Source of the DNA: Amycolatopsis marina
GTDB taxonomy: Bacteria > Actinomycetota > Actinomycetes > Mycobacteriales > Pseudonocardiaceae
Assembly: GCF_900111885.1 (NCBI RefSeq)
Contig: NZ_FOKG01000001.1
Span: 434,001 to 498,000, forward strand
Direction of reading: 5' to 3'
Length of the DNA stretch: 64,000 nt
The position numbers and the translations under genes are program-made. Below are positions 1-64,000 of the stretch, one piece after another (within the stretch, counting starts at the first letter, position 1; each line of letters begins with the position of its first letter). The notes beneath the pieces are model-generated. The model was given only the letters and a program-made list of their open reading frames with translations. It had not been told where the DNA came from and did not search any database.

Positions 1-707
1 CTCGGCACGACACCGCTGGCCAGCCCCGAGTGTTGCGCCGAGTCGAGCACGCGCACGGTGACGCGCACCTGCGCCATCCCGCGCAGGCTGGTGGTCAGCC
101 ACAGCCGCTCGTAGTCGTTGCCGCCGGAATCGAGGCAGACGACGAAGGTGACCCGGCCGAGCCGGTCGCCGAGGTGCTCCAGGTAGGCGGGCAGATCCGG
201 GCTACCGGACTCCTCGCCGGTCTCCAGCAGCACGATGGTGCGGGCATGTGCGCCGCCGCCCGCGCGCACCGCCTCCAGCGCGGCGGTGGCGGCATAGCCC
301 GCGTAGCCGTCATCGGCCGAGCCCCGGCCGTAGAGCCGACCCTCACGCAGGACCGGGGTCCACGGTCCGAGCCCGGAGGACCAGCCCCCGACGGGGGGTT
401 GCTTGTCGAGGTGCCCGTACATCAGCACGGTGCCCCGATCCTCGGCGCCGGGCGTGGCCGGGACGTCGAGCAGCAGCAACGGACTGCGGTCGGCGAGCCG
501 CACCACATCGATGCTCGCCCCGGGGATCTCCCGGGCGGCGAGCCAGGCGCGCACGTGCTCGACGGCGGCATCGAGGTGGCCGGAGCGCTGCCAGTCGGAG
601 TCGAAGCCCGGCGACAGGGCGGGAATCTCCACCAGGCCGGACAGGCTGGGCAGGATGTCGTTCTTCCACAGCCCACGGACGGTTTCGCGTACGGAATTCT
701 GTTCCAC
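1..707 (-). CDS. M20-family metallopeptidase (dipeptidase-like), 3' end outside window
   Basis: This is a zinc peptidase of the M20 family, likely cytoplasmic, acting on small peptides or acylated amino acids. The frame is open from a GTG at 707 to the window edge, about 235 codons. It aligns throughout with the complete M20 gene at 7997-9409: both have the ALSP..FDS start region, an active-site region of the same type, VVCLD.GG.DYE.LWL.TSLRG, and the HSG..SGVV start of the dimerisation domain. GTG 707 is preferred because it aligns with the paralogue's ATG and lies exactly 6 nt after a CAGGAT -10-like box. There is no Shine-Dalgarno, so it is probably leaderless. It diverges from livF. The C-terminal catalytic part is not visible. 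Confidence 0.88.
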   Translation of the reverse strand, partial: MEQNSVRETVRGLWKNDILPSLSGLVEIPALSPGFDSDWQRSGHLDAAVEHVRAWLAAREIPGASIDVVRLADRSPLLLLDVPATPGAEDRGTVLMYGHLDKQPPVGGWSSGLGPWTPVLREGRLYGRGSADDGYAGYAATAALEAVRAGGGAHARTIVLLETGEESGSPDLPAYLEHLGDRLGRVTFVVCLDSGGNDYERLWLTTSLRGMAQVRVTVRVLDSAQHSGLASGVVP

Positions 708-713
708 GCCGTC

Positions 714-719
714 ATCCTG
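714..719 (-). promoter_or_regulatory. -10-like box for leaderless M20 gene
   Basis: CAGGAT on the minus strand ends 6 nt before the GTG at 707, the spacing that would put the first transcribed base at the start codon. The same box and spacing precede the paralogue at 9409 and the mini-ORF at 9665. Inferred; there are no transcript data. Confidence 0.45.
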
Positions 720-872
720 CCATCCGCGTTCCTGGAGTCATTGGAAAGGGAAAGACGGATTCCGGCCGAAACACGAAAGAAACCGCCTTGATTCGATCGT
801 TGCGCCGGGACCGGTCACAGTTCGGCCCGGCTATTGCCCAGACGCAACCCCGGGGCTACGTTCACAATCTGC

Positions 873-886
873 GTGATCCACATCAC
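873..886. promoter_or_regulatory. CRP/Fnr-like dyad GTGA-N6-TCAC
   Basis: GTGATCCACATCAC is a 4-6-4 dyad matching the core of CRP-type sites (TGTGA-N6-TCACA). It lies in the 221-bp divergent region between the M20 gene and livF, 43 nt upstream of the livF start. Similar dyads occur at 9435-9448 and 30010-30023. Binding by an actinobacterial Crp is an inference. Confidence 0.4.
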
Positions 887-928
887 TCCGCTTTGTCCGG
901 TTGTTCGACCAGGAACGGGGACATCGGT

Positions 929-1801
929 ATGGGTAATCGCTCTGCGCCTGCTGCTCACGCGGCGACAACTGAGCGGCCGGTACCGACTCCTGCGGCCTTG
1001 TCCGTGAACAACGTCGAGGTCGTCTACGAAGACGTGGTGCTCGTGCTGCGCGGGTTGAGCCTGCAGGTCGACGCCGGGTCGATCGTCGCACTGCTCGGCG
1101 CCAACGGCGCGGGAAAGACCACCCTGCTCCGCGCCGTCACCGGGCTGCTGTCCCCGCACCGGGGCAAGATCACCAAGGGTTCGGTGCGCCTTGACGAGGA
1201 GGACATCACCGGCGCCGATCCCGCCGATGTCGTCCGCAGGGGCATCGCACAGGTGATGGAAGGCAGGCGCATCTTCGCCGAGATCACCGTCGACGAGAAC
1301 CTGCGCACCGGCGCCTACACCCGCCGGTCACGCGCGGAGGTGCGGGAGTCCTACGCCAGGGTCATGGACCTGTTCCCGGCGCTGGCCGGCAGGCGAAAGT
1401 CCGTCGCGGGCTACCTGTCCGGCGGCGAGCAGCAGATGGTCGCGATCGGCCGCGCGCTGATGGCCGCACCACGGCTGCTGCTGCTCGACGAACCGTCGCT
1501 GGGCCTCGCCCCGAAGATGGTCGAGCAGGTGCGCGACATCGTCGTGCAGATCAACGCACAGGGCACGAGCGTGCTGCTGGTGGAGCAGAACGCGACCATG
1601 GCGTTGTCCATCGCGCACTCGGGCTACGTGCTGGAGACCGGGAAGGTCGTCAAGGACGGCCCCGCGAGCGAACTGCTCGCCGACTCCGACATTCGCGAGT
1701 TCTATCTCGGCACCGCCACCGGTGCAGGGGACTCCGTAGGCGAACGCCGGTCCCTGGCCGACGTCAAGAGCTACCGGAGGAAGAAGCGATGGAGCGCGTG
1801 A
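929..1801 (+). CDS. livF: Branched-chain amino-acid-type ABC transporter ATPase LivF
   Basis: This is one of the two cytoplasmic ATPases of a HAAT-type importer. In the 290-aa product, Walker A (GANGAGKT) is near residues 57-64, the signature LSGGEQQ near 163-169, Walker B (LLLLDEP) near 183-189, and VLLVEQNA has the Gln typical of LivF at the H-loop. ATG 929 is chosen because AACGGGG lies just upstream and the homologous domain starts near residue 24; the open frame runs further 5' without a better start. The last 13 nt overlap livG (1789), so translation is likely coupled. It is the first gene of a six-gene operon. The substrate may be an organic acid rather than an amino acid, given the ligase gene inside the operon. 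Confidence 0.93.
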   Translation: MGNRSAPAAHAATTERPVPTPAALSVNNVEVVYEDVVLVLRGLSLQVDAGSIVALLGANGAGKTTLLRAVTGLLSPHRGKITKGSVRLDEEDITGADPADVVRRGIAQVMEGRRIFAEITVDENLRTGAYTRRSRAEVRESYARVMDLFPALAGRRKSVAGYLSGGEQQMVAIGRALMAAPRLLLLDEPSLGLAPKMVEQVRDIVVQINAQGTSVLLVEQNATMALSIAHSGYVLETGKVVKDGPASELLADSDIREFYLGTATGAGDSVGERRSLADVKSYRRKKRWSA

Positions 1802-2577
1802 CGAATCCGGAGCAACCGCTGCTGGAGGTGCGGGACCTGACGATGCGCTTCGGCGGGGTGACCGCGTTGGACGGTGTCGGCTTCGAAGTGCGGAAGGGTG
1901 AACTGTTCGCGGTGATCGGCCCGAACGGCGCGGGCAAGACGTCCATCTTCAACTGCCTCAACGGTGTCTACCGGCCGCAACAGGGCAGTGTTTCGCTGGA
2001 AGGACAGCAGATAGTCGGCCGCACTCCTGCGGCGATCGCCTCGCTCGGCGTGGCCAGGACGTTTCAGAATCTCGGTCTCTTCCAGCATCTCTCGTTGATC
2101 GACAATCTGCTGCTCGGCCGCCACCATTTGATGCGCACCGGCTTCCTCACCGGAATGTTGTGGTGGGGCAGGGCGAAGCGCGAGGAGATCAGCCATCGGG
2201 CCGCGGTCGAGGAGATCGTGGAACTGCTCGAACTCGAGCCCTACCGCTGGACCCCCGCGGGAATGTTGCCCTACGGCGTGGCGAAGCGGGCCGAACTCGG
2301 GCGCGCACTGGCGATGCGGCCACGGCTGTTGCTGCTCGACGAGCCGGTGGCGGGCATGAACCTCGAGGAGACCGAGGACATGGCCAGGTACCTGATCGAG
2401 GTCCGCGCGGAGCTGGACCTGGCGATGATCCTCGTCGAGCACGACATGCGGCTGGTGATGGACCTCGCGGACCGGGTGCTGGCGCTGGACTTCGGCGTGG
2501 TCATCGCCGAGGGCACGCCGGCGCAGGTGCAGAACGACCCACAGGTGATCGAGGCCTACCTTGGGGGAGCGGCATGA
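1789..2577 (+). CDS. livG: Branched-chain amino-acid-type ABC transporter ATPase LivG
   Basis: This is the second ATPase of the importer, 262 aa. Walker A (GPNGAGKT) is near residues 44-51, followed by the LivG-type ARTFQNLGLF segment and a long alpha-helical insert. The ABC signature is degenerate (LPYGVAKRAEL), as is usual for LivG. Walker B is LLLLDEPVAGMN and the H-loop LVEHDM. The ATG at 1789 lies inside the end of livF, after a GGAGGAAG ribosome site. The TGA overlaps the ATG of the ligase gene (ATGA at 2574). It pairs with LivF on the LivHM membrane subunits encoded downstream. Confidence 0.93.
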   Translation: MERVTNPEQPLLEVRDLTMRFGGVTALDGVGFEVRKGELFAVIGPNGAGKTSIFNCLNGVYRPQQGSVSLEGQQIVGRTPAAIASLGVARTFQNLGLFQHLSLIDNLLLGRHHLMRTGFLTGMLWWGRAKREEISHRAAVEEIVELLELEPYRWTPAGMLPYGVAKRAELGRALAMRPRLLLLDEPVAGMNLEETEDMARYLIEVRAELDLAMILVEHDMRLVMDLADRVLALDFGVVIAEGTPAQVQNDPQVIEAYLGGAA

Positions 2578-2685
2578 GCAAACCCGAGCAACCTGCGTCT
2601 GAGGCAGCAGACCGTGAGAAGCGAATGCCTTGCACGCCGAGCGAGGAACGAGCGAGGCCGATAAGACACGGCATGAGCAAACCCG
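2570..2685 (+). repeat. 17-bp direct repeats flanking an 82-bp insert with a short interspersed core
   Basis: CGGCATGAGCAAACCCG occurs at 2570-2586 and again at 2669-2685, so the livG-end / ligase-start junction is duplicated with a period of 99 bp. The 82 bp between contain GCCGAGCGAGGAACGAG (2636-2652) followed by a GAGGC. The same core occurs on the other strand at 33420-33436, also between direct duplications of host sequence. The insert keeps the reading frame (99 = 3 x 33). The repeats and core are seen directly; mobility is inferred. Confidence 0.75.
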
Positions 2686-4505
2686 GCATGACCACCACCG
2701 TCGATGCACCAACCACTGTGGACACTCTGCCCGCGCGGCTGCTGGAGCTGGCCCGGGAACAGGGCGACGACGTCGCGATCCGGGAGAAGCACCGTGGCTG
2801 CTGGCGCGAGTGGACCTGGGCGGGTTACGCCGAGCGGGTCGCGAAGGTCGCGGCCGGTCTGCGCGAACTGGGCGTCGGCCCCGGCACCCGTGTCGCGATC
2901 CACTCGGAGAACCGGCCGGAGTGGGTGATCGCCGACCTCGCCGTGCAGGGCCTCGGCGCGCAGAGCATCGGGATCTATCCGACCTCGCCCGCGATGGAGG
3001 TGCAGTACCTGCTCGGGCACTCCCGCTGCAGCGTGTTGATCGCCGAGGACGAGGAGCAGCTGGACAAGACACTGGCCGTCCGGGATCAACTGCCCGACCT
3101 GCGCCATCTGGTGGTGATGGATCCGCGCGGTGTCCGGATGGACGCCGCGGGGCCGCTGCTCACGTTCGCCGAACTCGAACAGCGCGGTGATACCGGAGAC
3201 GCGCTGAACTCTTACACGGACTCGGTGTCCCGCCTCGACCCTGCTGACACGGCGATCCTCGTGTACACCTCGGGCACGACCGGGCCGCCCAAGGGCGCGA
3301 TGATCTCGCACGCGAATCTGGTGGCCTCGGCACGCGTTTTCGTCGAGGCGCTCGGCAGCGGCCAACGCGACGAGGTGCTCAGCTACCTGCCGTTGTGCCA
3401 TATCGCGGAACGGCTGATCTCCGTGGTGGACGCGGTGTGGGCCGGGTCGGTGGTGAACTTCGGCGAGGGTGGGCCGTCCTTCCAGCACGACCTGCGCGAC
3501 GTGCAGCCGACGGTGTTCCTCGGCGTGCCCCGGGTTTGGGAGAAGATGCTGGCGGGAGTGGAGATCCGCATGGCGGACGCCTCCCGGCTCAAACGCTGGT
3601 CGTACCGCGCGAGCATGCGCCATGGACGACGGATCGCCCCTCGGCGGATGGCCGGGACCGTCACTCTCGCCGACCGGCTGACCTTCGCGGTGTGCGACAC
3701 GCTCGTCTTCCGGCCGCTGCGCGAAAAGCTGGGCATGGTCCGGGTGCGGACCGCGATCAGCGGCGCGGCACCGATCGCCCCGCAGGTGCTGGAGTACCTG
3801 TGGGCCATCGGAATTCCGGTGCGGGAGGGTTACGGGCAGACGGAGAACACGGCCATCTGCACACTCACCCCGGCAGGCGATGTGCGCCTCGGTTCGGTCG
3901 GTGTGGCGATGACCGGCGTCGAGGTGAAGATCGCCGAGGACGGCGAGATCCTGACCCGCTCGGCCGGGGTGTTCCAGGGCTATCTGGACAACCCGGAGGC
4001 GACGGCGGCCACCGTCGACGCGGACGGCTGGTTGCACACCGGCGACGTGGGCGAGCTCGACGCCGACGGATTTCTGCGGATCACCGACCGGAAGAAGGAC
4101 GTCATCATCACCGCGGGCGGCAAGAACGTCTCGCCCTCGGAGATCGAGAACCGGCTGAAGGTCTCGCCGTACATTCGCGAGGCCGTCGTGATCGGGGACC
4201 GGCGCAGGTACCTGACCGCGCTGATCGGTGTCGAGCGGGACACGGCCGGCGACTGGGCGACCCGGCGCGGGCTGGCCTACACCACCTATGCCGACCTCTC
4301 CTCGAAGCCGGAGATCCGCAACCTCGTGCAGAGCGTGATCACCGAGGCCAACCACGACCTCGCCGCTGTCGAGCAGATCAAGAAGTTCACGCTGATCGAC
4401 AAGGAACTCGACCACGAGGACGGCGAGCTGACCGCGACCCAGAAGGTCAAACGCAGGGCGATCGCCGACCGGTTCGCGGACGAGATCGAGGCGATGTACC
4501 GATGA
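2574..4505 (+). CDS. Long-chain-type acyl-CoA synthetase (AMP-forming)
   Basis: This enzyme activates a carboxylic acid to its CoA thioester through an acyl-adenylate. The AMP-binding P-loop YTSGTTGPPKG lies near residue 230, GYGQTEN near 419, TGDVGELDADGFLRITDRKKD follows, and a C-terminal Lys-containing segment is present. It is of the 600-aa FadD15-like class. Three in-frame ATGs (2574, 2673, 2688) exist because the start was duplicated. ATG 2574 is chosen: it overlaps livG's TGA and has GGGGGAG upstream, giving 643 aa. Starts at 2673 or 2688 would give about 610 or 605 aa, nearer the family norm. The 33-residue extra N-terminus is a by-product of the duplication. Its place inside a Liv-type importer operon suggests it activates the imported acid. 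Confidence 0.92.
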   Translation: MSKPEQPASEAADREKRMPCTPSEERARPIRHGMSKPGMTTTVDAPTTVDTLPARLLELAREQGDDVAIREKHRGCWREWTWAGYAERVAKVAAGLRELGVGPGTRVAIHSENRPEWVIADLAVQGLGAQSIGIYPTSPAMEVQYLLGHSRCSVLIAEDEEQLDKTLAVRDQLPDLRHLVVMDPRGVRMDAAGPLLTFAELEQRGDTGDALNSYTDSVSRLDPADTAILVYTSGTTGPPKGAMISHANLVASARVFVEALGSGQRDEVLSYLPLCHIAERLISVVDAVWAGSVVNFGEGGPSFQHDLRDVQPTVFLGVPRVWEKMLAGVEIRMADASRLKRWSYRASMRHGRRIAPRRMAGTVTLADRLTFAVCDTLVFRPLREKLGMVRVRTAISGAAPIAPQVLEYLWAIGIPVREGYGQTENTAICTLTPAGDVRLGSVGVAMTGVEVKIAEDGEILTRSAGVFQGYLDNPEATAATVDADGWLHTGDVGELDADGFLRITDRKKDVIITAGGKNVSPSEIENRLKVSPYIREAVVIGDRRRYLTALIGVERDTAGDWATRRGLAYTTYADLSSKPEIRNLVQSVITEANHDLAAVEQIKKFTLIDKELDHEDGELTATQKVKRRAIADRFADEIEAMYR

Positions 4506-4516
4506 CCGCCCAGCAC

Positions 4517-4624
4517 CGCACTTTCCCGGGAAAGTGCCCTCGTTGCGCACGCAAGTACCGCACTTTCCCGGGAAAGTGCGGGTACCCGTCGCTCGCCCGC
4601 ATCGCACTTTCCCGGAAGAGTGCG
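4517..4624. repeat. Three regularly spaced palindromes between ligase and livH
   Basis: The 20-bp perfect palindrome GCACTTTCCCGGGAAAGTGC, flanked by C and G in most copies, occurs at 4517-4537 and 4559-4580. A third copy with two changes is at 4603-4624. Periods are 42 and 44 bp, with about 21-bp spacers; the first spacer contains its own inverted repeat, TTGCG-CA-CGCAA. The 17527-17548 copy is the exact reverse complement of the third copy here. The array lies in the 139 bp between ligase stop and livH start, so it could form RNA hairpins that set operon stoichiometry, or bind a protein. Confidence 0.8.
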
Positions 4625-4644
4625 ACTACCGCGGAGGCGGCGAG

Positions 4645-5541
4645 ATGACCGCATTCCTGCAGAACTGCTTTGCCGGGCTCGCGCTCGGTTCGACCTACGC
4701 ACTCGTGGCGCTGGGTTTCGTGGTCATCTACAAGTCGACCGGCGTGATCAACTTCGCCCAGGGCGGCCTGCTCGCGCTGGGCGCGTACCTCGGCTACACC
4801 TTCTCCAACAATCTCGCGATCGCGTTCACCGTCGCGGTCGTGCTCGGCTGCCTTTCCGCCGCCTTGGTGGGCGCGGGGTTCGAGCGCCTCGTGCTGCGCA
4901 GGATGGTCGGGCAGCCACCGTTCTCGGTCATCATGATCACCATCGGACTGTTGTTCGTCCTGGAACCACTGATCACGGCGATCTGGGGGTTCGAGAACAA
5001 GCAACTGCGGAACCCGTGGAACATCCGCACGGTCGAGGTCGGCGGGCTGGTGTTCGGCGTCCGTGATCTGTGGACGATCGGCCTCACCGCCGCGGTGGTG
5101 GTCGCGTTCTTCGTCTTCTTCCGGTTCAGCTCGCTCGGACTCGCGATGCGGGCGACGGCCTTCGATCCCGAGGCCGCGCTCGCCCAGGGCATCAGCGCGC
5201 GCCGGGTGTACGCGGTGTCGTGGGCCATCGCGGCGGCACTCGCCGCGCTGGCCGGAATCACCATGGCAGCCGGCCCCGGCGGGCTCTCGCCTTCGATCGG
5301 GTTCATCGCACTGGCCGCATTCCCCGCGATGATCCTCGGCGGCCTCGACTCGCCGGCGGGCGCCGTGCTCGGCGGTCTGATCATCGGCCTGGCGGAGGCA
5401 CTGACCCGCGGCTACCAGGACCAGCTCTTCTCCTGGGCAGGCGACAACGTCTCGATCATCGTCCCGTACCTGCTGATGATCGTGATCCTGCTGATCCGGC
5501 CCTACGGACTGATGGGCACCAAGGAAGTGAGGCGGATCTGA
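4645..5541 (+). CDS. livH: Branched-chain amino-acid-type ABC permease LivH
   Basis: This inner-membrane permease has 298 aa with about eight hydrophobic segments. It has typical LivH features: the N-terminal GLALGSTYALVALGFVVIY, the NFAQG motif, and the cytoplasmic EAA-like region ATAFDPEAALAQGI (about residues 168-184). ATG 4645 is chosen for the GGAGGCGG site at 4633-4640; the open frame begins earlier, within the palindrome array, without homology. The TGA overlaps the ATG of livM at 5541. With LivM it forms the pore energised by LivFG. Confidence 0.94.
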   Translation: MTAFLQNCFAGLALGSTYALVALGFVVIYKSTGVINFAQGGLLALGAYLGYTFSNNLAIAFTVAVVLGCLSAALVGAGFERLVLRRMVGQPPFSVIMITIGLLFVLEPLITAIWGFENKQLRNPWNIRTVEVGGLVFGVRDLWTIGLTAAVVVAFFVFFRFSSLGLAMRATAFDPEAALAQGISARRVYAVSWAIAAALAALAGITMAAGPGGLSPSIGFIALAAFPAMILGGLDSPAGAVLGGLIIGLAEALTRGYQDQLFSWAGDNVSIIVPYLLMIVILLIRPYGLMGTKEVRRI

Positions 5542-6668
5542 TGGCGATCACTTCCCCGCGCCGACGCCAGGCGTCCAGTGCGCACCGCAATCTCACGCGC
5601 TCCTACCGCGAGGACGTCCGGCTGTTCGGCACGCCGTGGGGACGGTTCGGTCTCGTCGCCATGGTCGTGGTCTTCCTGGTGCTGCCCGCCGTCGTGCAGG
5701 ACGACTTCTGGCTGTCGGTGCTGATCTACGTCGGCATCACCGCGGTCGGCGCGATCGGACTGAACCTGCTCACCGGCTACTGCGGCCAGATCTCCCTCGG
5801 CCACGCCTTCTTCATCGGCGCGGGCGCGTACGTGACCGCGCGCGTCGGCGGCGACCTCGGGCTGCCCTTGCCGCTCTGGTTGCTCGCGGCCGCACTGGCC
5901 GGCGCGGCGCTCGGCGGCCTGATCGGCCCGTTCACCCTGCGACTGCGCGGGCACTACCTCGCGATCGTCACGCTGGGCCTGATCTTCGTCGGCGAGCACC
6001 TGTGGCGAAACCTCACAGGCCTGACCGGCGGCAACTCCGGAACCTCGGTGAATGCCGGGGCGAGTTTCGGCCCGGTGGACTTCAGCGCGCTGACCATCGC
6101 CGGCGAGACGTACTCCCGCAACCAGGGCTACTTCTGGCTGGTGTGGGGACTGGTCGCCATCGTCGCGCTGCTGGCCAAGAATCTCGTCCGCACGCGGCCC
6201 GGCAGGGCACTGCAGGCGGTCCGCGACCGCGACCAGGCGGCCGAGGTGATCGGGGTCAGGGCAGGCAGGTACAAGATCGGTGCCTTCATGATCTCCAGTG
6301 CCATCGCGTCGATGGCCGGGGCGTTGTTCGGCTCGTATCAGCAGTTCGTCAGCCCGGACGAGTGGAACCTGCTGCTGTCGATCCAGTACATCGCGATCGT
6401 GATCGTCGGCGGACTCGGCACGATCTTCGGCTCGGTCCTCGGCGCGATCTTCGTCGGCGCGCTGCCCGCCCTGATCGACCGCTACAGCGCGGTCATCCCC
6501 GGCGTGCGCACGTCGGTCGGGGGCGACGGGTTCATCAGCGTCTTCGCGCTCAACCAGGCCATCTTCGGCGTGCTCATCGTGTTGTTCCTCGTGCTGGAAC
6601 CACGCGGGCTCGCCGGGATCTGGCTCCGGACGAAAAACTACTTCAAAGCCTGGCCGTTCTCGTACTGA
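5541..6668 (+). CDS. livM: Branched-chain amino-acid-type ABC permease LivM
   Basis: This is the second permease subunit, 375 aa. A basic cytoplasmic N-terminus of about 38 residues is followed by a row of hydrophobic helices. LivM family markers are GLNLLTGYCGQISLGHAFF, RLRGHYLAIVTLG, the cytoplasmic AVRDRDQAAEVIGV segment, and the terminal GLAGI region. The start overlaps the livH stop (4-nt ATGA-type coupling). The binding-protein gene follows 17 nt after the stop. Confidence 0.94.
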   Translation: MAITSPRRRQASSAHRNLTRSYREDVRLFGTPWGRFGLVAMVVVFLVLPAVVQDDFWLSVLIYVGITAVGAIGLNLLTGYCGQISLGHAFFIGAGAYVTARVGGDLGLPLPLWLLAAALAGAALGGLIGPFTLRLRGHYLAIVTLGLIFVGEHLWRNLTGLTGGNSGTSVNAGASFGPVDFSALTIAGETYSRNQGYFWLVWGLVAIVALLAKNLVRTRPGRALQAVRDRDQAAEVIGVRAGRYKIGAFMISSAIASMAGALFGSYQQFVSPDEWNLLLSIQYIAIVIVGGLGTIFGSVLGAIFVGALPALIDRYSAVIPGVRTSVGGDGFISVFALNQAIFGVLIVLFLVLEPRGLAGIWLRTKNYFKAWPFSY

Positions 6669-6685
6669 TGACAGGAGGCGTCACC

Positions 6686-7966
6686 ATGCAGGTGCATCGA
6701 AGGAAACTCACGGCGGTCCTCGCCGGGGCAGCGCTGGCCGTCACGGCCTGTGGTGGCGCGGGCGACGACGGCGGCTCGGGCGAGGGCCAGGCAGGCGAAC
6801 CAGGTACCACGGCCGGTTTCGACGGCACGACGATCAAGCTCGGCGTGCTCAGCCCGCTATCCGGTCCGATCGCGGTGATCGGACAGCCACTCACCTCCGG
6901 GAACAAGGTGTGGTTCGACCACATCAACTCCGAGGGCGGGATCGCGGGCAAGTACAAGGTCGAACTCGTCCAGGAGGACACCCAGTACAAGCCGGACGTC
7001 ACCGTCCAGCAGTACAACAAGGTCAAGGGCGAGGTCGCGGCGTTCACCCAGGTGCTCGGCACCGCGCCGACACTCGCCGTGCTGCCGCAGCTCAAGTCCG
7101 ACAAGATCCTGGCCGCACCCGCGTCGCTCGACGCGCTGTGGGTGCGGGAGGACAACCTCCTGCCGGTCGGGGCGCCGTACCAGATCCAGTCGATCAACGC
7201 GATGGATCACTACCTGTCGGAGGGCGGCGGGACACCGGATTCGAAGATCTGCACGATGGTGCAGGACGACGTCTACGGCGAGGCCGGCCAGGAGGGAATC
7301 GACTTCGCCGCGGAGAAGTACGGCTTCACGGTGACGAACAGTCAGCAGTTCAAGGTCAGCACCGAGAACTACGCGGGGCAGATCGGCGCCCTCGCCGGAG
7401 CCGGCTGCGAGATGGTGTTCCTGACCGCGACCCCGACCGACGCGGGCAAGATCTGGGGCACCGCTGCCCAGGCCAAGTTCGCCCCGAAGTGGTACGCCCA
7501 GTCACCGAGTTACGTCGGCGCGCTGGCGAAGTCGCCGGTGGCGCCGTACATGCAGCAGTACGTCACGATCGCCGCCGAAGGGACCGAGTGGGGCGACGCG
7601 TCCGTGCCTGGCATGAAGGACATGGTGGAGCGCGTCACCAAGTACGCACCGGACCAGGAGCCCGACTTCTACTTCGCCTTCGGCTACAACCAGGGCCGCG
7701 CGATGACCGCCGTGCTGGAGAAGGCGGTGGAACTCGGTGACCTGTCCAGGGACGGGATCCTGGAGGCGTCCAAGCAGCTCGGCACGGTGAGCTTCGACGG
7801 GCTCACCGGCGACTACGCGTACGGGCCCGCGGAGAGCCGCAACCCACCGCGGTCCACCACACTGTTCAGTGTCGACCCGGCAAAGCCCTTCGGCCTCGCG
7901 ACCCTGAAGTACAACTTCACCTCGGATGCCGCGAACGAGTTCGAGTTCAAGAAGGCCGACATCTGA
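6686..7966 (+). CDS. Substrate-binding lipoprotein of Liv-type ABC importer
   Basis: This is a Peripla_BP_6-type extracellular receptor, 426 aa. The signal peptide ends in the lipobox V-T-A-C with Cys22 as the predicted lipid anchor, followed by a Gly/Asp/Glu-rich linker. The mature domain starts IKLGVLSPLSGPIAVIGQ, typical of Leu/Ile/Val- or amide-binding proteins. ATG 6686 is preferred over ATG 6668 because AGGAGG lies at 6673-6678. It is the last gene of the livFG-ligase-livHM operon and determines substrate specificity. The ligand cannot be read from the sequence. The ligase partner argues for an aliphatic or aromatic acid, or an amide-derived acid. Confidence 0.92.
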   Translation: MQVHRRKLTAVLAGAALAVTACGGAGDDGGSGEGQAGEPGTTAGFDGTTIKLGVLSPLSGPIAVIGQPLTSGNKVWFDHINSEGGIAGKYKVELVQEDTQYKPDVTVQQYNKVKGEVAAFTQVLGTAPTLAVLPQLKSDKILAAPASLDALWVREDNLLPVGAPYQIQSINAMDHYLSEGGGTPDSKICTMVQDDVYGEAGQEGIDFAAEKYGFTVTNSQQFKVSTENYAGQIGALAGAGCEMVFLTATPTDAGKIWGTAAQAKFAPKWYAQSPSYVGALAKSPVAPYMQQYVTIAAEGTEWGDASVPGMKDMVERVTKYAPDQEPDFYFAFGYNQGRAMTAVLEKAVELGDLSRDGILEASKQLGTVSFDGLTGDYAYGPAESRNPPRSTTLFSVDPAKPFGLATLKYNFTSDAANEFEFKKADI

Positions 7967-8005
7967 GGCGGTGCCTGTCCGGAGTTCGCCGACGAACTAC
8001 CGCCT
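7966..8005. terminator. Nested inverted repeat between binding-protein gene and M20 gene
   Basis: AGGCGGT (7966-7972) pairs with ACCGCCT (7999-8005), and inside them AGTTCG (7983-7988) pairs with CGAACT (7993-7998). It spans the gap between two convergent stop codons, so it may act in both directions. No U-tract is present. Confidence 0.45.
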
Positions 8006-9409
8006 GGTGGCGTGGGCGTGCAGGATGTGGGCGACCGCCTCGGTGACTCGGGCGGTGTGTTCCAGGTGCAGCCACTCGTCCGGCACGTGGGCGTTGTTGC
8101 CGGGCCCGCGCGGCCCGGTGACGACGAACTGCGCGTCGGGGTAGGCGCGGGCGAACAGGCCGAGGAACGGGATCGTGCCGCCGAGGCCGATCGCCTGCCA
8201 TTGCCTGCCGAACACGTCCGAACTCACCCGGTCGAGCGCGGCTTCGAGCCAGGGCGCCAGGGCGGGCGAGTTCCAGCCGTCCGCGCCCTCGCCACGCTCG
8301 ACGACGACCTGTGCGCCGAACGGGACGTCGGTGGTGAGCGCGCGCCTGATGGCGCTCAGTGCGGCGCCCGAGTCGGCGGTGGGTGGCAGCCGGAAGCTGA
8401 GCTTCACACCGGTCTGCGGCCGCAGCACGTTGCCCGCGTCCGCGATCGGCGGAAGCCCCTCCGCTCCGGTCACCGAAAGGGTCGTGCGCCACGTGTTGTT
8501 CAGGATGAGCTCGGCCGGATCGTCGCTGAGCGGGCGCACCCCCTCGGCCAGCGGCAGCTCCGGCGTCCGATACCCCCGCCCGACGGCGGACTTCACCTCG
8601 GCCAACCGTTCCGACGGCACCTCCACCACGAGTTCGGGCAACCCGAACTCGCCGGTTCGGGAGTCCTCGATGCGGTCCAGCAACTCCCGCAACACCCGGA
8701 AGGAGCTCACGACGACGCCACTGCCGTGCCCGGAGTGCACACCCGACTCCAGCACCCGCACGGTCAGATCGAGGAACGCGATACCGCGCAGCGAGGTCGC
8801 CAGCCACAGGCCCTCGTAGTCCCCACCGGCGGTGTCGAGGCACACCACCAGCCCGACCCGCCCGATCCGTTCCGAGAGGTGTTCGAGATACGCCGCGAGG
8901 TCGGGGCTGCCGGACTCCTCGCAGGTCTCCAGCAACACGACCGTGCGCGCGTGGCTGCCGCCCGCCGCGTCCAGCGCCCGCAGCGCGGCCCCCGCCGCAT
9001 ATGCGGCATAGCCGTCGTCGCCCGCCCCACGGCCGTAGAGCCTGCCGTCCTTGAGTACCGGAGTCCACGGCCCGAGCCCCGGCGACCACTCGCCGGCAGG
9101 CGGCTGCTTGTCCAGGTGGCCGTAGACGACGACGGTCTCGTCGGTGTCCGCGTGCCTGCCGGGAACATCGAGCAGCAACACCGGCGTGCGGCCGGGCAGC
9201 TCCACCACCTCGGTCCGCGCACCGGGGATCTCCCGCGCGTCCAGCCACGCACGCACGAGGTCCACCGCGGCGTGCAGCTGGCCACTTGCCAGCCACCCGC
9301 TGTCGAAGGCAGGCGAAAGCGCCGGGATGGTCACGAACTCCGCGAGGCCGTCCAGCGCCTCGCGCTCCCAGATGGTCCGAACCGTGTCCCGTACGAGTCG
9401 CTGATCCAT
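7997..9409 (-). CDS. M20-family metallopeptidase (dipeptidase-like)
   Basis: This complete paralogue of the gene at the left edge is 470 aa. The M20 zinc-site pattern is visible: YGHLD with His98, GRGAGDD near 127-132, ETCEES with Glu164/Glu165, CLDTAGGDYEG, and the dimerisation domain starting near HSGHGSG. A C-terminal GLGGTIPFLG and a late His complete the site. ATG 9409 has no Shine-Dalgarno, but CAGGAT lies exactly 6 nt upstream, suggesting a leaderless mRNA. It is convergent with the importer operon. Two related peptidases bracketing an importer suggest they hydrolyse the transported or a related amide compound; this is inference. Confidence 0.93.
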   Translation of the reverse strand: MDQRLVRDTVRTIWEREALDGLAEFVTIPALSPAFDSGWLASGQLHAAVDLVRAWLDAREIPGARTEVVELPGRTPVLLLDVPGRHADTDETVVVYGHLDKQPPAGEWSPGLGPWTPVLKDGRLYGRGAGDDGYAAYAAGAALRALDAAGGSHARTVVLLETCEESGSPDLAAYLEHLSERIGRVGLVVCLDTAGGDYEGLWLATSLRGIAFLDLTVRVLESGVHSGHGSGVVVSSFRVLRELLDRIEDSRTGEFGLPELVVEVPSERLAEVKSAVGRGYRTPELPLAEGVRPLSDDPAELILNNTWRTTLSVTGAEGLPPIADAGNVLRPQTGVKLSFRLPPTADSGAALSAIRRALTTDVPFGAQVVVERGEGADGWNSPALAPWLEAALDRVSSDVFGRQWQAIGLGGTIPFLGLFARAYPDAQFVVTGPRGPGNNAHVPDEWLHLEHTARVTEAVAHILHAHATRR

Positions 9410-9415
9410 GCCTCG

Positions 9416-9421
9416 ATCCTG
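9416..9421 (-). promoter_or_regulatory. -10-like box for leaderless M20 gene
   Basis: CAGGAT on the minus strand sits 6 nt before ATG 9409, the same box and spacing as for the paralogue at 707. Confidence 0.45.
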
Positions 9422-9434
9422 ACACGCACCCCCC

Positions 9435-9448
9435 GTGGTGCACGTCAC
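9435..9448. promoter_or_regulatory. CRP/Fnr-like dyad upstream of M20 gene
   Basis: GTGGTGCACGTCAC has the GTGR-N6-TCAC layout with one deviation from the dyad. It lies 26-39 nt upstream of the M20 start, where it would overlap a -35 region. Weaker than the site at 873-886. Confidence 0.3.
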
Positions 9449-9652
9449 ACGAAGCTCGGCTTTGCTGAACCGTTGGGTGCGAAGAGTCGCCGCCAGCGTC
9501 GCGAACACGCTGCCCGCCCTGGTCCCGGTGTCGAACGCAGTCCCTACCTTCGGCGGCCCCATCATCGGGAGTCCAAGCGTTTGCGCAGCTCACATACCTT
9601 TTCCCGGCAACGAATCGGCTTCGGGGACTCACCATCCCTGGCCGGTTCATGT

Positions 9653-9701
9653 CAGGATGGCCGCGTGAACCGTCACCGCCGACGGTGACCCGAGCGCTCG
9701 G
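9653..9701 (+). promoter_or_regulatory. Putative leaderless leader-peptide promoter and hairpin upstream of bkdA
   Basis: This lies in the 374-bp gap 9410-9783. CAGGAT (9653-9658) is followed after 6 nt by GTG 9665, the leaderless layout used by both M20 genes. A hairpin GTCACCG-CCGA-CGGTGAC (9672-9689) covers the mini-ORF and its stop. A 12-bp palindrome CCGAGCGCTCGG (9690-9701) follows. The rest of the gap up to the AGGAG ribosome site before 9784 shows only GC-rich sequence with weak self-complementarity. Attenuation is inferred. Confidence 0.4.
9665..9688 (+). CDS. Possible 7-codon arginine-rich leader peptide
   Basis: GTG AAC CGT CAC CGC CGA CGG TGA encodes fMet-Asn-Arg-His-Arg-Arg-Arg. 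It starts exactly 6 nt after a CAGGAT box and lies within a hairpin, 95 nt before bkdA. Three consecutive Arg codons (CGC, CGA, CGG) could make ribosome progress sensitive to charged tRNA-Arg or general translation state. It is too short for coding statistics and may be chance. Confidence 0.3.
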   Translation: MNRHRRR

Positions 9702-9783
9702 ACCCGATGCGCAGGTGGCCGCCGGCGAAGTCGTGGTGGCCGCCACAAGCGGCTGCGCGGCACCGAACCGAGGAGACAAGCGC

Positions 9784-10995
9784 ATGTCGTCCCCCGAACA
9801 GTGGACGCGCCCGGAGCCTGGCGCCGGACCAGCCGCAACAGCGGCGGAACCGACTCCGGAACAGGTGATAGCGGGTTTGCGAGCAACAAACGAAGGTGGC
9901 ACTGAGCTGACTCAGCTGCTCACCCCCGAAGGCGAGCGGGTCCCGTCGTCACAGTTCGACCCCTACCTCGCCGACATCGACGCCGAAGCGCTGCGCGGGC
10001 TCTACCGCGACATGGTGCTCGTCCGTCGTGGAGATCGCGAAGCCAATCACATGCAGCGCCAGGGCCAGCTCGGCATCTGGGTTCCGCTGCTCGGCCAGGA
10101 AGCCGCACAGATCGGCTCCGGCCGCGCGCTCAAGTCGCGCGACATGGCGTTCCCCAGCTACCGCGAGCACGGTGTGGCCTTCACACGGGGCGTGGACTTC
10201 AAGGAGTTGCTCGGCATCTTCCGCTGCTCGGACCAGGGCGGCTGGGACTTCAAGAAGCACGGCTTCCACCCGTACACGATCGTCATCGGCAACCAGGTCC
10301 TCAACGCCACCGGCTACGCGATGGGGCAGAAGTTCGAAGGCAAGGTCGGGGACGACGACGGCGAAGCCACCATCACCTACTTCGGTGACGGCGCCACGAG
10401 CCAGGGCGACGTGGCCGAGGGCTTCGTCTGGGCCGCGGTCTACGACGCGCCGGTGGTGTTCTTCTGTCAGAACAACCAGTGGGCCATCTCGGAGCCGACC
10501 GAGCGCCAGTCGCGGTTGCCGCTGTACCAGCGGGCCAGGGGTTACGGCTTCCCCGGCATCCGGGTGGACGGCAACGACGTGCTCGCCTGCCTCGCGGTGA
10601 CCCGCTGGGCGCTGGAGGAGTGCAGGCACGGCAACGGACCGGTGCTGATCGAGGCCTTCACCTACCGGATGGACGCCCACACCACCACCGACGACCCCAC
10701 CCGCTACCGGCTCTCCGACGAGCTGGAGGAGTGGAAGCTGAAGGACCCGATCGAGCGCGTCCGCGCCTACCTGGCCCGCGGCGGCGGCGCCGACCAGGAC
10801 TTCTTCGACCAGGTGCAGACCGAGTCGGACGAGTTCGCCGCCGAGCTGCGCGACTTCTGCTTCAACATGCCGGATCCACCGCCGGAGCGGATCTTCCAGA
10901 ACGTCTACGCGGAGCCCTCGCCGGTGCTCGACGCCCAGCGCGAGGAGTATCTCGCCTACCTGGACGGCTTCGCGACCGCCGGGGGTGAGCGCTGA
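9784..10995 (+). CDS. bkdA: Branched-chain 2-oxoacid dehydrogenase E1 alpha subunit
   Basis: This is the thiamine-diphosphate subunit of the heterotetrameric E1 that decarboxylates 2-oxoacids, 403 aa. The ThDP/Mg motif GDGATSQGD...NN lies near residues 201-230. Upstream is the MQRQGQLGIWVPLLGQEAAQIGSG segment and downstream DAHTTTDDPTRYR, the phosphorylation-loop equivalent. A 45-residue Ala/Pro-rich N-terminus precedes the domain. ATG 9784 is chosen for AGGAG at 9770-9774. The stop overlaps the start of the E1 beta gene. In actinobacteria the alpha/beta E1 is usually the branched-chain type, because pyruvate dehydrogenase there normally uses a homodimeric AceE; acetoin or pyruvate specificity cannot be excluded. 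Confidence 0.92.
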   Translation: MSSPEQWTRPEPGAGPAATAAEPTPEQVIAGLRATNEGGTELTQLLTPEGERVPSSQFDPYLADIDAEALRGLYRDMVLVRRGDREANHMQRQGQLGIWVPLLGQEAAQIGSGRALKSRDMAFPSYREHGVAFTRGVDFKELLGIFRCSDQGGWDFKKHGFHPYTIVIGNQVLNATGYAMGQKFEGKVGDDDGEATITYFGDGATSQGDVAEGFVWAAVYDAPVVFFCQNNQWAISEPTERQSRLPLYQRARGYGFPGIRVDGNDVLACLAVTRWALEECRHGNGPVLIEAFTYRMDAHTTTDDPTRYRLSDELEEWKLKDPIERVRAYLARGGGADQDFFDQVQTESDEFAAELRDFCFNMPDPPPERIFQNVYAEPSPVLDAQREEYLAYLDGFATAGGER

Positions 10996-12023
10996 TGGCT
11001 GCCCCGGTGAAGGACAACGTGAGCGCGGCGAGCTCGTCCGTGCAGAACCTGACCATCGGCAAGGCGCTCAACCAGGGCCTGCGGGCGGCGATGGAGGCCG
11101 ACGACAAGGTCCTGATGATGGGCGAGGACGTCGGCAAGCTCGGCGGCGTCTTCCGGATCACCGACGGCCTGCAGAAGGACTTCGGCGAGCAGCGCGTGCT
11201 GGACACCCCGCTGGCCGAGTCCGGGATCATCGGCACCGCGGTCGGGCTGGCCGTGCGCGGCTTCCGCCCGGTGTGCGAGATCCAGTTCGAGGGGTTCATC
11301 TTCCCCGGCTTCGACCAGATCGTCAGCCAGCTGGCGAAGCTGCACTACCGCTCGGAGGGCCGGATCAAGGTACCGGTGGTGATCCGGGTGCCGTTCGGCG
11401 GCGGGATCGGCGCCGTCGAGCACCACTCGGAGTCCCCGGAGTCGCTGTTCGCGCACGTCGCGGGCCTCAAGGTCGTCTCCTGCTCGAACCCGGTCGATGC
11501 CTACTGGATGATCCAGCAGGCCATCGCCTGCGACGACCCGGTGCTGTTCTTCGAGCCGAAGCGGCTGTACCACTCGGGCAACCTGAAGGCCCCCGTGGAC
11601 ACTTCGGCGACACCGGATCCGCTGTTCGCCTCCAGGGTGGCCCGCACCGGCGACGCCGCGACGCTGGTGGGCTACGGCCCCTCGGTGAAGGTCTGCCTCG
11701 ACGCCGCGACCGCGGCGGCCGAGGAGGGCCGCTCGCTCGAGGTGATCGACCTGCGCACGCTTTCCCCGCTCGACCTCGGTCCGGTGTTCGAGTCGGTGCG
11801 CCGCACCGGCAGGCTCATCGCGGTGAGCGAGGCCCCTTCGGAGTCGTCGCTGACCTCGGAGATCGCCACCCGCGTGCAGCAGGAGTGCTTCTACTCGCTG
11901 GAAGCGCCGGTGCTGCGGGTGACCGGTTTCGACACCCCGTACCCGCCGACCAAGCTCGAGGAGCACTATCTGCCCGATCTGGACCGGGTGCTACACGCCG
12001 TCGACCGTTCGCTGGCCTGGTAA
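10995..12023 (+). CDS. bkdB: Branched-chain 2-oxoacid dehydrogenase E1 beta subunit
   Basis: This is the partner subunit completing the E1 active sites, 342 aa. Transketolase-type pyrimidine domain markers are GEDVGKLGGVFRITDGL and DTPLAESGIIGTAVG, then FPGFDQIVSQ and RVPFGGGIGAVEHHSESPE. The C-terminal transketolase domain has VIDLRTLSPLD and SEAPSESS. The start overlaps the bkdA stop, and E2 begins 13 nt after its stop. No E3 (dihydrolipoamide dehydrogenase) gene lies in the operon, so the complex must borrow one encoded elsewhere. Confidence 0.93.
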   Translation: MAAPVKDNVSAASSSVQNLTIGKALNQGLRAAMEADDKVLMMGEDVGKLGGVFRITDGLQKDFGEQRVLDTPLAESGIIGTAVGLAVRGFRPVCEIQFEGFIFPGFDQIVSQLAKLHYRSEGRIKVPVVIRVPFGGGIGAVEHHSESPESLFAHVAGLKVVSCSNPVDAYWMIQQAIACDDPVLFFEPKRLYHSGNLKAPVDTSATPDPLFASRVARTGDAATLVGYGPSVKVCLDAATAAAEEGRSLEVIDLRTLSPLDLGPVFESVRRTGRLIAVSEAPSESSLTSEIATRVQQECFYSLEAPVLRVTGFDTPYPPTKLEEHYLPDLDRVLHAVDRSLAW

Positions 12024-12036
12024 GGGGGTTCGACAG

Positions 12037-13419
12037 ATGCCTGACTACAAGCACTTCCCCCTGTCCGACACCGCGGAGGGGCTGACCGAGGCGGAGATCC
12101 TCGACTGGCGCGTCAAGCCGGGCGAAGAGGTGACCGTCAACCAGATCGTCGTCGAGGTGGAGACCGCCAAGGCCGCCGTCGAGCTACCGATCCCGTGGGC
12201 CGGTGTGGTCACCGAGCTGCTCGTGGAGCCGGGACAGACCGTGGAGGTCGGCACACCGATCCTCACGGTCGACGTGGACCCGAACGGCGCACCTGCCGAA
12301 TCCCCGGCCGGTTCCAACGGCTCGGCACCGGCGCCTGCCGAGGAGACCCCCGCCGAGACCGCCCCCGCCGAGGAGGAGATGAAGCCGCTGGTCGGCTACG
12401 GCTCCAAAGCGGTGTCGGCCAAACGTCGTCCGCGGAAGTCGGCGGGCGCTCCGGCCACTCCGGCCGCGGCCGGACCAGCGACACCGGCGGCGCCGGCAGC
12501 GCCGGTCGGTGCTCCGAAGGGCGGGCACGTGCCGCTGGCCAAGCCGCCGGTGCGCAAGCTCGCCAAGGAACTCGGGGTGGACCTGCACGACCTCAGCGGA
12601 TCCGCCGACGGTGGCGTGATCACTCGCGAGGACGTCCACCGTGCCGCCAACGGCAGCACCAGGATCAGCGGAGAGCTCCCGGGAGCGGAGGCTCCGGCCG
12701 CGCCCGCGATCGACCCGGCCGCGCGCGAGCGCAGGGTGAAGATCAAGGGTGTCCGCAAGGCGACAGCGGCGGCGATGGTGCAGAGCGCGTTCACCGCACC
12801 GCACGTGACGGAGTTCCTCACCGTCGACGTGACGCCGATGATGGAGCTGCGGGCGAGGCTGAAGGACAGCCCCGCCTTCGCCGGGGTGAAGCTGACCCCG
12901 CTGGCGTTCGCGGCCAAGGCCATGTGCCTCGCCGCGAAGCGGACGCCGGACGTCAACGCGACGTGGGACTCCGAAGCCGGCGAGATCGTCTACAAGGACT
13001 ACGTGCACCTCGGGGTCGCCGCGGCCACCCCGCGCGGGCTCGTGGTGCCGAAGATCCGCGACGCCGATTCGATGTCACTGCCCGAGCTGGCCGGCGCGCT
13101 CGGTGAGCTCACCGCCACCGCGCGGGAGGGCAAGACGACGCCCGCCGACATGGTCAACGGCACGATCACGATCAGCAACGTCGGGGTCTTCGGCGTCGAC
13201 ACCGGCACGCCGATCGTCAATCCCGGCGAGTCCGCGATCCTGGCGTTCGGCGCGATCCGCGACACCCCGTGGGTGGTCGACGGTGAAATCAAGATCCGCA
13301 AGGTGCTGCAACTCGCGCTGAGCTTCGACCACCGCGTGGTCGACGGCCAGCAGGGCTCGGAGTTCCTCGCGGACGTGGGTGCGCTGCTGGCGGACCCGTC
13401 GATGGCGATCACCTTCTGA
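12037..13419 (+). CDS. bkdC: Dihydrolipoamide acyltransferase (E2) of branched-chain 2-oxoacid dehydrogenase
   Basis: This E2 core enzyme of 460 aa transfers the acyl group from lipoate to CoA. One N-terminal lipoyl domain (about 1-80) carries the lipoylation site VETAKAAVE with Lys45. A Pro/Ala/Glu linker and a basic KRRPRKSAG segment follow. The peripheral subunit-binding domain (PPVRKLAKELGVDLHDL, about 169-200) and the catalytic domain ending in SFDHRVVDG, with the catalytic His near 433, complete it. A single lipoyl domain and the heterotetrameric E1 next door fit BCKDH. A strong hairpin terminator follows 12 nt after the stop. Confidence 0.93.
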   Translation: MPDYKHFPLSDTAEGLTEAEILDWRVKPGEEVTVNQIVVEVETAKAAVELPIPWAGVVTELLVEPGQTVEVGTPILTVDVDPNGAPAESPAGSNGSAPAPAEETPAETAPAEEEMKPLVGYGSKAVSAKRRPRKSAGAPATPAAAGPATPAAPAAPVGAPKGGHVPLAKPPVRKLAKELGVDLHDLSGSADGGVITREDVHRAANGSTRISGELPGAEAPAAPAIDPAARERRVKIKGVRKATAAAMVQSAFTAPHVTEFLTVDVTPMMELRARLKDSPAFAGVKLTPLAFAAKAMCLAAKRTPDVNATWDSEAGEIVYKDYVHLGVAAATPRGLVVPKIRDADSMSLPELAGALGELTATAREGKTTPADMVNGTITISNVGVFGVDTGTPIVNPGESAILAFGAIRDTPWVVDGEIKIRKVLQLALSFDHRVVDGQQGSEFLADVGALLADPSMAITF

Positions 13420-13431
13420 CAGACGCGAACA

Positions 13432-13472
13432 CCGCTGCCCGCCGCACGGCATCGTCGTGCGGCGGGCAGCGG
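13432..13472. terminator. Strong bidirectional hairpin between bkdC and pentapeptide gene
   Basis: CCGCTGCCCGCCGCACG (13432-13448) pairs perfectly over 17 bp with 13456-13472, leaving a 7-nt loop. It sits between two convergent stop codons (13419 and 13477). Confidence 0.8.
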
Positions 13473-13476
13473 CGTG

Positions 13477-14805
13477 TCAGTCCCGGTAACGGACGTGGCG
13501 CTCCGGAAGTTCGGTGTCGTGTAGCGTCAGGTCGCGCACGTTCAGCCACTTGACGTCATCTTCCTGCAGCTCGATTTCCTCCTCGAAGCGCACGGCGTGC
13601 AGTTCGGTGTCGACCAGCCACAGCAGGTGCTCTCCCTGCACCGCATCCCGTAGGTCGATCGTGCAGTCCGCGAGGACGGACTGCCGGATCGTGCAGTTGA
13701 CATGCGGCGCGTCGAGGTCACGTGGACCCTTTCCGAGCTCCCGGAACTCGAAGGTGCAGCCGGAGAACTCACAGTCACGGAAGTTGACGGGGCAGTGCCA
13801 CCGTTGCGTGCCCCTGAACGAGATCGTGACGTCCTGGAACTGGCATCCGATGAGATCGACGGTGTGGTGCTGCACCCGCTCGGCATCGAGGACGACCGTT
13901 CCGCCTCGGAACACGGCCCCCAGAAGTTCTGCCTTCCCGAACTCGGTGCGCTCGGCCAGGAACTCGGCCGCACTGAAGGTGGTATTCGACAGCCACCGCA
14001 GGTCGAGGATTGTTCGGCCACCCTCGAACCGGGCGCCGTCGAACCGAGCCCAGCCCGAGGTCGCGACCGAGGTGAAGTCCATGTCCGCAAGCACCGCACC
14101 ACTGAGATCCAGGTCCACATGCGGGCGTGCCCAACCACCGGACAGCCGTTCCCTGAGTACGCCCACCACCGTCTCGCGTACCTTGACGTCGCTGCCGTCG
14201 CCCTCCACGGCGGGCAGCCGCAGGTAGCCGCACAGCACGTCCACACAGATCTGCTGGTTCCCGCTCCAGTCGTCCGCCAGACCCGCCATCGCGTACACGC
14301 CGGCCAGGCGGACCGCCGGATGCTCGTGAGCAAGCTGTTCCGCGGCGGTGCCGTACCGCTCGTTGAAGCTCTGCTCCTGCTCGCGCTGGTCTCGTGACTG
14401 CGCCAGCCTGTGCTCGGCCTCGGTCACCCGCTGTTTACGCAGGTTGACCGCGAGCAGCACCACACCGCCGAGTCCGGCCACGACAGCGAGCGCGATTTTG
14501 AGCAGTTCGAGCAGCTGCACCGGGTCGAACGCGGCAGGCGGGGGCATCTCGGGCCAGTTGAACAAGGCGAGCAGGCCGGTGAGCACACCGGCCGCGACCA
14601 GCACGGCAAGCAGAAGCCAGCCCAGCACGGACCCCCGGATCCCGACCGGCTCAGGTTCCGTCTGCTGACTCCGGTCAACCGTGAAGGATGTCCGCCGGGC
14701 GGCCACACTCCGTACCCGCCTGCCGACGATGACCAGCACCAACAACGCCACTGTCGTCGCCCCCGCGACGAATCTCGGATCACCATGTCCGTACCAGCTC
14801 CACAC
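13477..14805 (-). CDS. Pentapeptide-repeat membrane protein
   Basis: This 442-aa protein has three hydrophobic segments in the first ~120 residues (near 13-28, 60-85 and 98-120), then a charged coiled segment (KQRVTEAEHRLAQSRDQREQEQSFNERYGTAAEQL is of the RF.RY..AAEQLG type, quoted in part). The C-terminal half from about residue 205 is beta-rich, with degenerate A(D/N)LXX pentapeptide-like steps (ADMDFTS, ARFDGARFEGG, FRDCEFSGCTFEF, ADCTIDLRDA). These proteins are common in actinobacteria and their function is unknown. The start is a GTG at 14805 without a convincing ribosome site. It diverges from fxsA across 70 bp. Confidence 0.85.
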   Translation of the reverse strand: MWSWYGHGDPRFVAGATTVALLVLVIVGRRVRSVAARRTSFTVDRSQQTEPEPVGIRGSVLGWLLLAVLVAAGVLTGLLALFNWPEMPPPAAFDPVQLLELLKIALAVVAGLGGVVLLAVNLRKQRVTEAEHRLAQSRDQREQEQSFNERYGTAAEQLAHEHPAVRLAGVYAMAGLADDWSGNQQICVDVLCGYLRLPAVEGDGSDVKVRETVVGVLRERLSGGWARPHVDLDLSGAVLADMDFTSVATSGWARFDGARFEGGRTILDLRWLSNTTFSAAEFLAERTEFGKAELLGAVFRGGTVVLDAERVQHHTVDLIGCQFQDVTISFRGTQRWHCPVNFRDCEFSGCTFEFRELGKGPRDLDAPHVNCTIRQSVLADCTIDLRDAVQGEHLLWLVDTELHAVRFEEEIELQEDDVKWLNVRDLTLHDTELPERHVRYRD

Positions 14806-14875
14806 AACGGGTGACGTTATCGGCCGGGTGGGTTACCTCGGGAGCAAATCGGGCACGTCGGGCGTTGAACCGGGT

Positions 14876-15361
14876 ATGGCTGTCGCGTTACTGCTCTACG
14901 TGGTTGCCGAGGTGGCCGCCGTCTGGGCGGTGGGCTCGGCGATCGGATTCTTCCCGACGATCGGACTGCTCCTGGCCGGAGCGTTCCTGGGGTCCGCGCT
15001 CGCCCGGCGTCAGGGCGCGAAGGCCGCCAAGGCATTCATGGAGACCGCCCGTTCGGGCAAGTCCGCGCATGCCGAGGTCACCGACGGGATGCTGATCGCA
15101 CTCGGCGGACTGCTGATCCTGCTGCCCGGTTTCGTCAGCGACGTCGCGGGCCTGTTGTTCCTGCTGCCGCCGTCGCGAAGCCTGATTCGCCGGTCATGGC
15201 TGCGCAGGCTGGAGCGCCGCGCTCCGATGATGAACCCGCAGTACCCGCAGTACCCGCATCCGGCCCGGCCGCAGGTGATCGTGGTGGACAGCGAGGTCGT
15301 CGAGGACGACCGGCCGTCTCGACCCACACAGCAGCCGCGCCCGATCATCGACCCGCAGTAG
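14876..15361 (+). CDS. fxsA: FxsA family membrane protein
   Basis: This small integral membrane protein has 161 aa. Family signatures are AVGSAIGFFPTIGLLLAGAF.G, the short basic loop ALARRQG, and TDGMLIALGGLLILLPGFVSD, with two to three membrane spans and a Pro/Arg-rich tail. In E. coli FxsA overexpression suppresses F-exclusion of phage T7; the role in actinobacteria is not established. ATG 14876 is chosen because the hydrophobic domain starts there; the frame is open 5' but non-homologous. It ends 10 bp before the convergent SCP2 gene. Confidence 0.9.
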   Translation: MAVALLLYVVAEVAAVWAVGSAIGFFPTIGLLLAGAFLGSALARRQGAKAAKAFMETARSGKSAHAEVTDGMLIALGGLLILLPGFVSDVAGLLFLLPPSRSLIRRSWLRRLERRAPMMNPQYPQYPHPARPQVIVVDSEVVEDDRPSRPTQQPRPIIDPQ

Positions 15362-15371
15362 GTTCGCGGGC

Positions 15372-16010
15372 TCAGGGCTGCGGCAGATCGAAGTAGCTGC
15401 TGAACCGGACGGCGGGGGCGTACTCGCCCTTCACCTTGACCTTCCCGGTGACGAACATGGCCGCGACCGCGACGCTGCCCGTCGCCATCCGGATGAAGTC
15501 CTCGACGGACAGGGTGATCGTGGTGTCCGGCGCACGGTCGAGGTCTTCGCCGGATACGCAGATGCCGTCCTCGATCACGGTCTGGAACCGATCAAATCCG
15601 TCCGCGCCGTCACCAGGGGTAAATCTCCATGAAACGACGACGTCAATGTTCCTCGCGCGTTCCGGAACGAAATGGTCCGACATTCTGCGGAAAATCTCGT
15701 CGATGAAAACATGGCGTAGCTCGTCGTGTTCGCTGATGGCTTTGATCTGTTCCTTCGACGCGCTCCGCACGATGTCGACCAGCACCTCGGTGGACAGCGA
15801 ACTCAACTCGATGCCCGCGCCGGTTCTGCCCAGCATGTGCAGCGTTTCCAGCAATTGAACGAACTGATCCCGCGTGAGCGCGGTCACATCGACGTGTCGC
15901 GCGAAGGCGTCGATCGGATGCTCGGCTTCCCGCCCGCGGGCCGGAGTTTCAGTGGCACGGGAGAAACGGAAACGCTCGCGCCAGGATTTCGGCTCAGCAG
16001 GTTTGGGCAC
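15372..16010 (-). CDS. SCP2 sterol-transfer-domain protein (first of tandem pair)
   Basis: This 212-aa protein ends in an SCP2-like lipid-binding domain (about 120-212): VVVSWRF, FQTVIEDGICVSGED, TTITLSVEDFIRMATGS, FVTGKVKVKGE and a terminal SSYFDLPQP. The N-terminal half is helical, with no recognised domain. It is a paralogue of the adjacent gene (16030-16686). It starts with GTG at 16010, 19 nt after that gene's stop, so both form an operon running away from tetR. It probably carries a hydrophobic acyl or sterol-like ligand. The shared operator upstream ties it to the lipid regulon. Confidence 0.85.
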   Translation of the reverse strand: MPKPAEPKSWRERFRFSRATETPARGREAEHPIDAFARHVDVTALTRDQFVQLLETLHMLGRTGAGIELSSLSTEVLVDIVRSASKEQIKAISEHDELRHVFIDEIFRRMSDHFVPERARNIDVVVSWRFTPGDGADGFDRFQTVIEDGICVSGEDLDRAPDTTITLSVEDFIRMATGSVAVAAMFVTGKVKVKGEYAPAVRFSSYFDLPQP

Positions 16011-16029
16011 GTCGGCGAATTCTACCGGT

Positions 16030-16686
16030 TCAGTCCGCCCGCGGAAGATCGAAGAATCCGATCAATCCCGCCGCGAATGCCAGGTCACCCTTCACTTTGA
16101 TCCTGCCCGTGACGAACAGCACGGCCGGGGTCGTCTGGCGGGTGACCAGCTTGACGAAGTCGGCCGGAGCGATGGTGATGGTCACTCTCGGCTGCTCCCG
16201 CAACTCCCTGCGCGCCACGCACGCACTGTCCCGGATGACGGTCTCGACGCGGTCGTAGCCGCCGTCGCCGGTCCCACCGGAGAACCGCCAGTGCACCACC
16301 GCGACGAGGTCCCGCGCCCGGTCGGGCTTCAGCTGCGCGCTCATCCGGGCGAAGATCTCGTCGAGCACCCTGGCACACAGGGCCGGCTCTGCCAGCACTC
16401 GATCCAGCTGCGCCCTGGACGCGCGACCGACAAGCGTGGCGAACCTGCGCGGACCCACGCGGCCCAGCGACAGCGCGGGAGCCGCCGGTTCGAGCCTGGT
16501 CAGCACGAGGAGTAACCGGCGAAAACCGTCCTTGCCCAGTGTCGCGAGGTCGACGCTGCCGAGCACGGTGTCCGCGTCGAGCGCAGGGTCGAGTCCAGCG
16601 GGGTCGGCGCGCTCGAGCAGATCAAGCTGGGCGACCCCGCGAACCGCGGTCAGGTCCGCCACCGAAACGCCGGTTCTCTCGGCCAT
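16030..16686 (-). CDS. SCP2 sterol-transfer-domain protein (second of tandem pair)
   Basis: This 218-aa protein has the same plan as its downstream paralogue: a helical N-terminal half with LGRVGPRRFATLVGRA, then an SCP2-like domain with VVHWRFSGG, VETVIRDSACVARRE, TITIAPADFVKLVTRQ, FVTGRIKVKGD and terminal FFDLPRAD. ATG 16686 is chosen over GTG 16692 because GAGGAG at 16693-16698 gives a 6-nt spacing. It is divergent from tetR, and the 43-bp operator palindrome lies immediately 5' of its ribosome site, where it must overlap the promoter. Confidence 0.86.
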   Translation of the reverse strand: MAERTGVSVADLTAVRGVAQLDLLERADPAGLDPALDADTVLGSVDLATLGKDGFRRLLLVLTRLEPAAPALSLGRVGPRRFATLVGRASRAQLDRVLAEPALCARVLDEIFARMSAQLKPDRARDLVAVVHWRFSGGTGDGGYDRVETVIRDSACVARRELREQPRVTITIAPADFVKLVTRQTTPAVLFVTGRIKVKGDLAFAAGLIGFFDLPRAD

Positions 16687-16697
16687 CGCCACTCCTC

Positions 16698-16740
16698 GCT
16701 CTACCTACTGACGCGTAGGCTACCCGTGAGTAGGTAGAGC
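16698..16740. promoter_or_regulatory. Double TetR-type operator in SCP2/tetR divergent promoter
   Basis: This 43-bp near-perfect palindrome has outer arms GCTCTACCTACT (16698-16709) and AGTAGGTAGAGC (16729-16740). It contains two overlapping copies of an (C/G)CTAC-N6-GTAGG dyad at 16704-16719 and 16719-16734. The same dyad occurs alone at 19919-19940 and 21644-21663 before fabG4 and fadA2. Autoregulation by the adjacent TetR protein is inferred. Confidence 0.72.
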
Positions 16741-16807
16741 GGCAAGCGTGCCGAATTTCGGTCCTGACCTCGCCAACCTGTAGCGTTCAAGAGAACAGGA
16801 GGTACGG

Positions 16808-17482
16808 GTGTCAGAGCATGTACAGCGTTCGCCTGAACGGGCTAAGCGCTTACCCCGCGCGGTCCGCGAGAGGCAGATCCTCGACGCGGCCGTGCAGGTT
16901 TTCTCGCGTTACGGCTACCACTCCGCGTCGATGGACGAGATCTCGGACGTCGCCGGAGTGTCCAAGCCGATGATCTACACGTATCTGGGCTCGAAGGAAG
17001 ACCTCTTCGCCCAGTGCATCCGCCGGGAGGCCTCCCGGCTACTGGAAGCCGTGGAGTCCGGCATCCAGCCGGACCTGCCGCCCGACATGCAACTCTGGCA
17101 CGGCCTGCGCTCGTTCTACCGCTTTGTCGCCGACTACCGGGAGTCGTGGACGGTTCTGCACCGCCAGGCACTCGCCGTTGGCGGCTCCTTCGCCGAGGAG
17201 ATCACCTCGATGCGGAGCAGGGCCATCGAACTCGTCGCCGCACTGGTCGTCTCGGCCGGTAGTCAGAAGGGCCTCGCCGACCAGGTCGAGAAGTCCGGCG
17301 AAGGCCTCGCCGCCGCACTGGTCGGAGCTGCCGAGTCGCTGGCGGACTGGTGGCTGGACCACAGCGAGGTCACCGACGGCGTGCTCGCGTCCTGGCTGAT
17401 GAACCTGGTCTGGCTCGGGTTCAACGACCTGGTCGAGGGACGGGTCTGGACACCCAGCAGCAGCCCTGCTCACAACGAGTGA
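16808..17482 (+). CDS. TetR-family transcriptional regulator
   Basis: This 224-aa repressor has a standard N-terminal helix-turn-helix (RQILDAAVQVFSRYGYHSASM then VAGVSKPMIYTYLGSKEDLF, about residues 21-68). The C-terminal ligand domain begins TYRF-like and has no recognised signature. GTG 16808 follows AGGAGG at 16797-16802, with TAGCGT at 16781-16786 as a plausible -10. The gene stands in the same place as the TetR gene near htdX-fabG4-fadA2 in Mycobacterium tuberculosis (Rv0238 region). It most likely controls the operators at 16.7, 19.9 and 21.6 kb, with an acyl-CoA as probable effector. Confidence 0.9.
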   Translation: MSEHVQRSPERAKRLPRAVRERQILDAAVQVFSRYGYHSASMDEISDVAGVSKPMIYTYLGSKEDLFAQCIRREASRLLEAVESGIQPDLPPDMQLWHGLRSFYRFVADYRESWTVLHRQALAVGGSFAEEITSMRSRAIELVAALVVSAGSQKGLADQVEKSGEGLAAALVGAAESLADWWLDHSEVTDGVLASWLMNLVWLGFNDLVEGRVWTPSSSPAHNE

Positions 17483-17483
17483 C

Positions 17484-17548
17484 CGCACTTTCCCGGGAAA
17501 GTGCGATACCTCGCGCGCGCAACTACCGCACTCTTCCGGGAAAGTGCG
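17484..17548. terminator. Paired palindromes between convergent tetR and htdX
   Basis: The palindrome containing GCACTTTCCCGGGAAAGTGC lies at 17484-17505, and a variant lies at 17527-17548, period 43 bp. The variant is the exact reverse complement of the copy at 4603-4624. The pair fills the gap between two convergent stops, so a bidirectional terminator role is likely here. Confidence 0.65.
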
Positions 17549-17549
17549 G

Positions 17550-18515
17550 TTACAGGGCGGTGATGGTGCCTTCCAGGTGCGGCTTCGGTTTGCGCGCGTT
17601 CCACAACTCGAATGCCCACCCGTCGCCCGACCGCCACCCCCCACGGAGACGCTCCGCGCCACCCGCTGAACCGTCGCCCGACCCGTCGCCCGACCCTTCG
17701 CCCGAACCGTCGGGCGGACCGTCGTGGTTCTTCCACGTCGTGAAGGCGGCTTTCGCGGGGAGCAGGACCGGGAGCTTGAACCGGACGTCGACGGTGTAGG
17801 CGTCGGGCAGCCTGCCCTCGAACGCGGCCAGGCTGTGCGCCTTGGTCCACATCCCGTGCGCGATCGCCGAGGGAAAGCCGAACATCCTCGCGGTCAACGG
17901 GTGCAGGTGGATCGGGTTCCGGTCGCCGGACACCTCCGCGTAACGGCGGCCGATGTCGCCCGGCACCCGCCAGATGGCGTTCGGTGACGGCGGTGCGAGC
18001 TGCTCCCGCTTTCCGCTCTGTTCGCCGCTGCCGCCACCGCGGCGCAGGTAGGTGCTGACGTCCGTCCACACCGGACCGTCCTCCGGCGCCCGGCTCGGGA
18101 TCACCTCGCTGACGACGTCGAACTGCTGCCCCTTCTCGTGCGGGCGCAGATTCTCCGCCCGTACCCGCAGCGTGAACGACTCGCCGAGGCGGACCGGCCT
18201 GCGCTGGGTGATGCGGTTGGCGACGTGCACCATGCCCAGCAGCGGAAACGGGAACGCCTGCTCCGTCATCAGCGCGATCTGCAACGGAAACGCCAGGATG
18301 TGCGGATAGGTCGCGGGCAGGTCGTCGGACAACCGGAACCCGCAGACCTCGTTGTAGGCCGCCAGGTGCGCGGGATCGACCACGACGTCGGGGCGCACGT
18401 ACTCGGTGTCCGGGAGGGCGCCGCCGCCCTTGCCGCCCGGCAGCAGTCCGCCGAGCGCAGCCTTGGGGTACAGCGTCGAAAGACTGGGCGCGGAGTGCAG
18501 TTCCTTCACGACCAT
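17550..18515 (-). CDS. htdX: MaoC-like (3R)-hydroxyacyl-thioester dehydratase HtdX
   Basis: This double-hotdog dehydratase of about 321 aa acts on 3-hydroxyacyl-thioesters. The C-terminal MaoC/hydratase-2 motif RRYAEVSGDRNPIHLHPLTA holds the catalytic Asp and His, followed by GFPSAIAHGMW. The N-terminal half has the YPHILAFPLQIALMT and MVHVANRI.QRRPVRLGE features of M. tuberculosis HtdX (Rv0241c). ATG 18515 lies 4 nt after the fabG4 stop; GTG 18527 is an alternative overlapping it. A Gly/Ser/Asp-rich insertion (GEGSGDGSGDGS) from a 12-bp DNA repeat interrupts the C-terminal domain and is not expected in the family. It forms an operon with fabG4. Confidence 0.92.
   Translation of the reverse strand: MVVKELHSAPSLSTLYPKAALGGLLPGGKGGGALPDTEYVRPDVVVDPAHLAAYNEVCGFRLSDDLPATYPHILAFPLQIALMTEQAFPFPLLGMVHVANRITQRRPVRLGESFTLRVRAENLRPHEKGQQFDVVSEVIPSRAPEDGPVWTDVSTYLRRGGGSGEQSGKREQLAPPSPNAIWRVPGDIGRRYAEVSGDRNPIHLHPLTARMFGFPSAIAHGMWTKAHSLAAFEGRLPDAYTVDVRFKLPVLLPAKAAFTTWKNHDGPPDGSGEGSGDGSGDGSAGGAERLRGGWRSGDGWAFELWNARKPKPHLEGTITAL
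17671..17718 (-). repeat. 12-bp tandem repeat inside htdX
   Basis: Four 12-bp units of the type CCGTCGCCCGAC (plus strand) run from 17671 to 17718; the last two have diverged. They encode a Gly/Ser/Asp/Glu repeat in the HtdX C-terminal domain. Being in units of four codons, length changes by slippage keep the frame. Confidence 0.8.
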
Positions 18516-18519
18516 GGCG

Positions 18520-19878
18520 TCACGCACCGATCAGCGCTTGGCCGCACACACGCACGACGTTGCCGTTGACAGCGGAGGAAGCAGGGTTGGCGTACCAGGC
18601 GATGGTCTCGGCTACGTCCACCGGCAGCCCGCCCTGGGCGAGACTGGCGAGCCTGCGACCCGCCTCGCGGATTACCACGGGCACAGCGGCGGTCATCTTG
18701 GTCTCGATGAACCCCGGCGCGACGGCGTTGATCGTGCCACCGTGCTCGGCGAGCCGCGCGGCGCCGTCGTCGACCATGCCGATGACGCCGGCCTTGGTCG
18801 TGGCGTAGTTGGTCTGGCCGACGTTGCCCGCGATCCCGGCGATCGAGGAGACGCCGATGATGCGCCCTCCATCGGTCAGCACGTTGTCGCCGAGCAGCTT
18901 GTCGTTGACGGCGAGCTGGGCGTTGAGGTTGACCGCGAGCACGGCGTCCCAGCCGCCTTCGGTCATGTTGCCCAGCGTCTTGTCCCTGGTGATTCCGGCG
19001 TTGTGCACGACGATGTCCACACCGCCGTGGCGTTCGCTGAGGTACGTCGCGAGCTTCTCCGGCGCGTCGGCAGCGGTGATGTCGAGCTGCAGCGCCGAGC
19101 CGCCGACCCGGTTGGCGACCTGCGAAAGGTCACCGCCCTGGGCGGGAATGTCCAGCGCGACCACGTGCGCGCCGTCCCGGGCGAGCACGTCGGCGATGGC
19201 GGCGCCGATCCCCCTGGAGGCGCCGGTCACCAACGCGATCTTGCCGTCGAGGGGCTTCTCCCAGTTGGCCGGAGCAGCAGCCTGCGGCTTGCCCTTCGTG
19301 CCGGAGGTGACCGTGCCGACCCGGATGACCTGACCGTCGACGAACGCGGACTTGGCCGAGAGCAGGAAGCGCAGCGTGGACTCGGTCGCCTCTTCGGCAC
19401 CCTCGGCCACGTAGACGAGCTGCGCGGTCGCCCCGCGCTTGAGCTCCTTGCCGACGGAGCGGGTGAAGCCCTCAAGCGCGCGCTGGGCGATTCGTTCCCC
19501 GCCCTCGGTGAGTTCCGGGGGCGTACCGAGCACGACGACCCGCCCGCAGGCGCCCACCTTGCGGATCACCGGGTGGAAGAACCTGTAGACCTCGCGCAGG
19601 TCCTTGGGGTCCTTGATGCCGGTGGCGTCGAAGACCAGCGCTCCGTATTTCGTGCCCTCCGCGGCCTCGGTACGCACCTCGATCCCGGCGTCGGCGAGCT
19701 GACTGGTCAGCGTCTTCTCCAGCCGTCCGTTCGGCGCGGCGCCCACAAGCGCGGGACCATCGAGTGCGGGCTGTCCCGGCGTGTAGCGGCGCAGCGGGGT
19801 CGGGTTGGGCAGGCCCAGCTTGGGCACCACGAACCTGCCGATCGGGGACTTGGTGAACTGCTGGTACCTGTCAGCCAT
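18520..19878 (-). CDS. fabG4: High-molecular-weight 3-oxoacyl-thioester reductase FabG4
   Basis: This 452-aa SDR reductase has the two-domain plan of mycobacterial FabG4: a catalytically silent N-terminal Rossmann-like half (about 1-205, with RVVVLGTPPEL) and a C-terminal SDR domain. In the latter the cofactor loop TGASRGIG lies near residues 217-224, NAG follows, and the catalytic Ser and YATTK (Tyr near 356) are intact. It reduces 3-oxoacyl-CoA, typically with NADH in this subclass. Its promoter carries the operator at 19919-19940. The stop is 4 nt before htdX, so the two are co-transcribed. Confidence 0.94.
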   Translation of the reverse strand: MADRYQQFTKSPIGRFVVPKLGLPNPTPLRRYTPGQPALDGPALVGAAPNGRLEKTLTSQLADAGIEVRTEAAEGTKYGALVFDATGIKDPKDLREVYRFFHPVIRKVGACGRVVVLGTPPELTEGGERIAQRALEGFTRSVGKELKRGATAQLVYVAEGAEEATESTLRFLLSAKSAFVDGQVIRVGTVTSGTKGKPQAAAPANWEKPLDGKIALVTGASRGIGAAIADVLARDGAHVVALDIPAQGGDLSQVANRVGGSALQLDITAADAPEKLATYLSERHGGVDIVVHNAGITRDKTLGNMTEGGWDAVLAVNLNAQLAVNDKLLGDNVLTDGGRIIGVSSIAGIAGNVGQTNYATTKAGVIGMVDDGAARLAEHGGTINAVAPGFIETKMTAAVPVVIREAGRRLASLAQGGLPVDVAETIAWYANPASSAVNGNVVRVCGQALIGA

Positions 19879-20173
19879 CGACTGCCTCCGTTGTTGCCGC
19901 CTGCGTCACGGCCCAGCTTAACCTACTCGCGGGTAGGTTACACGGTCAGTCATTCTGACCGGAGCGGATCCGCGGCACTGGCGCCCCTCGAGCGCCCGGC
20001 CGGGTCGAACGCCAACTCCACCGCCGCACCCACCGGCCATCGGACGACGTTTTCGCAGGTGACGCCGACCGGCCGCAGATGGCCTCCGCCACGACCTGGG
20101 AATCTCCGGAACCGGCCGCGAACCTCATGGGTACCTCCCGCACAACGAGTCGAAACTGTGAGGATTGGTCCAG
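19879..20173. other. Intergenic region with fabG4 promoter and a second dyad
   Basis: This 295-bp region between fabG4 and the hypothetical gene holds the operator at 19919-19940. A perfect 7-bp inverted repeat, CGGTCAG-TCATT-CTGACCG, lies at 19943-19961. AGGA at 20161-20164 precedes the next gene. No other gene or signal is seen. Confidence 0.6.
19919..19940. promoter_or_regulatory. TetR-type operator at fabG4-htdX promoter
   Basis: TAACCTAC-TCGCGG-GTAGGTTA is a perfect 8-6-8 dyad, 41 nt upstream of the fabG4 start. On the minus strand it overlaps TAGGTT, a possible -10, so binding would block transcription. Confidence 0.75.
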
Positions 20174-21544
20174 ATGGTGATCCAGCATGCAAACTCTTCC
20201 GAGTATCTCGCAGCCGTTCGAACGGCAATGGACGAGTTCGAGGAAGCCCTCAGGAACCGCTATACAGATAGCTTCAAAAATTGGAAAACCGGGGGAAACG
20301 GCGCTCAATGGACGCTAGGCGGCGCCTTACAACCCCAACTCGATCCGGCGATGTCTGACGACGAAGCGGACCGCATATTCCAGGAAGCCACGAGCCACGT
20401 TCCAAAATGGGCCGCCGAAATTCGCGCCGATGCGGAATCAGCAATTCCGGTGTACGACAGTCAGGAGCTGAATGAACTGAACTCAGCGGTCGAGCAAATG
20501 AACCACATAGCTCAACTGCTCGAGTTCAACGGACCCGCATTGAGGGACAAAGGCGAGATTTCAGATATCACGAATGAGATCAGCAGCGCGGGCGGCGAAT
20601 GGCAGGGCGTTTCCGCCGACAAGTTCGGCGAAGACTTCGGCAAATCAGCAGAACCAACCAAGGAAAATCAGCGGGATATTGCCGTGAGTCTCGCCAAACT
20701 GTATTCCGCACGCGCGGCCGTCATTTCGTCTATTCGCGGACACACGCTTACCTCGATACGACAGGCAACAGAGCAGTTAGGCGCTACCGTCGATTCCGGC
20801 GCAGAAAGCGTGCGATGGACGATGGCTAGCGTATTCGCCATCATTGTCGGATTTGCCGGCCCGGTGGCGGCTGTCGCAACATCGGTGGCAGCCATAGTGG
20901 GTAGTATCGTCGACCCCGCGGACCCCGACCAGAAATTCGAGAATGACATCGGCAGCGTAGTTGCCGAACTCAAGACGGCGCTCGAGGACGGAAAGAACAA
21001 AGCCGTAGAAAACGAGACGGAATATTCCGCCAAGGTGACAGAACTCCAAGATGCGATCACGGAAAAACAAAACGCGGAGCCAAGGAATCTGGAACTGTAC
21101 GATTTCACCAGCAGTGGCGAAAGCGTGGGGCAAGCCGAGGCCGGGGGATACACCTATGTACGAGCTACCATCGAGCGGCTCGCGAAGGCCTGCTACCTCG
21201 CCTCCGAGAAGTACGAGCCATTGATCAACCATGCCATCGCGACAGACGACGCGGACCCACAGTTGAAGGGGATCAACAATACGGAACAGTCGGGTGATGT
21301 ATACCTGAAGGACACTCGTGACACTTTCGTCTCCTTCTTGCAAACCACGTGCGCACGATATCGCGAAGCAGGTGATCGACTCATGGACGCCGCCCGCGAG
21401 TACGACAACGCCGAAACAAACGACGAGGATATCCTCACCGCAATAGGGAAAGAGTTGGACTTCAACGGCGACGAGTCGGGCACCGAGACGGTGACACAGC
21501 ACGTCGGAGCAACCCCTGGCATCGAGAAGCACTGGAATCAGTGA
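20174..21544 (+). CDS. Hypothetical protein, partly WXG100-like, low GC
   Basis: I do not recognise this 456-aa protein. It is mostly helical and acidic, without a signal peptide. A stretch near residues 145-195 (GGEWQGVSADKFGEDF then RDIAVSLAKLYSARAA) resembles a WXG100/ESX-type helix-Trp-helix hairpin. A hydrophobic segment rich in Ala, Gly, Val and Ile lies near 218-248. The C-terminal half is coiled-coil-like. ATG 20174 follows AGGA at 20161-20164; a TTG at 20165 is possible. GC is visibly lower than in neighbours, with codons such as ATA, AAA and TCA. It separates fabG4 from fadA2, which are adjacent in mycobacteria. A secreted or toxin-like role is only a guess. Confidence 0.8.
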   Translation: MVIQHANSSEYLAAVRTAMDEFEEALRNRYTDSFKNWKTGGNGAQWTLGGALQPQLDPAMSDDEADRIFQEATSHVPKWAAEIRADAESAIPVYDSQELNELNSAVEQMNHIAQLLEFNGPALRDKGEISDITNEISSAGGEWQGVSADKFGEDFGKSAEPTKENQRDIAVSLAKLYSARAAVISSIRGHTLTSIRQATEQLGATVDSGAESVRWTMASVFAIIVGFAGPVAAVATSVAAIVGSIVDPADPDQKFENDIGSVVAELKTALEDGKNKAVENETEYSAKVTELQDAITEKQNAEPRNLELYDFTSSGESVGQAEAGGYTYVRATIERLAKACYLASEKYEPLINHAIATDDADPQLKGINNTEQSGDVYLKDTRDTFVSFLQTTCARYREAGDRLMDAAREYDNAETNDEDILTAIGKELDFNGDESGTETVTQHVGATPGIEKHWNQ

Positions 21545-21643
21545 GGATCCGCGTTGGCCGCCGGGCGAGGATGGCCAGCCAGGCCTGATTCTGGACGAAG
21601 CCGGTTAGGTGACAGCCGTTCGCGGTGTTCCTGGTCAACCACA

Positions 21644-21663
21644 AACCTACTCACGGGTAGGTT
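21644..21663. promoter_or_regulatory. TetR-type operator at fadA2 promoter
   Basis: AACCTAC-TCACGG-GTAGGTT is a perfect 7-6-7 dyad differing from the fabG4 operator only in the spacer. TACACT at 21663-21668 is a good -10, so the operator abuts or overlaps it. Confidence 0.75.
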
Positions 21664-21713
21664 ACACTGTGGCCGGGTTGGAATCACCGACACATTCGGG
21701 CGCTGGAGGAATC

Positions 21714-23117
21714 ATGAGCTCAGCTGAGAAGCCGGCGAGCGGGCGGGCTCGCACGACGCGCAGCACTGCCAAGGGGGCCGCCGCGAAGAGCGGCGGGGCC
21801 AAGGGCGGCACCGCGAAGAGTGCGGCACCCAAGGGCGGCACGGACTCCGGCGTGCGCAGGGTGGCCGTCATCGGAGCGAACCGGATTCCGTTCGCGCGCT
21901 CGAACGGCCCCTACGCCAACGCGTCCAATCAGGACATGCTCACCGCGGCCCTGGACGGACTCATCAGTCGGTTCTCGCTGCAGGGCGAGCGAATCGGCGA
22001 GGTGGCCGCTGGCGCGGTACTCAAGCACTCGCGTGACTTCAACCTCGCCAGGGAGTGTGTGCTGGGCAGCGCGCTCTCGCCCGAGACTCCGGCGGCCGAC
22101 GTGCAGATGGCCTGCGGCACCGGGCTGCAGGCGATCGTCAACGTCGCCAACAAGATCGCCCTCGGCCAGATCGACTCGGCGATCGCGGGCGGCGTGGACA
22201 CCACCAGCGACGCCCCGCTGGCCGTGAACGACAAGCTGCGCAAGCTGCTCGTCCAGCTCAACGCCGCGAAGAGCGCGGGGGACCGGCTCAAACTGCTGGC
22301 GAAGATCCGCCCCGGCCACATCGTGCCGGAGATCCCCCGCAACTCCGAGCCACGCACCGGCCTGTCGATGGGCGAGCACGCCTCGGTCACGGCGAAGGAA
22401 TGGGACATCTCGCGCGCCGCTCAGGACGAGCTGGCCGCGACCAGTCACCAGCGTCTCGCCGCCGCGTACGAGCGCGGTTTCTTCGATGACCTGCTGACGC
22501 CGTTCCTGAAGCTGTCGAAGGACCAGAACCTGCGGGCGGACTCGACGGCCGAGAAGCTGGGCAAGCTCAAGCCGGCGTTCGGCGGTCCCGAAGGCACCAT
22601 GACGGCGGGCAACTCCACGCCGCTGTCCGACGGCGCGTCGACGGTGCTGCTGGCCACCGAGGAGTGGGCGAAGGAGCGCAACCTGCCGGTGCTGGCGTAC
22701 CTGACGTTCTCGCAGACCGCTGCGGTCGACTACGTACACGGGGACGAGGGCCTGCTGATGGCACCCGCGTACGCCGTGCCGCGCATGCTCGCCCGCGCCG
22801 GACTGTCCCTCCAGGACTTCGACTACTACGAGATCCACGAGGCATTCGCCTCACAGGTGCTGGCCACGCTGAAGGCTTGGGAGGACCCGGCCTTCGCGAA
22901 GGAGAAGCTCGGACAGGACGCGCCGCTCGGCTCGATCGATCGCGCCAAGCTGAACGTCAACGGCTCCTCGCTCGCGGCAGGTCACCCGTTCGCCGCGACC
23001 GGCGGACGCATCGTGGCGACGCTGGCGAAGCTGCTCGACGAGAAGGGCTCGGGTCGTGGCCTGATTTCCATCTGTGCCGCCGGCGGCCAGGGAATCACCG
23101 CCATCCTGGAGAAATAG
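21714..23117 (+). CDS. fadA2: Acetyl-CoA acyltransferase (thiolase) FadA2
   Basis: This 467-aa thiolase cleaves 3-oxoacyl-CoA or condenses acetyl-CoA units. The nucleophilic Cys134 is in QMACGTGLQ, the catalytic His in EIHEAFA, the GHPFAATGGR loop is present, and the second Cys is in CAAGGQG. An N-terminal tail of about 45 residues is rich in Ala, Lys and Gly (repeats such as AKSGGAKGGTAK), unusual for a thiolase and perhaps flexible or interaction-prone. ATG 21714 follows GGAGGA at 21705-21710. Its promoter carries the CTAC-N6-GTAG operator. Together with FabG4 and HtdX it can form or degrade 3-oxo, 3-hydroxy and enoyl-CoA intermediates. Confidence 0.93.
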   Translation: MSSAEKPASGRARTTRSTAKGAAAKSGGAKGGTAKSAAPKGGTDSGVRRVAVIGANRIPFARSNGPYANASNQDMLTAALDGLISRFSLQGERIGEVAAGAVLKHSRDFNLARECVLGSALSPETPAADVQMACGTGLQAIVNVANKIALGQIDSAIAGGVDTTSDAPLAVNDKLRKLLVQLNAAKSAGDRLKLLAKIRPGHIVPEIPRNSEPRTGLSMGEHASVTAKEWDISRAAQDELAATSHQRLAAAYERGFFDDLLTPFLKLSKDQNLRADSTAEKLGKLKPAFGGPEGTMTAGNSTPLSDGASTVLLATEEWAKERNLPVLAYLTFSQTAAVDYVHGDEGLLMAPAYAVPRMLARAGLSLQDFDYYEIHEAFASQVLATLKAWEDPAFAKEKLGQDAPLGSIDRAKLNVNGSSLAAGHPFAATGGRIVATLAKLLDEKGSGRGLISICAAGGQGITAILEK

Positions 23118-23128
23118 CGTTACCTGCG

Positions 23129-23172
23129 CCATGGCCACTTCGAGGCACCGCACGCCGTCGGAGTGGCCATGG
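23129..23172. terminator. Hairpin terminator after fadA2
   Basis: CCATGGCCACT (23129-23139) pairs perfectly with AGTGGCCATGG (23162-23172) around a 22-nt GC-rich loop, starting 11 nt after the fadA2 stop. Confidence 0.6.
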
Positions 23173-23260
23173 TGACTTCTTTCGCCGTCGGCGGAATTGG
23201 CGCGACTTTTGTCGGTGGTCACTCCTAGCATCGGAGTCCTAATCCGAACAGGGGAGTGTC

Positions 23261-24241
23261 ATGTCTCAACCCGACCACCGTGTCGCTGTGCGCGCACAGG
23301 CACTGGTGAAGACGTATGGGTCAACGCGCGCACTCGACGGAGTCGATCTGGAGATTCGATCCGGCAAGGTACTGGGGCTACTGGGGCCGAACGGAGCGGG
23401 CAAGACCACGACGGTCCGCATCCTGACGACGTTGCTGCAGCCGGACTCCGGACAGGCCTGGGTCGCCGGGCACGATGTGCTCGCCGACCCGGATGCGGTC
23501 CGCCGCTCGATCGGCCTCTCCGGGCAGTACGCGGCCGTGGACGAGAACCTCACCGGCTTCGAGAACCTGTACATGGTCGGCAGGCTCTACGGCAAGAACA
23601 AGACCGCGGCGAAGGCGCGGGCCAGGGAGCTGCTCGCCCGGTTCCGCCTGGAGGAAGCGGCCGACCGCCCCTCGAAGGGGTACTCCGGGGGTATGCGCCG
23701 CAGGCTCGACCTGGCGGGTGCGCTCGTCGCCGAGCCCACCGTGGTCGTCCTCGACGAGCCGACCACCGGTCTCGACCCGCGGGGGCGGCTCGAGACCTGG
23801 GCCGTCATCAAGGAACTGGTCGCCGACGGCACCACGGTGCTGCTCACGACGCAGTACCTGGAGGAGGCGGACCAGCTCGCCGACGACATCATGGTGATCG
23901 ACAAGGGGAAGGTGATCGCCCAGGGGACCGCCGACGAGCTGAAGGGGCAGATCGGCGGCGAACGTCTGGAGCTCGTGGTCGCCGCACCCGAGGACCTCGA
24001 CGCGACAGCTTCGGTGCTGGCCGACATCGGCATCGGGGAGCCCGCCGTCGACCGGCACACACGCAAGGCCGACGTGCTGGTGGACACCGGCCCGAAGGCA
24101 CTGATCGAGGCGCTGCGCAGGCTCGACGCGGACAACATCGTGGTGCAGGACGTCGCACTGCACCGGCCGACGCTGGACGACGTGTTCCTGTCGCTCACCG
24201 GCCATGCCAGCACCGAGGAAGGACAGGAGGCACCGGCGTGA
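23261..24241 (+). CDS. Daunorubicin-resistance-type (DrrA) ABC transporter ATPase
   Basis: This 326-aa exporter ATPase has Walker A GPNGAGKT near 42-49, SGQYAAVDENLTGFENL, signature YSGGMRRRLDLA, Walker B VVLDEPTTGLDPRGR, and LLTTQYLEEADQLAD with the drug-exporter Gln-Tyr. The C-terminal DUF4162-like domain ends in RPTLDDVFLSLTG. ATG 23261 follows GGGGAG. It overlaps the permease start by 4 nt, so the two form one exporter. The substrate is unknown: a lipid, polyketide or drug is typical of DrrAB-type systems. Confidence 0.93.
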   Translation: MSQPDHRVAVRAQALVKTYGSTRALDGVDLEIRSGKVLGLLGPNGAGKTTTVRILTTLLQPDSGQAWVAGHDVLADPDAVRRSIGLSGQYAAVDENLTGFENLYMVGRLYGKNKTAAKARARELLARFRLEEAADRPSKGYSGGMRRRLDLAGALVAEPTVVVLDEPTTGLDPRGRLETWAVIKELVADGTTVLLTTQYLEEADQLADDIMVIDKGKVIAQGTADELKGQIGGERLELVVAAPEDLDATASVLADIGIGEPAVDRHTRKADVLVDTGPKALIEALRRLDADNIVVQDVALHRPTLDDVFLSLTGHASTEEGQEAPA

Positions 24242-25053
24242 ACACCTTCATGAAGGGCCTGTCCGACAGTGGGGTCATCACGTGGCGGAACCTGATGAAC
24301 GTGCGGCGCAACCCGGAGTGGCTGCTCGGGGCGACGGCGTTCCCGATCATGTTCGTGCTGATGTTCGCCTACGTGTTCGGCGGCGCGATCGGTGGTCCGG
24401 GCAGCGACAGCAGTGAGTACCGCGAGTTCCTGATCGCCGGCATCTTCGCGCAGACCGTGGCGTTCAACTCCTCCTACACGGTCATCGGGTTCGCGAGTGA
24501 CCTGCAGAAGGGCATCATCGACCGGTTCCGTTCGCTGCCGATGTCGCGGTTCGCGGTCATCGTCGGCCGGACCACCGCGGACCAGGTGCTGAGCCTGGTC
24601 GTGCTGGTCGTGATGTCGGTGTGCGGTCTGCTGATCGGCTGGCGGATCCGGGGCAGCGTGCTCGACGCCGTGCTCGGCTACCTGGTGATCCTGATGTTCG
24701 CGTTCGCCATGTCCTGGATCGGCGCCTACATCGGCCTGCTGGCCAAGAGCGTGGAGGTCGCCAACAGCGCCGGGCTGATCTGGATGTTCCCGCTGACGTT
24801 CGTCTCATCGGCGTTCGTCCCGCAGGAGAGTCTGCCCGGCGTACTCGGCACGATCGCCGACTGGAACCCGTTCACCGCAGCGGTAAACGCGACCAGGGAT
24901 CTGTTCGGCAATCCGCCGCCGAGCGGCTATCCCGAACCGAGCGGCTGGGCCGCGGACAACGCCGCGTTGTACGCCGTCGTCAGCTGCGTGGTGATCATCG
25001 CGATCTTCGCGCCGCTGGCCACGGCCCGCTACCGCAAGGTCGCCAGCAAGTAA
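24238..25053 (+). CDS. DrrB-type ABC-2 transporter permease
   Basis: This 271-aa ABC-2 membrane subunit has about six hydrophobic segments: FPIMFVLMFAYVFGG, FNSSYTVIGFASDLQKGI, an LSLVVLVVMS span, an MFAFAMSWIGAYIGL span, GLIWMFPLTFVSSAFVP with the ABC-2 signature, and a final helix near the C-terminus. The cytoplasmic coupling segment RFRSLPMSRFAVIVGR is typical of DrrB. GTG 24238 overlaps the ATPase stop (GTGA); ATG 24250 is an alternative. A strong hairpin follows. Confidence 0.92.
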   Translation: MNTFMKGLSDSGVITWRNLMNVRRNPEWLLGATAFPIMFVLMFAYVFGGAIGGPGSDSSEYREFLIAGIFAQTVAFNSSYTVIGFASDLQKGIIDRFRSLPMSRFAVIVGRTTADQVLSLVVLVVMSVCGLLIGWRIRGSVLDAVLGYLVILMFAFAMSWIGAYIGLLAKSVEVANSAGLIWMFPLTFVSSAFVPQESLPGVLGTIADWNPFTAAVNATRDLFGNPPPSGYPEPSGWAADNAALYAVVSCVVIIAIFAPLATARYRKVASK

Positions 25054-25058
25054 CCGCG

Positions 25059-25100
25059 CAGTCGTGGCCGCCGCGGGACTTCACGCGGTGGCCACGACTG
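25059..25100. terminator. 17-bp stem terminator between exporter and DoxX-like gene
   Basis: The arm 25059-25075 (CAGTCGTGGCCGCCGCG) pairs with 25084-25100, with a single G-T wobble and an 8-nt loop. It starts 6 nt after the permease stop, and the convergent DoxX-like gene ends at 25113, so it can serve both. Confidence 0.78.
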
Positions 25101-25112
25101 AATGTGCACAGG

Positions 25113-25703
25113 TCAGCGGGGGATGGCGGACTCCACCGCCTTGGAGGCCTTGCCTGCCAGCTTGTGCGTCCTCGTCTGGACGCTCCGGACGCCGTCCAGC
25201 GCGTCCTCACCAACGTCGTGCACCTGCTTGCCGGCCACCTTCGCCGTGGTTCCCGCCACCTTCGCGGCCTTGCGGGCCCGCCAGCCGACCGAGGGCCTGC
25301 CCTCGGTGTCGGCCGCGGCGAGCAGCAGCCCGCCCGCCAGGCCACAGTTCTTGAGGAATTGGATCTGCTGCTGCTGTTTCTCGCCGGGGTCCTCGATCTC
25401 CCAGAACCGATGGGCTGCGGCGGTGGACGGCACAAGGGTGCCGAGCAGGAGCAGCGACGCCACTCGCGGGAGCTTGCCCAGTGCCAGCGCTACTCCCGCG
25501 CCGACCTTCACCGCGCCGTCAATCTTCACCAGGGTGACCGGATCCGTTGGCACCTGCTCCGGCAGTGAGCCGGCCTGTGCCTCCACGGTGTCCAGGACGG
25601 GCTTGGCCGCCTGCGCGTGCCCCTCGGGCTGGCGCAGCGCGTTCACCCCTCCGGCAATGAAAATCGATGCGAGTAGCGGCCTCGCGACTCGACGGAGAAT
25701 CAC
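25113..25703 (-). CDS. DoxX family membrane protein
   Basis: This 196-aa protein is DoxX-like: RPLLASIFIAGGVNALRQPE at the N-terminus, then VKIDGAVKVGAGVALALGKLPRVASLLL, a third hydrophobic segment LAGGLLLAAAD, and a basic Lys/Ala-rich tail of about 60 residues. The family is linked to membrane redox balance; mycobacterial DoxX works with superoxide dismutase and a thiosulfate sulfurtransferase. Those partners are absent here. GTG 25703 follows a GGAGGG site with 8-nt spacing. Confidence 0.87.
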   Translation of the reverse strand: MILRRVARPLLASIFIAGGVNALRQPEGHAQAAKPVLDTVEAQAGSLPEQVPTDPVTLVKIDGAVKVGAGVALALGKLPRVASLLLLGTLVPSTAAAHRFWEIEDPGEKQQQQIQFLKNCGLAGGLLLAAADTEGRPSVGWRARKAAKVAGTTAKVAGKQVHDVGEDALDGVRSVQTRTHKLAGKASKAVESAIPR

Positions 25704-25821
25704 CTTGTCTCGCCCTCCTAGCTAGAAGTCCCTCTCCGCCTAGCTACCCGTTCCCCCCGCACTTCACTCATCGGGCTGTATTCCAATATCTAGCCCTGCA
25801 ACTAGATTGTCTTAGACAGTA

Positions 25822-26892
25822 CTAGCCTGCCGGGTACTGCCGAGGGAGGCGGAACCCGCGTTCGGCCGCCACCGCACGCAATCGGTCCGGGTAGTCGGTG
25901 ATAATCCCGTCGACCCCGTCGTCGATCAGCTTGTGCATCGTGGCCGGATCGTTGACGGTCCACGGCACCACCTTGATGCCCGCCCGATGCGCTTCCCGGA
26001 CCAGCGCCTTCGTCGTGAACGGCTGGTACCCGGGGTCGGTGACCTTGCCACCCTGCGGATTGCCGTGCACGGGAGAGAGCGCGTCGGCGCCGAACGTCTT
26101 GACCGCCCGTACCGGACTGCCACCGAAGTCGTCGATGTCCAGACCGCCCAGCCACGGCGACTTCCCCGGCTGCCCCACCTGCAGGAACTCGGGCTGAGTC
26201 AGCGCCACCGTCTTCAGCCACGGCGCGGTCCGACGCATCAGCATCAGCGAGCCCCAGTCGAAACTCTGGATGGTGGTGTTGTGCGCGAACCCGGAACGGG
26301 TCACCTCCAGCGCCGCCCGCCGGACGAACTGCTCGCGCGGCGCGGTTTCCTCGGGCGCGGCGGCCTCCACCTTGGTCTCGATGTTGAAGCGGATCTTCCA
26401 CGCGCGCTGCTGCCTCGCCAGCCGGAACACCTCGGCAAGGGTGGGCATCTTCGCGCCGGGCGCGAGCTCCTGGTCCGGGTGGTTCGGCTGCCGCTGCGAA
26501 CCGCAGTCGAGCGTTCGCACCTGGGCGAACGTCAGGTTCCTGATGTACTTGCCCGCATAGGGGAAGTCCGGATCGCCCTCGGTCACCGGCGCGGTGTCGG
26601 CGCACTTGGCGGGATTGATCCGGCGATCGTGAGTCACCACCTCCCGCCCGTCCCGGGTGATCTGGATGTCGAGTTCCAGTGTGGTGACCCCGAGAGCCAT
26701 CGCCTTGGCGAACGCGGGCAGGGTGCCTTCGACGGTCAGCCCGAGGCCGCCGCGGTGCGCCTGGATGTCGAAGTGGTTGCGCGAGGTTCCCGGTGCCGCG
26801 TGTGCAGCGGCCACACCGCTGCCCAGCAAAGCGGTGACGACGGCAGCCGTCGTCACGGATCGGCCCCAGGTCCTTGGTCTGCGAAAGGTCAC
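25822..26892 (-). CDS. Secreted glycerophosphodiester phosphodiesterase
   Basis: This 356-aa GDPD enzyme hydrolyses glycerophosphodiesters to sn-glycerol 3-phosphate and an alcohol. The signal peptide (about 1-33, cleaved near AHA-AP) exports it. The TIM-barrel catalytic pattern is intact: QAHRGG, TLELDIQITRDG with Glu and Asp metal ligands, and VTHDRRI with the second His. Late barrel strands are VVPWTVNDP and GVDGIITDYPD. Cys pairs (PAKCADT, TLDCGS) suggest a disulfide outside the cell. GTG 26892 follows AAGGAAG. It diverges from the MerR gene across 144 bp. Confidence 0.92.
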   Translation of the reverse strand: MTFRRPRTWGRSVTTAAVVTALLGSGVAAAHAAPGTSRNHFDIQAHRGGLGLTVEGTLPAFAKAMALGVTTLELDIQITRDGREVVTHDRRINPAKCADTAPVTEGDPDFPYAGKYIRNLTFAQVRTLDCGSQRQPNHPDQELAPGAKMPTLAEVFRLARQQRAWKIRFNIETKVEAAAPEETAPREQFVRRAALEVTRSGFAHNTTIQSFDWGSLMLMRRTAPWLKTVALTQPEFLQVGQPGKSPWLGGLDIDDFGGSPVRAVKTFGADALSPVHGNPQGGKVTDPGYQPFTTKALVREAHRAGIKVVPWTVNDPATMHKLIDDGVDGIITDYPDRLRAVAAERGFRLPRQYPAG

Positions 26893-26971
26893 GTCTTCCT
26901 TCTTCCGTTGTCGGGAATCCGAAGACTTTCACTCGATATCCACCAACGGGTGAAGTCGAGACGACAAACGC

Positions 26972-27002
26972 TTGACCTTGACGCAGCGTCAACTTCTACC
27001 GT
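26972..27002 (+). promoter_or_regulatory. MerR-type promoter with 19-bp spacer and internal dyad
   Basis: TTGACC (26972-26977) and TACCGT (26997-27002) are -35 and -10 boxes separated by 19 bp, the over-long spacing that MerR activators correct. Between them lies the perfect dyad TTGACGC-A-GCGTCAA (26978-26992). It drives the merR/tipA-like gene at 27037, implying autoactivation. Confidence 0.75.
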
Positions 27003-27036
27003 GGTCATCACCGAACGAGATCAGGGGAGGCCGCGG

Positions 27037-27777
27037 ATGGAGTGGTCCATCCAGGAACTCGCTCGCTCGGCGGGCACCACGAGCCGCACGTTGCGCCACT
27101 ACGGCGACATCGGGCTGCTCACGCCGAGCCGGGTGGGACGCAACGGGTACCGCTACTACGACCAGGAGTCACTGGTCCGGCTGCAGCGGATCCTGCTGCT
27201 GCGGGAGCTCGGGCTCGGCCTTCCGGCCATCGCCGAGGTGCTCGAAGGGCAGCGGGACACGACGTCCGCGCTGCGCACCCACCTCGAACTGCTGGAGCAG
27301 GAGCAACGGCGGATCGGGCGGCAGATCGAGTCGGTACGCACGACACTGCGCAAGACGGAGGGAGGTGAACAACTGATGGCAGAAGAAGTTTTCGACGGTT
27401 TCGACCACACGCAGTACGAGCAGGAGGTCACCGAGCGATGGGGCCGGGAGGCCTACGAGCGGGGTGACCGCTGGTGGCGCTCGCTCGGCGACGCTGAGAA
27501 GAAGGAGTTCCAGCAGCGCCAGCTCGACATCGCGGCGGACTACGGCAGGGCGAAGGCCGAGGGCCGCGGCGCGGACAGCGTGGAGGTCCAGGCGATCACC
27601 CAGCGCCTGTGCGACTGGCTGGCGATCACCACGACGCCGACCAAGGAGTACTTCATCGGACTCGGTCAGCTCTATGTCGACGATCCCCGCTTCACGGTCA
27701 ACTACGACCGGCACGGCGAGGGGACCGCTGAGCTGGTCCGCGACGCGATGACGGTGTACGCCGAGCGGAACCTCTAA
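27037..27777 (+). CDS. MerR-family activator with TipAS antibiotic-recognition-like domain
   Basis: This 246-aa regulator has an N-terminal MerR winged helix (WSIQELARSAGTTSRTLRHYGDIGLL to YYDQESLVRLQRILLLRELG is the region, residues 3-65) and a dimerisation helix to about 110. A TipAS-like domain from about 125 follows (YEQEVTERWGREAYERGDRWWRSLG, quoted in part, and GLGQLYVDDPRFTVNYDRHGEG). TipAL proteins bind thiopeptides and activate their own promoter; the long-spacer promoter upstream fits this. ATG 27037 follows GGGGAGG. The target beyond itself may be the divergent GDPD gene or the nearby exporter. Confidence 0.92.
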   Translation: MEWSIQELARSAGTTSRTLRHYGDIGLLTPSRVGRNGYRYYDQESLVRLQRILLLRELGLGLPAIAEVLEGQRDTTSALRTHLELLEQEQRRIGRQIESVRTTLRKTEGGEQLMAEEVFDGFDHTQYEQEVTERWGREAYERGDRWWRSLGDAEKKEFQQRQLDIAADYGRAKAEGRGADSVEVQAITQRLCDWLAITTTPTKEYFIGLGQLYVDDPRFTVNYDRHGEGTAELVRDAMTVYAERNL

Positions 27778-27833
27778 CTCGCTCCGGTCATCGGTGGGCA
27801 GGGCTGCAGACCTGTTCACCGAGCGGCGCGAGT

Positions 27834-27856
27834 CCCCGCTAGGAACTTCAGCGGGG
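27834..27856 (+). terminator. Hairpin terminator after merR gene
   Basis: CCCCGCT (27834-27840) pairs with AGCGGGG (27850-27856) around a 9-nt loop, followed by TTGTTCCGGTTTT. It separates the MerR gene from the convergent PH-like gene. Confidence 0.6.
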
Positions 27857-27872
27857 TTGTTCCGGTTTTCTG

Positions 27873-28466
27873 TCAGCGCCGTTGCTGGTTTCCCGGCATG
27901 GAGGCGGGACGCTGTTCGCGGTCGTAATCGGCCCGACTCCCTACGACATCGACGGGAAAGGCGACACGGAGCGCGGACGGGTCCAGACCCTCGCGAAGCA
28001 GCACATCGGCGAGCTCGGTACCGCTGTTGGTCAGAATCGCGTAGTACTTTCCATCCCGAGTCACGACCTCGACGGCGGGCCCGGGCTTACCGTTCGTCAA
28101 GTTGCCGAACTTGCTGAACCGCAGTGCGTTGCGCCTGGTGAGACGGACCTGCCCGAAGTATCCGATCGATGAGATCGGGAGTTTCACCGTCCTATAACCG
28201 GCGGAGACGTAGAGGGCGCCCGGCTGTACCACGACGGTAACCTGGGTGAGGACCATGCCGACGCCGAACAACACCGCTGCAATGATCACGCCGACGATGG
28301 CCACCCACCAGGGTGCGTTTTCGTCGACGATCGCGACGATGATCCCGAAGACGCCGAAGGCAACCGCGAGCAACGACATCACGACTTTGCTGATGTAGGA
28401 CGTGTGGACTCGCGACCGGTGGATCGGCGTGCCCTTGTCCATCTCCGAACTGATACTCATCGACAT
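27873..28466 (-). CDS. Hypothetical membrane protein with PH-like domain
   Basis: This protein of about 197 aa has two adjacent membrane spans (VVMSLLAVAFGVFGIIVAIV and AIVGVIIAAVLFGVGMVLT, about residues 28-75). They are followed by a beta-rich part (QVTVVVQPGALYVSAGYRTVKLPISSIG, TRDGKYYAILTNS) resembling bacterial PH domains. ATG 28466 is chosen because the membrane domain begins shortly after. The frame is open to 28679 and could add 71 low-complexity residues. The 273 bp up to the next gene otherwise hold only that possible extension. Function unknown. Confidence 0.72.
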   Translation of the reverse strand: MSMSISSEMDKGTPIHRSRVHTSYISKVVMSLLAVAFGVFGIIVAIVDENAPWWVAIVGVIIAAVLFGVGMVLTQVTVVVQPGALYVSAGYRTVKLPISSIGYFGQVRLTRRNALRFSKFGNLTNGKPGPAVEVVTRDGKYYAILTNSGTELADVLLREGLDPSALRVAFPVDVVGSRADYDREQRPASMPGNQQRR

Positions 28467-28730
28467 CCCATTCTCTGTGTTGACGGCTTCCTCACTGGCT
28501 TCAGACCGACAGTCTGTCGACAGCCTCGGCGGTACCGTTTGCAGCGTCCGTGCGCTTCGTGCCGGCCGTTCGGCTTCAGGTGCGCAGGTCAAGCGCGGTT
28601 CGCCACTGGCCGGGCTGGAAGGTAAGGATTCGCTACGGAAACCGAGACGGGCGCACCTGCTCTTGATGTCCGAGGTCATGTCCCGCTAGGAATTTCTCTG
28701 GACGTATCGCGTGCACACTAGAAAACCCAA

Positions 28731-28736
28731 TACATT
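28731..28736 (+). promoter_or_regulatory. -10 box for leaderless AAA ATPase gene
   Basis: TACATT ends 6 nt before ATG 28743, so transcription is predicted to begin at that A. This selects the second of two consecutive ATGs (28740, 28743). Confidence 0.5.
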
Positions 28737-28742
28737 GACATG

Positions 28743-29939
28743 ATGGATCCGGTCCGTAACCCGTTCGCCCCTGGCGCCGGGCAGCGCCCGCCCGAACTCG
28801 CAGGTCGCGAACGTGAACTCAAGGCGTTCGAGGTCGTCCTGGAACGGGTGGCCCGCGGACGACCGGAACGCAGCCTGGTCCTGACCGGGCTGCGCGGAGT
28901 CGGCAAGACGGTGCTTCTCGGCGAACTGCGCTCGATGGCGGGCCGCAGGGGCTGGGGAGCGGGCAAGATCGAGGCGCGGCCGGACGCCGAGCTCCGCAGG
29001 CCCCTCTCGGCGGCACTGCACCGGGCCATTCGCGATCTCGCGGTGCGCCATCGCGCCCCGGACCGCGTTGACGACGTGCTCGCCGTGCTGAAGGCATTCG
29101 CACTCAGGGCCAACAAGGCCGACGCCAAGCTGCGAGACCGCTGGCAACCGGGCATCGACGTGCCTGCCGCCACCGGAAGGGCCGACTCGGGGGACATCGA
29201 GATTGACCTGGTGGAACTGTTCACCGACGTCGCCGAACTTGCCGCCGACGTCGGCACGGGGGTGGCGCTGCTGATCGACGAGATCCAGGACCTCGGCCCG
29301 GACGACGTCTCCGCACTGTGCGCGGCGTGCCACGAGCTGTCCCAGTCCGGCTCGCCACTCGTCGTGGTCGGCGCGGGTCTGCCGCATGTGCCCGCGGTGC
29401 TGTCCGCGTCGAAGTCCTACTCCGAACGCCTTTTCCGCTACACCCGGATCGATCGGCTCGACCGTGACGACGCGGACCACGCGGTGCTCGCCCCGATCGA
29501 ACGGGAGGAAGCCGGCATCACCCCGGACGCCATGGATGCCCTGTTCGAGTCCTCCGGCGGCTATCCGTACTTCATCCAGGCCTACGGCAAGGCGGCCTGG
29601 GATGCCGCGCCCGCGGATCCGATCACCGTGGAGGACGTGCGCGTCGCCGCGCCCGAAGCCGAGGCCGAGCTGGCCGTCGGCTTCTTCGGCTCACGGTACG
29701 AGCGGGCGACACCAGCCGAACGCGAGTACCTGCTGGCGATGGCGGAGCTCACCCAGGGGAAGGACGAGAGCGCGGGCACCTCAGACGTCGCGGTCTACCT
29801 GGGCCGCAAGCCGTCGTCGCTGTCGCCCGCCAGGGACAGTCTGATGAAGAAGGGCCTCGTCTACTCCGCGGAACGAGGGCACATCGCCTTCACCGTGCCG
29901 CACTTCGGCAACTACCTGCTGACCCGCGGCCTGGACTGA
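28743..29939 (+). CDS. AAA/STAND-type ATPase (Orc1/Cdc6-like fold)
   Basis: This 398-aa P-loop protein opens with NPFAPGAGQRPPELAGRE. Walker A (GLRGVGKTV) is near residues 49-57, Walker B (ALLIDEIQDLG) near 176-186, and a sensor-like VVVGAGLPHVP follows. Then come SYSERLFRYTRIDRLD, SGGYPYFIQAYG, and a C-terminal winged-helix-like part (VAVYLGRKPSSLSPARDSLMKKGLV). Such single-gene ATPases are widespread in actinobacteria, often annotated ATP-binding protein; the cellular role is unknown. It has no ribosome site and is likely leaderless. Confidence 0.88.
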   Translation: MDPVRNPFAPGAGQRPPELAGRERELKAFEVVLERVARGRPERSLVLTGLRGVGKTVLLGELRSMAGRRGWGAGKIEARPDAELRRPLSAALHRAIRDLAVRHRAPDRVDDVLAVLKAFALRANKADAKLRDRWQPGIDVPAATGRADSGDIEIDLVELFTDVAELAADVGTGVALLIDEIQDLGPDDVSALCAACHELSQSGSPLVVVGAGLPHVPAVLSASKSYSERLFRYTRIDRLDRDDADHAVLAPIEREEAGITPDAMDALFESSGGYPYFIQAYGKAAWDAAPADPITVEDVRVAAPEAEAELAVGFFGSRYERATPAEREYLLAMAELTQGKDESAGTSDVAVYLGRKPSSLSPARDSLMKKGLVYSAERGHIAFTVPHFGNYLLTRGLD

Positions 29940-30009
29940 CCTACCGCTCTCTAACGCCATCTGGCTGTTGCCGAAGAATCGACCGAACAACGTTCGGCGT
30001 TACCTCTTC

Positions 30010-30023
30010 GTGACCGACGTCAC
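30010..30023. promoter_or_regulatory. CRP/Fnr-like dyad GTGA-N6-TCAC
   Basis: GTGACCGACGTCAC is a perfect 4-6-4 dyad in the 245-bp gap before the small gene at 30185. The neighbouring sequence is AT-richer than average, including a run of six A. Confidence 0.4.
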
Positions 30024-30184
30024 GGACTTTACCCGGAATCTTGCGCCTCTGGCCGATGATTCGTCGGCCCGTGTGCCATATCACCGGATATTCGGTGGAG
30101 AGTTTGTGAAAAAAGGTGCATACTTGGGTTATCCGGTCGACAGCCCACGAAGACCGTCAAGACTGCCAAGGGGATGCAGACACT

Positions 30185-30334
30185 ATGAGCAACATCGCCG
30201 CCAAACTCCGTGCCCGCCGCGCCGAGGCCCGCACCCGCAGGGCCCTCAGCCGCGCGATCGACACCGCCTCCTCCGCCACCGTGCGTCAGGAGCTGCTCGC
30301 CATCGCCCAGGCTCGCCACACCCACATGCGCTGA
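30185..30334 (+). CDS. Small basic hypothetical protein
   Basis: This is a 49-aa, Arg/Ala-rich, probably helical protein starting MSNIAAKLRARRAEARTRRA. ATG 30185 follows AGGGGATG; the frame is open to 30116 without a ribosome site. Codon use is strongly GC3-biased, as in real genes here. Similar short Arg-rich proteins occur in other actinomycetes, but no function is known. Nucleic-acid binding would fit the charge. Confidence 0.65.
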   Translation: MSNIAAKLRARRAEARTRRALSRAIDTASSATVRQELLAIAQARHTHMR

Positions 30335-30669
30335 GCTGCAACGGAACGTACGAATAAACCGTCCACGCTCACCCAAAAGAGTGACGTAGGACACAATTGA
30401 GTCAGGGTGTAACGCCACAGCAGGTGGCGTCGATACCCCCTATGACCCCGTGATGCTGGCGGACCCCCGACCTGGCAGCATCACGGGGTTTCCATATGTC
30501 CACGGCCCGGATCAGGGCACCCGGCGCGGGCGGGACGACGACCCAGGGTCGTTCGACCGACTCACCTTGCGGCCGATGTAGGAAAATTACTGACGCTACT
30601 ACTCCCTTTCCCGGCAATATGGAACGATCCTGGCAATTCGTCCATCGATGGATTGGGAGATGCCAGCAG
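30335..30669. other. Intergenic region with two inverted repeats
   Basis: This 335-bp gap contains ACGCCAC-AGCAG-GTGGCGT near 30412-30430. A 14-bp perfect stem follows, ACCCCGTGATGCTG (30445-30458) with CAGCATCACGGGGT (30476-30489), then TTCC, which looks like the terminator of the small gene. The remainder, including GGGAGA before 30670, shows no other gene. Confidence 0.65.
30445..30489 (+). terminator. 14-bp stem terminator
   Basis: ACCCCGTGATGCTG and CAGCATCACGGGGT pair perfectly around a 17-nt loop, 110 nt after the small Arg-rich gene. Confidence 0.65.
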
Positions 30670-31086
30670 ATGATGGTGCCACCGCTCGACAACGGACAGT
30701 ACCGGCTGCATGCGACTTGCCTGCGCTTCGAGGATCCCAAAAACCCCGTTCCGCGGATCCACCACAATTCCTCCCATATCACGGCTGGGATCGACAAAAT
30801 CGAGGTTCGCGATGACGGCGACCTTCGGATCTACCTGACGAACTATCCTGACGGCACCACGGGAGCGATCCTGTCAGGTGTTATCAACCCCGACGAGACG
30901 TTTTCCATGTCGGGATGGTCCGTCGGATTCAGTGGGGGAGTCGGGCACGCCGATCTGCGTTTCTCGAAGAACGGGAAGCGGTACAAATGCACTCATCCGA
31001 ACTTCTATTCGAAGTACTGCAACCTCTGGGTATCGTTCTACACGACCCATCGCGACCATGCTGCGAGTCTCGACTACTGCTGCTGA
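30670..31086 (+). CDS. Hypothetical protein, lower GC
   Basis: I do not recognise this 138-aa protein. It appears beta-rich, with Asn/Asp/Gly turns (LRIYLTNYPDGTTGAILSGV, MSGWSVGFSGGVGHADLRFS) and four Cys near the C-terminus (YKCTHPNFYSKYCNLW, DYCC at the end). There is no signal peptide or membrane span. ATG 30670 follows GGGAGA; the frame is open to 30496. GC is clearly lower than in the flanking genes, which suggests acquisition. The stop is 4 nt before the convergent AhpD-like gene's stop. Confidence 0.6.
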   Translation: MMVPPLDNGQYRLHATCLRFEDPKNPVPRIHHNSSHITAGIDKIEVRDDGDLRIYLTNYPDGTTGAILSGVINPDETFSMSGWSVGFSGGVGHADLRFSKNGKRYKCTHPNFYSKYCNLWVSFYTTHRDHAASLDYCC

Positions 31087-31090
31087 GACC

Positions 31091-31681
31091 TCAACAGGAC
31101 ACAGATCCCCGAAGATCCCGACCCATGCCGTAGAACTCCGGGTTCGGTGCCAGCGCCGTCAAGTGAGCCAGCCGGTTCGACATCGCGAACAGTGCGGTGA
31201 TGGCCCCGACGTCCCAGATCTCGTCCTCGCTCAGCCCGGCTTCGCGGGCGGCGGCCAGGTTGTCCTCGCCGAACCCCGCGGAGTCGTGCGCGAGGGCGAG
31301 TGCCAAATCGACGATCGCGCGACCACGCTCGTCCAGCTCCACCTGCCACGGATTGCTGGACACCCGATCGGCCAGTTCGGGGTCCTTGGCCCTGATCCGC
31401 AGGATGGCGCCATGGGCGACCACGCAATACGTGCAGTGGTTGGCGCCCGATGTGGCGACGCCGACGAGTTCGCGCTCGGCCTTGCTCAGTCCTTCGGAGC
31501 TGTCCATCAGCGCGTCGTGGTAGTCAAGGAACGCCCGGAGTTCGGCGGGCCGATGGCCCAGTGCACGAAAGATGTTCGGCACGAAGCCGGACTTCTCCGC
31601 GATCGCGCCGACCCGCTCACGCAGGTCCTCGGGCAGTTCCTCAAGTTCGACCGTGGCGAATCTGCTCACTTTGTCAGCCAT
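31091..31681 (-). CDS. AhpD-like / carboxymuconolactone decarboxylase family peroxidase-related protein
   Basis: This 196-aa all-helical protein of the AhpD/CMD family has the redox motif region ELVGVATSGANHCTYCVVAHG, with the Glu..CxxC..His relay of peroxidase-related enzymes. N-terminal SGFVPNIFRALGHRPAELRAF is typical of the PpcA/uncharacterised peroxidase-related subgroup. It probably acts in peroxide or thiol detoxification. ATG 31681 is preceded by TAGCGT (minus strand, 31689-31694) with a 7-nt gap, so it is likely leaderless. It diverges from the YCII-sigma pair. Confidence 0.9.
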   Translation of the reverse strand: MADKVSRFATVELEELPEDLRERVGAIAEKSGFVPNIFRALGHRPAELRAFLDYHDALMDSSEGLSKAERELVGVATSGANHCTYCVVAHGAILRIRAKDPELADRVSSNPWQVELDERGRAIVDLALALAHDSAGFGEDNLAAAREAGLSEDEIWDVGAITALFAMSNRLAHLTALAPNPEFYGMGRDLRGSVSC

Positions 31682-31754
31682 GGGTGTCACGCTAGTTCGT
31701 GTCCATTCCGTCCGTGCTCGTTCGTCTAGGTCATGTCCGAAACGAGGAGGAGAC

Positions 31755-32111
31755 ATGCCCAGCTACGTAGGATTTCTTCGCGGCACCGAACAGGACGACC
31801 GCAACCTGAGCCCGGACGAGGCGCAACGCCTGCTCGAGCGCTACCTGGCCTGGAACGCCGAGCTCACGGCGGCCGGTAACCCGGTCGGCGGCGGCGGCCT
31901 CTCCCGCGGTGGGCGGGTGCTGCGGGGCAGCGGCGAGGAACTCGTCGCAACCGACGGTCCGCACACCGAGGCCACCGAGGTGGTCGGTGGATTCCTGGTG
32001 ATCGAGGCCGCCGACCTCGACGAGGCGGAGAAGCTGTTCGGCACCCACCCACACCTGGAGTTCGGCCCGATCGAGGTGCGCAAGATCGGCGAGAACGGTT
32101 GCGAACCGTAA
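31755..32111 (+). CDS. YCII/DGPF-domain protein
   Basis: This 118-aa protein belongs to the YCII-related/DGPF family, which is typically encoded beside ECF42-type sigma factors. The family motif appears as ATDGPHTEATEVVGGF, with His in place of the usual Phe (DGPF to DGPH). ATG 31755 follows GGAGGAG. The stop is 2 nt before the sigma gene start, so the two are one operon. The biochemical role in sigma control is not established; a small-molecule-binding ferredoxin-like fold is expected. Confidence 0.9.
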   Translation: MPSYVGFLRGTEQDDRNLSPDEAQRLLERYLAWNAELTAAGNPVGGGGLSRGGRVLRGSGEELVATDGPHTEATEVVGGFLVIEAADLDEAEKLFGTHPHLEFGPIEVRKIGENGCEP

Positions 32112-32113
32112 AG

Positions 32114-33349
32114 ATGAACACCCACGCCGGCGTGGTGGAGCATCTGTTCCGACACAGCGCGGGGCAGATCACCGCCACGCTGGCGCGCACCCTCGGCACC
32201 GCAGGACTCGACCTCGCGGAAGAAGCGGTGTCCGACGCGCTGGAACAGGCCCTGCGCACCTGGCCGCACACCGGGGTGCCGGACAACGCTCGCGGCTGGC
32301 TGTTCCGCGCGGCTCGGAACCGCGCCGTGGACCTGCTGCGCAGGGAGGCCGTGCTCCAGGCCAAGCTCCCCGCGCTCGTCGAACTCGAAGCCTGTCCGGA
32401 GTCCGGTGCCCAGGACGCCGAGCTCGCACTCATGCTGCTGTGCTGCCACCCGGACCTGCCGATGACCTCACAGGTGGCGTTGACCCTGAAGACGGTGGGC
32501 GGGCTCGGGGTTCCGGAGATCGCCTCCGCGCTGCTGACCTCGCCCGCAACCGTCGCGAAGCGGATCACCAGGGCCAAGAGCAGCCTGCGGACCGCTGCCG
32601 ACGCCGTCGAGCTGCCGTCGCCCGAGGCCGTGCCCGACAGGGTGGACAGCGTGCTGGCGGTGCTGTACCTGCTCTTCAACGAGGGGTACGGCGCGAGCTC
32701 CGGCGACGCCGCGGTGCGCGGCGAACTGTGTGCGGAGGCGATACGGCTGGCACGGCTGCTGCTCTCGGACCCGAGCACGGACCTGCCGAAGGCGCGTGCC
32801 CTGCTCGCGCTGATGCAGCTGCAGGCCAGCAGGCTTCCCGCCAGAGTGGACGAGTCCGGAGACCTGCTGCTGCTCGACGAACAGGACCGGGACCGCTGGG
32901 ACCACACCCTCATCGCCGAGGGCACCGCCATGTTCGCGGTGGCGTGCACCGGGCCGGAATTGTCGGCCTATCACGTGGAGGCGGCGATCGCCCTCTGTCA
33001 TGCGGCTGCCGGCGAACCCGGGCAGACCGACTGGCAGCGGGTGCTCGAGCTCTACGAGCAGCTGCTGCGGTTACGGCCGTCGCCGGTCATCCGACTGAAC
33101 CGGGCCATCGCGGTGGCGATGGTGCACGGCCCGGATGCGGGGATCGCCGAGTTGCGGCTGCTGGAGGGTGACGTCCGGTTGCGCGACTACCCGCCACTGC
33201 CCGCCGCTCTTGGCGCATTGTCACTGCGTGCGGGCAGACCGGACGAGGCCGCGAGGTACTACGACCGGGCGCTGGGGCTGCCGGGCTCGGAGCCCCAGCG
33301 CCGGTTCCTGCGCAAACGCCTCGCCGAGTGCGCAGCACGCAGTGAATAG
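32114..33349 (+). CDS. ECF sigma factor with C-terminal TPR-like domain (ECF42-type)
   Basis: This 411-aa RNA polymerase sigma factor has region 2 (AEEAVSDALEQALRTWP, RGWLFRAARNRAVDLLRRE, to about residue 85) and region 4 (TLKTVGGLGVPEIASALLTSPATVAKRITRAKS, about 122-155, quoted in part). A long C-terminal helical domain rich in TPR-like pairs follows, from about 180 to 405 (LNRAIAVAMVHGPDAGIAEL). The extension and the neighbouring DGPF gene define ECF42. No anti-sigma gene is present; in this group the extension itself is thought to regulate activity. ATG 32114 is 2 nt after the YCII stop. Confidence 0.93.
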   Translation: MNTHAGVVEHLFRHSAGQITATLARTLGTAGLDLAEEAVSDALEQALRTWPHTGVPDNARGWLFRAARNRAVDLLRREAVLQAKLPALVELEACPESGAQDAELALMLLCCHPDLPMTSQVALTLKTVGGLGVPEIASALLTSPATVAKRITRAKSSLRTAADAVELPSPEAVPDRVDSVLAVLYLLFNEGYGASSGDAAVRGELCAEAIRLARLLLSDPSTDLPKARALLALMQLQASRLPARVDESGDLLLLDEQDRDRWDHTLIAEGTAMFAVACTGPELSAYHVEAAIALCHAAAGEPGQTDWQRVLELYEQLLRLRPSPVIRLNRAIAVAMVHGPDAGIAELRLLEGDVRLRDYPPLPAALGALSLRAGRPDEAARYYDRALGLPGSEPQRRFLRKRLAECAARSE

Positions 33350-33506
33350 GCACCACCTCACTGCGCGCCGATCGGCCGCAGGTTCTCGTCGTGCTCGTCC
33401 ACCCTGCCAACGCGCCTCCCTCGTTCCTCGCTCGGCGGGCATCCCGTGAACGAGCACCACCTCACTGCGCGCCGATCGGCCGCAGGTTCTCGTCGTGCTC
33501 GTCCAC
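33350..33506 (-). repeat. 53-bp direct repeats flanking a 51-bp insert at symporter 3' end
   Basis: 33350-33402 and 33454-33506 are identical over 53 bp (period 104). The right copy contains the true 3' end of the symporter gene (VDEHDENLRPIGAQ-stop); the left is an orphan duplicate. The 51-bp spacer carries GCCGAGCGAGGAACGAG on the minus strand (33436-33420) followed by a GAGGC, as in the insert at 2636-2652. The two inserts share little else besides an ATGCC just before the core. Confidence 0.8.
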
Positions 33507-35096
33507 GTGATAATCCGGTCCGTTCGTCGAGTCCGTTCCGTTGAAGATCTTCAGCCGCCGGGCGACCACCGTGACCAGGACGGCCACCAGCAGGTTCGCC
33601 ACCAGCGCCACGATCCCGACGTAGATCTGCACCTGCGACCCCGCGAACGGCTGCCAGCCGAACAGGTTCAGCTTGTCCAGTGCCAGCGCGGAACCGCCGA
33701 AGTGTTCCTTGCCTGCGGCCGGGTTCGGGATGCCGTAGAGCAGGATCAGCCCCCAGCCGAGGCCGACGATCCAGCCCGCGACCAGGCCCCACCGGTGCAA
33801 CCATCTGGTGTAGAGCGCGATCGCCACCGCGGGCAGCGTCTGCAGGATGATCACCCCGCCGATCAGCTGGAGGTCGATCGCGTACTGCGGGTCGATGCCG
33901 ACGATGAACAGCACGGCACCGAACTTGACCACCAGCGAGGCGAGCTTCGCCTGCTTGGCCTCCTGCTTCGGCGTCGCGCCCCGCCGGAGGAACTCCTTGT
34001 AGACGTTGCGCGTCCAGAGGTTCGCCGCCGCGATCGACATTATCGCGGCCGGGACCAGCGCCCCGATTCCGATCGCGGCATACGCGACACCGGTGAACCA
34101 TGAGGGGAACATGTCGCTGAACAGCTGCGGCACGATCGTGTTTCCGTCCGGGCGGCCCGTGGCGTTGTTGGTGATCGGTTTCGTGCCTGCCGCGATCGCG
34201 GCGAAACCGAGCAGCGCGAGCAGTCCGAGCACCACCGAGTAGGCGGGCAGCGCCGACATGTTCCGCTTGAGCACGTCGCGGCCCCGGGACGCGAGCACCC
34301 CGGTCGCGGCATGCGGGTAGAGGAACAGCGCGAGCGCGGACCCGAACGCCAGCGTCGCGTACTGCAGCTGGTTGTGCCCGCCGAGCAACACGCCGTCGTT
34401 CGGCGACGGTGTGGCTTCGAACTTCGCCTCGGCCGCCCCGAAGATCTCGCTCCAGCCACCGAGCTTCGCGGGCAGGTAGATCACCGCGACCACGATGACG
34501 ACGTAGATGAGGATGTCCTTGACGAACGCGATCAGCGCAGGCGCGCGCAGGCCGGACTGGTAGGTGTAGAGCGCCAGCACGACGAACGCGATCAGCAGCG
34601 GCAGATGGCCGAGGAAGCCCGCACCGTTGAAGCCCATCGAGCGCAGCACGGCCTCGAGGCCGACCAACTGCAGCGCGATGTAGGGCATCGTCGCGACGAT
34701 GCCGGTGATCGCCACCAGCAGCGCCAGGACCGGGGACCCGTAGCGGCCGCGGACGAAGTCTGCGGGAGTGACGTAACCGCGGGCCCTGGAAACCGACCAG
34801 AGCCGCAGCAGCGGCAGGAACACCAGCGGGTAGGCGATGATTGTGTAGGGCATCGCGAAGAAGCCCATCGCGCCCGCACCGAAGAGCAGCGCGGGCACCG
34901 CGACGAACGTGTAGGCCGTGTAGAGGTCACCGCCGATCAGGAACCAGGTGATCCACGAGCCGAACTTGCGGCCACCGAGGCCCCACTCGTCGAGATGGTC
35001 GAGCGTCGCTGCCGCCCGCCAGCGCGATGCGACGAACCCAAGCACCGTGACCAGCAGGAACAGTGCGCCGAAGACGATCATTTCCACCCACTGCAT
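33462..35096 (-). CDS. Sodium:solute symporter (SSS family)
   Basis: This 544-aa transporter has about 13 membrane segments. SSS-family features are an early GSWITWFLIGGDLYTAYTF, FAMPYTIIAYPL, RGYVTPADFVRGRYGSP, and LGLLALLGFAAIA. A later segment is AAIGIGALVPAAIMSIAAANLWTRNVY, quoted in part. It resembles the actinobacterial monocarboxylate (MctC/ActP-like) branch, so acetate, propionate or pyruvate are plausible substrates, but specificity is not readable. ATG 35096 overlaps the stop of the DUF3311-type gene. Its 3' end has been duplicated downstream (33350-33402). Confidence 0.92.
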   Translation of the reverse strand: MQWVEMIVFGALFLLVTVLGFVASRWRAAATLDHLDEWGLGGRKFGSWITWFLIGGDLYTAYTFVAVPALLFGAGAMGFFAMPYTIIAYPLVFLPLLRLWSVSRARGYVTPADFVRGRYGSPVLALLVAITGIVATMPYIALQLVGLEAVLRSMGFNGAGFLGHLPLLIAFVVLALYTYQSGLRAPALIAFVKDILIYVVIVVAVIYLPAKLGGWSEIFGAAEAKFEATPSPNDGVLLGGHNQLQYATLAFGSALALFLYPHAATGVLASRGRDVLKRNMSALPAYSVVLGLLALLGFAAIAAGTKPITNNATGRPDGNTIVPQLFSDMFPSWFTGVAYAAIGIGALVPAAIMSIAAANLWTRNVYKEFLRRGATPKQEAKQAKLASLVVKFGAVLFIVGIDPQYAIDLQLIGGVIILQTLPAVAIALYTRWLHRWGLVAGWIVGLGWGLILLYGIPNPAAGKEHFGGSALALDKLNLFGWQPFAGSQVQIYVGIVALVANLLVAVLVTVVARRLKIFNGTDSTNGPDYHVDEHDENLRPIGAQ

Positions 35097-35377
35097 CAGG
35101 GGGCGCTCCCCTCATCCAGGTCGTCCACGTCCTTGGGCTCGGTACGCGCGGGCACGGCCGGCTTCTTCCGGGTCATCCGATAGACCGTCACCGTGCAGAC
35201 CACACCGACCGCGATGCCGAGGAACTGCGACCAGTAGAAGAACGGCATACCGAACAGGACCGGCCCCTCCCTGTTGTAGAGCGGGGTGAGCAGGATGACG
35301 AACGGGACGACCAGCAGGAGGTTCCACGGACTGAACTGCAGCCCGCTCGGCCTTGTGCCGTTTCGCTGGGGTGACAT
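35096..35377 (-). CDS. DUF3311 small membrane protein, symporter partner
   Basis: This 93-aa protein has two membrane helices (FSPWNLLLVVPFVILLTPLY and FFYWSQFLGIAVGVVCTVTVY) and a charged tail. The plan fits DUF3311, whose genes regularly precede SSS symporters of this branch. The stop and the symporter start overlap (TGATG), so expression is coupled and it is probably an accessory subunit. ATG 35377 follows AGAGAGG. Confidence 0.9.
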   Translation of the reverse strand: MSPQRNGTRPSGLQFSPWNLLLVVPFVILLTPLYNREGPVLFGMPFFYWSQFLGIAVGVVCTVTVYRMTRKKPAVPARTEPKDVDDLDEGSAP

Positions 35378-35567
35378 GTGGCCTCTCTGGACGCTCGTGT
35401 GGGCAGAGTCAGAGCGCGTTGACCTTAAATGTTCCGCCCGCTTCCGTCACGTCCCGACCAATGGACGGTTGCCCGCGGCGGGTCCGCCGGATATCAATAA
35501 CCGTCGCCGGTCGGGGCTGAAAAGGACTTACGCGACACCGAGGACGAATAGAACAAGGGGCATCTAC

Positions 35568-37193
35568 ATGAAGAAACTGCGCCTCGCCGTGGTCATCCCG
35601 GCGATGGCGGGCAGCCTCCTGGCCGGAGTCACTCCGGCCATGGCGGTCACCCCGGATGCGGAGGACGCCGCGGCACTGCCGCTGAACTCCACCGACATTC
35701 CCGCCCGTTACGCGAACCAGGTGCTGGACTGGCACGGTTGCACGGCCGACGAACTGCCGAGCGCACCTCCGCCTGGCGCAGAAGACATCGAATGCGCGAC
35801 CTTCACGACACCACGCAACTGGGACCGGATCGGCGAGAACGTCGACCTTTCGATCGCGGTCAGCCGGCTCAAGGCGACCGACGGCGAGGCGAAGGCCAGC
35901 GTCGTCACCAATCCCGGCGGCCCCGGCGCCCCCGGCCGCAGCTTCCCCGCCCGCCTGCGTAACCAGGACAAGCTGCGTGCGCAGCAGGAGATCGTCGGGT
36001 TCGATCCGCGCGGAACCGGCAAGAGCACGAACATCACCTGCGGCGGCGCGATCGGCACCGGAAGCTCCCTCGACCCGCGGGACCGCGACCGGCGCAATCT
36101 CAATCTGATCCTGGACGCGACCCGGTATGCGGCCCGCTCCTGCCAGGTGAAGTCCGGTGAGCTCGGCCCGCTGATCAACACCCGGCAGACCGTCCGCGAC
36201 ATCGACCTGCTGCGGGTGCTGCTCGGCCGCGACAAGATCAACTGGGTCGGCTACTCCGCGGGCACCTGGATGGGCGCCCACTACGCCACCGCCTTCCCCG
36301 AGCGGACCGGCCGGTTCGTGCTGGACTCGGCCACCGAGTTCACCACCAACTGGCAGAAGTCGTTCGACTGGCAGCCGCTGGGCTTCGAACGCAGGTGGCG
36401 CCAGGACTTCCTGCCGTGGATGGCGAAGTACGACTCGATCTATCACTTCGGCACCACCGGCGAGGCCGCACGGCAGACCTATGAGGACCTGCGAGCGGCG
36501 CTGGCCAACGAACCGATCGAGCTCGACGGCGAGACCGTCGGCCCGAACGAACTCGACTCGACGATCGCGGGCTCGCTCTACAACAAGCGGGCCTTCATCG
36601 GACTGGCCGAGCACATGGTGAACCTGCGCACCCTCACCGGGGACGCCTCGACCGCGCAGAAGGCCGAGGCCGCCGAGGAGGTCCGCGTGAAGGTGGCCGC
36701 CGAGCCGGACGTGTTCGGCCCCCAGCCGCTGATGGTGCCCGTCGACTACTCCGACGCCTACGACGCGAGCTTCTGGACCATCCCGTGCAACGAGGGCCAC
36801 TGGCGTGGCAACCGCGCGAGCGTGATCAGGCAGTCGCAGCACCTCATCGACCAGGACCTGCCGCTGCTCGGTGCGGGCTGGCTGATCCAGCCGTGCATCT
36901 TCTGGAAGAACAAGCCGATCGCCCTGCCCGACGTCGACGGTGAAGGTGTGCCGCCGGTGCTCATCGTGCAGTCGGTGCACGATCCGGCGACGCCGCTGGA
37001 AGGTGCGCAGCGCGCGCACCGGGCGTTCGAGAACTCGCGGATGCTGACCATCACCGACGAGGGCGACCACGGCATCTACGCGGGTGGTAACGCCTGCGCC
37101 GACGACGTGGTGGAGAAGTACCTGGTGGACGGGATCGTGCCCAACGACTCCAGCTGCCCGGGCATGCCGCTGCCGGTCCCCTCCGGCGACTGA
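35568..37193 (+). CDS. Secreted alpha/beta hydrolase (TAP-like tripeptidyl aminopeptidase)
   Basis: This 541-aa exported serine hydrolase has a signal peptide of about 26-27 residues ending PAMA-VTP. The catalytic Ser is in GYSAGTWMG (near residue 230), with a glycine-rich oxyanion region NPGGPGAPGRSF before it. The Asp is in QSVHDPATP and the His in GDHGIYAGGNAC, followed by the C-terminal TAP-like domain. This matches the Streptomyces SlpD/SlpE and mycobacterial Caa/Hip1 group. Several Cys suggest disulfides. ATG 35568 follows AAGGGG. It is preceded by a 190-bp gap and followed by a very strong terminator. Confidence 0.92.
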   Translation: MKKLRLAVVIPAMAGSLLAGVTPAMAVTPDAEDAAALPLNSTDIPARYANQVLDWHGCTADELPSAPPPGAEDIECATFTTPRNWDRIGENVDLSIAVSRLKATDGEAKASVVTNPGGPGAPGRSFPARLRNQDKLRAQQEIVGFDPRGTGKSTNITCGGAIGTGSSLDPRDRDRRNLNLILDATRYAARSCQVKSGELGPLINTRQTVRDIDLLRVLLGRDKINWVGYSAGTWMGAHYATAFPERTGRFVLDSATEFTTNWQKSFDWQPLGFERRWRQDFLPWMAKYDSIYHFGTTGEAARQTYEDLRAALANEPIELDGETVGPNELDSTIAGSLYNKRAFIGLAEHMVNLRTLTGDASTAQKAEAAEEVRVKVAAEPDVFGPQPLMVPVDYSDAYDASFWTIPCNEGHWRGNRASVIRQSQHLIDQDLPLLGAGWLIQPCIFWKNKPIALPDVDGEGVPPVLIVQSVHDPATPLEGAQRAHRAFENSRMLTITDEGDHGIYAGGNACADDVVEKYLVDGIVPNDSSCPGMPLPVPSGD

Positions 37194-37202
37194 TTCGAGT
37201 TG

Positions 37203-37255
37203 CCACCATGGCCCCTTCGGGAACCGCACTTTCCCGAAGGGGCCATTGTGGTTTT
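37203..37255 (+). terminator. 21-bp stem intrinsic terminator with T-run
   Basis: 37203-37223 pairs with 37231-37251 over 21 bp with one mismatch and a 7-nt loop (CCGCACT), then TTTT at 37252-37255. It is the clearest intrinsic terminator in the window, 10 nt after the hydrolase stop. Confidence 0.88.
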
Positions 37256-37620
37256 CAGCTCCGGGCGGCTTCGAACAGCCGTTCCGCGGCAGTCACCGCC
37301 TGCGTCAGGACTTCGGGTTCCGACCGCATTCCGGCGATGATCTCGTCGACGCCGCGCGCCGCCAGTACCGCATGCGCGGTCTGCGTCGCCGCGGTGGCCA
37401 CCGCTCCGGCGACCTCTGTGGACTGACCGCGCCCGACGTACGCGCCCTTTGCGTACCGGCGGGTTGACGCCGCGCGATCACGCCACACCGAGGCTCCACC
37501 GTTGAAGACGCCGCCGTCCCAGCCGCCGATCTCGGCGTCCTCGCCATCCCAGCCCACCGCACGGAGGTCGGCCGGTTGGAAGTCGCCGCGGTAGTGCAGG
37601 GCCAGGTCCCAGTCGCTGTC
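37255..37620 (-). pseudogene. Remnant of a nucleotidyltransferase-domain protein
   Basis: The minus frame reads DSDWDLALHYRGDFQPADLRA, then GWDGEDAEIGGWDGGVFNGGA, then jumps to TAHAVLAARGVDEIIAGM and LTQAVTAAERLFEAARS. These are the start of the NTase active-site region and the far C-terminus of an actinobacterial nucleotidyltransferase family. The usual GSxxxG start and most of the middle are missing. The only in-frame start is a GTG at 37557, inside the domain. Upstream the frame continues without a start into a region of dyads. It most likely decayed by internal and N-terminal deletion. A translated 100-aa product from GTG 37557 remains possible. Confidence 0.55.
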
Positions 37621-37639
37621 CTGGGTATGCGTGTCTCGT

Positions 37640-37675
37640 CCACAGCCTGTGCACAGAGTTATCCACAGGCTGTGG
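37640..37675. promoter_or_regulatory. Inverted repeat enclosing a consensus DnaA box
   Basis: CCACAGCCTGTG (37640-37651) pairs perfectly with CACAGGCTGTGG (37664-37675). The loop and right arm contain TTATCCACA (37659-37667), an exact E. coli-type DnaA box. It lies 56-91 nt upstream of the XRE regulator. Several CTGTGGA motifs recur inside that gene. Function unknown. Confidence 0.5.
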
Positions 37676-37730
37676 ACGCTGGGGAGAGTTTGTGGCGGGA
37701 CCGGGCACCCGAGGCAGTAGGATCGGTTCC

Positions 37731-38015
37731 GTGGTCCGAGTCCCCCTGACAGATGCCGAGCGCGCCCGCGGTGAGCGGCTGGGCGCCGTCCTGCGTGCGG
37801 CCCGTGGTGCGCGCAGCATGGCCGAGGTTGCCACCGAAGCGGGAATCTCGGTGGAAACCCTGCGCAAGATCGAGACCGGGCGCATCCCCACCCCGGCCTT
37901 CTTCACGGTGGCCGCGGTGGCCGAGGCTGTGGATCTGCCTCTGGACAACTTGCAGACGGCTGTGGACAGCGCTGTGGGCAAGCCGCGGGCCGACCGTGTC
38001 CGAGCCGTTTCCTAA
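37731..38015 (+). CDS. XRE-family helix-turn-helix regulator
   Basis: This 94-aa DNA-binding protein starts VRVPLTDAERARGERLGAVL. A Cro/C1-type helix-turn-helix spans about residues 15-70 (SMAEVATEAGISVETLRKIE then GRIPTPAFFTVAAVAEAVDL). It is of a compact type widely conserved among actinobacteria. GTG 37731 is chosen because TAGGAT (37718-37723) ends 7 nt upstream, giving a near-leaderless start. It neighbours the nucleotidyltransferase remnant and the transporter gene. Confidence 0.9.
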   Translation: MVRVPLTDAERARGERLGAVLRAARGARSMAEVATEAGISVETLRKIETGRIPTPAFFTVAAVAEAVDLPLDNLQTAVDSAVGKPRADRVRAVS

Positions 38016-38079
38016 GGGACGGTAAAGAACCCGCGCGACCGCTTCCGCTTCCGTTGTGAGCGGCGTTACTTTGCGTGCC

Positions 38080-39369
38080 ATGTCGAACGAAGTTGGCCAC
38101 GACGCGGTGGCCACACCCCCTGTCGGATGGCGTGCCCGCTTGCGCCAGGTCGGTCCCGGAATCATGGCCGCGGCCACCGGTGTCGGAGCGGGCGACCTGG
38201 TGGCCACGATGGTCGCCGGATCCAAGTACGGCTACACCCTGCTCTGGGCGGTGCTGGTCGGCACCGTCTTCAAACTGGCGCTGGCCGAGGCGGTGGGCAG
38301 ATTCCACCTGACGTCCGGTCGCACCATCCTGTCCGGCTGGCGCACGCTGGGCCGCTGGGCGCTGGTGTACTTCGGCGCCTACGCACTCGTCTGGGGCTTC
38401 GTCTACGGAGCCACCGCGATGTCGAGTTCCGGACTGCCGCTGAACGCGCTGTTCCCCGCCGTATCGGTGCGCTACTGGGCGATCCTGTGTGGCCTGATCG
38501 GGCTGGCACTGGTCTGGTTCGGCCGCTACTCCGTGATCGAGAAGATCATGACCGTGCTGGTCGGCGTCATGTTCGTGACGGTGGTCGGCACCGCGATCAT
38601 GGTGGCGCCGAACCTGGCCGACATGGGCTCTGGGCTCGTGCCCCGGCTGCCCGACGGGTCGCTGGTCTACGTGCTCGGACTCGTCGGCGGCGTCGGGGGA
38701 ACGATCACGATGGCCGCCTACGGCTACTGGACGCTGGCGAAGGGCTGGCGGTCCTCCGGGTGGCTGTCGATGATGCGGATGGACAACGCCGTCGGCTACA
38801 TCACCACCGGCATCTTCGTCATCGCGATGCTGGTCGTCGGCGCGGAGCTCCTGGCGGGCCAGCAGGTCGTCGCGGGCGACACCGGTCTGCTCTTCCTCGG
38901 CGACAAGCTCGCCGCGGACTACGGCCAGTGGGCGAGGATCCCGTTCCTGATCGGGTTCTTCGCGGTCTCCTTCACCTCACTGATCGGTGTCTGGAACGGT
39001 GTCAGCCTGTTGTTCGGCGACTGGTGGCGCACGTGGCAGCTGCCGTCCTCCGCGCCAGAGCAGACCACAGAGGACTACGAGCGGACCGCGGGCCAGCGCA
39101 GTCCGGCCTTCCGTGGCTACCTGCTGTGGCTGACGTTCCCGCCGATGGCCCTGCTGTTCCTGGACAAACCGTTCCAGCTCACCGTGATCTACGGCGCGCT
39201 GGGCGCGATGTTCATGCCGTTCCTGGCAGGGACCCTGTTGTACCTGCTGAACTCACGGCGGATGCCCGCCGAAGGACGGTCGCACTGGGTGTCGAACTTC
39301 CTGCTCGGGCTGTGTCTCGCGCTGTTCGCCTACCTCGCGGTGAACGAGTTCGTCGGGTTGTTCGACTGA
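38080..39369 (+). CDS. Nramp-related transporter lacking canonical metal-site motifs
   Basis: This 429-aa, about 11-helix membrane protein is of Nramp type: GPGIMAAATGVGAGDLVATM then AGSKYGYTLLWAVLVGTVFK in helices 1-2, and GGVGGTITMAAYGYW in the helix-6 position. The canonical Mn/Fe-binding DPGN of helix 1 is replaced by GAGD, and the MPH of helix 6 by MAA. Transport of Mn2+ or Fe2+ therefore cannot be assumed; Mg2+ or another cation is possible. ATG 38080 follows TACTTT (38067-38072) by 7 nt, so it is likely leaderless. Confidence 0.87.
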   Translation: MSNEVGHDAVATPPVGWRARLRQVGPGIMAAATGVGAGDLVATMVAGSKYGYTLLWAVLVGTVFKLALAEAVGRFHLTSGRTILSGWRTLGRWALVYFGAYALVWGFVYGATAMSSSGLPLNALFPAVSVRYWAILCGLIGLALVWFGRYSVIEKIMTVLVGVMFVTVVGTAIMVAPNLADMGSGLVPRLPDGSLVYVLGLVGGVGGTITMAAYGYWTLAKGWRSSGWLSMMRMDNAVGYITTGIFVIAMLVVGAELLAGQQVVAGDTGLLFLGDKLAADYGQWARIPFLIGFFAVSFTSLIGVWNGVSLLFGDWWRTWQLPSSAPEQTTEDYERTAGQRSPAFRGYLLWLTFPPMALLFLDKPFQLTVIYGALGAMFMPFLAGTLLYLLNSRRMPAEGRSHWVSNFLLGLCLALFAYLAVNEFVGLFD

Positions 39370-39388
39370 CGACCCGGCCTCGGCGACC

Positions 39389-40270
39389 TCAGCGCAGCAG
39401 TTCGATCACCGGGGCGAACTTCTCCAGGTTGTCCTCCAGCACGGTGACGTAGCTGAAGCCGAACCGCTCACGGCGTTCGCGGAGCTGCTCGGCCAGCTGG
39501 GCAGGGGTACCGGCCAGGATGGTCGGTACCTCGCCCAGCTGTTCGGCGGTCAGATCCGGAGCCTCCTCGGCCAGCTTTTCCAGTGTCCTGCGCCGGTCGG
39601 TGGTCACGGCTACCCGCTGGACAAGGATGTTCAGCTCGACGTCGTCGGCTCGGTCGCCGAGTTGCTTCCTGGCGAAGGCGACCCGTTCGTCCACGCCCTC
39701 GGCGGTGTCCAGCCGGGGAAACCGGCCGTCGCCCGCCGCGGCGCCGGTGAAGCCGATGATCTTGGCGTGCCGCGCGGCCAGGGTGAGCAGGCGGTCCCCG
39801 CGCCCGGCGAGGAGCAGGGGCGGCCCGGACGGTTGCGCGGGCCGGGGCTGATACTCCGGGTCGGCGAAGAGCCGCTCGAGTTCGGTGACCGTGCGCGCGA
39901 GATGGTCGATCCGGCGGCCCGGCCGCTCGAACGGGATGCCCGCGGTCTCGAACTCCTGCTGCACGTATCCCGCGCCGAGCCCGAGTTCGAGCCTGCCCTC
40001 GGTGAACTGGTCGGTGCCCGCGACCTCACGCGCCAGCAACGCGGGGTTGTAGAACGCGGCGTTGAGCACGAAGGTGTTCAGCCGCACGCGCTCGGTGGCC
40101 TCGGCGGCCAGCACCAGCGCGGGGAAGGGCGCGGGCATGCCCAGGTGATCGGCCACACCGACGACGTCGTATCCGAATTCCTCGGCCTTCCGGCACTTCT
40201 CCACCCAACCCGACCGGTCGGTGGGGACGAGCATGTTGACGCCGAAACGAAAGGGATGCGGGGAAGTCAT
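39389..40270 (-). CDS. F420-dependent LLM-class oxidoreductase
   Basis: This 293-aa TIM-barrel protein of the luciferase-like family resembles the actinobacterial TIGR03621 group. It starts FRFGVNMLVPTD, then CRKAEEFGYDVVGVADHLG, LNTFVLNAAFYNPALLAREV, and GRLELGLGAGYVQQEFE, the phosphate-binding area of F420/FMN. The C-terminal VPTILAGTPAQLAEQLRER is typical. The substrate is unknown. ATG 40270 is preferred to GTG 40279. On the minus strand TAGGTG lies 6 nt upstream. It is followed, after 19 nt, by the convergent transporter's stop. Confidence 0.92.
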   Translation of the reverse strand: MTSPHPFRFGVNMLVPTDRSGWVEKCRKAEEFGYDVVGVADHLGMPAPFPALVLAAEATERVRLNTFVLNAAFYNPALLAREVAGTDQFTEGRLELGLGAGYVQQEFETAGIPFERPGRRIDHLARTVTELERLFADPEYQPRPAQPSGPPLLLAGRGDRLLTLAARHAKIIGFTGAAAGDGRFPRLDTAEGVDERVAFARKQLGDRADDVELNILVQRVAVTTDRRRTLEKLAEEAPDLTAEQLGEVPTILAGTPAQLAEQLRERRERFGFSYVTVLEDNLEKFAPVIELLR

Positions 40271-40329
40271 GGTCCACACCTACACCCGAGGACATGGCGC
40301 CCGCACGTGATTTCCGCACAGCGTGACAA

Positions 40330-40369
40330 GGCCGTCCCGACCAACGTCGAAAACGCGATCGGGACGGCC
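40330..40369 (-). terminator. Hairpin terminator after pckG
   Basis: GGCCGTCCCGA (40330-40340) pairs perfectly with TCGGGACGGCC (40359-40369), 15 nt past the pckG stop in its direction of transcription. Confidence 0.65.
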
Positions 40370-40384
40370 CCGCAACTAGTCTGA

Positions 40385-42208
40385 TCAGCCCAGTCGCTGC
40401 TTGAGTGACTCCAGCTCGTCACGCATGGTCGACGGAACCTTGTCGCCGATCTTGGCGAACCACTCCTCGATCAGCGGGATCTCCTGGCGCCACTCGTCGA
40501 CGTTCACCTCGAGTGCGGCGTCAACGTCCTCGCGCGGCTCCTTGATGCCGTCGATGTCGAGGTCATCGGCGGTGGGCACGAGCCCGACCGGGGTCTCGGT
40601 GGCGTTCGCCTTGCCCTCGATCCGCTCGACGACCCACTTCAGCACCCGCGAGTTCTCGCCGAACCCGGGCCACAGGAAGCGCTTGTCGTCGCCCCTGCGG
40701 AACCAGTTGACATAGAAGATCTTCGGCAGCTTGTTGTCCGCGGCGTTCTTGCCGACCTCGACCCAGTGGTTCAGGTAGTCGCCGACGTGGTAGCCCATGA
40801 ACGGCAGCATCGCCATCGGGTCGCGCCGCACCTCGCCGACCTTGCCGGCCGCGGCTGCGGTCTTCTCCGAGGACATCGTGGCGCCCATGAAGACACCGTG
40901 CTGCCAGTCGCGCGCCTCGTTGACCAGCGGAACGGTGGTGGCACGGCGGCCGCCGAACAGGATCGCCGAGATCGGCACACCCTGCGGGTCGTCCCACTCC
41001 GGCGCCAGAATCGGGCACTGCGACATCGGCGTGCAGTACCGCGAGTTCGGGTGCGCGGCGGGCTCGTCGGAGTCCGGCGTCCAGTCCTGCTTCTTCCAGG
41101 ACGTGGCGTGCTCCGGCTTGCCCTCCATGCCTTCCCACCACACGTCGCCGTCATCGGTGAGCGCGACGTTGGTGAAGACCGAGTTGCCCTGATCGATGGT
41201 CCGCATCGCGTTCGGGTTGGTGTGCCAGTTGGTTCCCGGCGCGACGCCGAAGAAGCCGTACTCGGGGTTGACCGCGTAGAGCCTGCCGTCCTTGCCGAAC
41301 CGCATCCACGCGATGTCGTCGCCGAGGGTCTCCACCCGCCAGCCGGGGATCGTCGGCTGCAGCATCGCGAGGTTGGTCTTGCCGCACGCACTGGGGAACG
41401 CGGCGGCCATGTAGTAGACCTTGTCCTCGGGCGAGATGAGCTTGAGGATCAGCATGTGCTCGGCGAGCCAGCCCTCGTCCCTTGCCATCACCGAGGCGAT
41501 TCGCAGCGAGTAGCACTTCTTGCCGAGCAGCGAGTTGCCGCCGTAGCCAGAGCCGTAGCTCCAGATCATCCGCTCCTCGGGGAAGTGGGTGATGTACTTG
41601 GTTTCGTTGCAGGGCCATGGGACGTCGGCCTGGCCCGGCTCGAGCGGCGCGCCGACCGAGTGCAGGGCGGGCACGAACTCGCGCTCGGTGCCGTCGGCGG
41701 TGACGAACTTCTCGAGTGCCTTGCTCCCCATCCGGGTCATCACGCGCATCGAGGCGACGACGTAGGCGAAGTCGGTGATCTCGATACCGAGCTTCGGGTT
41801 GTCGTCCCCGAGCGGCCCCATGCAGAACGGGATGACGTACATCGTCCGGCCTCGCATGCAGCCCCGGTAGAGCTCCTGCATGGTGGCCTTCATCTCGTCC
41901 GGGTGCATCCAGTTGTTCGTCGGACCCGCGTCGGACTCGTTCTGCGAGCAGATGTAGGTGCGCTCCTCCACACGCGCGACGTCATCGGGATCGGAGGCTG
42001 CCCAGTACGAGTTGGGCTTCGACTTCAGCGGCACGAACGTGCCGGCTTCGACGAGTTCGGCGTTGATCCGAGCGGCTTCTTCGTCGGAGCCGTCCACCCA
42101 CACCACTCGGTCCGGGTTGGTCAGCTCAGCGACCTCCCGCACCCAGGACAGCACTCGACTGTGCGAGGTCGGCGCGCTGTCCAGCCCGGGGATGGCAACT
42201 GCAGTCAT
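40385..42208 (-). CDS. pckG: GTP-dependent phosphoenolpyruvate carboxykinase
   Basis: This enzyme interconverts oxaloacetate + GTP and PEP + CO2 + GDP, controlling gluconeogenesis. The 607-aa product is full-length for the GTP class. It shows the active-site loop [13 protein letters not shown] with its reactive Cys, [45 protein letters not shown], and [17 protein letters not shown] 42208 follows GGAGAAG; the frame is open a further 30 codons without a better start. A 9-bp hairpin lies in the likely 5' leader (42293-42315). It stands alone as a transcription unit. Confidence 0.97.
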
Positions 42209-42572
42209 CTCTTCTCCTGACTCCGACGACAGAAGCCCACACCGAACGACGAGTCCGGGGCGGGCTCCCTTGCCGGCGACCGAATGGCTATCGCACACCG
42301 GGCCGGCCGGTGTGCTGGATTTTTGGGGATTTCCCGAGAGTAGCCGGGTGACCGGCAGGTAACCGAGACCTAGCCTGTCGGTTCTCTCACAAGAACGATC
42401 AGGGAATCGATTCAGTTGTCGCTGGATCGGTGCAACGCCTCAGATCTTCCGGCGGCCGAGGAGGACTTTTCACCCGAACAGGAAAAGCCCGGCGCGCGCA
42501 ACTCGCACCGGGCTTGCTGACCTTCTGGTTGTCACGTGCAGCTTTCTGCTCAGGAGCCGCAGTGAGCGCTGC
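42209..42572. other. pckG leader and promoter region plus downstream terminator
   Basis: This 364-bp gap has no gene. On the minus strand TACTCT (42342-42337) is a plausible -10 for pckG. A 9-bp dyad, GCACACCGG-GCCGG-CCGGTGTGC (42293-42315), would lie in its 5' leader about 85 nt before the start codon. The hairpin at 42485-42515 terminates the upstream gene. Confidence 0.5.
42485..42515 (-). terminator. Hairpin terminator after Asp-rich repeat gene
   Basis: AAGCCCGG (42485-42492) pairs with CCGGGCTT (42508-42515), 58 nt past the stop of the gene at 42573 in its direction of transcription. Confidence 0.6.
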
Positions 42573-43283
42573 TCAGTTCTGGCTGATCCACTGGCCGGTC
42601 GCCGAGTCGATTCGCGCCACGCCTTCGACCTGTTCGGTGCCCGACTGCTCCGCGCCCCAGGCCGCGTCGCTCGCCCCCGCGGCGACGCCGGTGACCCCGA
42701 CGGCGTTGCTCGTCGTGTCCAGTTCGGTCCACTCGCCGTCGCCGGTGTGCTCGTAGCTGGTCGAACCGCCGTTCTGGTCGATGATCACCGCGACATCGGC
42801 CTCGCCGTCGGAGTCCACATCGGTGAAGGCGGTGGTGGTACCGGTCTCGTCCTGCACGACCGCGGTGTCGTTGATCCCGTCGTCGTTGGTGTCCACGGTG
42901 GCCGGACCGACCTCGACCTGCCCGTCGGGCAGATCCGCGGTCATCGGACCCGAGGACCCGGTCTGGGTGTCACCCGAGTCGCCGGAGCCGGGCTCGACCG
43001 AGACCCAGTCGCCACTGGCCTCGTCGTACTCCGCGTGCGTGAGGACGTCGCCCTGTGCGTCGAGCTGGATGTACTCGTCGGCCTGGCCGTCGCCGTCGAC
43101 GTCGACGAACGCCTGCCCGGTACCGTCGGCGTGCTCGATGATCGCCGTGTCGTCGACGCCGTCCTCGTCGATGTCGAAGTTGATCTCTGCGACGTACTCC
43201 TCGCCCTCGACGGTGACGGTGATCTCGTCCGAGCTACCGGTGGTGCCGGTGGTGTCCGTAGCGCCACTCTCGTCGACCCACAC
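42573..43283 (-). CDS. Asp-rich calcium-binding-like repeat protein
   Basis: This 236-aa, very acidic protein has two related units. The first contains DIDEDGVDDTAIIEHADG and DVDGDGQADEY, the second DTNDDGINDTAVVQDETG and DVDSDGEADVAVI. Each pair of DxDxDG loops resembles EF-hand-like or thrombospondin-3-like calcium sites. The C-terminal GAEQSGTEQVEGVARID segment resembles proteins annotated DUF6802 (recalled, not checked). No signal peptide is seen. GTG 43283 follows AGGGGGAG with 7-nt spacing. A calcium-binding or cell-envelope role is inferred from the motifs only. Confidence 0.8.
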   Translation of the reverse strand: MWVDESGATDTTGTTGSSDEITVTVEGEEYVAEINFDIDEDGVDDTAIIEHADGTGQAFVDVDGDGQADEYIQLDAQGDVLTHAEYDEASGDWVSVEPGSGDSGDTQTGSSGPMTADLPDGQVEVGPATVDTNDDGINDTAVVQDETGTTTAFTDVDSDGEADVAVIIDQNGGSTSYEHTGDGEWTELDTTSNAVGVTGVAAGASDAAWGAEQSGTEQVEGVARIDSATGQWISQN

Positions 43284-43412
43284 TGGGAACTCCCCCTCGG
43301 GTTACCGGCTACCGCCGGAGTATTCGGGCCTGCGTCGTTCGGTTGTCAGCTGATATGACTCACCGTATGCCGCTTCGGTTCCACCACACAACTGCTCGAC
43401 AGAGACGCCCTG

Positions 43413-45251
43413 TCAGCCGTCGCGCAGGCTGCGGATCCTGGTCAGGAAGCTCTCCGCCCGATCTCGGGCCTCGCTGACGTCCTTGATCCGCCTGGTCACG
43501 GCCGACAGGTTCTTCGAGCGCTCCTGGGCGTCCATCTTGATCGTTTTGTCGACATCCTTCAACTCGGCCTCGATGCCCTCGATCCGCCTGCCCAGTGCCT
43601 CGTCCAGGGCGAGCGACAGCTGCTGCTCGGCCTCGATCAGCTGCTCGGCAACCAGTTGGTCCAGTGTGGAGCGGGCATCGGCGATGGACTCCACCAGCCA
43701 CTGCTTCATGTGCTGCTTGTCCGCGGCGTGCCTGCGCGTCCGCGCCATCCACCAGCCCGCCCCGAGCCCGATGACGATCGTCGCGGGCAGGATCACCGGA
43801 TTCAGCAATGCCACCCCGGCCAGCGGCGCGGCGGCCAGCTTGCCCGCACCGACACCACCGGACACGCCCATGAAGACCAGCAGTTTGTCCTCGGCGCTCG
43901 GCGGCCGCCGGTCCGGTGGCCGCAGCACGACCGGCGGCCCGCCCGCCCTGGCGAACTGGGCCCGGATCACGTCGAGCTCCTCCGGGGAGAACAGTTCGGC
44001 CAGCGCGATGTCGGTCACGCGGTTGAGCCGGTAGGCGAGCATGGTGGACACCCGCTGCGAGATGGACTGCAACGCCGCGTCCACCTGCTGCGGCATGGCG
44101 GCCAGTTGCTCCCGCTTCGCCGCGTCGATCCGCTGCCGGAACCACGACTGGGCGTCCCGCATCTGCCTGCTGCCCTCGTGCCCGATCTCCACGCGGGTCC
44201 GCTGCACCTCGCCGCGTAGCCGCAGCTGCCAGCCCCGGGTCGAGGAACGCCGTTCGGCGGCGAGCTGGTCCCTCCGCTCGCGCAGCGCCTCGGCCTCCGA
44301 CTCACCGGCGGACAACGCCCTGCGCTCGGCCTGCAGCCGGGAATGCTGCTCGCCGAGCGCGCTGGACAACGCCCGCAGTGTGTTCGCCTCCCCGAGCATC
44401 GCCGAGCGCCCGACCAGCAGCTCCTGCACCGCTGTCTGCAGCTCGGCCACCCCGGACTTCTCCCGCAGCATGGCCGCGGCCTGCTCGTTCGGCGCTTTGC
44501 CCGCCATCTCGAACATCCGCGCCGACACCGCGTGGATAGGCGCGTTCGCGAATCTCGGTGCGTGTTCGGCGAGCAGTTCGCGATCGGCGTCGAGTACCTG
44601 CCGCCAGCCCCGGAACTGATCGGTCTTCGACAGCGCGAAGACCACCGTCTCGACCCGGTCGCCCATGTCGCGCAGAAACCGCAGCTCACTGGAGGTGAAC
44701 GGAGAGGAAGCGTCCACCACGAACAGCAGCGCCGTGGCGTTGGCCGCGGCTTCCATGGCGAGCTCTGCGTGCGCGGCATCGAGGCCACCGACACCGGGCG
44801 TGTCGACCACGGTCACCCGTTCCAGCAGCGGAACCGGCCCGGCCACCTCGACATAGCGCGGCGGGAGCTGCCCCTCGGGCAGGTCGTGGTTCACCGAGAC
44901 CCAGCGGACCAGGTCGACGGGTTCGATCGCCACCGGGGCCAGTTGGCCGGGATAGCAGGCCTGCGCCGTCCACTGGTCGTCGTGGTCGAAGACCAGGTAT
45001 GTGGATGTGGCCACCTCGGCGTCAACCGGCGACAGTCCCGGTTGCGCCAACAAGGCGTTGACCAGCGAGCTCTTCCCTCTGTTCGTCTCGCCGACGACCA
45101 CGACGGACGGCTTCCTCGGCCGGGCGCGGCGCAGGTCGTCGACCCACTTCGCGGCCTGCGGGTCGAGATCCCGAAGCAGCGCCAGCAGGGCTTCGCGCGC
45201 CTGCTTCACCTGAGCGGGCAGCGTGGGTTTACCGGGCGAAGGCGCCGTCAC
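43413..45251 (-). CDS. Dynamin-like GTPase with membrane hairpin
   Basis: This 612-aa large GTPase has P-loop GETNRGKS near 54-61, a switch region Thr, G3 VVDTPGVGG, and G4 ALSKTDQ. A long helical stalk follows, with an Arg/Glu-rich coiled-coil around 295-345. A hydrophobic paddle-like segment (AAPLAGVALLNPVILPATIV, near 480-510) is followed by another coiled-coil. The plan matches bacterial dynamin-like proteins such as mycobacterial IniA and Streptomyces DynA/DynB, which remodel membranes. The stop of this gene ends the trio; its start lies 3 nt after the GrpE-like gene stop. The C-terminal helices likely drive assembly. Confidence 0.9.
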   Translation of the reverse strand: MTAPSPGKPTLPAQVKQAREALLALLRDLDPQAAKWVDDLRRARPRKPSVVVVGETNRGKSSLVNALLAQPGLSPVDAEVATSTYLVFDHDDQWTAQACYPGQLAPVAIEPVDLVRWVSVNHDLPEGQLPPRYVEVAGPVPLLERVTVVDTPGVGGLDAAHAELAMEAAANATALLFVVDASSPFTSSELRFLRDMGDRVETVVFALSKTDQFRGWRQVLDADRELLAEHAPRFANAPIHAVSARMFEMAGKAPNEQAAAMLREKSGVAELQTAVQELLVGRSAMLGEANTLRALSSALGEQHSRLQAERRALSAGESEAEALRERRDQLAAERRSSTRGWQLRLRGEVQRTRVEIGHEGSRQMRDAQSWFRQRIDAAKREQLAAMPQQVDAALQSISQRVSTMLAYRLNRVTDIALAELFSPEELDVIRAQFARAGGPPVVLRPPDRRPPSAEDKLLVFMGVSGGVGAGKLAAAPLAGVALLNPVILPATIVIGLGAGWWMARTRRHAADKQHMKQWLVESIADARSTLDQLVAEQLIEAEQQLSLALDEALGRRIEGIEAELKDVDKTIKMDAQERSKNLSAVTRRIKDVSEARDRAESFLTRIRSLRDG

Positions 45252-45254
45252 CGC

Positions 45255-45770
45255 TCACCGCCTGGTGTAGACGGTGACGACGGGAGCCCGCAGCAGCCTG
45301 CCACGGTCGGCGAACCCGACGACCTCGGTCTCCGCGACGGTCCCCTCCAGGGCGACGTCCCCGGTCGGCACCGCACCGCCCGCTTCGTGCAGCGCCGGGT
45401 CGAACCGCTGGCCGTCGGGGCGCATGGCGGTCACCCCGATCGCGGCGAGCCCCTGTTCCAGCCGTTCCGCGACCCCGCCGCTACGCGCCCGGTCCATCGC
45501 ATACAGACAGAGCTGGATCAGCGCCTTGCGATCGGCAAGCGCCTGGTCCAGGTCAACGGCGGTGTCGGGGACGGCGAGTCCTACAGGCTGCACATCCGGT
45601 TCCGACGCTTCGGCCTGCGACCCGGTTCCGTCCGCCTCCTCGATGATCTTGGACAGGCGGGCCCCGGGGATCTGGCCGGTCGGGGCGTCGAGTGCCTCCT
45701 CGCCCTCGGGTTCTGGTGCGTCACCCGAACCGTCGGAATCGGCGCCGGTCTTGCGGAACCACGCGGCCAT
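45255..45770 (-). CDS. GrpE-like protein within dynamin operon
   Basis: This 171-aa protein has an acidic low-complexity N-terminus (DSDGSGDAPEPEGEEALDAP) and a short helical region (ALIQLCLYAMDRARSGGVAE). The C-terminal part matches the GrpE beta domain: GQRFDPALHEAGGAVPTGDV then EGTVAETEVVGFADRGRLLR and a final PVVTVY. Canonical GrpE releases ADP from DnaK, but no dnaK or dnaJ is nearby and the long GrpE coiled-coil is missing or short. ATG 45770 is chosen because AGGAGG lies 6 nt upstream; it overlaps the previous gene's stop. A dedicated partner for the GTPases, or for a nonstandard Hsp70, is plausible. Confidence 0.82.
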   Translation of the reverse strand: MAAWFRKTGADSDGSGDAPEPEGEEALDAPTGQIPGARLSKIIEEADGTGSQAEASEPDVQPVGLAVPDTAVDLDQALADRKALIQLCLYAMDRARSGGVAERLEQGLAAIGVTAMRPDGQRFDPALHEAGGAVPTGDVALEGTVAETEVVGFADRGRLLRAPVVTVYTRR

Positions 45771-47353
45771 CATCGGCCTCCTGCCGGATCGCGAAGCTGC
45801 TGCCAGATGAGGAAGTACGCCCTGTGCACCACGTGCGCCACGCGGCTCTGGGCGGGGGTGGCGCCGAACGACGCGAACGAGCGCCACCAGCCCGCCCGTT
45901 CCAGTGCGTGCGCGGCCAGCTCGGGCCTGCCTGCTCCCGGCATCCCGAGCTGGGCACCGATGTCGGCGTTGCTGCCCACCCGCAGCACCTCCTCGGCCAG
46001 GTCCTCGGGCATGTCGACCGCACCGGCGGCGACCAGTGTCAACGCCTCCAGCAGCCGGAGCTGGTGGGCCTCGGGTTTGGCCAGCAGAACCTCGATCGCG
46101 TCATGCACCCGCTGACGCTCAGCCGGGTCGCCGGACGCCTGCGCGAGCGCGGTCACCGAGGCCAGCGCCGCTGCGGCCTTGATGCCGTCCGCACGGGCGG
46201 CGAACACGACGCCGAGCCGCGCGCGGACCTCGGCAAGGCCGGAGGCGTCGAGCAGTGTGCGACGCAGGGCGCCCGCCGTGATCTCCGAGTCGGTGCGGAT
46301 CGCCTCGACCGCTCGCCGGATGCCGTAGAGGTCGAGCTTCTCCAGCAGGCGCAGGCGGGTGCCGGAGGGCACATCGCACTCCCAGGTCGTGAAGATGTCC
46401 GCGGAGATCAGCATGGTCTCCAGCACGTCGTCCTCGAGGGTCGCAACCTGGCGCAGGGCTTCGGCGTCGGCCGAGGTGAACGCGCCCGACTCCGCCGACT
46501 CGGCGAGCAGCCCGATCACCGGCAGCACGTCGGCGACCCTCGGCTTGAGCATCGCGGCCTGCTTCTCCGCGAGCATGGTCGCCGCGGCCCAGACCGGATC
46601 CGCCGCCTTGTCGGCCCCGGCCACCGACTCGGGCGCGATCGTGTCGGCCTTGTTCAGCACGGCGATGGCGTTCACCGGCCCCGCCTCCCGGCTGGCCGTT
46701 GCGGCGGTGAAGGCCGCGAGCGCCTGCTCGTCGTCGGCGCGGATGCCCTGGGTCACCACGTAGAGCACGGCCTCGGCACCGGCGACGGCATTACGGGAGG
46801 TGTCGTCGAGTTCGTCGGATCCGTCCTCGTCGCTGTCGTCGCTGTTGTCGCGGGCGCCGAGCAGTTGTTCGGTCCTGGACACGGAAGCGGCATCGAGGGA
46901 TCCGAGGCCGGGAGTGTCGATCACGGTCATGTTCTGCAGCACCGCGTTGGTCAGGTAGGCCTCGATGTGCGAGACGGTGCTTATGTCGACACCCAGTTCC
47001 GCGGGGATCACGCCGTCCGCCGCGAACGGCAGCACCTGCTTGCGGCCGTCGGTGAAGACCACCTCGATCCGGTCCACCGTGCCGTACTGGAAGCGGGTGA
47101 CGAGACGCGTGCACTCACCCACGTCCGTGGGCGCGACCCTGCGTCCGATCAACGCGTTGACCAGCGTGGACTTACCTGACTTGATGCGTCCAGCGACGGC
47201 GACCTGCAGTGGCCCACCGAGTCGGCGCAGCACCTCGGCGAATCCGGCAGCCGTGCGCGCCGACACCTGCGGCTGCAACCGTTGACACAGGTTGGCCACC
47301 GAGGTCGAGAGCGGGCCGGCGACGCGACCCTGCTCCGTTCTCGCTGCCGTCAC
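45770..47353 (-). CDS. Dynamin-like GTPase (second of pair)
   Basis: This GTPase of about 527 aa has P-loop GRIKSGKST near 55-63, followed by the TDVGECTRLVTRFQYG switch region. G3 is VIDTPGLGSLD and G4 is VLNKADT. An acidic insertion (NSDDSDEDGSDELDD) follows G3. The C-terminal half is helical but lacks an obvious paddle, like mycobacterial IniC, so the pair may act as a heteromer with the larger GTPase. GTG 47353 follows GGAGGA; ATG 47404 is an alternative adding 17 residues but has its GGAGG directly abutting. It heads the three-gene operon. Confidence 0.88.
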   Translation of the reverse strand: MTAARTEQGRVAGPLSTSVANLCQRLQPQVSARTAAGFAEVLRRLGGPLQVAVAGRIKSGKSTLVNALIGRRVAPTDVGECTRLVTRFQYGTVDRIEVVFTDGRKQVLPFAADGVIPAELGVDISTVSHIEAYLTNAVLQNMTVIDTPGLGSLDAASVSRTEQLLGARDNSDDSDEDGSDELDDTSRNAVAGAEAVLYVVTQGIRADDEQALAAFTAATASREAGPVNAIAVLNKADTIAPESVAGADKAADPVWAAATMLAEKQAAMLKPRVADVLPVIGLLAESAESGAFTSADAEALRQVATLEDDVLETMLISADIFTTWECDVPSGTRLRLLEKLDLYGIRRAVEAIRTDSEITAGALRRTLLDASGLAEVRARLGVVFAARADGIKAAAALASVTALAQASGDPAERQRVHDAIEVLLAKPEAHQLRLLEALTLVAAGAVDMPEDLAEEVLRVGSNADIGAQLGMPGAGRPELAAHALERAGWWRSFASFGATPAQSRVAHVVHRAYFLIWQQLRDPAGGR

Positions 47354-47462
47354 GCCGTCCTCCCCGTCACGTCGTCCGCGAGCAGAATCGTGCCACGAGC
47401 TCATCCTCCGGTCGCATCGACCGTGCTACCGCCGTCTGACGCGCGGGCACCGGTGGACAACC

Positions 47463-47468
47463 TAGTGT
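47463..47468 (+). promoter_or_regulatory. -10 box for leaderless histidine kinase gene
   Basis: TAGTGT ends 6 nt before ATG 47475 and there is no Shine-Dalgarno. Confidence 0.5.
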
Positions 47469-47474
47469 GACTGG

Positions 47475-48662
47475 ATGCGGCGGCTGAGTATGTGGATGCG
47501 GGCGCACCCCATGGTCGGCGACAGCCTGATCGCGGGGCTGCTCCTGCTCATCGATCTGGCGATTCTGCTGCTGTCGCGGCTCGGTCCTCCGGAAGACCAG
47601 TTCGGCCCCTGGCAGCTGGCACTGCCGCTGGACCTGCTGATGGTGCTTCCGCTGGTCTTCCGCCGCAAACACCCGCTGCTCGTCGCGTACCTGGTGCTGG
47701 TGATCAGCATCCCGCACGCGGCATTCGAACTCGGTCTCGCCCCGCTGACGGCAGGAGCGGTCAGCGTCTACAGCGTGGTGGTCTACAGCGGACGCAAGCA
47801 GGGCGCGATCTACCTGGTCGCCACGCTCGCGGTGTCCGAGGTGCAGACGTTCATCCAGTACCCCGAACAGTGGCTGATCAACTCGATCATCCTCGTGCTG
47901 ATCCTCGCGTTCTGCTGGACACTCGGCGAGTTCGCCGGGGCCCGCCGGGCGTACCAGGCGGAGCTCGAGGCGCGGTTGCACCTGCTGGAGACCGAACGCG
48001 ACCAGGCGAGCCGGATCGCGGTCGCCGAGGAACGCAGCCGTATCGCTCGTGAGCTGCACGACGTGGTGGCACACGCGGTGAGTGTGATGGTGGTGCAGGC
48101 CGACGGGGCCTCGTACGCGATCAGATCCGATCCCGCGCTGGCGGAACGGGCGGTCCGCACGATCTCCGGGACCGGGCGCGGGGCCCTCGCGGAACTGCGC
48201 AGGCTGCTCGACGTACTCCGCAACGAGGACGCGAACGGTGAACCGAGGGTGCCGCAGCCGGGTACGGAGGCCCTCGGCGAGCTGGCTGAGCGCATCCGGA
48301 CGGCCGGTGTTCCGGTACGGCTGGACCTGGGCGAAGAACTCGCCGAGCTGCCGACCGGTGTCGCACTGGGGGTGTACCGGATCGTGCAGGAGTCGCTGAC
48401 GAACACGCTGAAGCACGCGGGGCAAGGGGCGACCGCCGAGGTGCGGGTGTGGCGCAGCGGTGACGCGGTGCGGGTCGAGGTGACCGACGACGGCGCAGGC
48501 AAGGCACGAGCGCTGGTATCCGACGACGACACGTCCGCGGTCGCGGGAGGCAACGGCCTGATCGGCATGCGAGAGCGGGCGAACGTGTTCGGTGGCACTC
48601 TCGAGGTCGGACCGAACCCCGGCGGGGGGTGGCGGGTGCGGGCCACACTGCCGACACCGTGA
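47475..48662 (+). CDS. Sensor histidine kinase (HisKA_3 / NarL-type)
   Basis: This 395-aa membrane kinase has four to five hydrophobic segments in residues 15-155 with short loops and no large extracellular domain. A coiled linker leads to the dimerisation/phosphoacceptor motif ARELHDVVAHAVSVMVVQA (His195). The HATPase domain has VYRIVQESLTNTLKHA, VTDDGAG and GGNGLIGMRERA. ATG 47475 appears leaderless. It is paired with the LuxR-type regulator 74 nt downstream. Short loops suggest sensing of a signal within the membrane, as in regulators of ABC exporters. Confidence 0.93.
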   Translation: MRRLSMWMRAHPMVGDSLIAGLLLLIDLAILLLSRLGPPEDQFGPWQLALPLDLLMVLPLVFRRKHPLLVAYLVLVISIPHAAFELGLAPLTAGAVSVYSVVVYSGRKQGAIYLVATLAVSEVQTFIQYPEQWLINSIILVLILAFCWTLGEFAGARRAYQAELEARLHLLETERDQASRIAVAEERSRIARELHDVVAHAVSVMVVQADGASYAIRSDPALAERAVRTISGTGRGALAELRRLLDVLRNEDANGEPRVPQPGTEALGELAERIRTAGVPVRLDLGEELAELPTGVALGVYRIVQESLTNTLKHAGQGATAEVRVWRSGDAVRVEVTDDGAGKARALVSDDDTSAVAGGNGLIGMRERANVFGGTLEVGPNPGGGWRVRATLPTP

Positions 48663-48668
48663 TGTCCA

Positions 48669-48744
48669 CCGACGTAATTTTCACCGCGGAGGCGGCAATG
48701 ATCTCCGCCGACGTACTTTTCACCGCGGAGGCGGCAATGATCTC
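48669..48744 (+). repeat. 39-bp tandem duplication of ribosome site and start codon
   Basis: 37 bp at 48669-48705 recur at 48708-48744 with one mismatch, period 39. Each copy contains GCGGAGGCGGCAATGATCTC, i.e. a Shine-Dalgarno plus ATG. The two ATGs (48698, 48737) are in frame, so the response regulator could start at either, differing by 13 residues. Confidence 0.85.
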
Positions 48745-49393
48745 GGTAGTTGTGGTCGACGACCAGGAACTGATGCGGGCGGGCTTCCGGATGGTCCTCG
48801 GCGCGCATCCCGACGTGGAGATCGTGGGGGAGGCCGGTGACGGCGCACAGGCCGTGGAGCTGGCCGAACGACTGCGGCCGGACGTGGTGCTGATGGATGT
48901 CCGGATGCCGGTGCTGGACGGAGTCGAGGCCACGAAGCGCATTGTCGACGCAGGCACGTCCCGGGTACTGGTGATGACGACGTTCGATCTCGACGAGTAC
49001 GTGTACTCGGCATTGCAGGGTGGGGCGAGCGGGTTCCTGCTCAAGGACACACCGCCCGATCACCTGGTGTCGGCGCTGCGAGCGGTGGCGAGCGGGGACG
49101 CGGTGGTCTCGCCGAGTGTCACGCGCAGGTTGCTGGACCGCTTCATCGGCAAGGGCGGCTCGCCGATCCGGGACAGCACGACGCTGGACGTGCTCACCGA
49201 ACGGGAACGAGAGGTGCTGTTGTTGATCGCGAAGGGACTGTCGAACACCGAGATCGCGGCGACGCTCTTCCTTTCCGAGGCGACGGTGAAGACGCACGTG
49301 GGCCGGATACTGTCCAAACTGGACCTGCGGGACCGGGTGCAGGCGGTCGTCCTGGCCTACGAGACCGGTCTGACCCGCCCCGGCCTGGCCTGA
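48737..49393 (+). CDS. NarL/LuxR-family response regulator
   Basis: This 218-aa regulator has a receiver domain with phospho-acceptor Asp54 (VVLMDVRMP), conserved MTTFDLDEYVYSAL and FLLKD with the Lys. A LuxR-type helix-turn-helix follows at about 150-210 (TEREREVLLLIAKGLSNTEI then SEATVKTHVGRILSKL). ATG 48737 is chosen because the receiver begins at once (MISVVVVDDQ). The upstream duplicate start at 48698 would add a nonconserved 13-residue leader. It is the cognate partner of the kinase at 47475; likely targets are the ABC cassettes downstream. Confidence 0.93.
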   Translation: MISVVVVDDQELMRAGFRMVLGAHPDVEIVGEAGDGAQAVELAERLRPDVVLMDVRMPVLDGVEATKRIVDAGTSRVLVMTTFDLDEYVYSALQGGASGFLLKDTPPDHLVSALRAVASGDAVVSPSVTRRLLDRFIGKGGSPIRDSTTLDVLTEREREVLLLIAKGLSNTEIAATLFLSEATVKTHVGRILSKLDLRDRVQAVVLAYETGLTRPGLA

Positions 49394-49501
49394 GCCCCGG
49401 CGCGCCCTCATCACTCCTACCTCCTACGAAAGTACGAGGGCGGTTCATCCTAAAGGACCACAACACCGTCCTCTCGAGTGATGTGTGAAATTCTCCTACC
49501 T

Positions 49502-49507
49502 TATAAT
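49502..49507 (+). promoter_or_regulatory. Consensus TATAAT -10 box
   Basis: TATAAT is a perfect -10, rare in this GC-rich DNA. It predicts transcription from about 49514 and a leaderless or nearly leaderless start at GTG 49517. Confidence 0.5.
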
Positions 49508-49516
49508 CTCGGGTTC

Positions 49517-49966
49517 GTGACATGGTTCAAGAATCAACCTAAAGCAATCCTTTTGCTCAGGATCGTTGTTTCTGCGATTTTCCTTGCCTACGGCTCCGTG
49601 AAGCTCTCGGGAGGCCAGTACTACTACGGCGATTGGACAATGGACAAGGAAACGGCGAACGGCCCCTCGCTGGTGTGGGCGTTCTACGGATATTCGCCCA
49701 TTTACGGCCGAATCACCGGCCTCTTCGAATTCATTCCCGCCATCATGCTGCTCTTCCGCAGGACATCACTCGTCGGAGCGGCGGCGTTGTTCGCCGTCAG
49801 CCTGAACATCACTTTGATGGACTTCGCGTTCGGCTTCCCGTCGGTCAAGTACTTCATACTGGGATGCACCGTGGCGTGTACGGTGCTGATCCTGCACGAG
49901 AAGGACAAGCTGACGGCACTGTTCGCCGGTGCTCCCCGCGAACGAGAAGGCCAGGTCAGCAACTAG
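49517..49966 (+). CDS. DoxX-like membrane protein
   Basis: This 149-aa protein has four predicted helices: ILLLRIVVSAIFLAYGSVKL, GRITGLFEFIPAIMLLF, LVGAAALFAVSLNITLMDFA and FILGCTVACTVLIL. The layout is DoxX-like. GTG 49517 is chosen because the frame's earlier starts (GTG 49478, ATG 49481) would overlap the TATAAT box and have no ribosome site. The N-terminal coding region is AT-richer than the surroundings. Its TAG overlaps the GTG of the next gene, so it is translationally coupled to the flavoprotein. Confidence 0.82.
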   Translation: MTWFKNQPKAILLLRIVVSAIFLAYGSVKLSGGQYYYGDWTMDKETANGPSLVWAFYGYSPIYGRITGLFEFIPAIMLLFRRTSLVGAAALFAVSLNITLMDFAFGFPSVKYFILGCTVACTVLILHEKDKLTALFAGAPREREGQVSN

Positions 49967-51384
49967 TGGCCAAGGCAGTCGTCGTCGGTGCCGGCCCCAA
50001 CGGCCTGGCCGCGGCCATCACGTTGGCGCGCAGCGGGCTCGAGGTCACCGTTCTGGAAGCGGCGACCAGAATCGGCGGAGGCACGAAAACCACGGAGAGG
50101 TTCTTTCCCGGCCTGTTGCACGACGACTGCTCCGCGGTGCACCCCACCGCGATGGCCTCGCCATTCTTCCGATCACTCGATCTCGAGCGGCACGGCCTGC
50201 GGTGGTGCCATCCGGAGATCATGCTGGCGCATCCGCTCGACGACGGCTCCTCCGGAGCACTGCACAGATCGATGTCCAGGACGGTTCAGGCCCTGGGACG
50301 TCCCGACGGCGCGAGGTGGCGAGCGCTCTTCGGAGCGCTCGCCACGGATCTGGAGAATTCGGCCACGGATGTACTGGGACCGGTGCTCACGGTTCCCGAC
50401 CACCCGATCCGGTTCGCGCGTTTCGGTCTGCGTGCGGCCATGCCCGCGGCACTGATGAGTCGTATGTGGAAGGGCGCCCAGGCGAAGGCGCTGTTCGCCG
50501 GAGTGGCAGCGCACTTGATGTACCCACTCAGCGCTCCGCTCAGTTCGTCGGTCGCGGCCCTGCTCATCGCGGCCGGGCATCGATTCGGCTGGCCGGTGGC
50601 ACAAGGCGGTTCGCGGTCGATCACCGATGCCCTCGCGCGCGAGCTCGCCGAGTACGGCGGGATTGTCGAGACAGGGGTGCGGGTAAGCCGACTCCGCGAT
50701 CTGCCTGTCGCCGATGTCGTGGTGTTCGACCTGATGCCCGGCGCCGTGGCGGACCTGATGGGCGATCGGCTACCGGCTCGCGTGTCGCGGAGCTACCGTC
50801 GATGGGCACACGGTTCGGGAGCCTTCAAAGTGGACTTCGCCGTCGAGGGCGGCGTGCCGTGGTCATCCGCCGAGTGCCGGGCCGCCGGGACGGTTCACGC
50901 CGGCGGAACGGCGCGGGAGGTCGGCCGCACCCTGCGCGCCGTACGAAACGGGGTTCTGCCCGACCAACCGTTCGTCCTGGTCGGACAACAGTACCTGGCG
51001 GACCCGACCCGCTCGGTGAACAACATCCACCCAGTGTGGGCCTACGCACATGTGCCGAACGGATTCCACGGTGATGCCACCGACCTGGTCGTGCGACAGA
51101 TCGAACGGTTCGCTCCCGGGTTCCGAGACCGGATTCTCGCGCACGCGGGCAGGTCGTGCGCCGACCTGGAGTCAGACAACGCGAACTACGTGGACGGCGA
51201 CATCATCGGTGGCGCCGGTTCGCCATGGCAACTCGTCGCTCGCCCCCGCTTGTCGTTCAACCCCTACTTCACCGGAGTCCCGGGGTTCTACCTGTGCTCA
51301 GCAGCGACGCCGCCAGGAGCGGGAGTGCACGGTATGAATGGTCATCACGCCGCACGTGCGGCCCTGAAGGCACTGCGGGTCTGA
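49966..51384 (+). CDS. Phytoene-dehydrogenase-like FAD-dependent oxidoreductase
   Basis: This 472-aa flavoprotein has the N-terminal dinucleotide-binding motif VVGAGPNGLAAAITLARSGL, then VTVLEAATRIGGGTKT, and a C-terminal FAD motif ATPPGAGVHGMNGHHAAR. It is of the CrtI/NAD(P)-dependent amine-oxidase-like superfamily common in actinobacteria. No carotenoid genes are nearby, so carotene desaturation should not be assumed. GTG 49966 overlaps the DoxX-like gene's TAG and follows AGAAGG. The substrate is unknown. Confidence 0.9.
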   Translation: MAKAVVVGAGPNGLAAAITLARSGLEVTVLEAATRIGGGTKTTERFFPGLLHDDCSAVHPTAMASPFFRSLDLERHGLRWCHPEIMLAHPLDDGSSGALHRSMSRTVQALGRPDGARWRALFGALATDLENSATDVLGPVLTVPDHPIRFARFGLRAAMPAALMSRMWKGAQAKALFAGVAAHLMYPLSAPLSSSVAALLIAAGHRFGWPVAQGGSRSITDALARELAEYGGIVETGVRVSRLRDLPVADVVVFDLMPGAVADLMGDRLPARVSRSYRRWAHGSGAFKVDFAVEGGVPWSSAECRAAGTVHAGGTAREVGRTLRAVRNGVLPDQPFVLVGQQYLADPTRSVNNIHPVWAYAHVPNGFHGDATDLVVRQIERFAPGFRDRILAHAGRSCADLESDNANYVDGDIIGGAGSPWQLVARPRLSFNPYFTGVPGFYLCSAATPPGAGVHGMNGHHAARAALKALRV

Positions 51385-51462
51385 CGACCGCGGCTCGCTC
51401 CGCCACCTCACCACACGGCGCGGGCGAAGCCGGCCCCGAACTGGCCCTGGCCCCTGGAGAAG

Positions 51463-51492
51463 TGAGGGTGGGGTTCAGGGTGGAGTCAGGGT
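51463..51492 (+). promoter_or_regulatory. Three heptamer direct repeats T(G/C)AGGGT
   Basis: TGAGGGT (51463-51469), TCAGGGT (51475-51481) and TCAGGGT (51486-51492) are spaced 12 and 11 bp, one helical turn. They lie in the 306-bp gap before the first ABC cassette, about 200 nt upstream of its start. Such phased repeats fit a response regulator or SARP-type activator. No clear core promoter is recognised in the rest of the gap. Confidence 0.45.
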
Positions 51493-51690
51493 CATCACTG
51501 ATCGCGCTGCGCGCCGGGATCCGCCAAGCTACGTCTGAAGGCGGGGAGGAAGTTCGGCCCACAGGATGACGCGGCCGGGCCCGATCGTCCGAGAGGATGT
51601 TGTCGTCGCGATAAGTCGATGCGGGCGACGCAGCACAGATTTCGAAACAGCGAGCGTTACTGCGGGGGCAGGCGCATCCGAGGAGGAATG

Positions 51691-52638
51691 ATGATCGAGG
51701 CACGAGGCCTCACCAAGCGGTATGGCAAGACACTGGCGGTGGACGACCTGTCCTTCAGTGTCGAGACCGGCCGTGTCACCGGGTTCCTCGGGCCGAACGG
51801 CGCGGGAAAGTCGACCACGATGCGGATGATCCTGGGGTTGGACAATCCGACGGCCGGCCACGTCACGATCGGCGGCAAGAAGTACCACGACCTGCACCAT
51901 CCACTCCGGACCGTCGGCGCCCTGCTCGACGCGAAGTGGGTGCACCCGAACCGCTCCGCCAGGGCGCACCTCGCCTGGATGGCCAAGTCCAACAAACTGC
52001 CCGCCCGCAGGGTGGACGAGGTGCTCGACATCGTCGGCCTCACCTCAGTGGCGAACAAGCGGGCGGGCGGCTTCTCGCTCGGTATGTCGCAGCGACTCGG
52101 CATCGCCGCCGCCCTGCTCGGTGATCCCGAGGTGCTGTTGTTCGACGAGCCGGTGAACGGCCTCGACCCCGAGGGCATCCTCTGGATCCGCAAGTTCATG
52201 CACCGGCTGGCGGACGAGGGCCGTACCGTTTTCGTCTCCAGCCACCTGCTCTCGGAGATGGCGCTCACCGCCAGCGAACTCGTGGTGATCGGCAAGGGGA
52301 AGCTGATCTCGCAGAGCAGCACCAAGGAGTTCGTGGCCAAGGCTACGGAGAACACCGTCAAGGTACGCAGCCCGCAGCTCGCGCAACTGCGCGAAGCGCT
52401 GCAGCAGGCCAGTGCCGAGCTCACCGACGCCGAGGACGGCGTCCTCGTGTCCGGAATGGACAGCGAGAAGATCGGCGAACTGGCCGCCAGCAACGCGGTC
52501 GTGCTGCACGAACTGAGCCCGCAGCAAGGCTCGCTGGAGCAGGCCTTCATGCAGATCACCGGGGACTCCGTCGAGTACCACACGGGACTGGAAGCCGAAG
52601 TCCAGCAGGTCGTCGGCGCTACTCCCGCCGCGAAGTGA
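51691..52638 (+). CDS. ABC transporter ATPase (cassette 1)
   Basis: This 315-aa exporter-type ATPase has Walker A GPNGAGKS, a GALLDAKWVHPNRSARAHL segment, signature FSLGMSQRLG (Leu-Gly rather than Ser-Gly), Walker B LLFDEPVNGLDPEGI, and FVSSHLLSEMALTA. The C-terminal domain ends near GSLEQAFMQITGDSVEY. ATG 51691 is chosen over the adjacent ATG 51688 because AGGAGG lies at 51681-51686. It is a close paralogue of the gene at 53660, and its permease follows 37 nt downstream. The BcrA/SkfE-like type suggests peptide-antibiotic or lipid export. Confidence 0.93.
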   Translation: MIEARGLTKRYGKTLAVDDLSFSVETGRVTGFLGPNGAGKSTTMRMILGLDNPTAGHVTIGGKKYHDLHHPLRTVGALLDAKWVHPNRSARAHLAWMAKSNKLPARRVDEVLDIVGLTSVANKRAGGFSLGMSQRLGIAAALLGDPEVLLFDEPVNGLDPEGILWIRKFMHRLADEGRTVFVSSHLLSEMALTASELVVIGKGKLISQSSTKEFVAKATENTVKVRSPQLAQLREALQQASAELTDAEDGVLVSGMDSEKIGELAASNAVVLHELSPQQGSLEQAFMQITGDSVEYHTGLEAEVQQVVGATPAAK

Positions 52639-52675
52639 CCACCAGTACAGCAACTTTCGAGGATTAGAGAAGATC

Positions 52676-53443
52676 ATGACTCTGCTCGCAGTGGAACGCA
52701 TCAAGTTGTTCACCACGCGATCCCCGTGGTGGTGTGCACTGATCACCCTGGTGGTCACGGTGGGCTTCGCCGCACTGGTGGTGGGCAACGCCGACGCGCA
52801 GTTCCCGGCCACCGTCGCGACGACCCAGTTCGGCTACAGCTTCGGCCTCGCGGTCGTCATGGTGCTCGCCGCGCTCTCGGTGACGACCGAATACCGCTTC
52901 GGCACCATCCGCACCACCTTCCAGGCGGTTCCGCACCGCAGTTCGGCGCTGCTCGCGAAAACCGGCGTGGTCGCGCTGCTCGCGCTGGTCATCGGCGAAA
53001 TCGCCGCGTTCGGCTCGTGGGGACTTTCGGTGCTCATGCAGCCGAACTTCGACCTCTCGCTCAACAGCGCCGCCGACTGGATCAACGTCGCTGGAGTCGG
53101 CCCTGTCTACGCGCTGTCGGCGGTGATCGCGATCGCGGTCGGCGTCCTGGTCCGGCACAGCGCAGGCGCCATCTCACTGCTGCTGATCTACAACCTCGCG
53201 GTGGAGAGCCTGGTGCAGCTGATTCCGAGCATCGGTGACGACATCTACAAGTGGATGCCGTTCAACGCCGCGAACAAGTTCCTCACCGGTGACGGTGCAT
53301 CCAATGCGGGCCGGGACGTGGCGGCAGGTGCGCCACTGTCGAGCACTCCGCTGAGCCCGGGGTGGGCGCTGGCCTACTTCGCCGGTATCGCACTGGTCGT
53401 GCTGGCCATCGCGCTGACCACGGCGAACAAGCGGGACGCGTGA
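52676..53443 (+). CDS. ABC-2-like permease (cassette 1)
   Basis: This 255-aa permease starts MTLLAVERIKLFTTRSPWWC, has six hydrophobic segments, and carries the cytoplasmic TTEYRFGTIRTTFQAVPHRS motif typical of this ABC-2 subgroup. It ends ALTTANKRDA. It is homologous to the permease at 54610, with the same start, TTEY..GTIRTTFQAVP and SIGDDIY.WMPF blocks. A strong terminator follows, so cassette 1 is a separate transcription unit. Confidence 0.92.
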   Translation: MTLLAVERIKLFTTRSPWWCALITLVVTVGFAALVVGNADAQFPATVATTQFGYSFGLAVVMVLAALSVTTEYRFGTIRTTFQAVPHRSSALLAKTGVVALLALVIGEIAAFGSWGLSVLMQPNFDLSLNSAADWINVAGVGPVYALSAVIAIAVGVLVRHSAGAISLLLIYNLAVESLVQLIPSIGDDIYKWMPFNAANKFLTGDGASNAGRDVAAGAPLSSTPLSPGWALAYFAGIALVVLAIALTTANKRDA

Positions 53444-53536
53444 CCGGCTGCACAACCCACACAAGCCACCACAGGAAACTCCGGTAATCGTCGCGGATAT
53501 TCGGGGCGCGACAGCTTTCGGGGTAAGGGGAAAACA

Positions 53537-53569
53537 GGCCCGGGTCGCCTTCGGGGGGCGACCCGGGCC
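53537..53569 (+). terminator. 13-bp perfect stem terminator between ABC cassettes
   Basis: GGCCCGGGTCGCC (53537-53549) pairs perfectly with GGCGACCCGGGCC (53557-53569) around a 7-nt loop, 93 nt after the permease stop; TTCCTCGTC follows. Confidence 0.8.
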
Positions 53570-53659
53570 TTCCTCGTCACCCGGTTCGCAGGGCCACCGG
53601 ACAACTGGCAGGATCTGCGGCGACGGGGGCCACATTCGCCGACGTTCCGGGGGTAACTG

Positions 53660-54613
53660 ATGATCGAAGCCAGGGGCCTGACGAAGCGATACGGTTCCAC
53701 GCTCGCCGTGGACGACCTTTCGTTCACCGTCAATGCCGGCCGGATCACCGGTTTCCTCGGACCGAATGGTGCGGGCAAATCGACCACCATGCGGATGATG
53801 CTCGGCCTGGACAACCCGACCTCGGGACAGGTCCGCTTCGACGGCAGGTACTACCGCGACCTCGAGCAGCCGCTGCACACGGTCGGGGCACTGCTCGAGG
53901 CGGGCTGGCGGCATCCGGGCCGCTCGGCGCGCAACCACCTGCGCTGGATCGCGGCCTCGAACGGCATTCCCGACAGCAGGGTGGACGAGGTGCTCGACGT
54001 CGTGGGACTGACGTCGGTCGCGACAAAGCGGGCAGGCGGTTTCTCCCTCGGCATGCTCCAGCGACTCGGCATCGCGAGCGCACTGCTCGGTGATCCACAG
54101 GTGTTGCTGTTCGACGAGCCGGTGAACGGCCTCGACCCCGAGGGCATTCACTGGATTCGCCAGCTCATGCACGCGCTGGCCGAGCAGGGCCGCACCGTGT
54201 TCGTCTCCAGCCACCTGCTCTCCGAAATGGCACAGACCGCGCAGGATCTGGTGGTGATCGGCAAGGGAAAGCTGATCTACCAGGGCACCACCGAGGACTT
54301 CGTCGAGCGGGCGACCGAGGACAGGGTGCGGGTGCGCAGCCCCCATCTACCCGTGCTGCGGGAGGCGCTTGAACGCGCGGGGACCGTGTTCACCGCCATC
54401 GAGGACGACAGTGCACTCGACGTCTCCGGGATGAGCAGCGACCAACTCGGCGAACTCGCGTTCACCGAGGGCGCGACGCTGCACGAACTGAGCCCGCACC
54501 GCGGCTCGCTCGAGCAGGCCTTCATGCAGCTCACCGGCGATTCGGTGGAGTACGCGGCACATGATCCGGGAACAGCCACAGCTGCTGCCAACGAAGCGCA
54601 GGCGCAGTCATGA
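53660..54613 (+). CDS. ABC transporter ATPase (cassette 2)
   Basis: This 317-aa paralogue of the ATPase at 51691 shares almost every block: MIEARGLTKRYG, Walker A GPNGAGKS, RAGGFSLGMLQRLGI, LLFDEPVNGLDPEG and GSLEQAFMQLTGDSVEY. ATG 53660 has no strong ribosome site (GGGGGTAACTG upstream). Its 3' end overlaps the permease gene by 4 nt (ATGA), tighter than in cassette 1. Duplication of the two-gene cassette is evident; ligands may differ because the region after the H-loop has diverged. Confidence 0.93.
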   Translation: MIEARGLTKRYGSTLAVDDLSFTVNAGRITGFLGPNGAGKSTTMRMMLGLDNPTSGQVRFDGRYYRDLEQPLHTVGALLEAGWRHPGRSARNHLRWIAASNGIPDSRVDEVLDVVGLTSVATKRAGGFSLGMLQRLGIASALLGDPQVLLFDEPVNGLDPEGIHWIRQLMHALAEQGRTVFVSSHLLSEMAQTAQDLVVIGKGKLIYQGTTEDFVERATEDRVRVRSPHLPVLREALERAGTVFTAIEDDSALDVSGMSSDQLGELAFTEGATLHELSPHRGSLEQAFMQLTGDSVEYAAHDPGTATAAANEAQAQS

Positions 54614-55356
54614 CCCTGCTCAGGGTCGAGCGGATCAAGCTCTTCAGCACCCGCGCGCCGTGGTGGTGTTCGGCGATCGCGGTGGCCTCCTCGCTCGGGT
54701 TCGCCGCCCTGTTCGTGGGCCTCGCCGGGGACCAGATCAACCTGACGGTCTCCACTTCGCAGACGGGTACAGCCTTCGGCCGCGTGGTGATTCTGGTGCT
54801 CGCGGTGATCGCGGCGGCCAGCGAGTACAACTGGGGCACCATTCGTACGACGTTCCAGGCAGTCCCGAAGCGAGCCCCCGCCCTGTTGGCGAAGGCCGTG
54901 GTGGTGGGCGGCTGGTGTGCCCTGCTCGGCCTGCTGATCGGGTTCGTGTCGTGGGCGATGGCAGTGGCTATCCGCCCGGAGGCTGATCTCGCGCTGGACT
55001 CCGCCGCGGACTGGCGGGCGGTCGCAGGCCAGGCCGCGGTCTATCTCATGACGGCCGCCGCCGGTGTCGGGCTCGGGCTGCTGTTGCGCAGCACCGCGCT
55101 CGCCCTCGGGGTGGCGCTGGTGTGGACGCAGTTGGTCGAAGGGCTTGTCGTGCTGATCCCCGGTGTGGGCGACGACATCTACCAGTGGATGCCGTTCTTC
55201 GCCGCTGACCAGTTCATCGGCGCGGAGTTCACGCGGAGTGCGCTGGGGTTGGGCGATATGCCGATGGGGCCGGTGGCCTACGGCGGCTACTTCGCCGCGA
55301 TCTGCCTCGCCCTGCTCGCGGCCGGTGTCGCGGCCGCGACGAAGAAGGACGCCTGA
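54610..55356 (+). CDS. ABC-2-like permease (cassette 2)
   Basis: This 248-aa paralogue of the permease at 52676 has MTLLRVERIKLFSTRAPWWC, ASEYNWGTIRTTFQAVPKRA, GVGDDIYQWMPFFAADQFIG and a final AAATKKDA. It has six hydrophobic segments. It is translationally coupled to the ATPase. The loop near 130-160 and the Asn-rich region of cassette 1 differ, where substrate contacts may lie. Confidence 0.92.
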   Translation: MTLLRVERIKLFSTRAPWWCSAIAVASSLGFAALFVGLAGDQINLTVSTSQTGTAFGRVVILVLAVIAAASEYNWGTIRTTFQAVPKRAPALLAKAVVVGGWCALLGLLIGFVSWAMAVAIRPEADLALDSAADWRAVAGQAAVYLMTAAAGVGLGLLLRSTALALGVALVWTQLVEGLVVLIPGVGDDIYQWMPFFAADQFIGAEFTRSALGLGDMPMGPVAYGGYFAAICLALLAAGVAAATKKDA

Positions 55357-55452
55357 CCCACCGTGTCCCTGCGTCACCCCGGCCTTGCATGAAGTAACGA
55401 AATGGCATCGGCCGCCGATATGTCCAGTGCACTACCGCAAGCCGGGGCATTA

Positions 55453-55477
55453 AGACCACGTTAAGTGGCTGTGGTCT
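55453..55477. promoter_or_regulatory. Perfect inverted repeat upstream of hypothetical gene
   Basis: AGACCAC-N11-GTGGTCT (7-bp arms) lies in the 215-bp gap after cassette 2. It could be a weak terminator or an operator; the spacing of 18 bp between arm centres suits a dimeric regulator. TTGACC lies downstream at 55504-55509 as a possible -35. Confidence 0.35.
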
Positions 55478-55571
55478 GTCCCACTCGGAGCAGACGGCGT
55501 GCCATTGACCAGGTCCTATGGAAACAGGTGACATGGCAGAAGACCCGTCACGGACTCTACGGAGGTGACCC

Positions 55572-56144
55572 TTGACGGTGGTTGATCTCGGAGAACGTGC
55601 CAGACGTCCAGCGCCCGCAGAAGCCGCTCGCCCACCGCGGCTCGAACCCATGCTCGCCCTCGAATGGTCGCAGGCGATCGAACTTCCGCGTGTCGCCGCT
55701 TCCGCCACACGACCAGCGGAGATTCGCAAGGCCTGGATACATCGCGCACCTCAGGAGCATGTGCTGAGCCTGTTCAGGGCGGCCTGCGCGGGCGGGGAAC
55801 CCGTGCCCGCACCATGGTGGCTCCGCGCCCTCGCCGCGGGAAGAATCGAGTCGCGCAGTGATGGTTTCCGTATCGAGGACCGGATAGCGCAACTGCTCGG
55901 CAGGCGGCCGGGCTGGGAGTACGTGCCGTGGGCTTCGGACGGCGAGTCCGGCTATTGGGAGTTCATGCCTTCGGAGCACGGTGCCGCCGGGCACGCGATT
56001 CCCACGACGGTGCTCAACACCGACAGCCACTCCGGCTGGATCGACGTACTTCCCGCGCACAGCGGCCGCACACCGGAACCGGTCGCGGTCGCGGGTCTCG
56101 CCGGACTGCGCGCCCGGCTGGGGGAGTTCGAAGCAGTGCGCTGA
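55572..56144 (+). CDS. Hypothetical protein
   Basis: This 190-aa soluble protein is not recognised. It has a proline/alanine-rich start (RRPAPAEAARPPRLEPM), a helical middle and a C-terminal half with Trp/Gly/Ser segments (GRRPGWEYVPWASDGESGYW, NTDSHSGWIDVLPAHSG). TTG 55572 is chosen because GGAGG at 55561-55565 gives 6-nt spacing; GTG 55578 is possible. It has strong GC3 bias. It ends 20 bp before trmB, whose promoter box lies in that gap. Confidence 0.72.
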   Translation: MTVVDLGERARRPAPAEAARPPRLEPMLALEWSQAIELPRVAASATRPAEIRKAWIHRAPQEHVLSLFRAACAGGEPVPAPWWLRALAAGRIESRSDGFRIEDRIAQLLGRRPGWEYVPWASDGESGYWEFMPSEHGAAGHAIPTTVLNTDSHSGWIDVLPAHSGRTPEPVAVAGLAGLRARLGEFEAVR

Positions 56145-56152
56145 GGCCCGGA

Positions 56153-56158
56153 TATCGT
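56153..56158 (+). promoter_or_regulatory. -10 box for leaderless trmB
   Basis: TATCGT ends 6 nt before GTG 56165, and there is no Shine-Dalgarno. Confidence 0.5.
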
Positions 56159-56164
56159 CGCCGG

Positions 56165-56923
56165 GTGGATAACGACGAAGCCCCGCTATCGAGGCGGCCG
56201 GAGTCCACGCTGCCGCGGATGCGCAGCGTGGTCAGCTACGTGCAACGCGGTGGCCGGATGACGGTCGGCCAGGAGCGTGCCTGGAAAGAGCTGTGGCCGA
56301 CGATGGGCCGAGCGGTATCCGAGCTGGGTGACATCGACTCCGAGCCGACCGACTTCGACGCCTGGTTCGGCCGGTCCGCGCCACTGCTGCTGGAGATCGG
56401 CTCCGGCATGGGGGAGACCACTTCGCAGCTGGCCGCTGCCGCCCCGGAGCTCAACTACCTCGCCGTCGAGGTCTACCACGCGGGGCTGGGACAGCTGATG
56501 CTGCGCGCGGACAAGCTCGGGGCACGGAACCTGCGGCTGCTGCACGGTGACGCCGTCATTCTGCTGACCAGGCACATTCCGCCCGAAACCCTCTCCGGGG
56601 TGCGGATCTTCTTCCCGGATCCGTGGCCGAAGAAGCGGCACCACAAGCGCAGGCTCGTGCAGCCGGACTTCGTCGCGCTGGTCACCTCCCGGCTCGCTCC
56701 CGGCGGGACGCTGCACCTGGCCACCGACTGGGAGCACTACGCCGAGCAGATGCTCGAGGTGTGCTCGGCCGAACCGGGTCTGCGCAACACCAGCACCACG
56801 GAACCGGGCTGGGCGCCGAGGCCGGACTGGCGACCGGTGACCAAGTTCGAGCAGCGGGCTCGCGAGGAGGGTCGCGTCAGCCGGGACCTGATCTTCGAGA
56901 AGGTCGTTCAGGCCGAAGCCTGA
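56165..56923 (+). CDS. trmB: tRNA (guanine-N7-)-methyltransferase
   Basis: This enzyme transfers a methyl group from SAM to N7 of G46 in tRNA. The 252-aa product has the SAM-binding motif LLLEIGSGMGETTSQLA, the YLAVEVYHAGLGQLM strand, and the hallmark FFPDPWPKKRHHKRRLVQ. The downstream THLATDWEHYAEQML-type block (here LHLATDWEHYAEQML) and the final TKFEQRAREEGR complete it. GTG 56165 fits the -10 spacing; ATG 56219 would truncate a conserved RSYV-type start. The 3' end overlaps a convergent small membrane-protein gene by 16 bp. Confidence 0.96.
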   Translation: MDNDEAPLSRRPESTLPRMRSVVSYVQRGGRMTVGQERAWKELWPTMGRAVSELGDIDSEPTDFDAWFGRSAPLLLEIGSGMGETTSQLAAAAPELNYLAVEVYHAGLGQLMLRADKLGARNLRLLHGDAVILLTRHIPPETLSGVRIFFPDPWPKKRHHKRRLVQPDFVALVTSRLAPGGTLHLATDWEHYAEQMLEVCSAEPGLRNTSTTEPGWAPRPDWRPVTKFEQRAREEGRVSRDLIFEKVVQAEA

Positions 56924-57081
56924 GCACGGCCTGACCCCCAGGCCGGAGCCGGGACGGGTTCCGGTCGTGCACTCGACTCCAGCGGCAGCCTGTCGTTGAG
57001 TTCCACCAGCAGCGGTGCGAGCGCCATCAGCACCAGCACGAACAGCCCCGCCGCGATCCCGATCGTCTCGATCGCACCCAT
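56908..57081 (-). CDS. Small single-span membrane protein
   Basis: This 57-aa protein has one strong hydrophobic helix (IETIGIAAGLFVLVLMALAP) and a short Pro-rich C-terminal tail. ATG 57081 has a good AGGGAGAGC ribosome site, which argues that it is real despite overlapping the 3' end of trmB. No family recognised. A 16-bp palindrome identical to one in the divergent promoter of the FtsX-type exporter lies 122 nt upstream, so it may be a small subunit or target of that system. Confidence 0.6.
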   Translation of the reverse strand: MGAIETIGIAAGLFVLVLMALAPLLVELNDRLPLESSARPEPVPAPAWGSGRAQASA

Positions 57082-57202
57082 GATTGCTCTCCCTCGGTCC
57101 ACGCGGGCCCTTCGCGCCCGCTGACTCCAGAATCCGCCGTTGGCCCTGGTCAGCGGATCGGCCGGGCGGCCATGAGCGATGGCCATACGGCCGAACCCCG
57201 GG

Positions 57203-57218
57203 TTGGCCGATCGGCCGA
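57203..57218. promoter_or_regulatory. Palindrome TTGGCCGATCGGCCGA, first copy
   Basis: GGCCGATCGGCC is a perfect palindrome here and is followed by GAGG, as at 60376-60391. It lies between the small membrane-protein gene and the 3' end of the FtsX-type permease gene. Confidence 0.45.
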
Positions 57219-57228
57219 GGTGCACGAC

Positions 57229-57273
57229 GACGCGCCTGCCGTCCTCCCCCCGACGGAAGGCGGCAGGCGCGTC
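57229..57273 (-). terminator. Hairpin terminator after FtsX-type permease gene
   Basis: GACGCGCCTGCC (57229-57240) pairs perfectly with GGCAGGCGCGTC (57262-57273) around a 21-nt loop, 22 nt past the permease stop in its direction. Confidence 0.65.
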
Positions 57274-57295
57274 ACTCGTGGACGAGCGGTCGCCC

Positions 57296-59530
57296 CTACT
57301 CGTCGGCCAGCGGCTCGGCCCTGACCCGCTTCAACGCCGGAGTGCAGACCGACGCCGCCAGTGCCGCCACACCGGCGCCGAGCACGATCGGCGCGAGGAT
57401 CCACGGCGTGAGGACCGGTGCCCCCTCCTCGATGAGGATCAGCAGACCCGTCCCGACGAACACACCGACCGCTCCGGCACAGATCGTCGCCACCATCGCG
57501 GGCAGTGCGGCCTCCATCCGCAGAGCCCGTGCCAACGTCCTGACCGGCGTTCCCGCGGCGATGAGCGCACCGAACGTGCGCCTGCGGTCCATCACCGAAC
57601 CGGCCGTCGCGATCGCCGCGCTGCACCCCGCGAGCACCGCGGCCGCGATCAGGCCGATGACCGTGACCCTGCGCAGGTCGGCAAGCTGGATCTGCTCCCG
57701 GTCCAGCATCAGCTCACGACTCATCACCGGTGCCCCGTTCGCCGCGCCCACCAGCGCGGTGCGCACCACCTCCCGGTTCTCCTTCGTGGTCGGCACGGCG
57801 ACGGTGACCGTCCCCGCCGTCAGGGAGTCGGGGACCACCGCGGGGTCGACCACGACGGAGCTGTACATGTCGTCCGAACTGGCGATCGGCCGCCATGGCG
57901 TGTCCTTCGCCAGCGGAACGCCTGCGCTGTCGTAGTCCGCCCGCACCTCGAGGCCCTCGGTCTCGATGCGGTACTCGCTGTAGACACCGGGCGCGCCCGC
58001 GCAGGACCCCCGCATGTCCAGCCGGAGGAGGTTCTCCGCGTCCGCGCAGTTCAGCAGCAGCGCGGACTGCCCGCTTCCCTCGCCGTTGACCAGCACCACA
58101 TCGCCGACAGGAGTCGCACGTTCCTGCTGGCCGTAGCGCTCGAGGTCGGCGTTGGCGGCACGCACGATCTGTTCCGCCTGTTCCGTGCCGGCGTTCAGGT
58201 AGAGCACGTGGTCCTGGAACTCGCGACCCCCGCCCGCCTTCGACTCGAAGGTCGGCATCAGGGTCAGAGCCATCGAACCGGCGAACACCGCGAGGACCAC
58301 ACCCGCGGACGCCCGGTAGGCACCCCTCGGGTCGTCGCGCAGCCTGCGCCCGGCCAGCAGGCCCGCCGGTTTGCGCCACACCCGGACGAAGATCCCGCCG
58401 ATCACCGAGGTGACCCACGGCCCGACCACGGCGGCGGAGCCAACGAGGCAACCCAGTGCAACGAACACCACCAGCACGTCAGCGCTACTTTCCGCCGTGT
58501 TGACCATGACGAAGAAGAACAGGCCGGCGACGGGTACCGCGAGCAGGCGCCACCAGTGCAGTGGTTTGGGCGAGTGCGCCGCAGCGGCACCGAGCGGGGT
58601 GGACATCACCCGCCGCAGTGCGATCACGGCGGCGGCAAGGACCAGCAGCGGCATGGCCACGACGATCAGCGCGATCAGCGGCAACGGCAGGATGAAGTCC
58701 CCCGTCTGCCAGGTGCCGCCGTCCCACGGAACGAAGCTGGCGAGTTTGCCGAACACGGGACTGATCGCGAGTCCGAGCAACGCTCCTCCGGCTGCCGCGA
58801 CGGCGGTCTCGGCGGCGACCATGGAGGTCACCTGACCCGGAGTCGCACCGGCCAGTCGCAGGGCGGCGAGCCTGCGCTCCCTGCGCGCCGCGGTCAACCG
58901 GGCCGCCGAGCCGACCAGCACCAGGCTGGGCACCACCAGCACGACCACGCCGACCCCGGCGAGCACCGTCAGCAGCGGGTCCGGCTCACCGTCGTGGATG
59001 GCGAAGCCGGCCAGCGGCTGGGCGTACTCCGACATGTCGTCCGCCGACTGACCGACCAGCGCGACCAGTTGGCCCGGATAGCTCAGCGCGTCCTCGCCGA
59101 GGGTGCCGACGACCTTGTCACCGAAGCGGTCCCCGAGTTGCGCTGCGGGCAGGTCGGCCACCTTCGCCGCGAGGGCGGGGGAGAGCAGTGCCTCGCCCGG
59201 GGCGGGAAACTCCGGCACGCCAGGCGGAAGCTCCGGCACGGTGTGCCAGGTCAGGGCGACGTCCGCCCGCGAGATCCGCTCGGAGCCGATGTAATCCGTG
59301 CTGGCGTCCATTCTCAGCACCGGCGCGCCGGTGCTCTGCCCCGACCTCATCGCGAAGTACGGGTCCTGCCAGGACGCGCGGTCGGCCCTGGCCTGTGTCG
59401 CGAAGGGCAGTGCGACCAACAGCAGCACCAGCGCCGTCGCCACCGCCACCCCCACAGTGGTGAGGATCGCGGACGTCCTGGTTCGGCGATCGACACGCAG
59501 CACGCGTAGCGCGAGACGGAAACTGTTCAT
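57296..59530 (-). CDS. FtsX-family ABC permease (MacB/LolC-like)
   Basis: This 744-aa permease has an N-terminal helix (TVGVAVATALVLLLVALPFA), a first extracytoplasmic domain of about 150 residues, then three helices with the FtsX segment TAARRERRLAALRLAGATPG. Two further helices and a second extracytoplasmic domain (about 430-630) follow. A final FtsX block has MDRRRTFGALIAAGTPV and three helices. This is the 10-helix duplicated plan of actinobacterial FtsX exporters. Its start overlaps the ATPase stop by 4 nt. Such exporters with a divergent NarL-type two-component system often act in envelope stress or antimicrobial-peptide resistance. Confidence 0.92.
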   Translation of the reverse strand: MNSFRLALRVLRVDRRTRTSAILTTVGVAVATALVLLLVALPFATQARADRASWQDPYFAMRSGQSTGAPVLRMDASTDYIGSERISRADVALTWHTVPELPPGVPEFPAPGEALLSPALAAKVADLPAAQLGDRFGDKVVGTLGEDALSYPGQLVALVGQSADDMSEYAQPLAGFAIHDGEPDPLLTVLAGVGVVVLVVPSLVLVGSAARLTAARRERRLAALRLAGATPGQVTSMVAAETAVAAAGGALLGLAISPVFGKLASFVPWDGGTWQTGDFILPLPLIALIVVAMPLLVLAAAVIALRRVMSTPLGAAAAHSPKPLHWWRLLAVPVAGLFFFVMVNTAESSADVLVVFVALGCLVGSAAVVGPWVTSVIGGIFVRVWRKPAGLLAGRRLRDDPRGAYRASAGVVLAVFAGSMALTLMPTFESKAGGGREFQDHVLYLNAGTEQAEQIVRAANADLERYGQQERATPVGDVVLVNGEGSGQSALLLNCADAENLLRLDMRGSCAGAPGVYSEYRIETEGLEVRADYDSAGVPLAKDTPWRPIASSDDMYSSVVVDPAVVPDSLTAGTVTVAVPTTKENREVVRTALVGAANGAPVMSRELMLDREQIQLADLRRVTVIGLIAAAVLAGCSAAIATAGSVMDRRRTFGALIAAGTPVRTLARALRMEAALPAMVATICAGAVGVFVGTGLLILIEEGAPVLTPWILAPIVLGAGVAALAASVCTPALKRVRAEPLADE

Positions 59531-60252
59531 CGAGCAACACCAGCGCTCGTGTCGATGAGCCCATCCCGGATGGCGACAGTGCGCGGCACCGACTCCGCCA
59601 GCTCCCGGTCGTGGGTCACGATGACCACGGCGGCGCCGGTCTCGGCTGCCGCGTCGAGCAGTGCGTTCATGGTGTCCCGCCCGGTTCGGGTGTCCAGCGC
59701 GCCGGTCGGTTCGTCGGCGAAGATCACCTTTGGCCGGTGGGCCAGCGCCCTGGCGATCGCGACCCGCTGTGCCTCACCACCGGACAGCTCACCCGGCCTG
59801 CGCTGCTCCTTGCCGGAGAGCCCGAGCCGGGACAACCATTCCCGCGCGGCAGGCAGGGCCGCACCCCGGCTCCTGCCGCCGAGCAGCAGCGGGAGTGCGG
59901 CGTTCTCCTCCGCGGTCAGCTCGGCGACGAGCATCCCGGACTGGAACACGAAACCGAACTCGGTCCGGCGCAACTCGCTGCGCTTCGTCTCACTGAACTG
60001 GTCGATCCGGGTACCGGCCAGGAGAATCTCGCCGGAGTCGGCGCGCAGGATGCCGGCCAGCACGTGCAGCAGCGACGTCTTGCCCGAACCGGAGGGTCCG
60101 ACGATCGCCACCGCCTCGCCGGGCTGGATGTCGATATCTACCCCGGCCAGCGCGTGCTGGTTTCCGTAGCGCTTGACCAGTCCGCGCCCCGAAAGCGCGG
60201 GAGCGGCGGAAACCGTCCCTGGTGGACGGTGATCGGTGGTCTGCGGGTGCAC
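59527..60252 (-). CDS. LolD/MacB-type ABC transporter ATPase
   Basis: This 241-aa ATPase has Walker A GPSGSGKTSLL, Q-loop FVFQSGMLVAELTAEENAALPLL, signature LSGGEAQRVAIARALAHRP, Walker B VIFADEPTGALD and H-loop IVTHDRELAE. It is the usual partner of the FtsX-type permease that follows with a 4-nt overlap. GTG 60252 is chosen because GAGGGAGAAC lies just upstream; the frame is open to 60396 without homology. The divergent sensor kinase gene starts 198 bp away. Confidence 0.93.
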   Translation of the reverse strand: MHPQTTDHRPPGTVSAAPALSGRGLVKRYGNQHALAGVDIDIQPGEAVAIVGPSGSGKTSLLHVLAGILRADSGEILLAGTRIDQFSETKRSELRRTEFGFVFQSGMLVAELTAEENAALPLLLGGRSRGAALPAAREWLSRLGLSGKEQRRPGELSGGEAQRVAIARALAHRPKVIFADEPTGALDTRTGRDTMNALLDAAAETGAAVVIVTHDRELAESVPRTVAIRDGLIDTSAGVAR

Positions 60253-60375
60253 GAGTGTTCTCCCTCTCGGATTCGACGGCGTCTGCGAACGCAGGACGTC
60301 TTGCTCCCGGAGAACACTGGCGGAAGTACCGGGCGGGCCACTTCGGACGGACGGCCAGCATTCGGCGTCCACACA

Positions 60376-60391
60376 TCGGCCGATCGGCCGA
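60376..60391. promoter_or_regulatory. Palindrome TCGGCCGATCGGCCGA, second copy
   Basis: A perfect 16-bp palindrome in the divergent region between the exporter ATPase and the sensor kinase, 59-74 nt upstream of the kinase start. The stretch GGCCGATCGGCCGAGG is shared with 57203-57220. It is a candidate binding site for the response regulator encoded at 62207. Confidence 0.5.
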
Positions 60392-60437
60392 GGCAAGGGT
60401 GGCTACCTGGCCAAGGTGCGGTGCCGCCGCAATCCTC

Positions 60438-60443
60438 TACCGT
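60438..60443 (+). promoter_or_regulatory. -10 box for leaderless sensor kinase gene
   Basis: TACCGT ends 6 nt before GTG 60450; no ribosome site is present. Confidence 0.5.
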
Positions 60444-60449
60444 CGCTGT

Positions 60450-62210
60450 GTGCCCCCCGAAACTCCTGTGCGCACGGTCGGTGACTGGCTGCAGCGACTC
60501 GGCCTGCCCGGAGTCGTCCTGCTGGCCGCACTGCTGTGCGATCTCGCCATAGTCGGAATGGCGAGCTTCGACGATGTCGGCCCTGTCGGCAGCGACCTGG
60601 CCCTGTTGCCAGGGGTACTGGCGATGGCTGCCTGTGCGCGCTGGGCACCGCGCAGACCCGCCATGGCCGCCTTTGCCGGCGCTGGCGTACTGGTGGGGGC
60701 CAGCGTGCTGATCCGGGCCAGCACAGCGACGCCGTACTCGGCGATCCTGTCGAACGTCTCGTTCACCGAAACTGTCGCCGGATTCGAACTCGTCTACTTC
60801 GCGGTGCGCGGACTGCACGCCGGAATCGCGTTCATCGCGACCAGTTCACTCGTGGTCGGCGGGCTGATCGCGGTCGGCACGAGGACCGGCTACATCGACC
60901 CCGGCGGCGCGGACTTCTTCCAGTCCATGTTCTTCGGGTCGCTGCTGCTGGTCGCAGCCGTGCTGACCGGCCTGCAGAACAGGAAGCCCCGGCAGCGGCC
61001 CAAGGACCGGCTGCTCGGCGAGTTGCTGCGGAACCAGTGGCCGGTGATCGGGGTCCTGGCGCTCGCGCTGTTCCTGGAACTGGCTTCGGCCTCCAACGCC
61101 GGCCTGCGCGCCGGTCCCACGGTCCTCTGTTCACTGGTGGCCGCGCTGGTCGCGATAACGGCGGCACGCTACCCGGTGCAGGCCGGAATCGCGCTGGCCG
61201 CGGTCATGTCCGTCTCCGGCATGGCCACCAATGTGTTCCTGCGGTCCGACAACAGCTATCTGATGGTCGGCGCGGTGCCGAGCACGCAGATCGCCGCGGC
61301 ACTGGCGGTGGTGGTGTTCCTGATCCGGTTCGCCGACCCACGGCGCGTGTGGCCGGTGATCGGGCTGCTGTCGGTGGTGGTCGCCCTGACCGCGCTCGCC
61401 GCGGAGGGCAGCAGGGGAACGTTCAGCGGAGCTTCGGTGCGCCAGCTGTTCGTTTCGGCCGTGCTGCTGCTGGGCATCGCCGTGGCCTTCGGCATGTTCC
61501 TGCGGTCCAGGGACATCCAGCGGACCCAGGCCGTGCAGACAGCGGTCAACGACGCCCAGACCTCGGAGCGGATGGCGCTGGCCAGGGAGCTGCACGACGT
61601 CGTCGCGCACCACGTCACCGGGATCGTGGTGCAGGCACAGGCGGCCAAAATGGTCGCCGGGCAGGACCCGCGGATCGCGGCCGAGGCGATGGACCGGATC
61701 GAGAAGGCGGGCACGGAAGCGCTGACCGCCATGCGCAGGCTGGTCCGCAGCATGCGCGGAGACACCTCTGCGGGCACCACCGAGTTCAGTGAGCAGGCCA
61801 CCACCGACCTCGCCGCCGACCTGCGCAGACTCGTCGAATCCGCGAACCACGGAGTGCCCACCGAAATCGATCTCGACCTGCCGAGCGGCCTGCCGCAGGA
61901 GGTGGCCCGGTCGACGCTGCGCCTGGTACAGGAGTCGCTGACCAACGTCGGCAAGCACGCGACCGGCGCCACGAAGGCGGTCGTGTCGGTCCGGGTCGCC
62001 GACGGGGAGCTGCACGTCCGGGTGAGCGACGACGGCAATCACGCCGCCACCCGCCCGGACCGAGCCGCAGCACTCGGATCGGGGGGCTACGGTTTGGTCG
62101 GCATGCGTGAGCGGGTCGAACTGCTGCACGGCAGACTCTCCGCGGGGCCGGGTCCGGACGGGGGCTGGCTGGTCGAGGTGTGGCTGCCACTGGAAGGCGG
62201 AGAAGAGTGA
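60450..62210 (+). CDS. Sensor histidine kinase (HisKA_3) with polytopic membrane domain
   Basis: This 586-aa kinase has about ten hydrophobic segments in residues 20-350, more than usual, then a linker and the phosphoacceptor motif ARELHDVVAHHVTGIVVQAQ (His382). The HATPase domain has LVQESLTNVGKHATG, VSDDGNH and GYGLVGMRERVELL. GTG 60450 matches the -10 spacing and precedes the first helix. It overlaps the response regulator by 4 nt. Its divergent neighbour, an FtsX/LolD-type exporter, is the probable target and possibly a co-sensor. Confidence 0.92.
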   Translation: MPPETPVRTVGDWLQRLGLPGVVLLAALLCDLAIVGMASFDDVGPVGSDLALLPGVLAMAACARWAPRRPAMAAFAGAGVLVGASVLIRASTATPYSAILSNVSFTETVAGFELVYFAVRGLHAGIAFIATSSLVVGGLIAVGTRTGYIDPGGADFFQSMFFGSLLLVAAVLTGLQNRKPRQRPKDRLLGELLRNQWPVIGVLALALFLELASASNAGLRAGPTVLCSLVAALVAITAARYPVQAGIALAAVMSVSGMATNVFLRSDNSYLMVGAVPSTQIAAALAVVVFLIRFADPRRVWPVIGLLSVVVALTALAAEGSRGTFSGASVRQLFVSAVLLLGIAVAFGMFLRSRDIQRTQAVQTAVNDAQTSERMALARELHDVVAHHVTGIVVQAQAAKMVAGQDPRIAAEAMDRIEKAGTEALTAMRRLVRSMRGDTSAGTTEFSEQATTDLAADLRRLVESANHGVPTEIDLDLPSGLPQEVARSTLRLVQESLTNVGKHATGATKAVVSVRVADGELHVRVSDDGNHAATRPDRAAALGSGGYGLVGMRERVELLHGRLSAGPGPDGGWLVEVWLPLEGGEE

Positions 62211-62860
62211 CGATCCGGGCGTTGATCGCCGACGATCAGGACATGGTCAGGATCGGGTTCAGGATGATCCTGGACGCGCAGGAGGACATGGAGGTCGTTG
62301 CCGACGTCGGCAACGGTGTGGACGCGGTGCGCAAGGCCCGCGAGCTACGACCGGACGTGTGCCTGCTGGACATCCGGATGCCGGGGCTCGACGGGCTCGA
62401 GGTGACGAGGCAACTGGCCGGTCCCGACGTGGCGGACCCCATCAAGGTCGTCGTGGTGACCACCTTCGACCTGGACGAGTACGTGCACACGGCGTTGCGC
62501 AACGGCGCGAGCGGCTTCCTCTTGAAGGACGCCGGTCCACCGCTGCTGCTGGAGGCCGTCCGCGCGGCGGTCCGGGGCGACGCGCTGGTGTCACCGCAGA
62601 TCACCGTGCGGTTGTTGCAGCACTTCAACGGCAGCGCGGCGAAACAGGAGTTCGAACAGCCCGACGAGCCGCTCACCTCCCGCGAGACCGATGTCGTCAA
62701 GGCCACGGCACGCGGACTGACGAACACCGAGATCGGCGCGGAACTGTTCCTCTCGCTGTCCACGGTGAAAACGCACCTGGCCTCCGTCCAGGGCAAGATC
62801 GGGGCGCGCAACCGGGTCGAGATCGCGGCGTGGGCGTGGCGCAGCGGGCTGATGTCCTAG
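62207..62860 (+). CDS. NarL/LuxR-family response regulator
   Basis: This 217-aa partner of the kinase has a receiver with Asp55 (CLLDIRMPG), VTTFDLDEYVHTALRNGASG and the conserved FLLKD. A LuxR helix-turn-helix follows at about 150-210 (TSRETDVVKATARGLTNTEI then SLSTVKTHLASVQGKI). GTG 62207 overlaps the kinase stop (GTGA). The palindromes at 57203 and 60376 are candidate operators. Confidence 0.94.
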   Translation: MTIRALIADDQDMVRIGFRMILDAQEDMEVVADVGNGVDAVRKARELRPDVCLLDIRMPGLDGLEVTRQLAGPDVADPIKVVVVTTFDLDEYVHTALRNGASGFLLKDAGPPLLLEAVRAAVRGDALVSPQITVRLLQHFNGSAAKQEFEQPDEPLTSRETDVVKATARGLTNTEIGAELFLSLSTVKTHLASVQGKIGARNRVEIAAWAWRSGLMS

Positions 62861-62872
62861 GGGCTCCCTCCG

Positions 62873-62878
62873 TAGGAT
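62873..62878 (+). promoter_or_regulatory. -10 box for leaderless amidohydrolase gene
   Basis: TAGGAT ends 6 nt before ATG 62885; no ribosome site is present. Confidence 0.5.
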
Positions 62879-62884
62879 CGCGCC

Positions 62885-64000
62885 ATGACCATCCGCCGAC
62901 TCCGTGCTCCTGTCGTCCTGCCTGCCGATGCCGCCTGTTCCGTGCTGCGGGACGCCGTCGTCGACATCGACGAACAGGGCCGGATCACCTACTGCGGGCC
63001 CTCGGCCACGGCACCCGCACCCGACGACGCACTCGTCACCGACCTGCCGGGCATCCTGCTGCCCGGGCTGATCAACACCCACGCGCACAGCCCGATGGTG
63101 CTGCTGCGCGGGATGGGTGGGGAACTGCCGCTGCTGCGCTGGTTGCGCGAGATCATCTGGCCCGCGGAGGCACGGCTGCGCCCGGAGGACATCCGCACCG
63201 GGATGCTGCTGGCTTCGGTGGAAATGCTCCGGCACGGGGTGACGACGAGCGCGGAAATGTACTTCCACGGCGAGCAGGTGGCCGACGCGGTGCTGACCAC
63301 GGGCGCGCGCTCGGTGATCGGCGGACCGATCATCGACCTGCCGGGAATGGACTGGCGCGCGATGACCGACGCGACCGGCCGGTGGATCGACGCCGAAGGG
63401 CTGCGGTTCGGGCCGGGTGAGCGGATCGAGCTGAGCTACGCTCCGCACTCGGCGTACATGCTGCCGCGCGAGGCATTGGAGAACGTGGCCGAGCAGGCCG
63501 CGGCCCGCGGAGCGCTGGTGCAGATCCACGTCGCGGAGGCCGCCGACGAGGACGAGCGGCAACGGGCCGAGCACGGCTCCGTTCCGCGCCTGTTGGACAA
63601 GGTGGGCCTGCTGGGCGGCAGGCTCATCGCCGCACACGCCGTGCATCTGTCCGATGAGGACATAGCGCTGCTGGCGGCACGCGGCGCGGCCGTGGCGCAC
63701 TGCCCTGGGTCGAACGCCAAACTCGCCTCCGGCATCGCCAGGCTGAGCGAGCTACGGGCGGCCTCCGTACCGGTCGGGCTCGGCACGGACGGACCGGCCA
63801 GCAACGACGACCTCGACCTGTGGGAGGAGATCCAGCTCTCCGCGATGCTGACCCGTCTGTCCACAGGGGACTCCACGGCGCTGGGCGCCGCTCAGGCGTT
63901 GCTGCTGGCGACTCGCGAGGGCGCCCGCGCGCTCGGCCGCGACGACATCGGGGTGCTGGAGGCCGGGCGCTGGGCCGACATCGTGCACATCGACCTGGAC
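62885..64000 (+). CDS. Amidohydrolase (MtaD/TRZ-ATZ deaminase-like), 3' end outside window
   Basis: The frame is open for 372 codons to the window edge. This is a TIM-barrel metal-dependent hydrolase of the TRZ/ATZ/MtaD type, which deaminate S-adenosylhomocysteine, 5'-methylthioadenosine or related purines. Metal-site motifs in order are LINTHAHSPM (HxH), a helical region with EMLRHGVTTSAEMYF, VQIHVAEAADE, AAHAVHLSDED and GLGTDGPASNDDLDLWEE with the final Asp. The end of the sequence (GVLEAGRWADIVHIDLD) begins the closing beta-sandwich. ATG 62885 is chosen for the -10 spacing. Substrate assignment is from motifs only. Confidence 0.9.
   Translation, partial: MTIRRLRAPVVLPADAACSVLRDAVVDIDEQGRITYCGPSATAPAPDDALVTDLPGILLPGLINTHAHSPMVLLRGMGGELPLLRWLREIIWPAEARLRPEDIRTGMLLASVEMLRHGVTTSAEMYFHGEQVADAVLTTGARSVIGGPIIDLPGMDWRAMTDATGRWIDAEGLRFGPGERIELSYAPHSAYMLPREALENVAEQAAARGALVQIHVAEAADEDERQRAEHGSVPRLLDKVGLLGGRLIAAHAVHLSDEDIALLAARGAAVAHCPGSNAKLASGIARLSELRAASVPVGLGTDGPASNDDLDLWEEIQLSAMLTRLSTGDSTALGAAQALLLATREGARALGRDDIGVLEAGRWADIVHIDLD

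What the first reader, a model, noticed from the sequence alone, without database searches (positions are those of the whole stretch)
16698..21663. Shared CTAC-N6-GTAG operator defines a TetR lipid regulon
Four copies of one dyad occur at three promoters: two overlapping copies in a 43-bp near-palindrome between the SCP2 genes and tetR (16698-16740), one before fabG4-htdX (19919-19940) and one before fadA2 (21644-21663). The last two are perfect dyads. TetR, HtdX, FabG4 and FadA2 match the Rv0238-Rv0243 region of M. tuberculosis, so the TetR protein at 16808 very likely represses this acyl-CoA module and itself. It also links the tandem SCP2 proteins to the pathway.
Basis: partly seen in the sequence, partly recalled or inferred. 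Interest (0 to 1): 0.72.

Follow-up and report, generated by a model that had tools for sequence, protein, structure and literature searches.

The report
FdmR-type operator for fatty-acid breakdown
A repeated DNA signal beside fatty-acid-breakdown genes in this actinomycete is very probably the landing site of the regulator gene among them, a relative of the known mycobacterial repressor FdmR, and it has been kept beside the same genes in several related bacterial families.

Summary
In detail: four exact CTAC-N6-GTAG dyads, all at three promoters; 0.10 are expected. "Perfect dyads" is too strong. The loose motif is not enriched genome-wide (31 sites, control 47). Footprinting supports an operator: all 77 named TetR-ortholog loci that hold both genes carry YTAC-N6-GTAR in the fabG4-fadA2 gap; only 3 exact copies lie outside the two promoter regions in 1.6 Mb. 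Among 150 genomes of the order the extended motif occurs in 57 of 59 with this TetR and 11 of 91 without, there at control level. The tetR-side operator tracks a tandem SCP2 pair (46 of 46; 1 of 12 without adjacent SCP2). Further sites precede fadE (30 of 30), a lipase (23 of 30) and an SDR (18 of 30). The regulator's mycobacterial counterpart, Rv0238, is already published as FdmR, a long-chain acyl-CoA-responsive repressor of fatty-acid degradation (cited in PMC12403877; original not held). So this is an FdmR-type regulon outside mycobacteria, with SCP2 genes added and, here, the shared operator duplicated by an insertion. Binding was not measured; paralogs may share distant sites.

The parts
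16698..16740 (.). Double operator between SCP2b and tetR (cores 16705-16718 and 16720-16733, centres 15 bp apart)
   Evidence: in relatives two exact YTAC-N6-GTAR dyads 16 bp apart in 34 of 80 loci and 15 bp apart in 3 of 80; a site is present in 46 of 46 loci with a tandem SCP2 pair
19920..19939 (.). Operator at the fabG4-htdX promoter (core 19923-19936)
   Evidence: dyad in 77 of 77 fabG4-fadA2 gaps
19915..19920 (-). Predicted -10 box (TAAGCT) for fabG4-htdX, starting two bases outside the dyad core
   Evidence: TAnnnT at this offset in 62 of 78 relatives' sites
21644..21663 (.). Operator at the fadA2 promoter (core 21647-21660)
21663..21668 (+). Predicted -10 box (TACACT) for fadA2, starting two bases outside the dyad core
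   Evidence: TAnnnT at this offset in 76 of 78 relatives' sites
16808..17482 (+). TetR-family regulator (FdmR/Rv0238 type), predicted to bind the operators
   Evidence: co-occurrence with the motif
16030..16692 (-). SCP2-domain protein, first gene of the tandem pair
   Evidence: PF02036
15372..16010 (-). SCP2-domain protein, second gene of the tandem pair
   Evidence: PF02036
18520..19878 (-). FabG4-type 3-ketoacyl reductase
17550..18527 (-). HtdX-type MaoC hydratase/dehydratase, its start overlaps the fabG4 stop
21714..23117 (+). FadA2-type thiolase
19944..21643 (+). Inserted segment with a 459-aa ORF (20165-21544) that splits the fabG4-fadA2 promoter region; flanked by a 24-bp direct repeat (19920-19943 and 21644-21667, one mismatch) that contains the whole operator
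   Evidence: no ORF459 match and only short gaps in the 77 relatives, including the sister locus L069

Best explanation
The dyad ([C/T]TAC-N6-GTA[A/G], here AACCTAC-N6-GTAGGTT) is the operator of the TetR protein at 16808-17482, the counterpart of mycobacterial FdmR (Rv0238). A TetR dimer binds it. In the usual arrangement one dyad sits between two opposed -10 boxes, so one bound dimer blocks both fabG4-htdX and fadA2. A tandem pair of dyads upstream of tetR controls the divergent SCP2 genes and probably tetR itself. Long-chain acyl-CoA releases the repressor, as reported for FdmR, so beta-oxidation and acyl-carrier genes are expressed when acyl-CoA accumulates. Sites at an acyl-CoA dehydrogenase (fadE), an SDR and a lipase gene make these likely further targets. 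Shown here by sequence: the sites, their conservation and position, and their co-occurrence with this TetR. Taken from the literature on the mycobacterial protein: repression and acyl-CoA response. Inferred: that both hold here, and binding itself.
For: Sites are beyond chance. 77 of 77 named loci with both genes keep the dyad in the fabG4-fadA2 gap, 70 of 77 in exact CTAC/GTAG form; 3 exact copies lie outside the two regions in 1.59 Mb. TAnnnT at a fixed offset on both sides (76 of 78 and 62 of 78) puts the dyad inside both promoters. The extended motif is enriched only where this TetR exists: 57 of 59 genomes, 136 sites against 18 control, with it; 11 of 91, 14 against 21, without it. In the family, 37 of 52 against 0 of 8. 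tetR-side site by SCP2 state: 46 of 46 (tandem pair), 11 of 22 (one adjacent), 1 of 12 (none adjacent). Fold: nearest solved structures are RHA1 3f1b, then FasR, then Bacillus FadR. Rv0238 = FdmR is described as a long-chain acyl-CoA-responsive repressor of fatty-acid degradation genes (PMC12403877, passages), and a table in PMC4928086 sets Rv0238 against Rv0241c (HtdX) and Rv0243 (FadA), apparently as their regulator (passage).
Against: FasR, a related TetR, activates (PMC7382501, passages). Related TetRs with similar half-sites exist (C18 paralog, 38% identity, with N5-spaced TTAC/GTAG pairs upstream), and fadE here lies beside a double-TetR gene, so distant sites could belong to paralogs. 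22 of 80 loci have no exact YTAC-N6-GTAR site upstream of tetR, so autoregulation is not universal. FadH sites are in only 3 of 19 loci, SDR in 18 of 30. The loose motif is not enriched genome-wide. fadE, SDR and lipase sites lack a TAnnnT box at the fixed offset (0 of 37, 0 of 21, 0 of 23; SDR has it one base nearer in 8 of 21). Co-occurrence counts are not corrected for phylogeny and are confounded by presence of the target genes. One genome in which no TetR was found (G173, 86% complete) has a fadE site of the laxer form (L203).
Confidence: 0.85

Rival explanations
1. The dyad is a shared operator class of several FasR/FdmR-like TetR paralogs. The local TetR reads only the promoters of its own cluster; the sites at fadE, lipase and SDR genes are read by paralogs such as the C18 protein or the double-TetR beside fadE.
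For: The C18 paralog (38% identity) has similar half-sites with N5 spacing upstream. A TAC-N6-GTA motif upstream of Rv2524c (fas), Rv3229c and Rv3230c is on record (PMC3388012, passages), and FasR binds three inverted repeats at fas (PMC7382501, passage), which suggests that FasR reads the same core. The double-TetR gene lies directly before fadE here.
Against: The fadE site is in 30 of 30 loci, but a double-TetR match was found in only 13 of those 30 within the fetched flanks of about 1.5 kb (two of them fragments at the edge, so more may lie beyond) and in 0 of 6 mycobacteria-like loci. In two genomes (L195, L196) the fadE site is the exact consensus 20-mer of the fabG4-fadA2 gap. Extended-motif enrichment follows this TetR. 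FdmR is reported to repress fatty-acid degradation genes.
Confidence: 0.25
2. The TetR acts as an activator at these promoters, as FasR does at fas, with acyl-CoA switching expression off.
For: FasR, a related protein, activates (PMC7382501, passages). The sites at fadE lie without a -10 box at the fixed offset.
Against: At fabG4-fadA2 the dyad lies between two -10-like boxes, which fits blockage. The mycobacterial counterpart FdmR is described as a repressor.
Confidence: 0.07
3. The dyad is a core-promoter or structural element, not a regulator site.
For: At fabG4-fadA2 it lies next to -10-like boxes.
Against: It also occurs without such boxes upstream of fadE and lipase genes, as exact tandem pairs at 16-bp (34 of 80) or 15-bp (3 of 80) spacing, is enriched only in genomes with the TetR, and the insertion in this window left a whole dyad at each promoter.
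Confidence: 0.03

Closest known systems
FdmR (Rv0238 of Mycobacterium tuberculosis; Dong et al. 2021, PNAS 118:e2019305118, seen only as a citation)
   Same: Same gene neighbourhood (HtdX-FabG4-FadA2; 7 of 7 fetched f8 loci). Described as long-chain acyl-CoA-responsive repressor of fatty-acid degradation and modification genes (PMC12403877, passages). Kept in all mycobacteria examined, M. leprae included (PMC4482099, passages).
   Different: 37-45% identity. Here the operator is CTAC/GTAG instead of TTAC/GTAA, SCP2 genes are part of the module, and the shared operator is split in two. Whether the FdmR paper gives an operator I could not see (not held).
FasR (NCBIfam NF053731; PDB 6O6N/6O6O/6O6P)
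   Same: Best NCBIfam match (93.8 bits), second-nearest fold, lipid regulator released by long acyl-CoA (PMC7382501, passages).
   Different: Far below the FasR cut-off of 330 bits; 25-26% identity in the fold alignment; FasR activates fas-acpS.
Bacillus FadR (TetR type; PDB 3whc, 5gpa)
   Same: Next in the fold list; regulator of fatty-acid degradation, solved with stearoyl-CoA (PDB titles).
   Different: 17-23% identity; below its NCBIfam cut-off (45.9 against 200 bits).
TAC-N6-GTA palindrome of PMC3388012
   Same: Same core and spacing, in clusters of closely spaced sites upstream of fatty-acid genes, linked to genes up under palmitate (passages).
   Different: No regulator assigned in the passages seen; targets named there are Rv3229c, Rv3230c and Rv2524c.
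MadR (Rv0472c), Mce3R, KstR
   Same: TetR-type lipid regulators of mycobacteria; KstR controls a large lipid-degradation regulon (PMC1995591, search listing).
   Different: MadR consensus TCTGTGxxxxxxxGT (PMC8872791, passage); Mce3R is a double TetR that binds a non-palindrome (PMC11667970, search listing); the KstR operator differs (recalled).

Membership tests
TetR family of regulators | N-terminal TetR HTH domain | tested here: met
   PF00440 at 57.1 bits, cut-off 24
TetR family of regulators | All-helical fold with C-terminal ligand-binding domain | tested here: met
   AlphaFold model pLDDT 87.2, nine helices; PF21943; best-ranked solved structures are TetR-type regulators
TetR family of regulators | Binds a palindromic operator as a dimer | not testable with these tools
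   Conserved dyads found; binding not measured
FdmR (Rv0238) group | Synteny with HtdX, FabG4, FadA2 | tested here: met
   7 of 7 fetched f8 loci and 77 of 80 named relatives; the other 3 show none of these genes on the DNA held. That f8 is Mycobacteriaceae is inference; no named M. tuberculosis sequence was fetched
FdmR (Rv0238) group | Operator-like dyad in the fabG4-fadA2 gap | tested here: met
   YTAC-N6-GTAR in the gap of 7 of 7 f8 loci and 77 of 77 named loci
FdmR (Rv0238) group | Repression of fatty-acid degradation genes, relieved by long-chain acyl-CoA | not testable with these tools
   Reported for Rv0238; target genes here fit
FasR (NF053731) | Score above the curated cut-off of 330 bits | tested here: not met
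   93.8 bits
Bacillus-type FadR (NF053878) | Score above the curated cut-off of 200 bits | tested here: not met
   45.9 bits; works like it at most
MadR regulon | TCTGTGxxxxxxxGT-type site | tested here: not met
   The dyads here are CTAC-N6-GTAG

The most novel reading that the evidence does not exclude
FdmR-type control of fatty-acid breakdown is older than mycobacteria: one operator and a core of fabG4-htdX, fadA2 and fadE are shared by several families of the order, while each lineage adds its own genes. In Pseudonocardiaceae the addition is a tandem pair of SCP2 acyl carriers with its own double operator, gained and lost together with it. In this genome an insertion has turned one shared bidirectional operator into two, a natural test of what each promoter needs.
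Probability: 0.6. Interest if true: 0.5.

Novelty: new member of a known kind. Interest (0 to 1): 0.36.

Why it matters
The regulator type and its role are known from mycobacteria (FdmR). What would be added is an exact operator with its variants in several families, a predicted regulon outside mycobacteria, the link of tandem SCP2 proteins to acyl-CoA control, and a likely regulator for part of a mycobacterial motif reported without one (PMC3388012). All of it can be tested in harmless Amycolatopsis strains.

Tried and rejected
Loose motif as a genome-wide marker: rejected, 31 sites against 47 control. First conservation script guessed strand from stop codons and was wrong for many loci; redone with the table's strands; only the PWM consensus is used. 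FadH as a core target: rejected (3 of 19). MadR as reader: rejected. Double-TetR neighbour as general reader of the fadE site: not supported; that query was in a wrong frame and no result rests on it. Sites at C13 and C18 of this genome looked like chance or coding and were dropped. The site at C39:26307 between two secreted-lipase genes was not tested for conservation. ORF459: no Pfam or NCBIfam family. Novelty, interest and the odds of the repressor reading were changed for that reason.

Genes at the 69 strict-motif sites of 60 family genomes: 48 lie at fabG4-fadA2 (13), tetR-SCP2 (5), fadE (15), SDR (10), lipase (3) or FadH (2) genes. Most of these classes were chosen because this genome has a site there, so the figure is partly circular. 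Of the other 21, 16 were scanned: acyl-CoA-synthetase-like AMP-binding (2), lipases (2), an alpha/beta hydrolase, an SDR, and 10 others such as two cyclases, proteases, a Pup ligase, a substrate-binding protein and HTH proteins; L283, L286, L347, L354 and L364 were not.
Full report
WHAT IS THERE. The window holds exactly four CTAC-N6-GTAG dyads, at 16705, 16720, 19923 and 21647. Dinucleotide shuffles of the window give 0.10 on average and never 4 in 200. They sit at three promoters: SCP2/tetR, fabG4-htdX and fadA2. Two corrections. The two single sites have perfect 7-bp arms (AACCTAC/GTAGGTT) but imperfect centres (9 of 10 and 8 of 10 pairs). And the bare motif is not enriched genome-wide (31 against 47 control sites), so only extended forms are informative.

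FOOTPRINTING. Eighty loci with the closest TetR orthologs were fetched with organism names (80 best of 135 confirmed). Three of them show no htdX, fabG4 or fadA2 on the DNA held. In the other 77 fabG4 and fadA2 are divergent and the gap carries the dyad: 70 exact, and all 77 if the outer base may be C/T and G/A. In 1,594,949 bp there are 70 exact dyads in that gap, 50 upstream of tetR and 3 elsewhere. The dyad lies between two opposed TAnnnT boxes, each starting two bases outside the core: 76 of 78 sites on the fadA2 side, 62 of 78 on the fabG4 side. A dimer on the dyad would thus block both promoters at once (inference).

AN INSERTION SPLITS THE OPERATOR HERE. Unlike in the 77 relatives, about 1.7 kb with a 459-aa ORF splits the gap. 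It is flanked by a 24-bp direct repeat, AACCTACTC[G/A]CGGGTAGGTTACAC, that contains the whole operator. The sister locus in A. palatopharyngis (L069) has the short gap with one operator. Each copy has a TAnnnT box only on the side of its own gene.

THE tetR-SIDE OPERATOR. In relatives it is often a tandem pair: two exact YTAC-N6-GTAR dyads 16 bp apart in 34 of 80 loci, 15 bp apart as in the window in 3 of 80. At least one site upstream of tetR is found in 58 of 80 loci. It is present in 46 of 46 loci with a tandem SCP2 pair next to tetR, 11 of 22 with one adjacent SCP2 gene and 1 of 12 with none adjacent (Fisher 2e-11 for pair against rest, not corrected for phylogeny). The operator therefore seems to serve the SCP2 genes at least as much as tetR.

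Among 150 genomes of the order, 59, in 5 of 16 families, have this TetR at E of 1e-30 or better (a threshold set after seeing the gap in the scores). CYTACTNNNNAGTARG is found in 57 of these 59 (136 sites, 18 control) and in 11 of the other 91 (14 sites, 21 control). Within the family, CCTACTNNNNAGTAGG gives 69 sites against 4 control in 60 genomes, in 37 of 52 genomes with the TetR and 0 of 8 without. That strict form misses the window's own sites, so it undercounts. Neither test corrects for phylogeny or for joint presence of the target genes. One of the eight, G173, is only 86% complete, and its fadE does carry a laxer site (L203).

WIDER REGULON. Other extended sites of this genome lie before an acyl-CoA dehydrogenase (C24), an SDR (C15), a hormone-sensitive-lipase-like protein (C39), a FadH/OYE-type reductase (C32) and between two secreted lipases (C39). 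In family relatives a YTAC-N6-GTAR site lies within 300 bp upstream in 30 of 30 fadE, 23 of 30 lipase, 18 of 30 SDR and 3 of 19 FadH loci; an equal stretch inside the genes gives 0 in all four sets. Only the best-scoring matches were tested: 30 of 36 for fadE, 30 of 33 for SDR (some probably paralogs), 30 of 55 for the lipase, 19 of 19 for FadH. Of 26 that I looked at, 10 are in the fabG4-fadA2 gap, 7 before fadE (6 genomes), 3 before other acyl-CoA dehydrogenases, and one or two each before an Fe-S protein (EtfD-like by recall), methylmalonyl-CoA mutase, an SDR, a DUF4442 protein and flavin monooxygenases. The fadE sites of f8 were found with a TTAC-form pattern, so the shared change from CTAC to TTAC at fabG4-fadA2 and fadE is only suggestive; the two-way pattern prints no site with CTAC and GTAG on both sides in the 15 of 18 f8 genomes whose matches are shown.

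WHAT THE PROTEIN IS. Its best family model is FasR, far below cut-off (93.8 against 330 bits). The predicted structure (pLDDT 87) is nearest to a Rhodococcus RHA1 TetR (3f1b, 45% identity), then FasR, then Bacillus FadR.

WHAT IS KNOWN. Rv0238 is FdmR: PMC12403877 (passages) says that FdmR was characterised as a long-chain acyl-CoA-responsive repressor of genes of fatty-acid degradation and modification, and that its loss gives overactive fatty-acid catabolism and shortened lipids, citing Dong et al. 2021 (PNAS 118:e2019305118), which is not held. A table in PMC4928086 sets Rv0238 against HtdX (Rv0241c) and Rv0243, apparently as regulator (passage). PMC8648758 gives Rv0238 as an example of factors predicted essential only on glycerol (passage). 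PMC4482099 lists it among five TetRs kept in all mycobacteria examined. PMC3388012 reported a TAC-N6-GTA palindrome upstream of Rv3229c, Rv3230c and fas without naming a regulator in the passages seen. FasR binds three inverted repeats at fas (PMC7382501), so FasR may read the same core (my inference). FadA2, FadE23 and FadE24 rise together in starved BCG (PMC11250799, passages); that the fadE here is of the FadE24 type is recall, not tested.

VERDICT. The finding is real and its interpretation largely right. It is a member of a known kind, an FdmR-type fatty-acid regulon, extended beyond mycobacteria with strong comparative support and two local twists: the SCP2 pair and the duplicated operator. 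Open points are binding, ligand and sign in this organism, and how sites are shared with paralogs.

Noticed in passing
window 19944-21643: Lineage-specific insertion with a 459-aa ORF, flanked by a 24-bp direct repeat that contains the operator. Relatives: a second copy in the same genome (C46, 43% identity) and a Prauserella cavernicola protein (59%) with a WXG100 domain, PF06013.
   Followed up: partly
L143: A record labelled Rhodococcus rhodnii carries a version of this locus very like the Kibdelosporangium ones (same fabG4-fadA2 dyad as L142); the label or assembly may be wrong.
   Followed up: no
L371:6090-6986 (G000 C18): TetR paralog (38% identity) with two TTAC-N5-GTAG half-site pairs upstream, divergent to what reads like a flavin monooxygenase gene: perhaps a sister regulator with different spacing.
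   Followed up: partly
L151:6656-7855 (G000 C24): Double-TetR (Mce3R-like) gene directly upstream of the operator-bearing fadE and divergent to a thiolase gene.
   Followed up: partly
L130, L135-L138: In some Prauserella tetR is 3.4-3.8 kb from htdX and has no exact site upstream, and the fabG4-fadA2 dyad has the GTAA variant on one side.
   Followed up: no
L285, L286: A strict site precedes a secreted DUF6801 protein (L285); L286 carries nearly the same site region in reverse orientation in a second genome of that genus. Function unknown.
   Followed up: no
literature on Rv0238: The regulator turns up in isoniazid-related gene lists (PMC12687858, PMC8613195, passages); a link to lipid control was not examined.
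   Followed up: no
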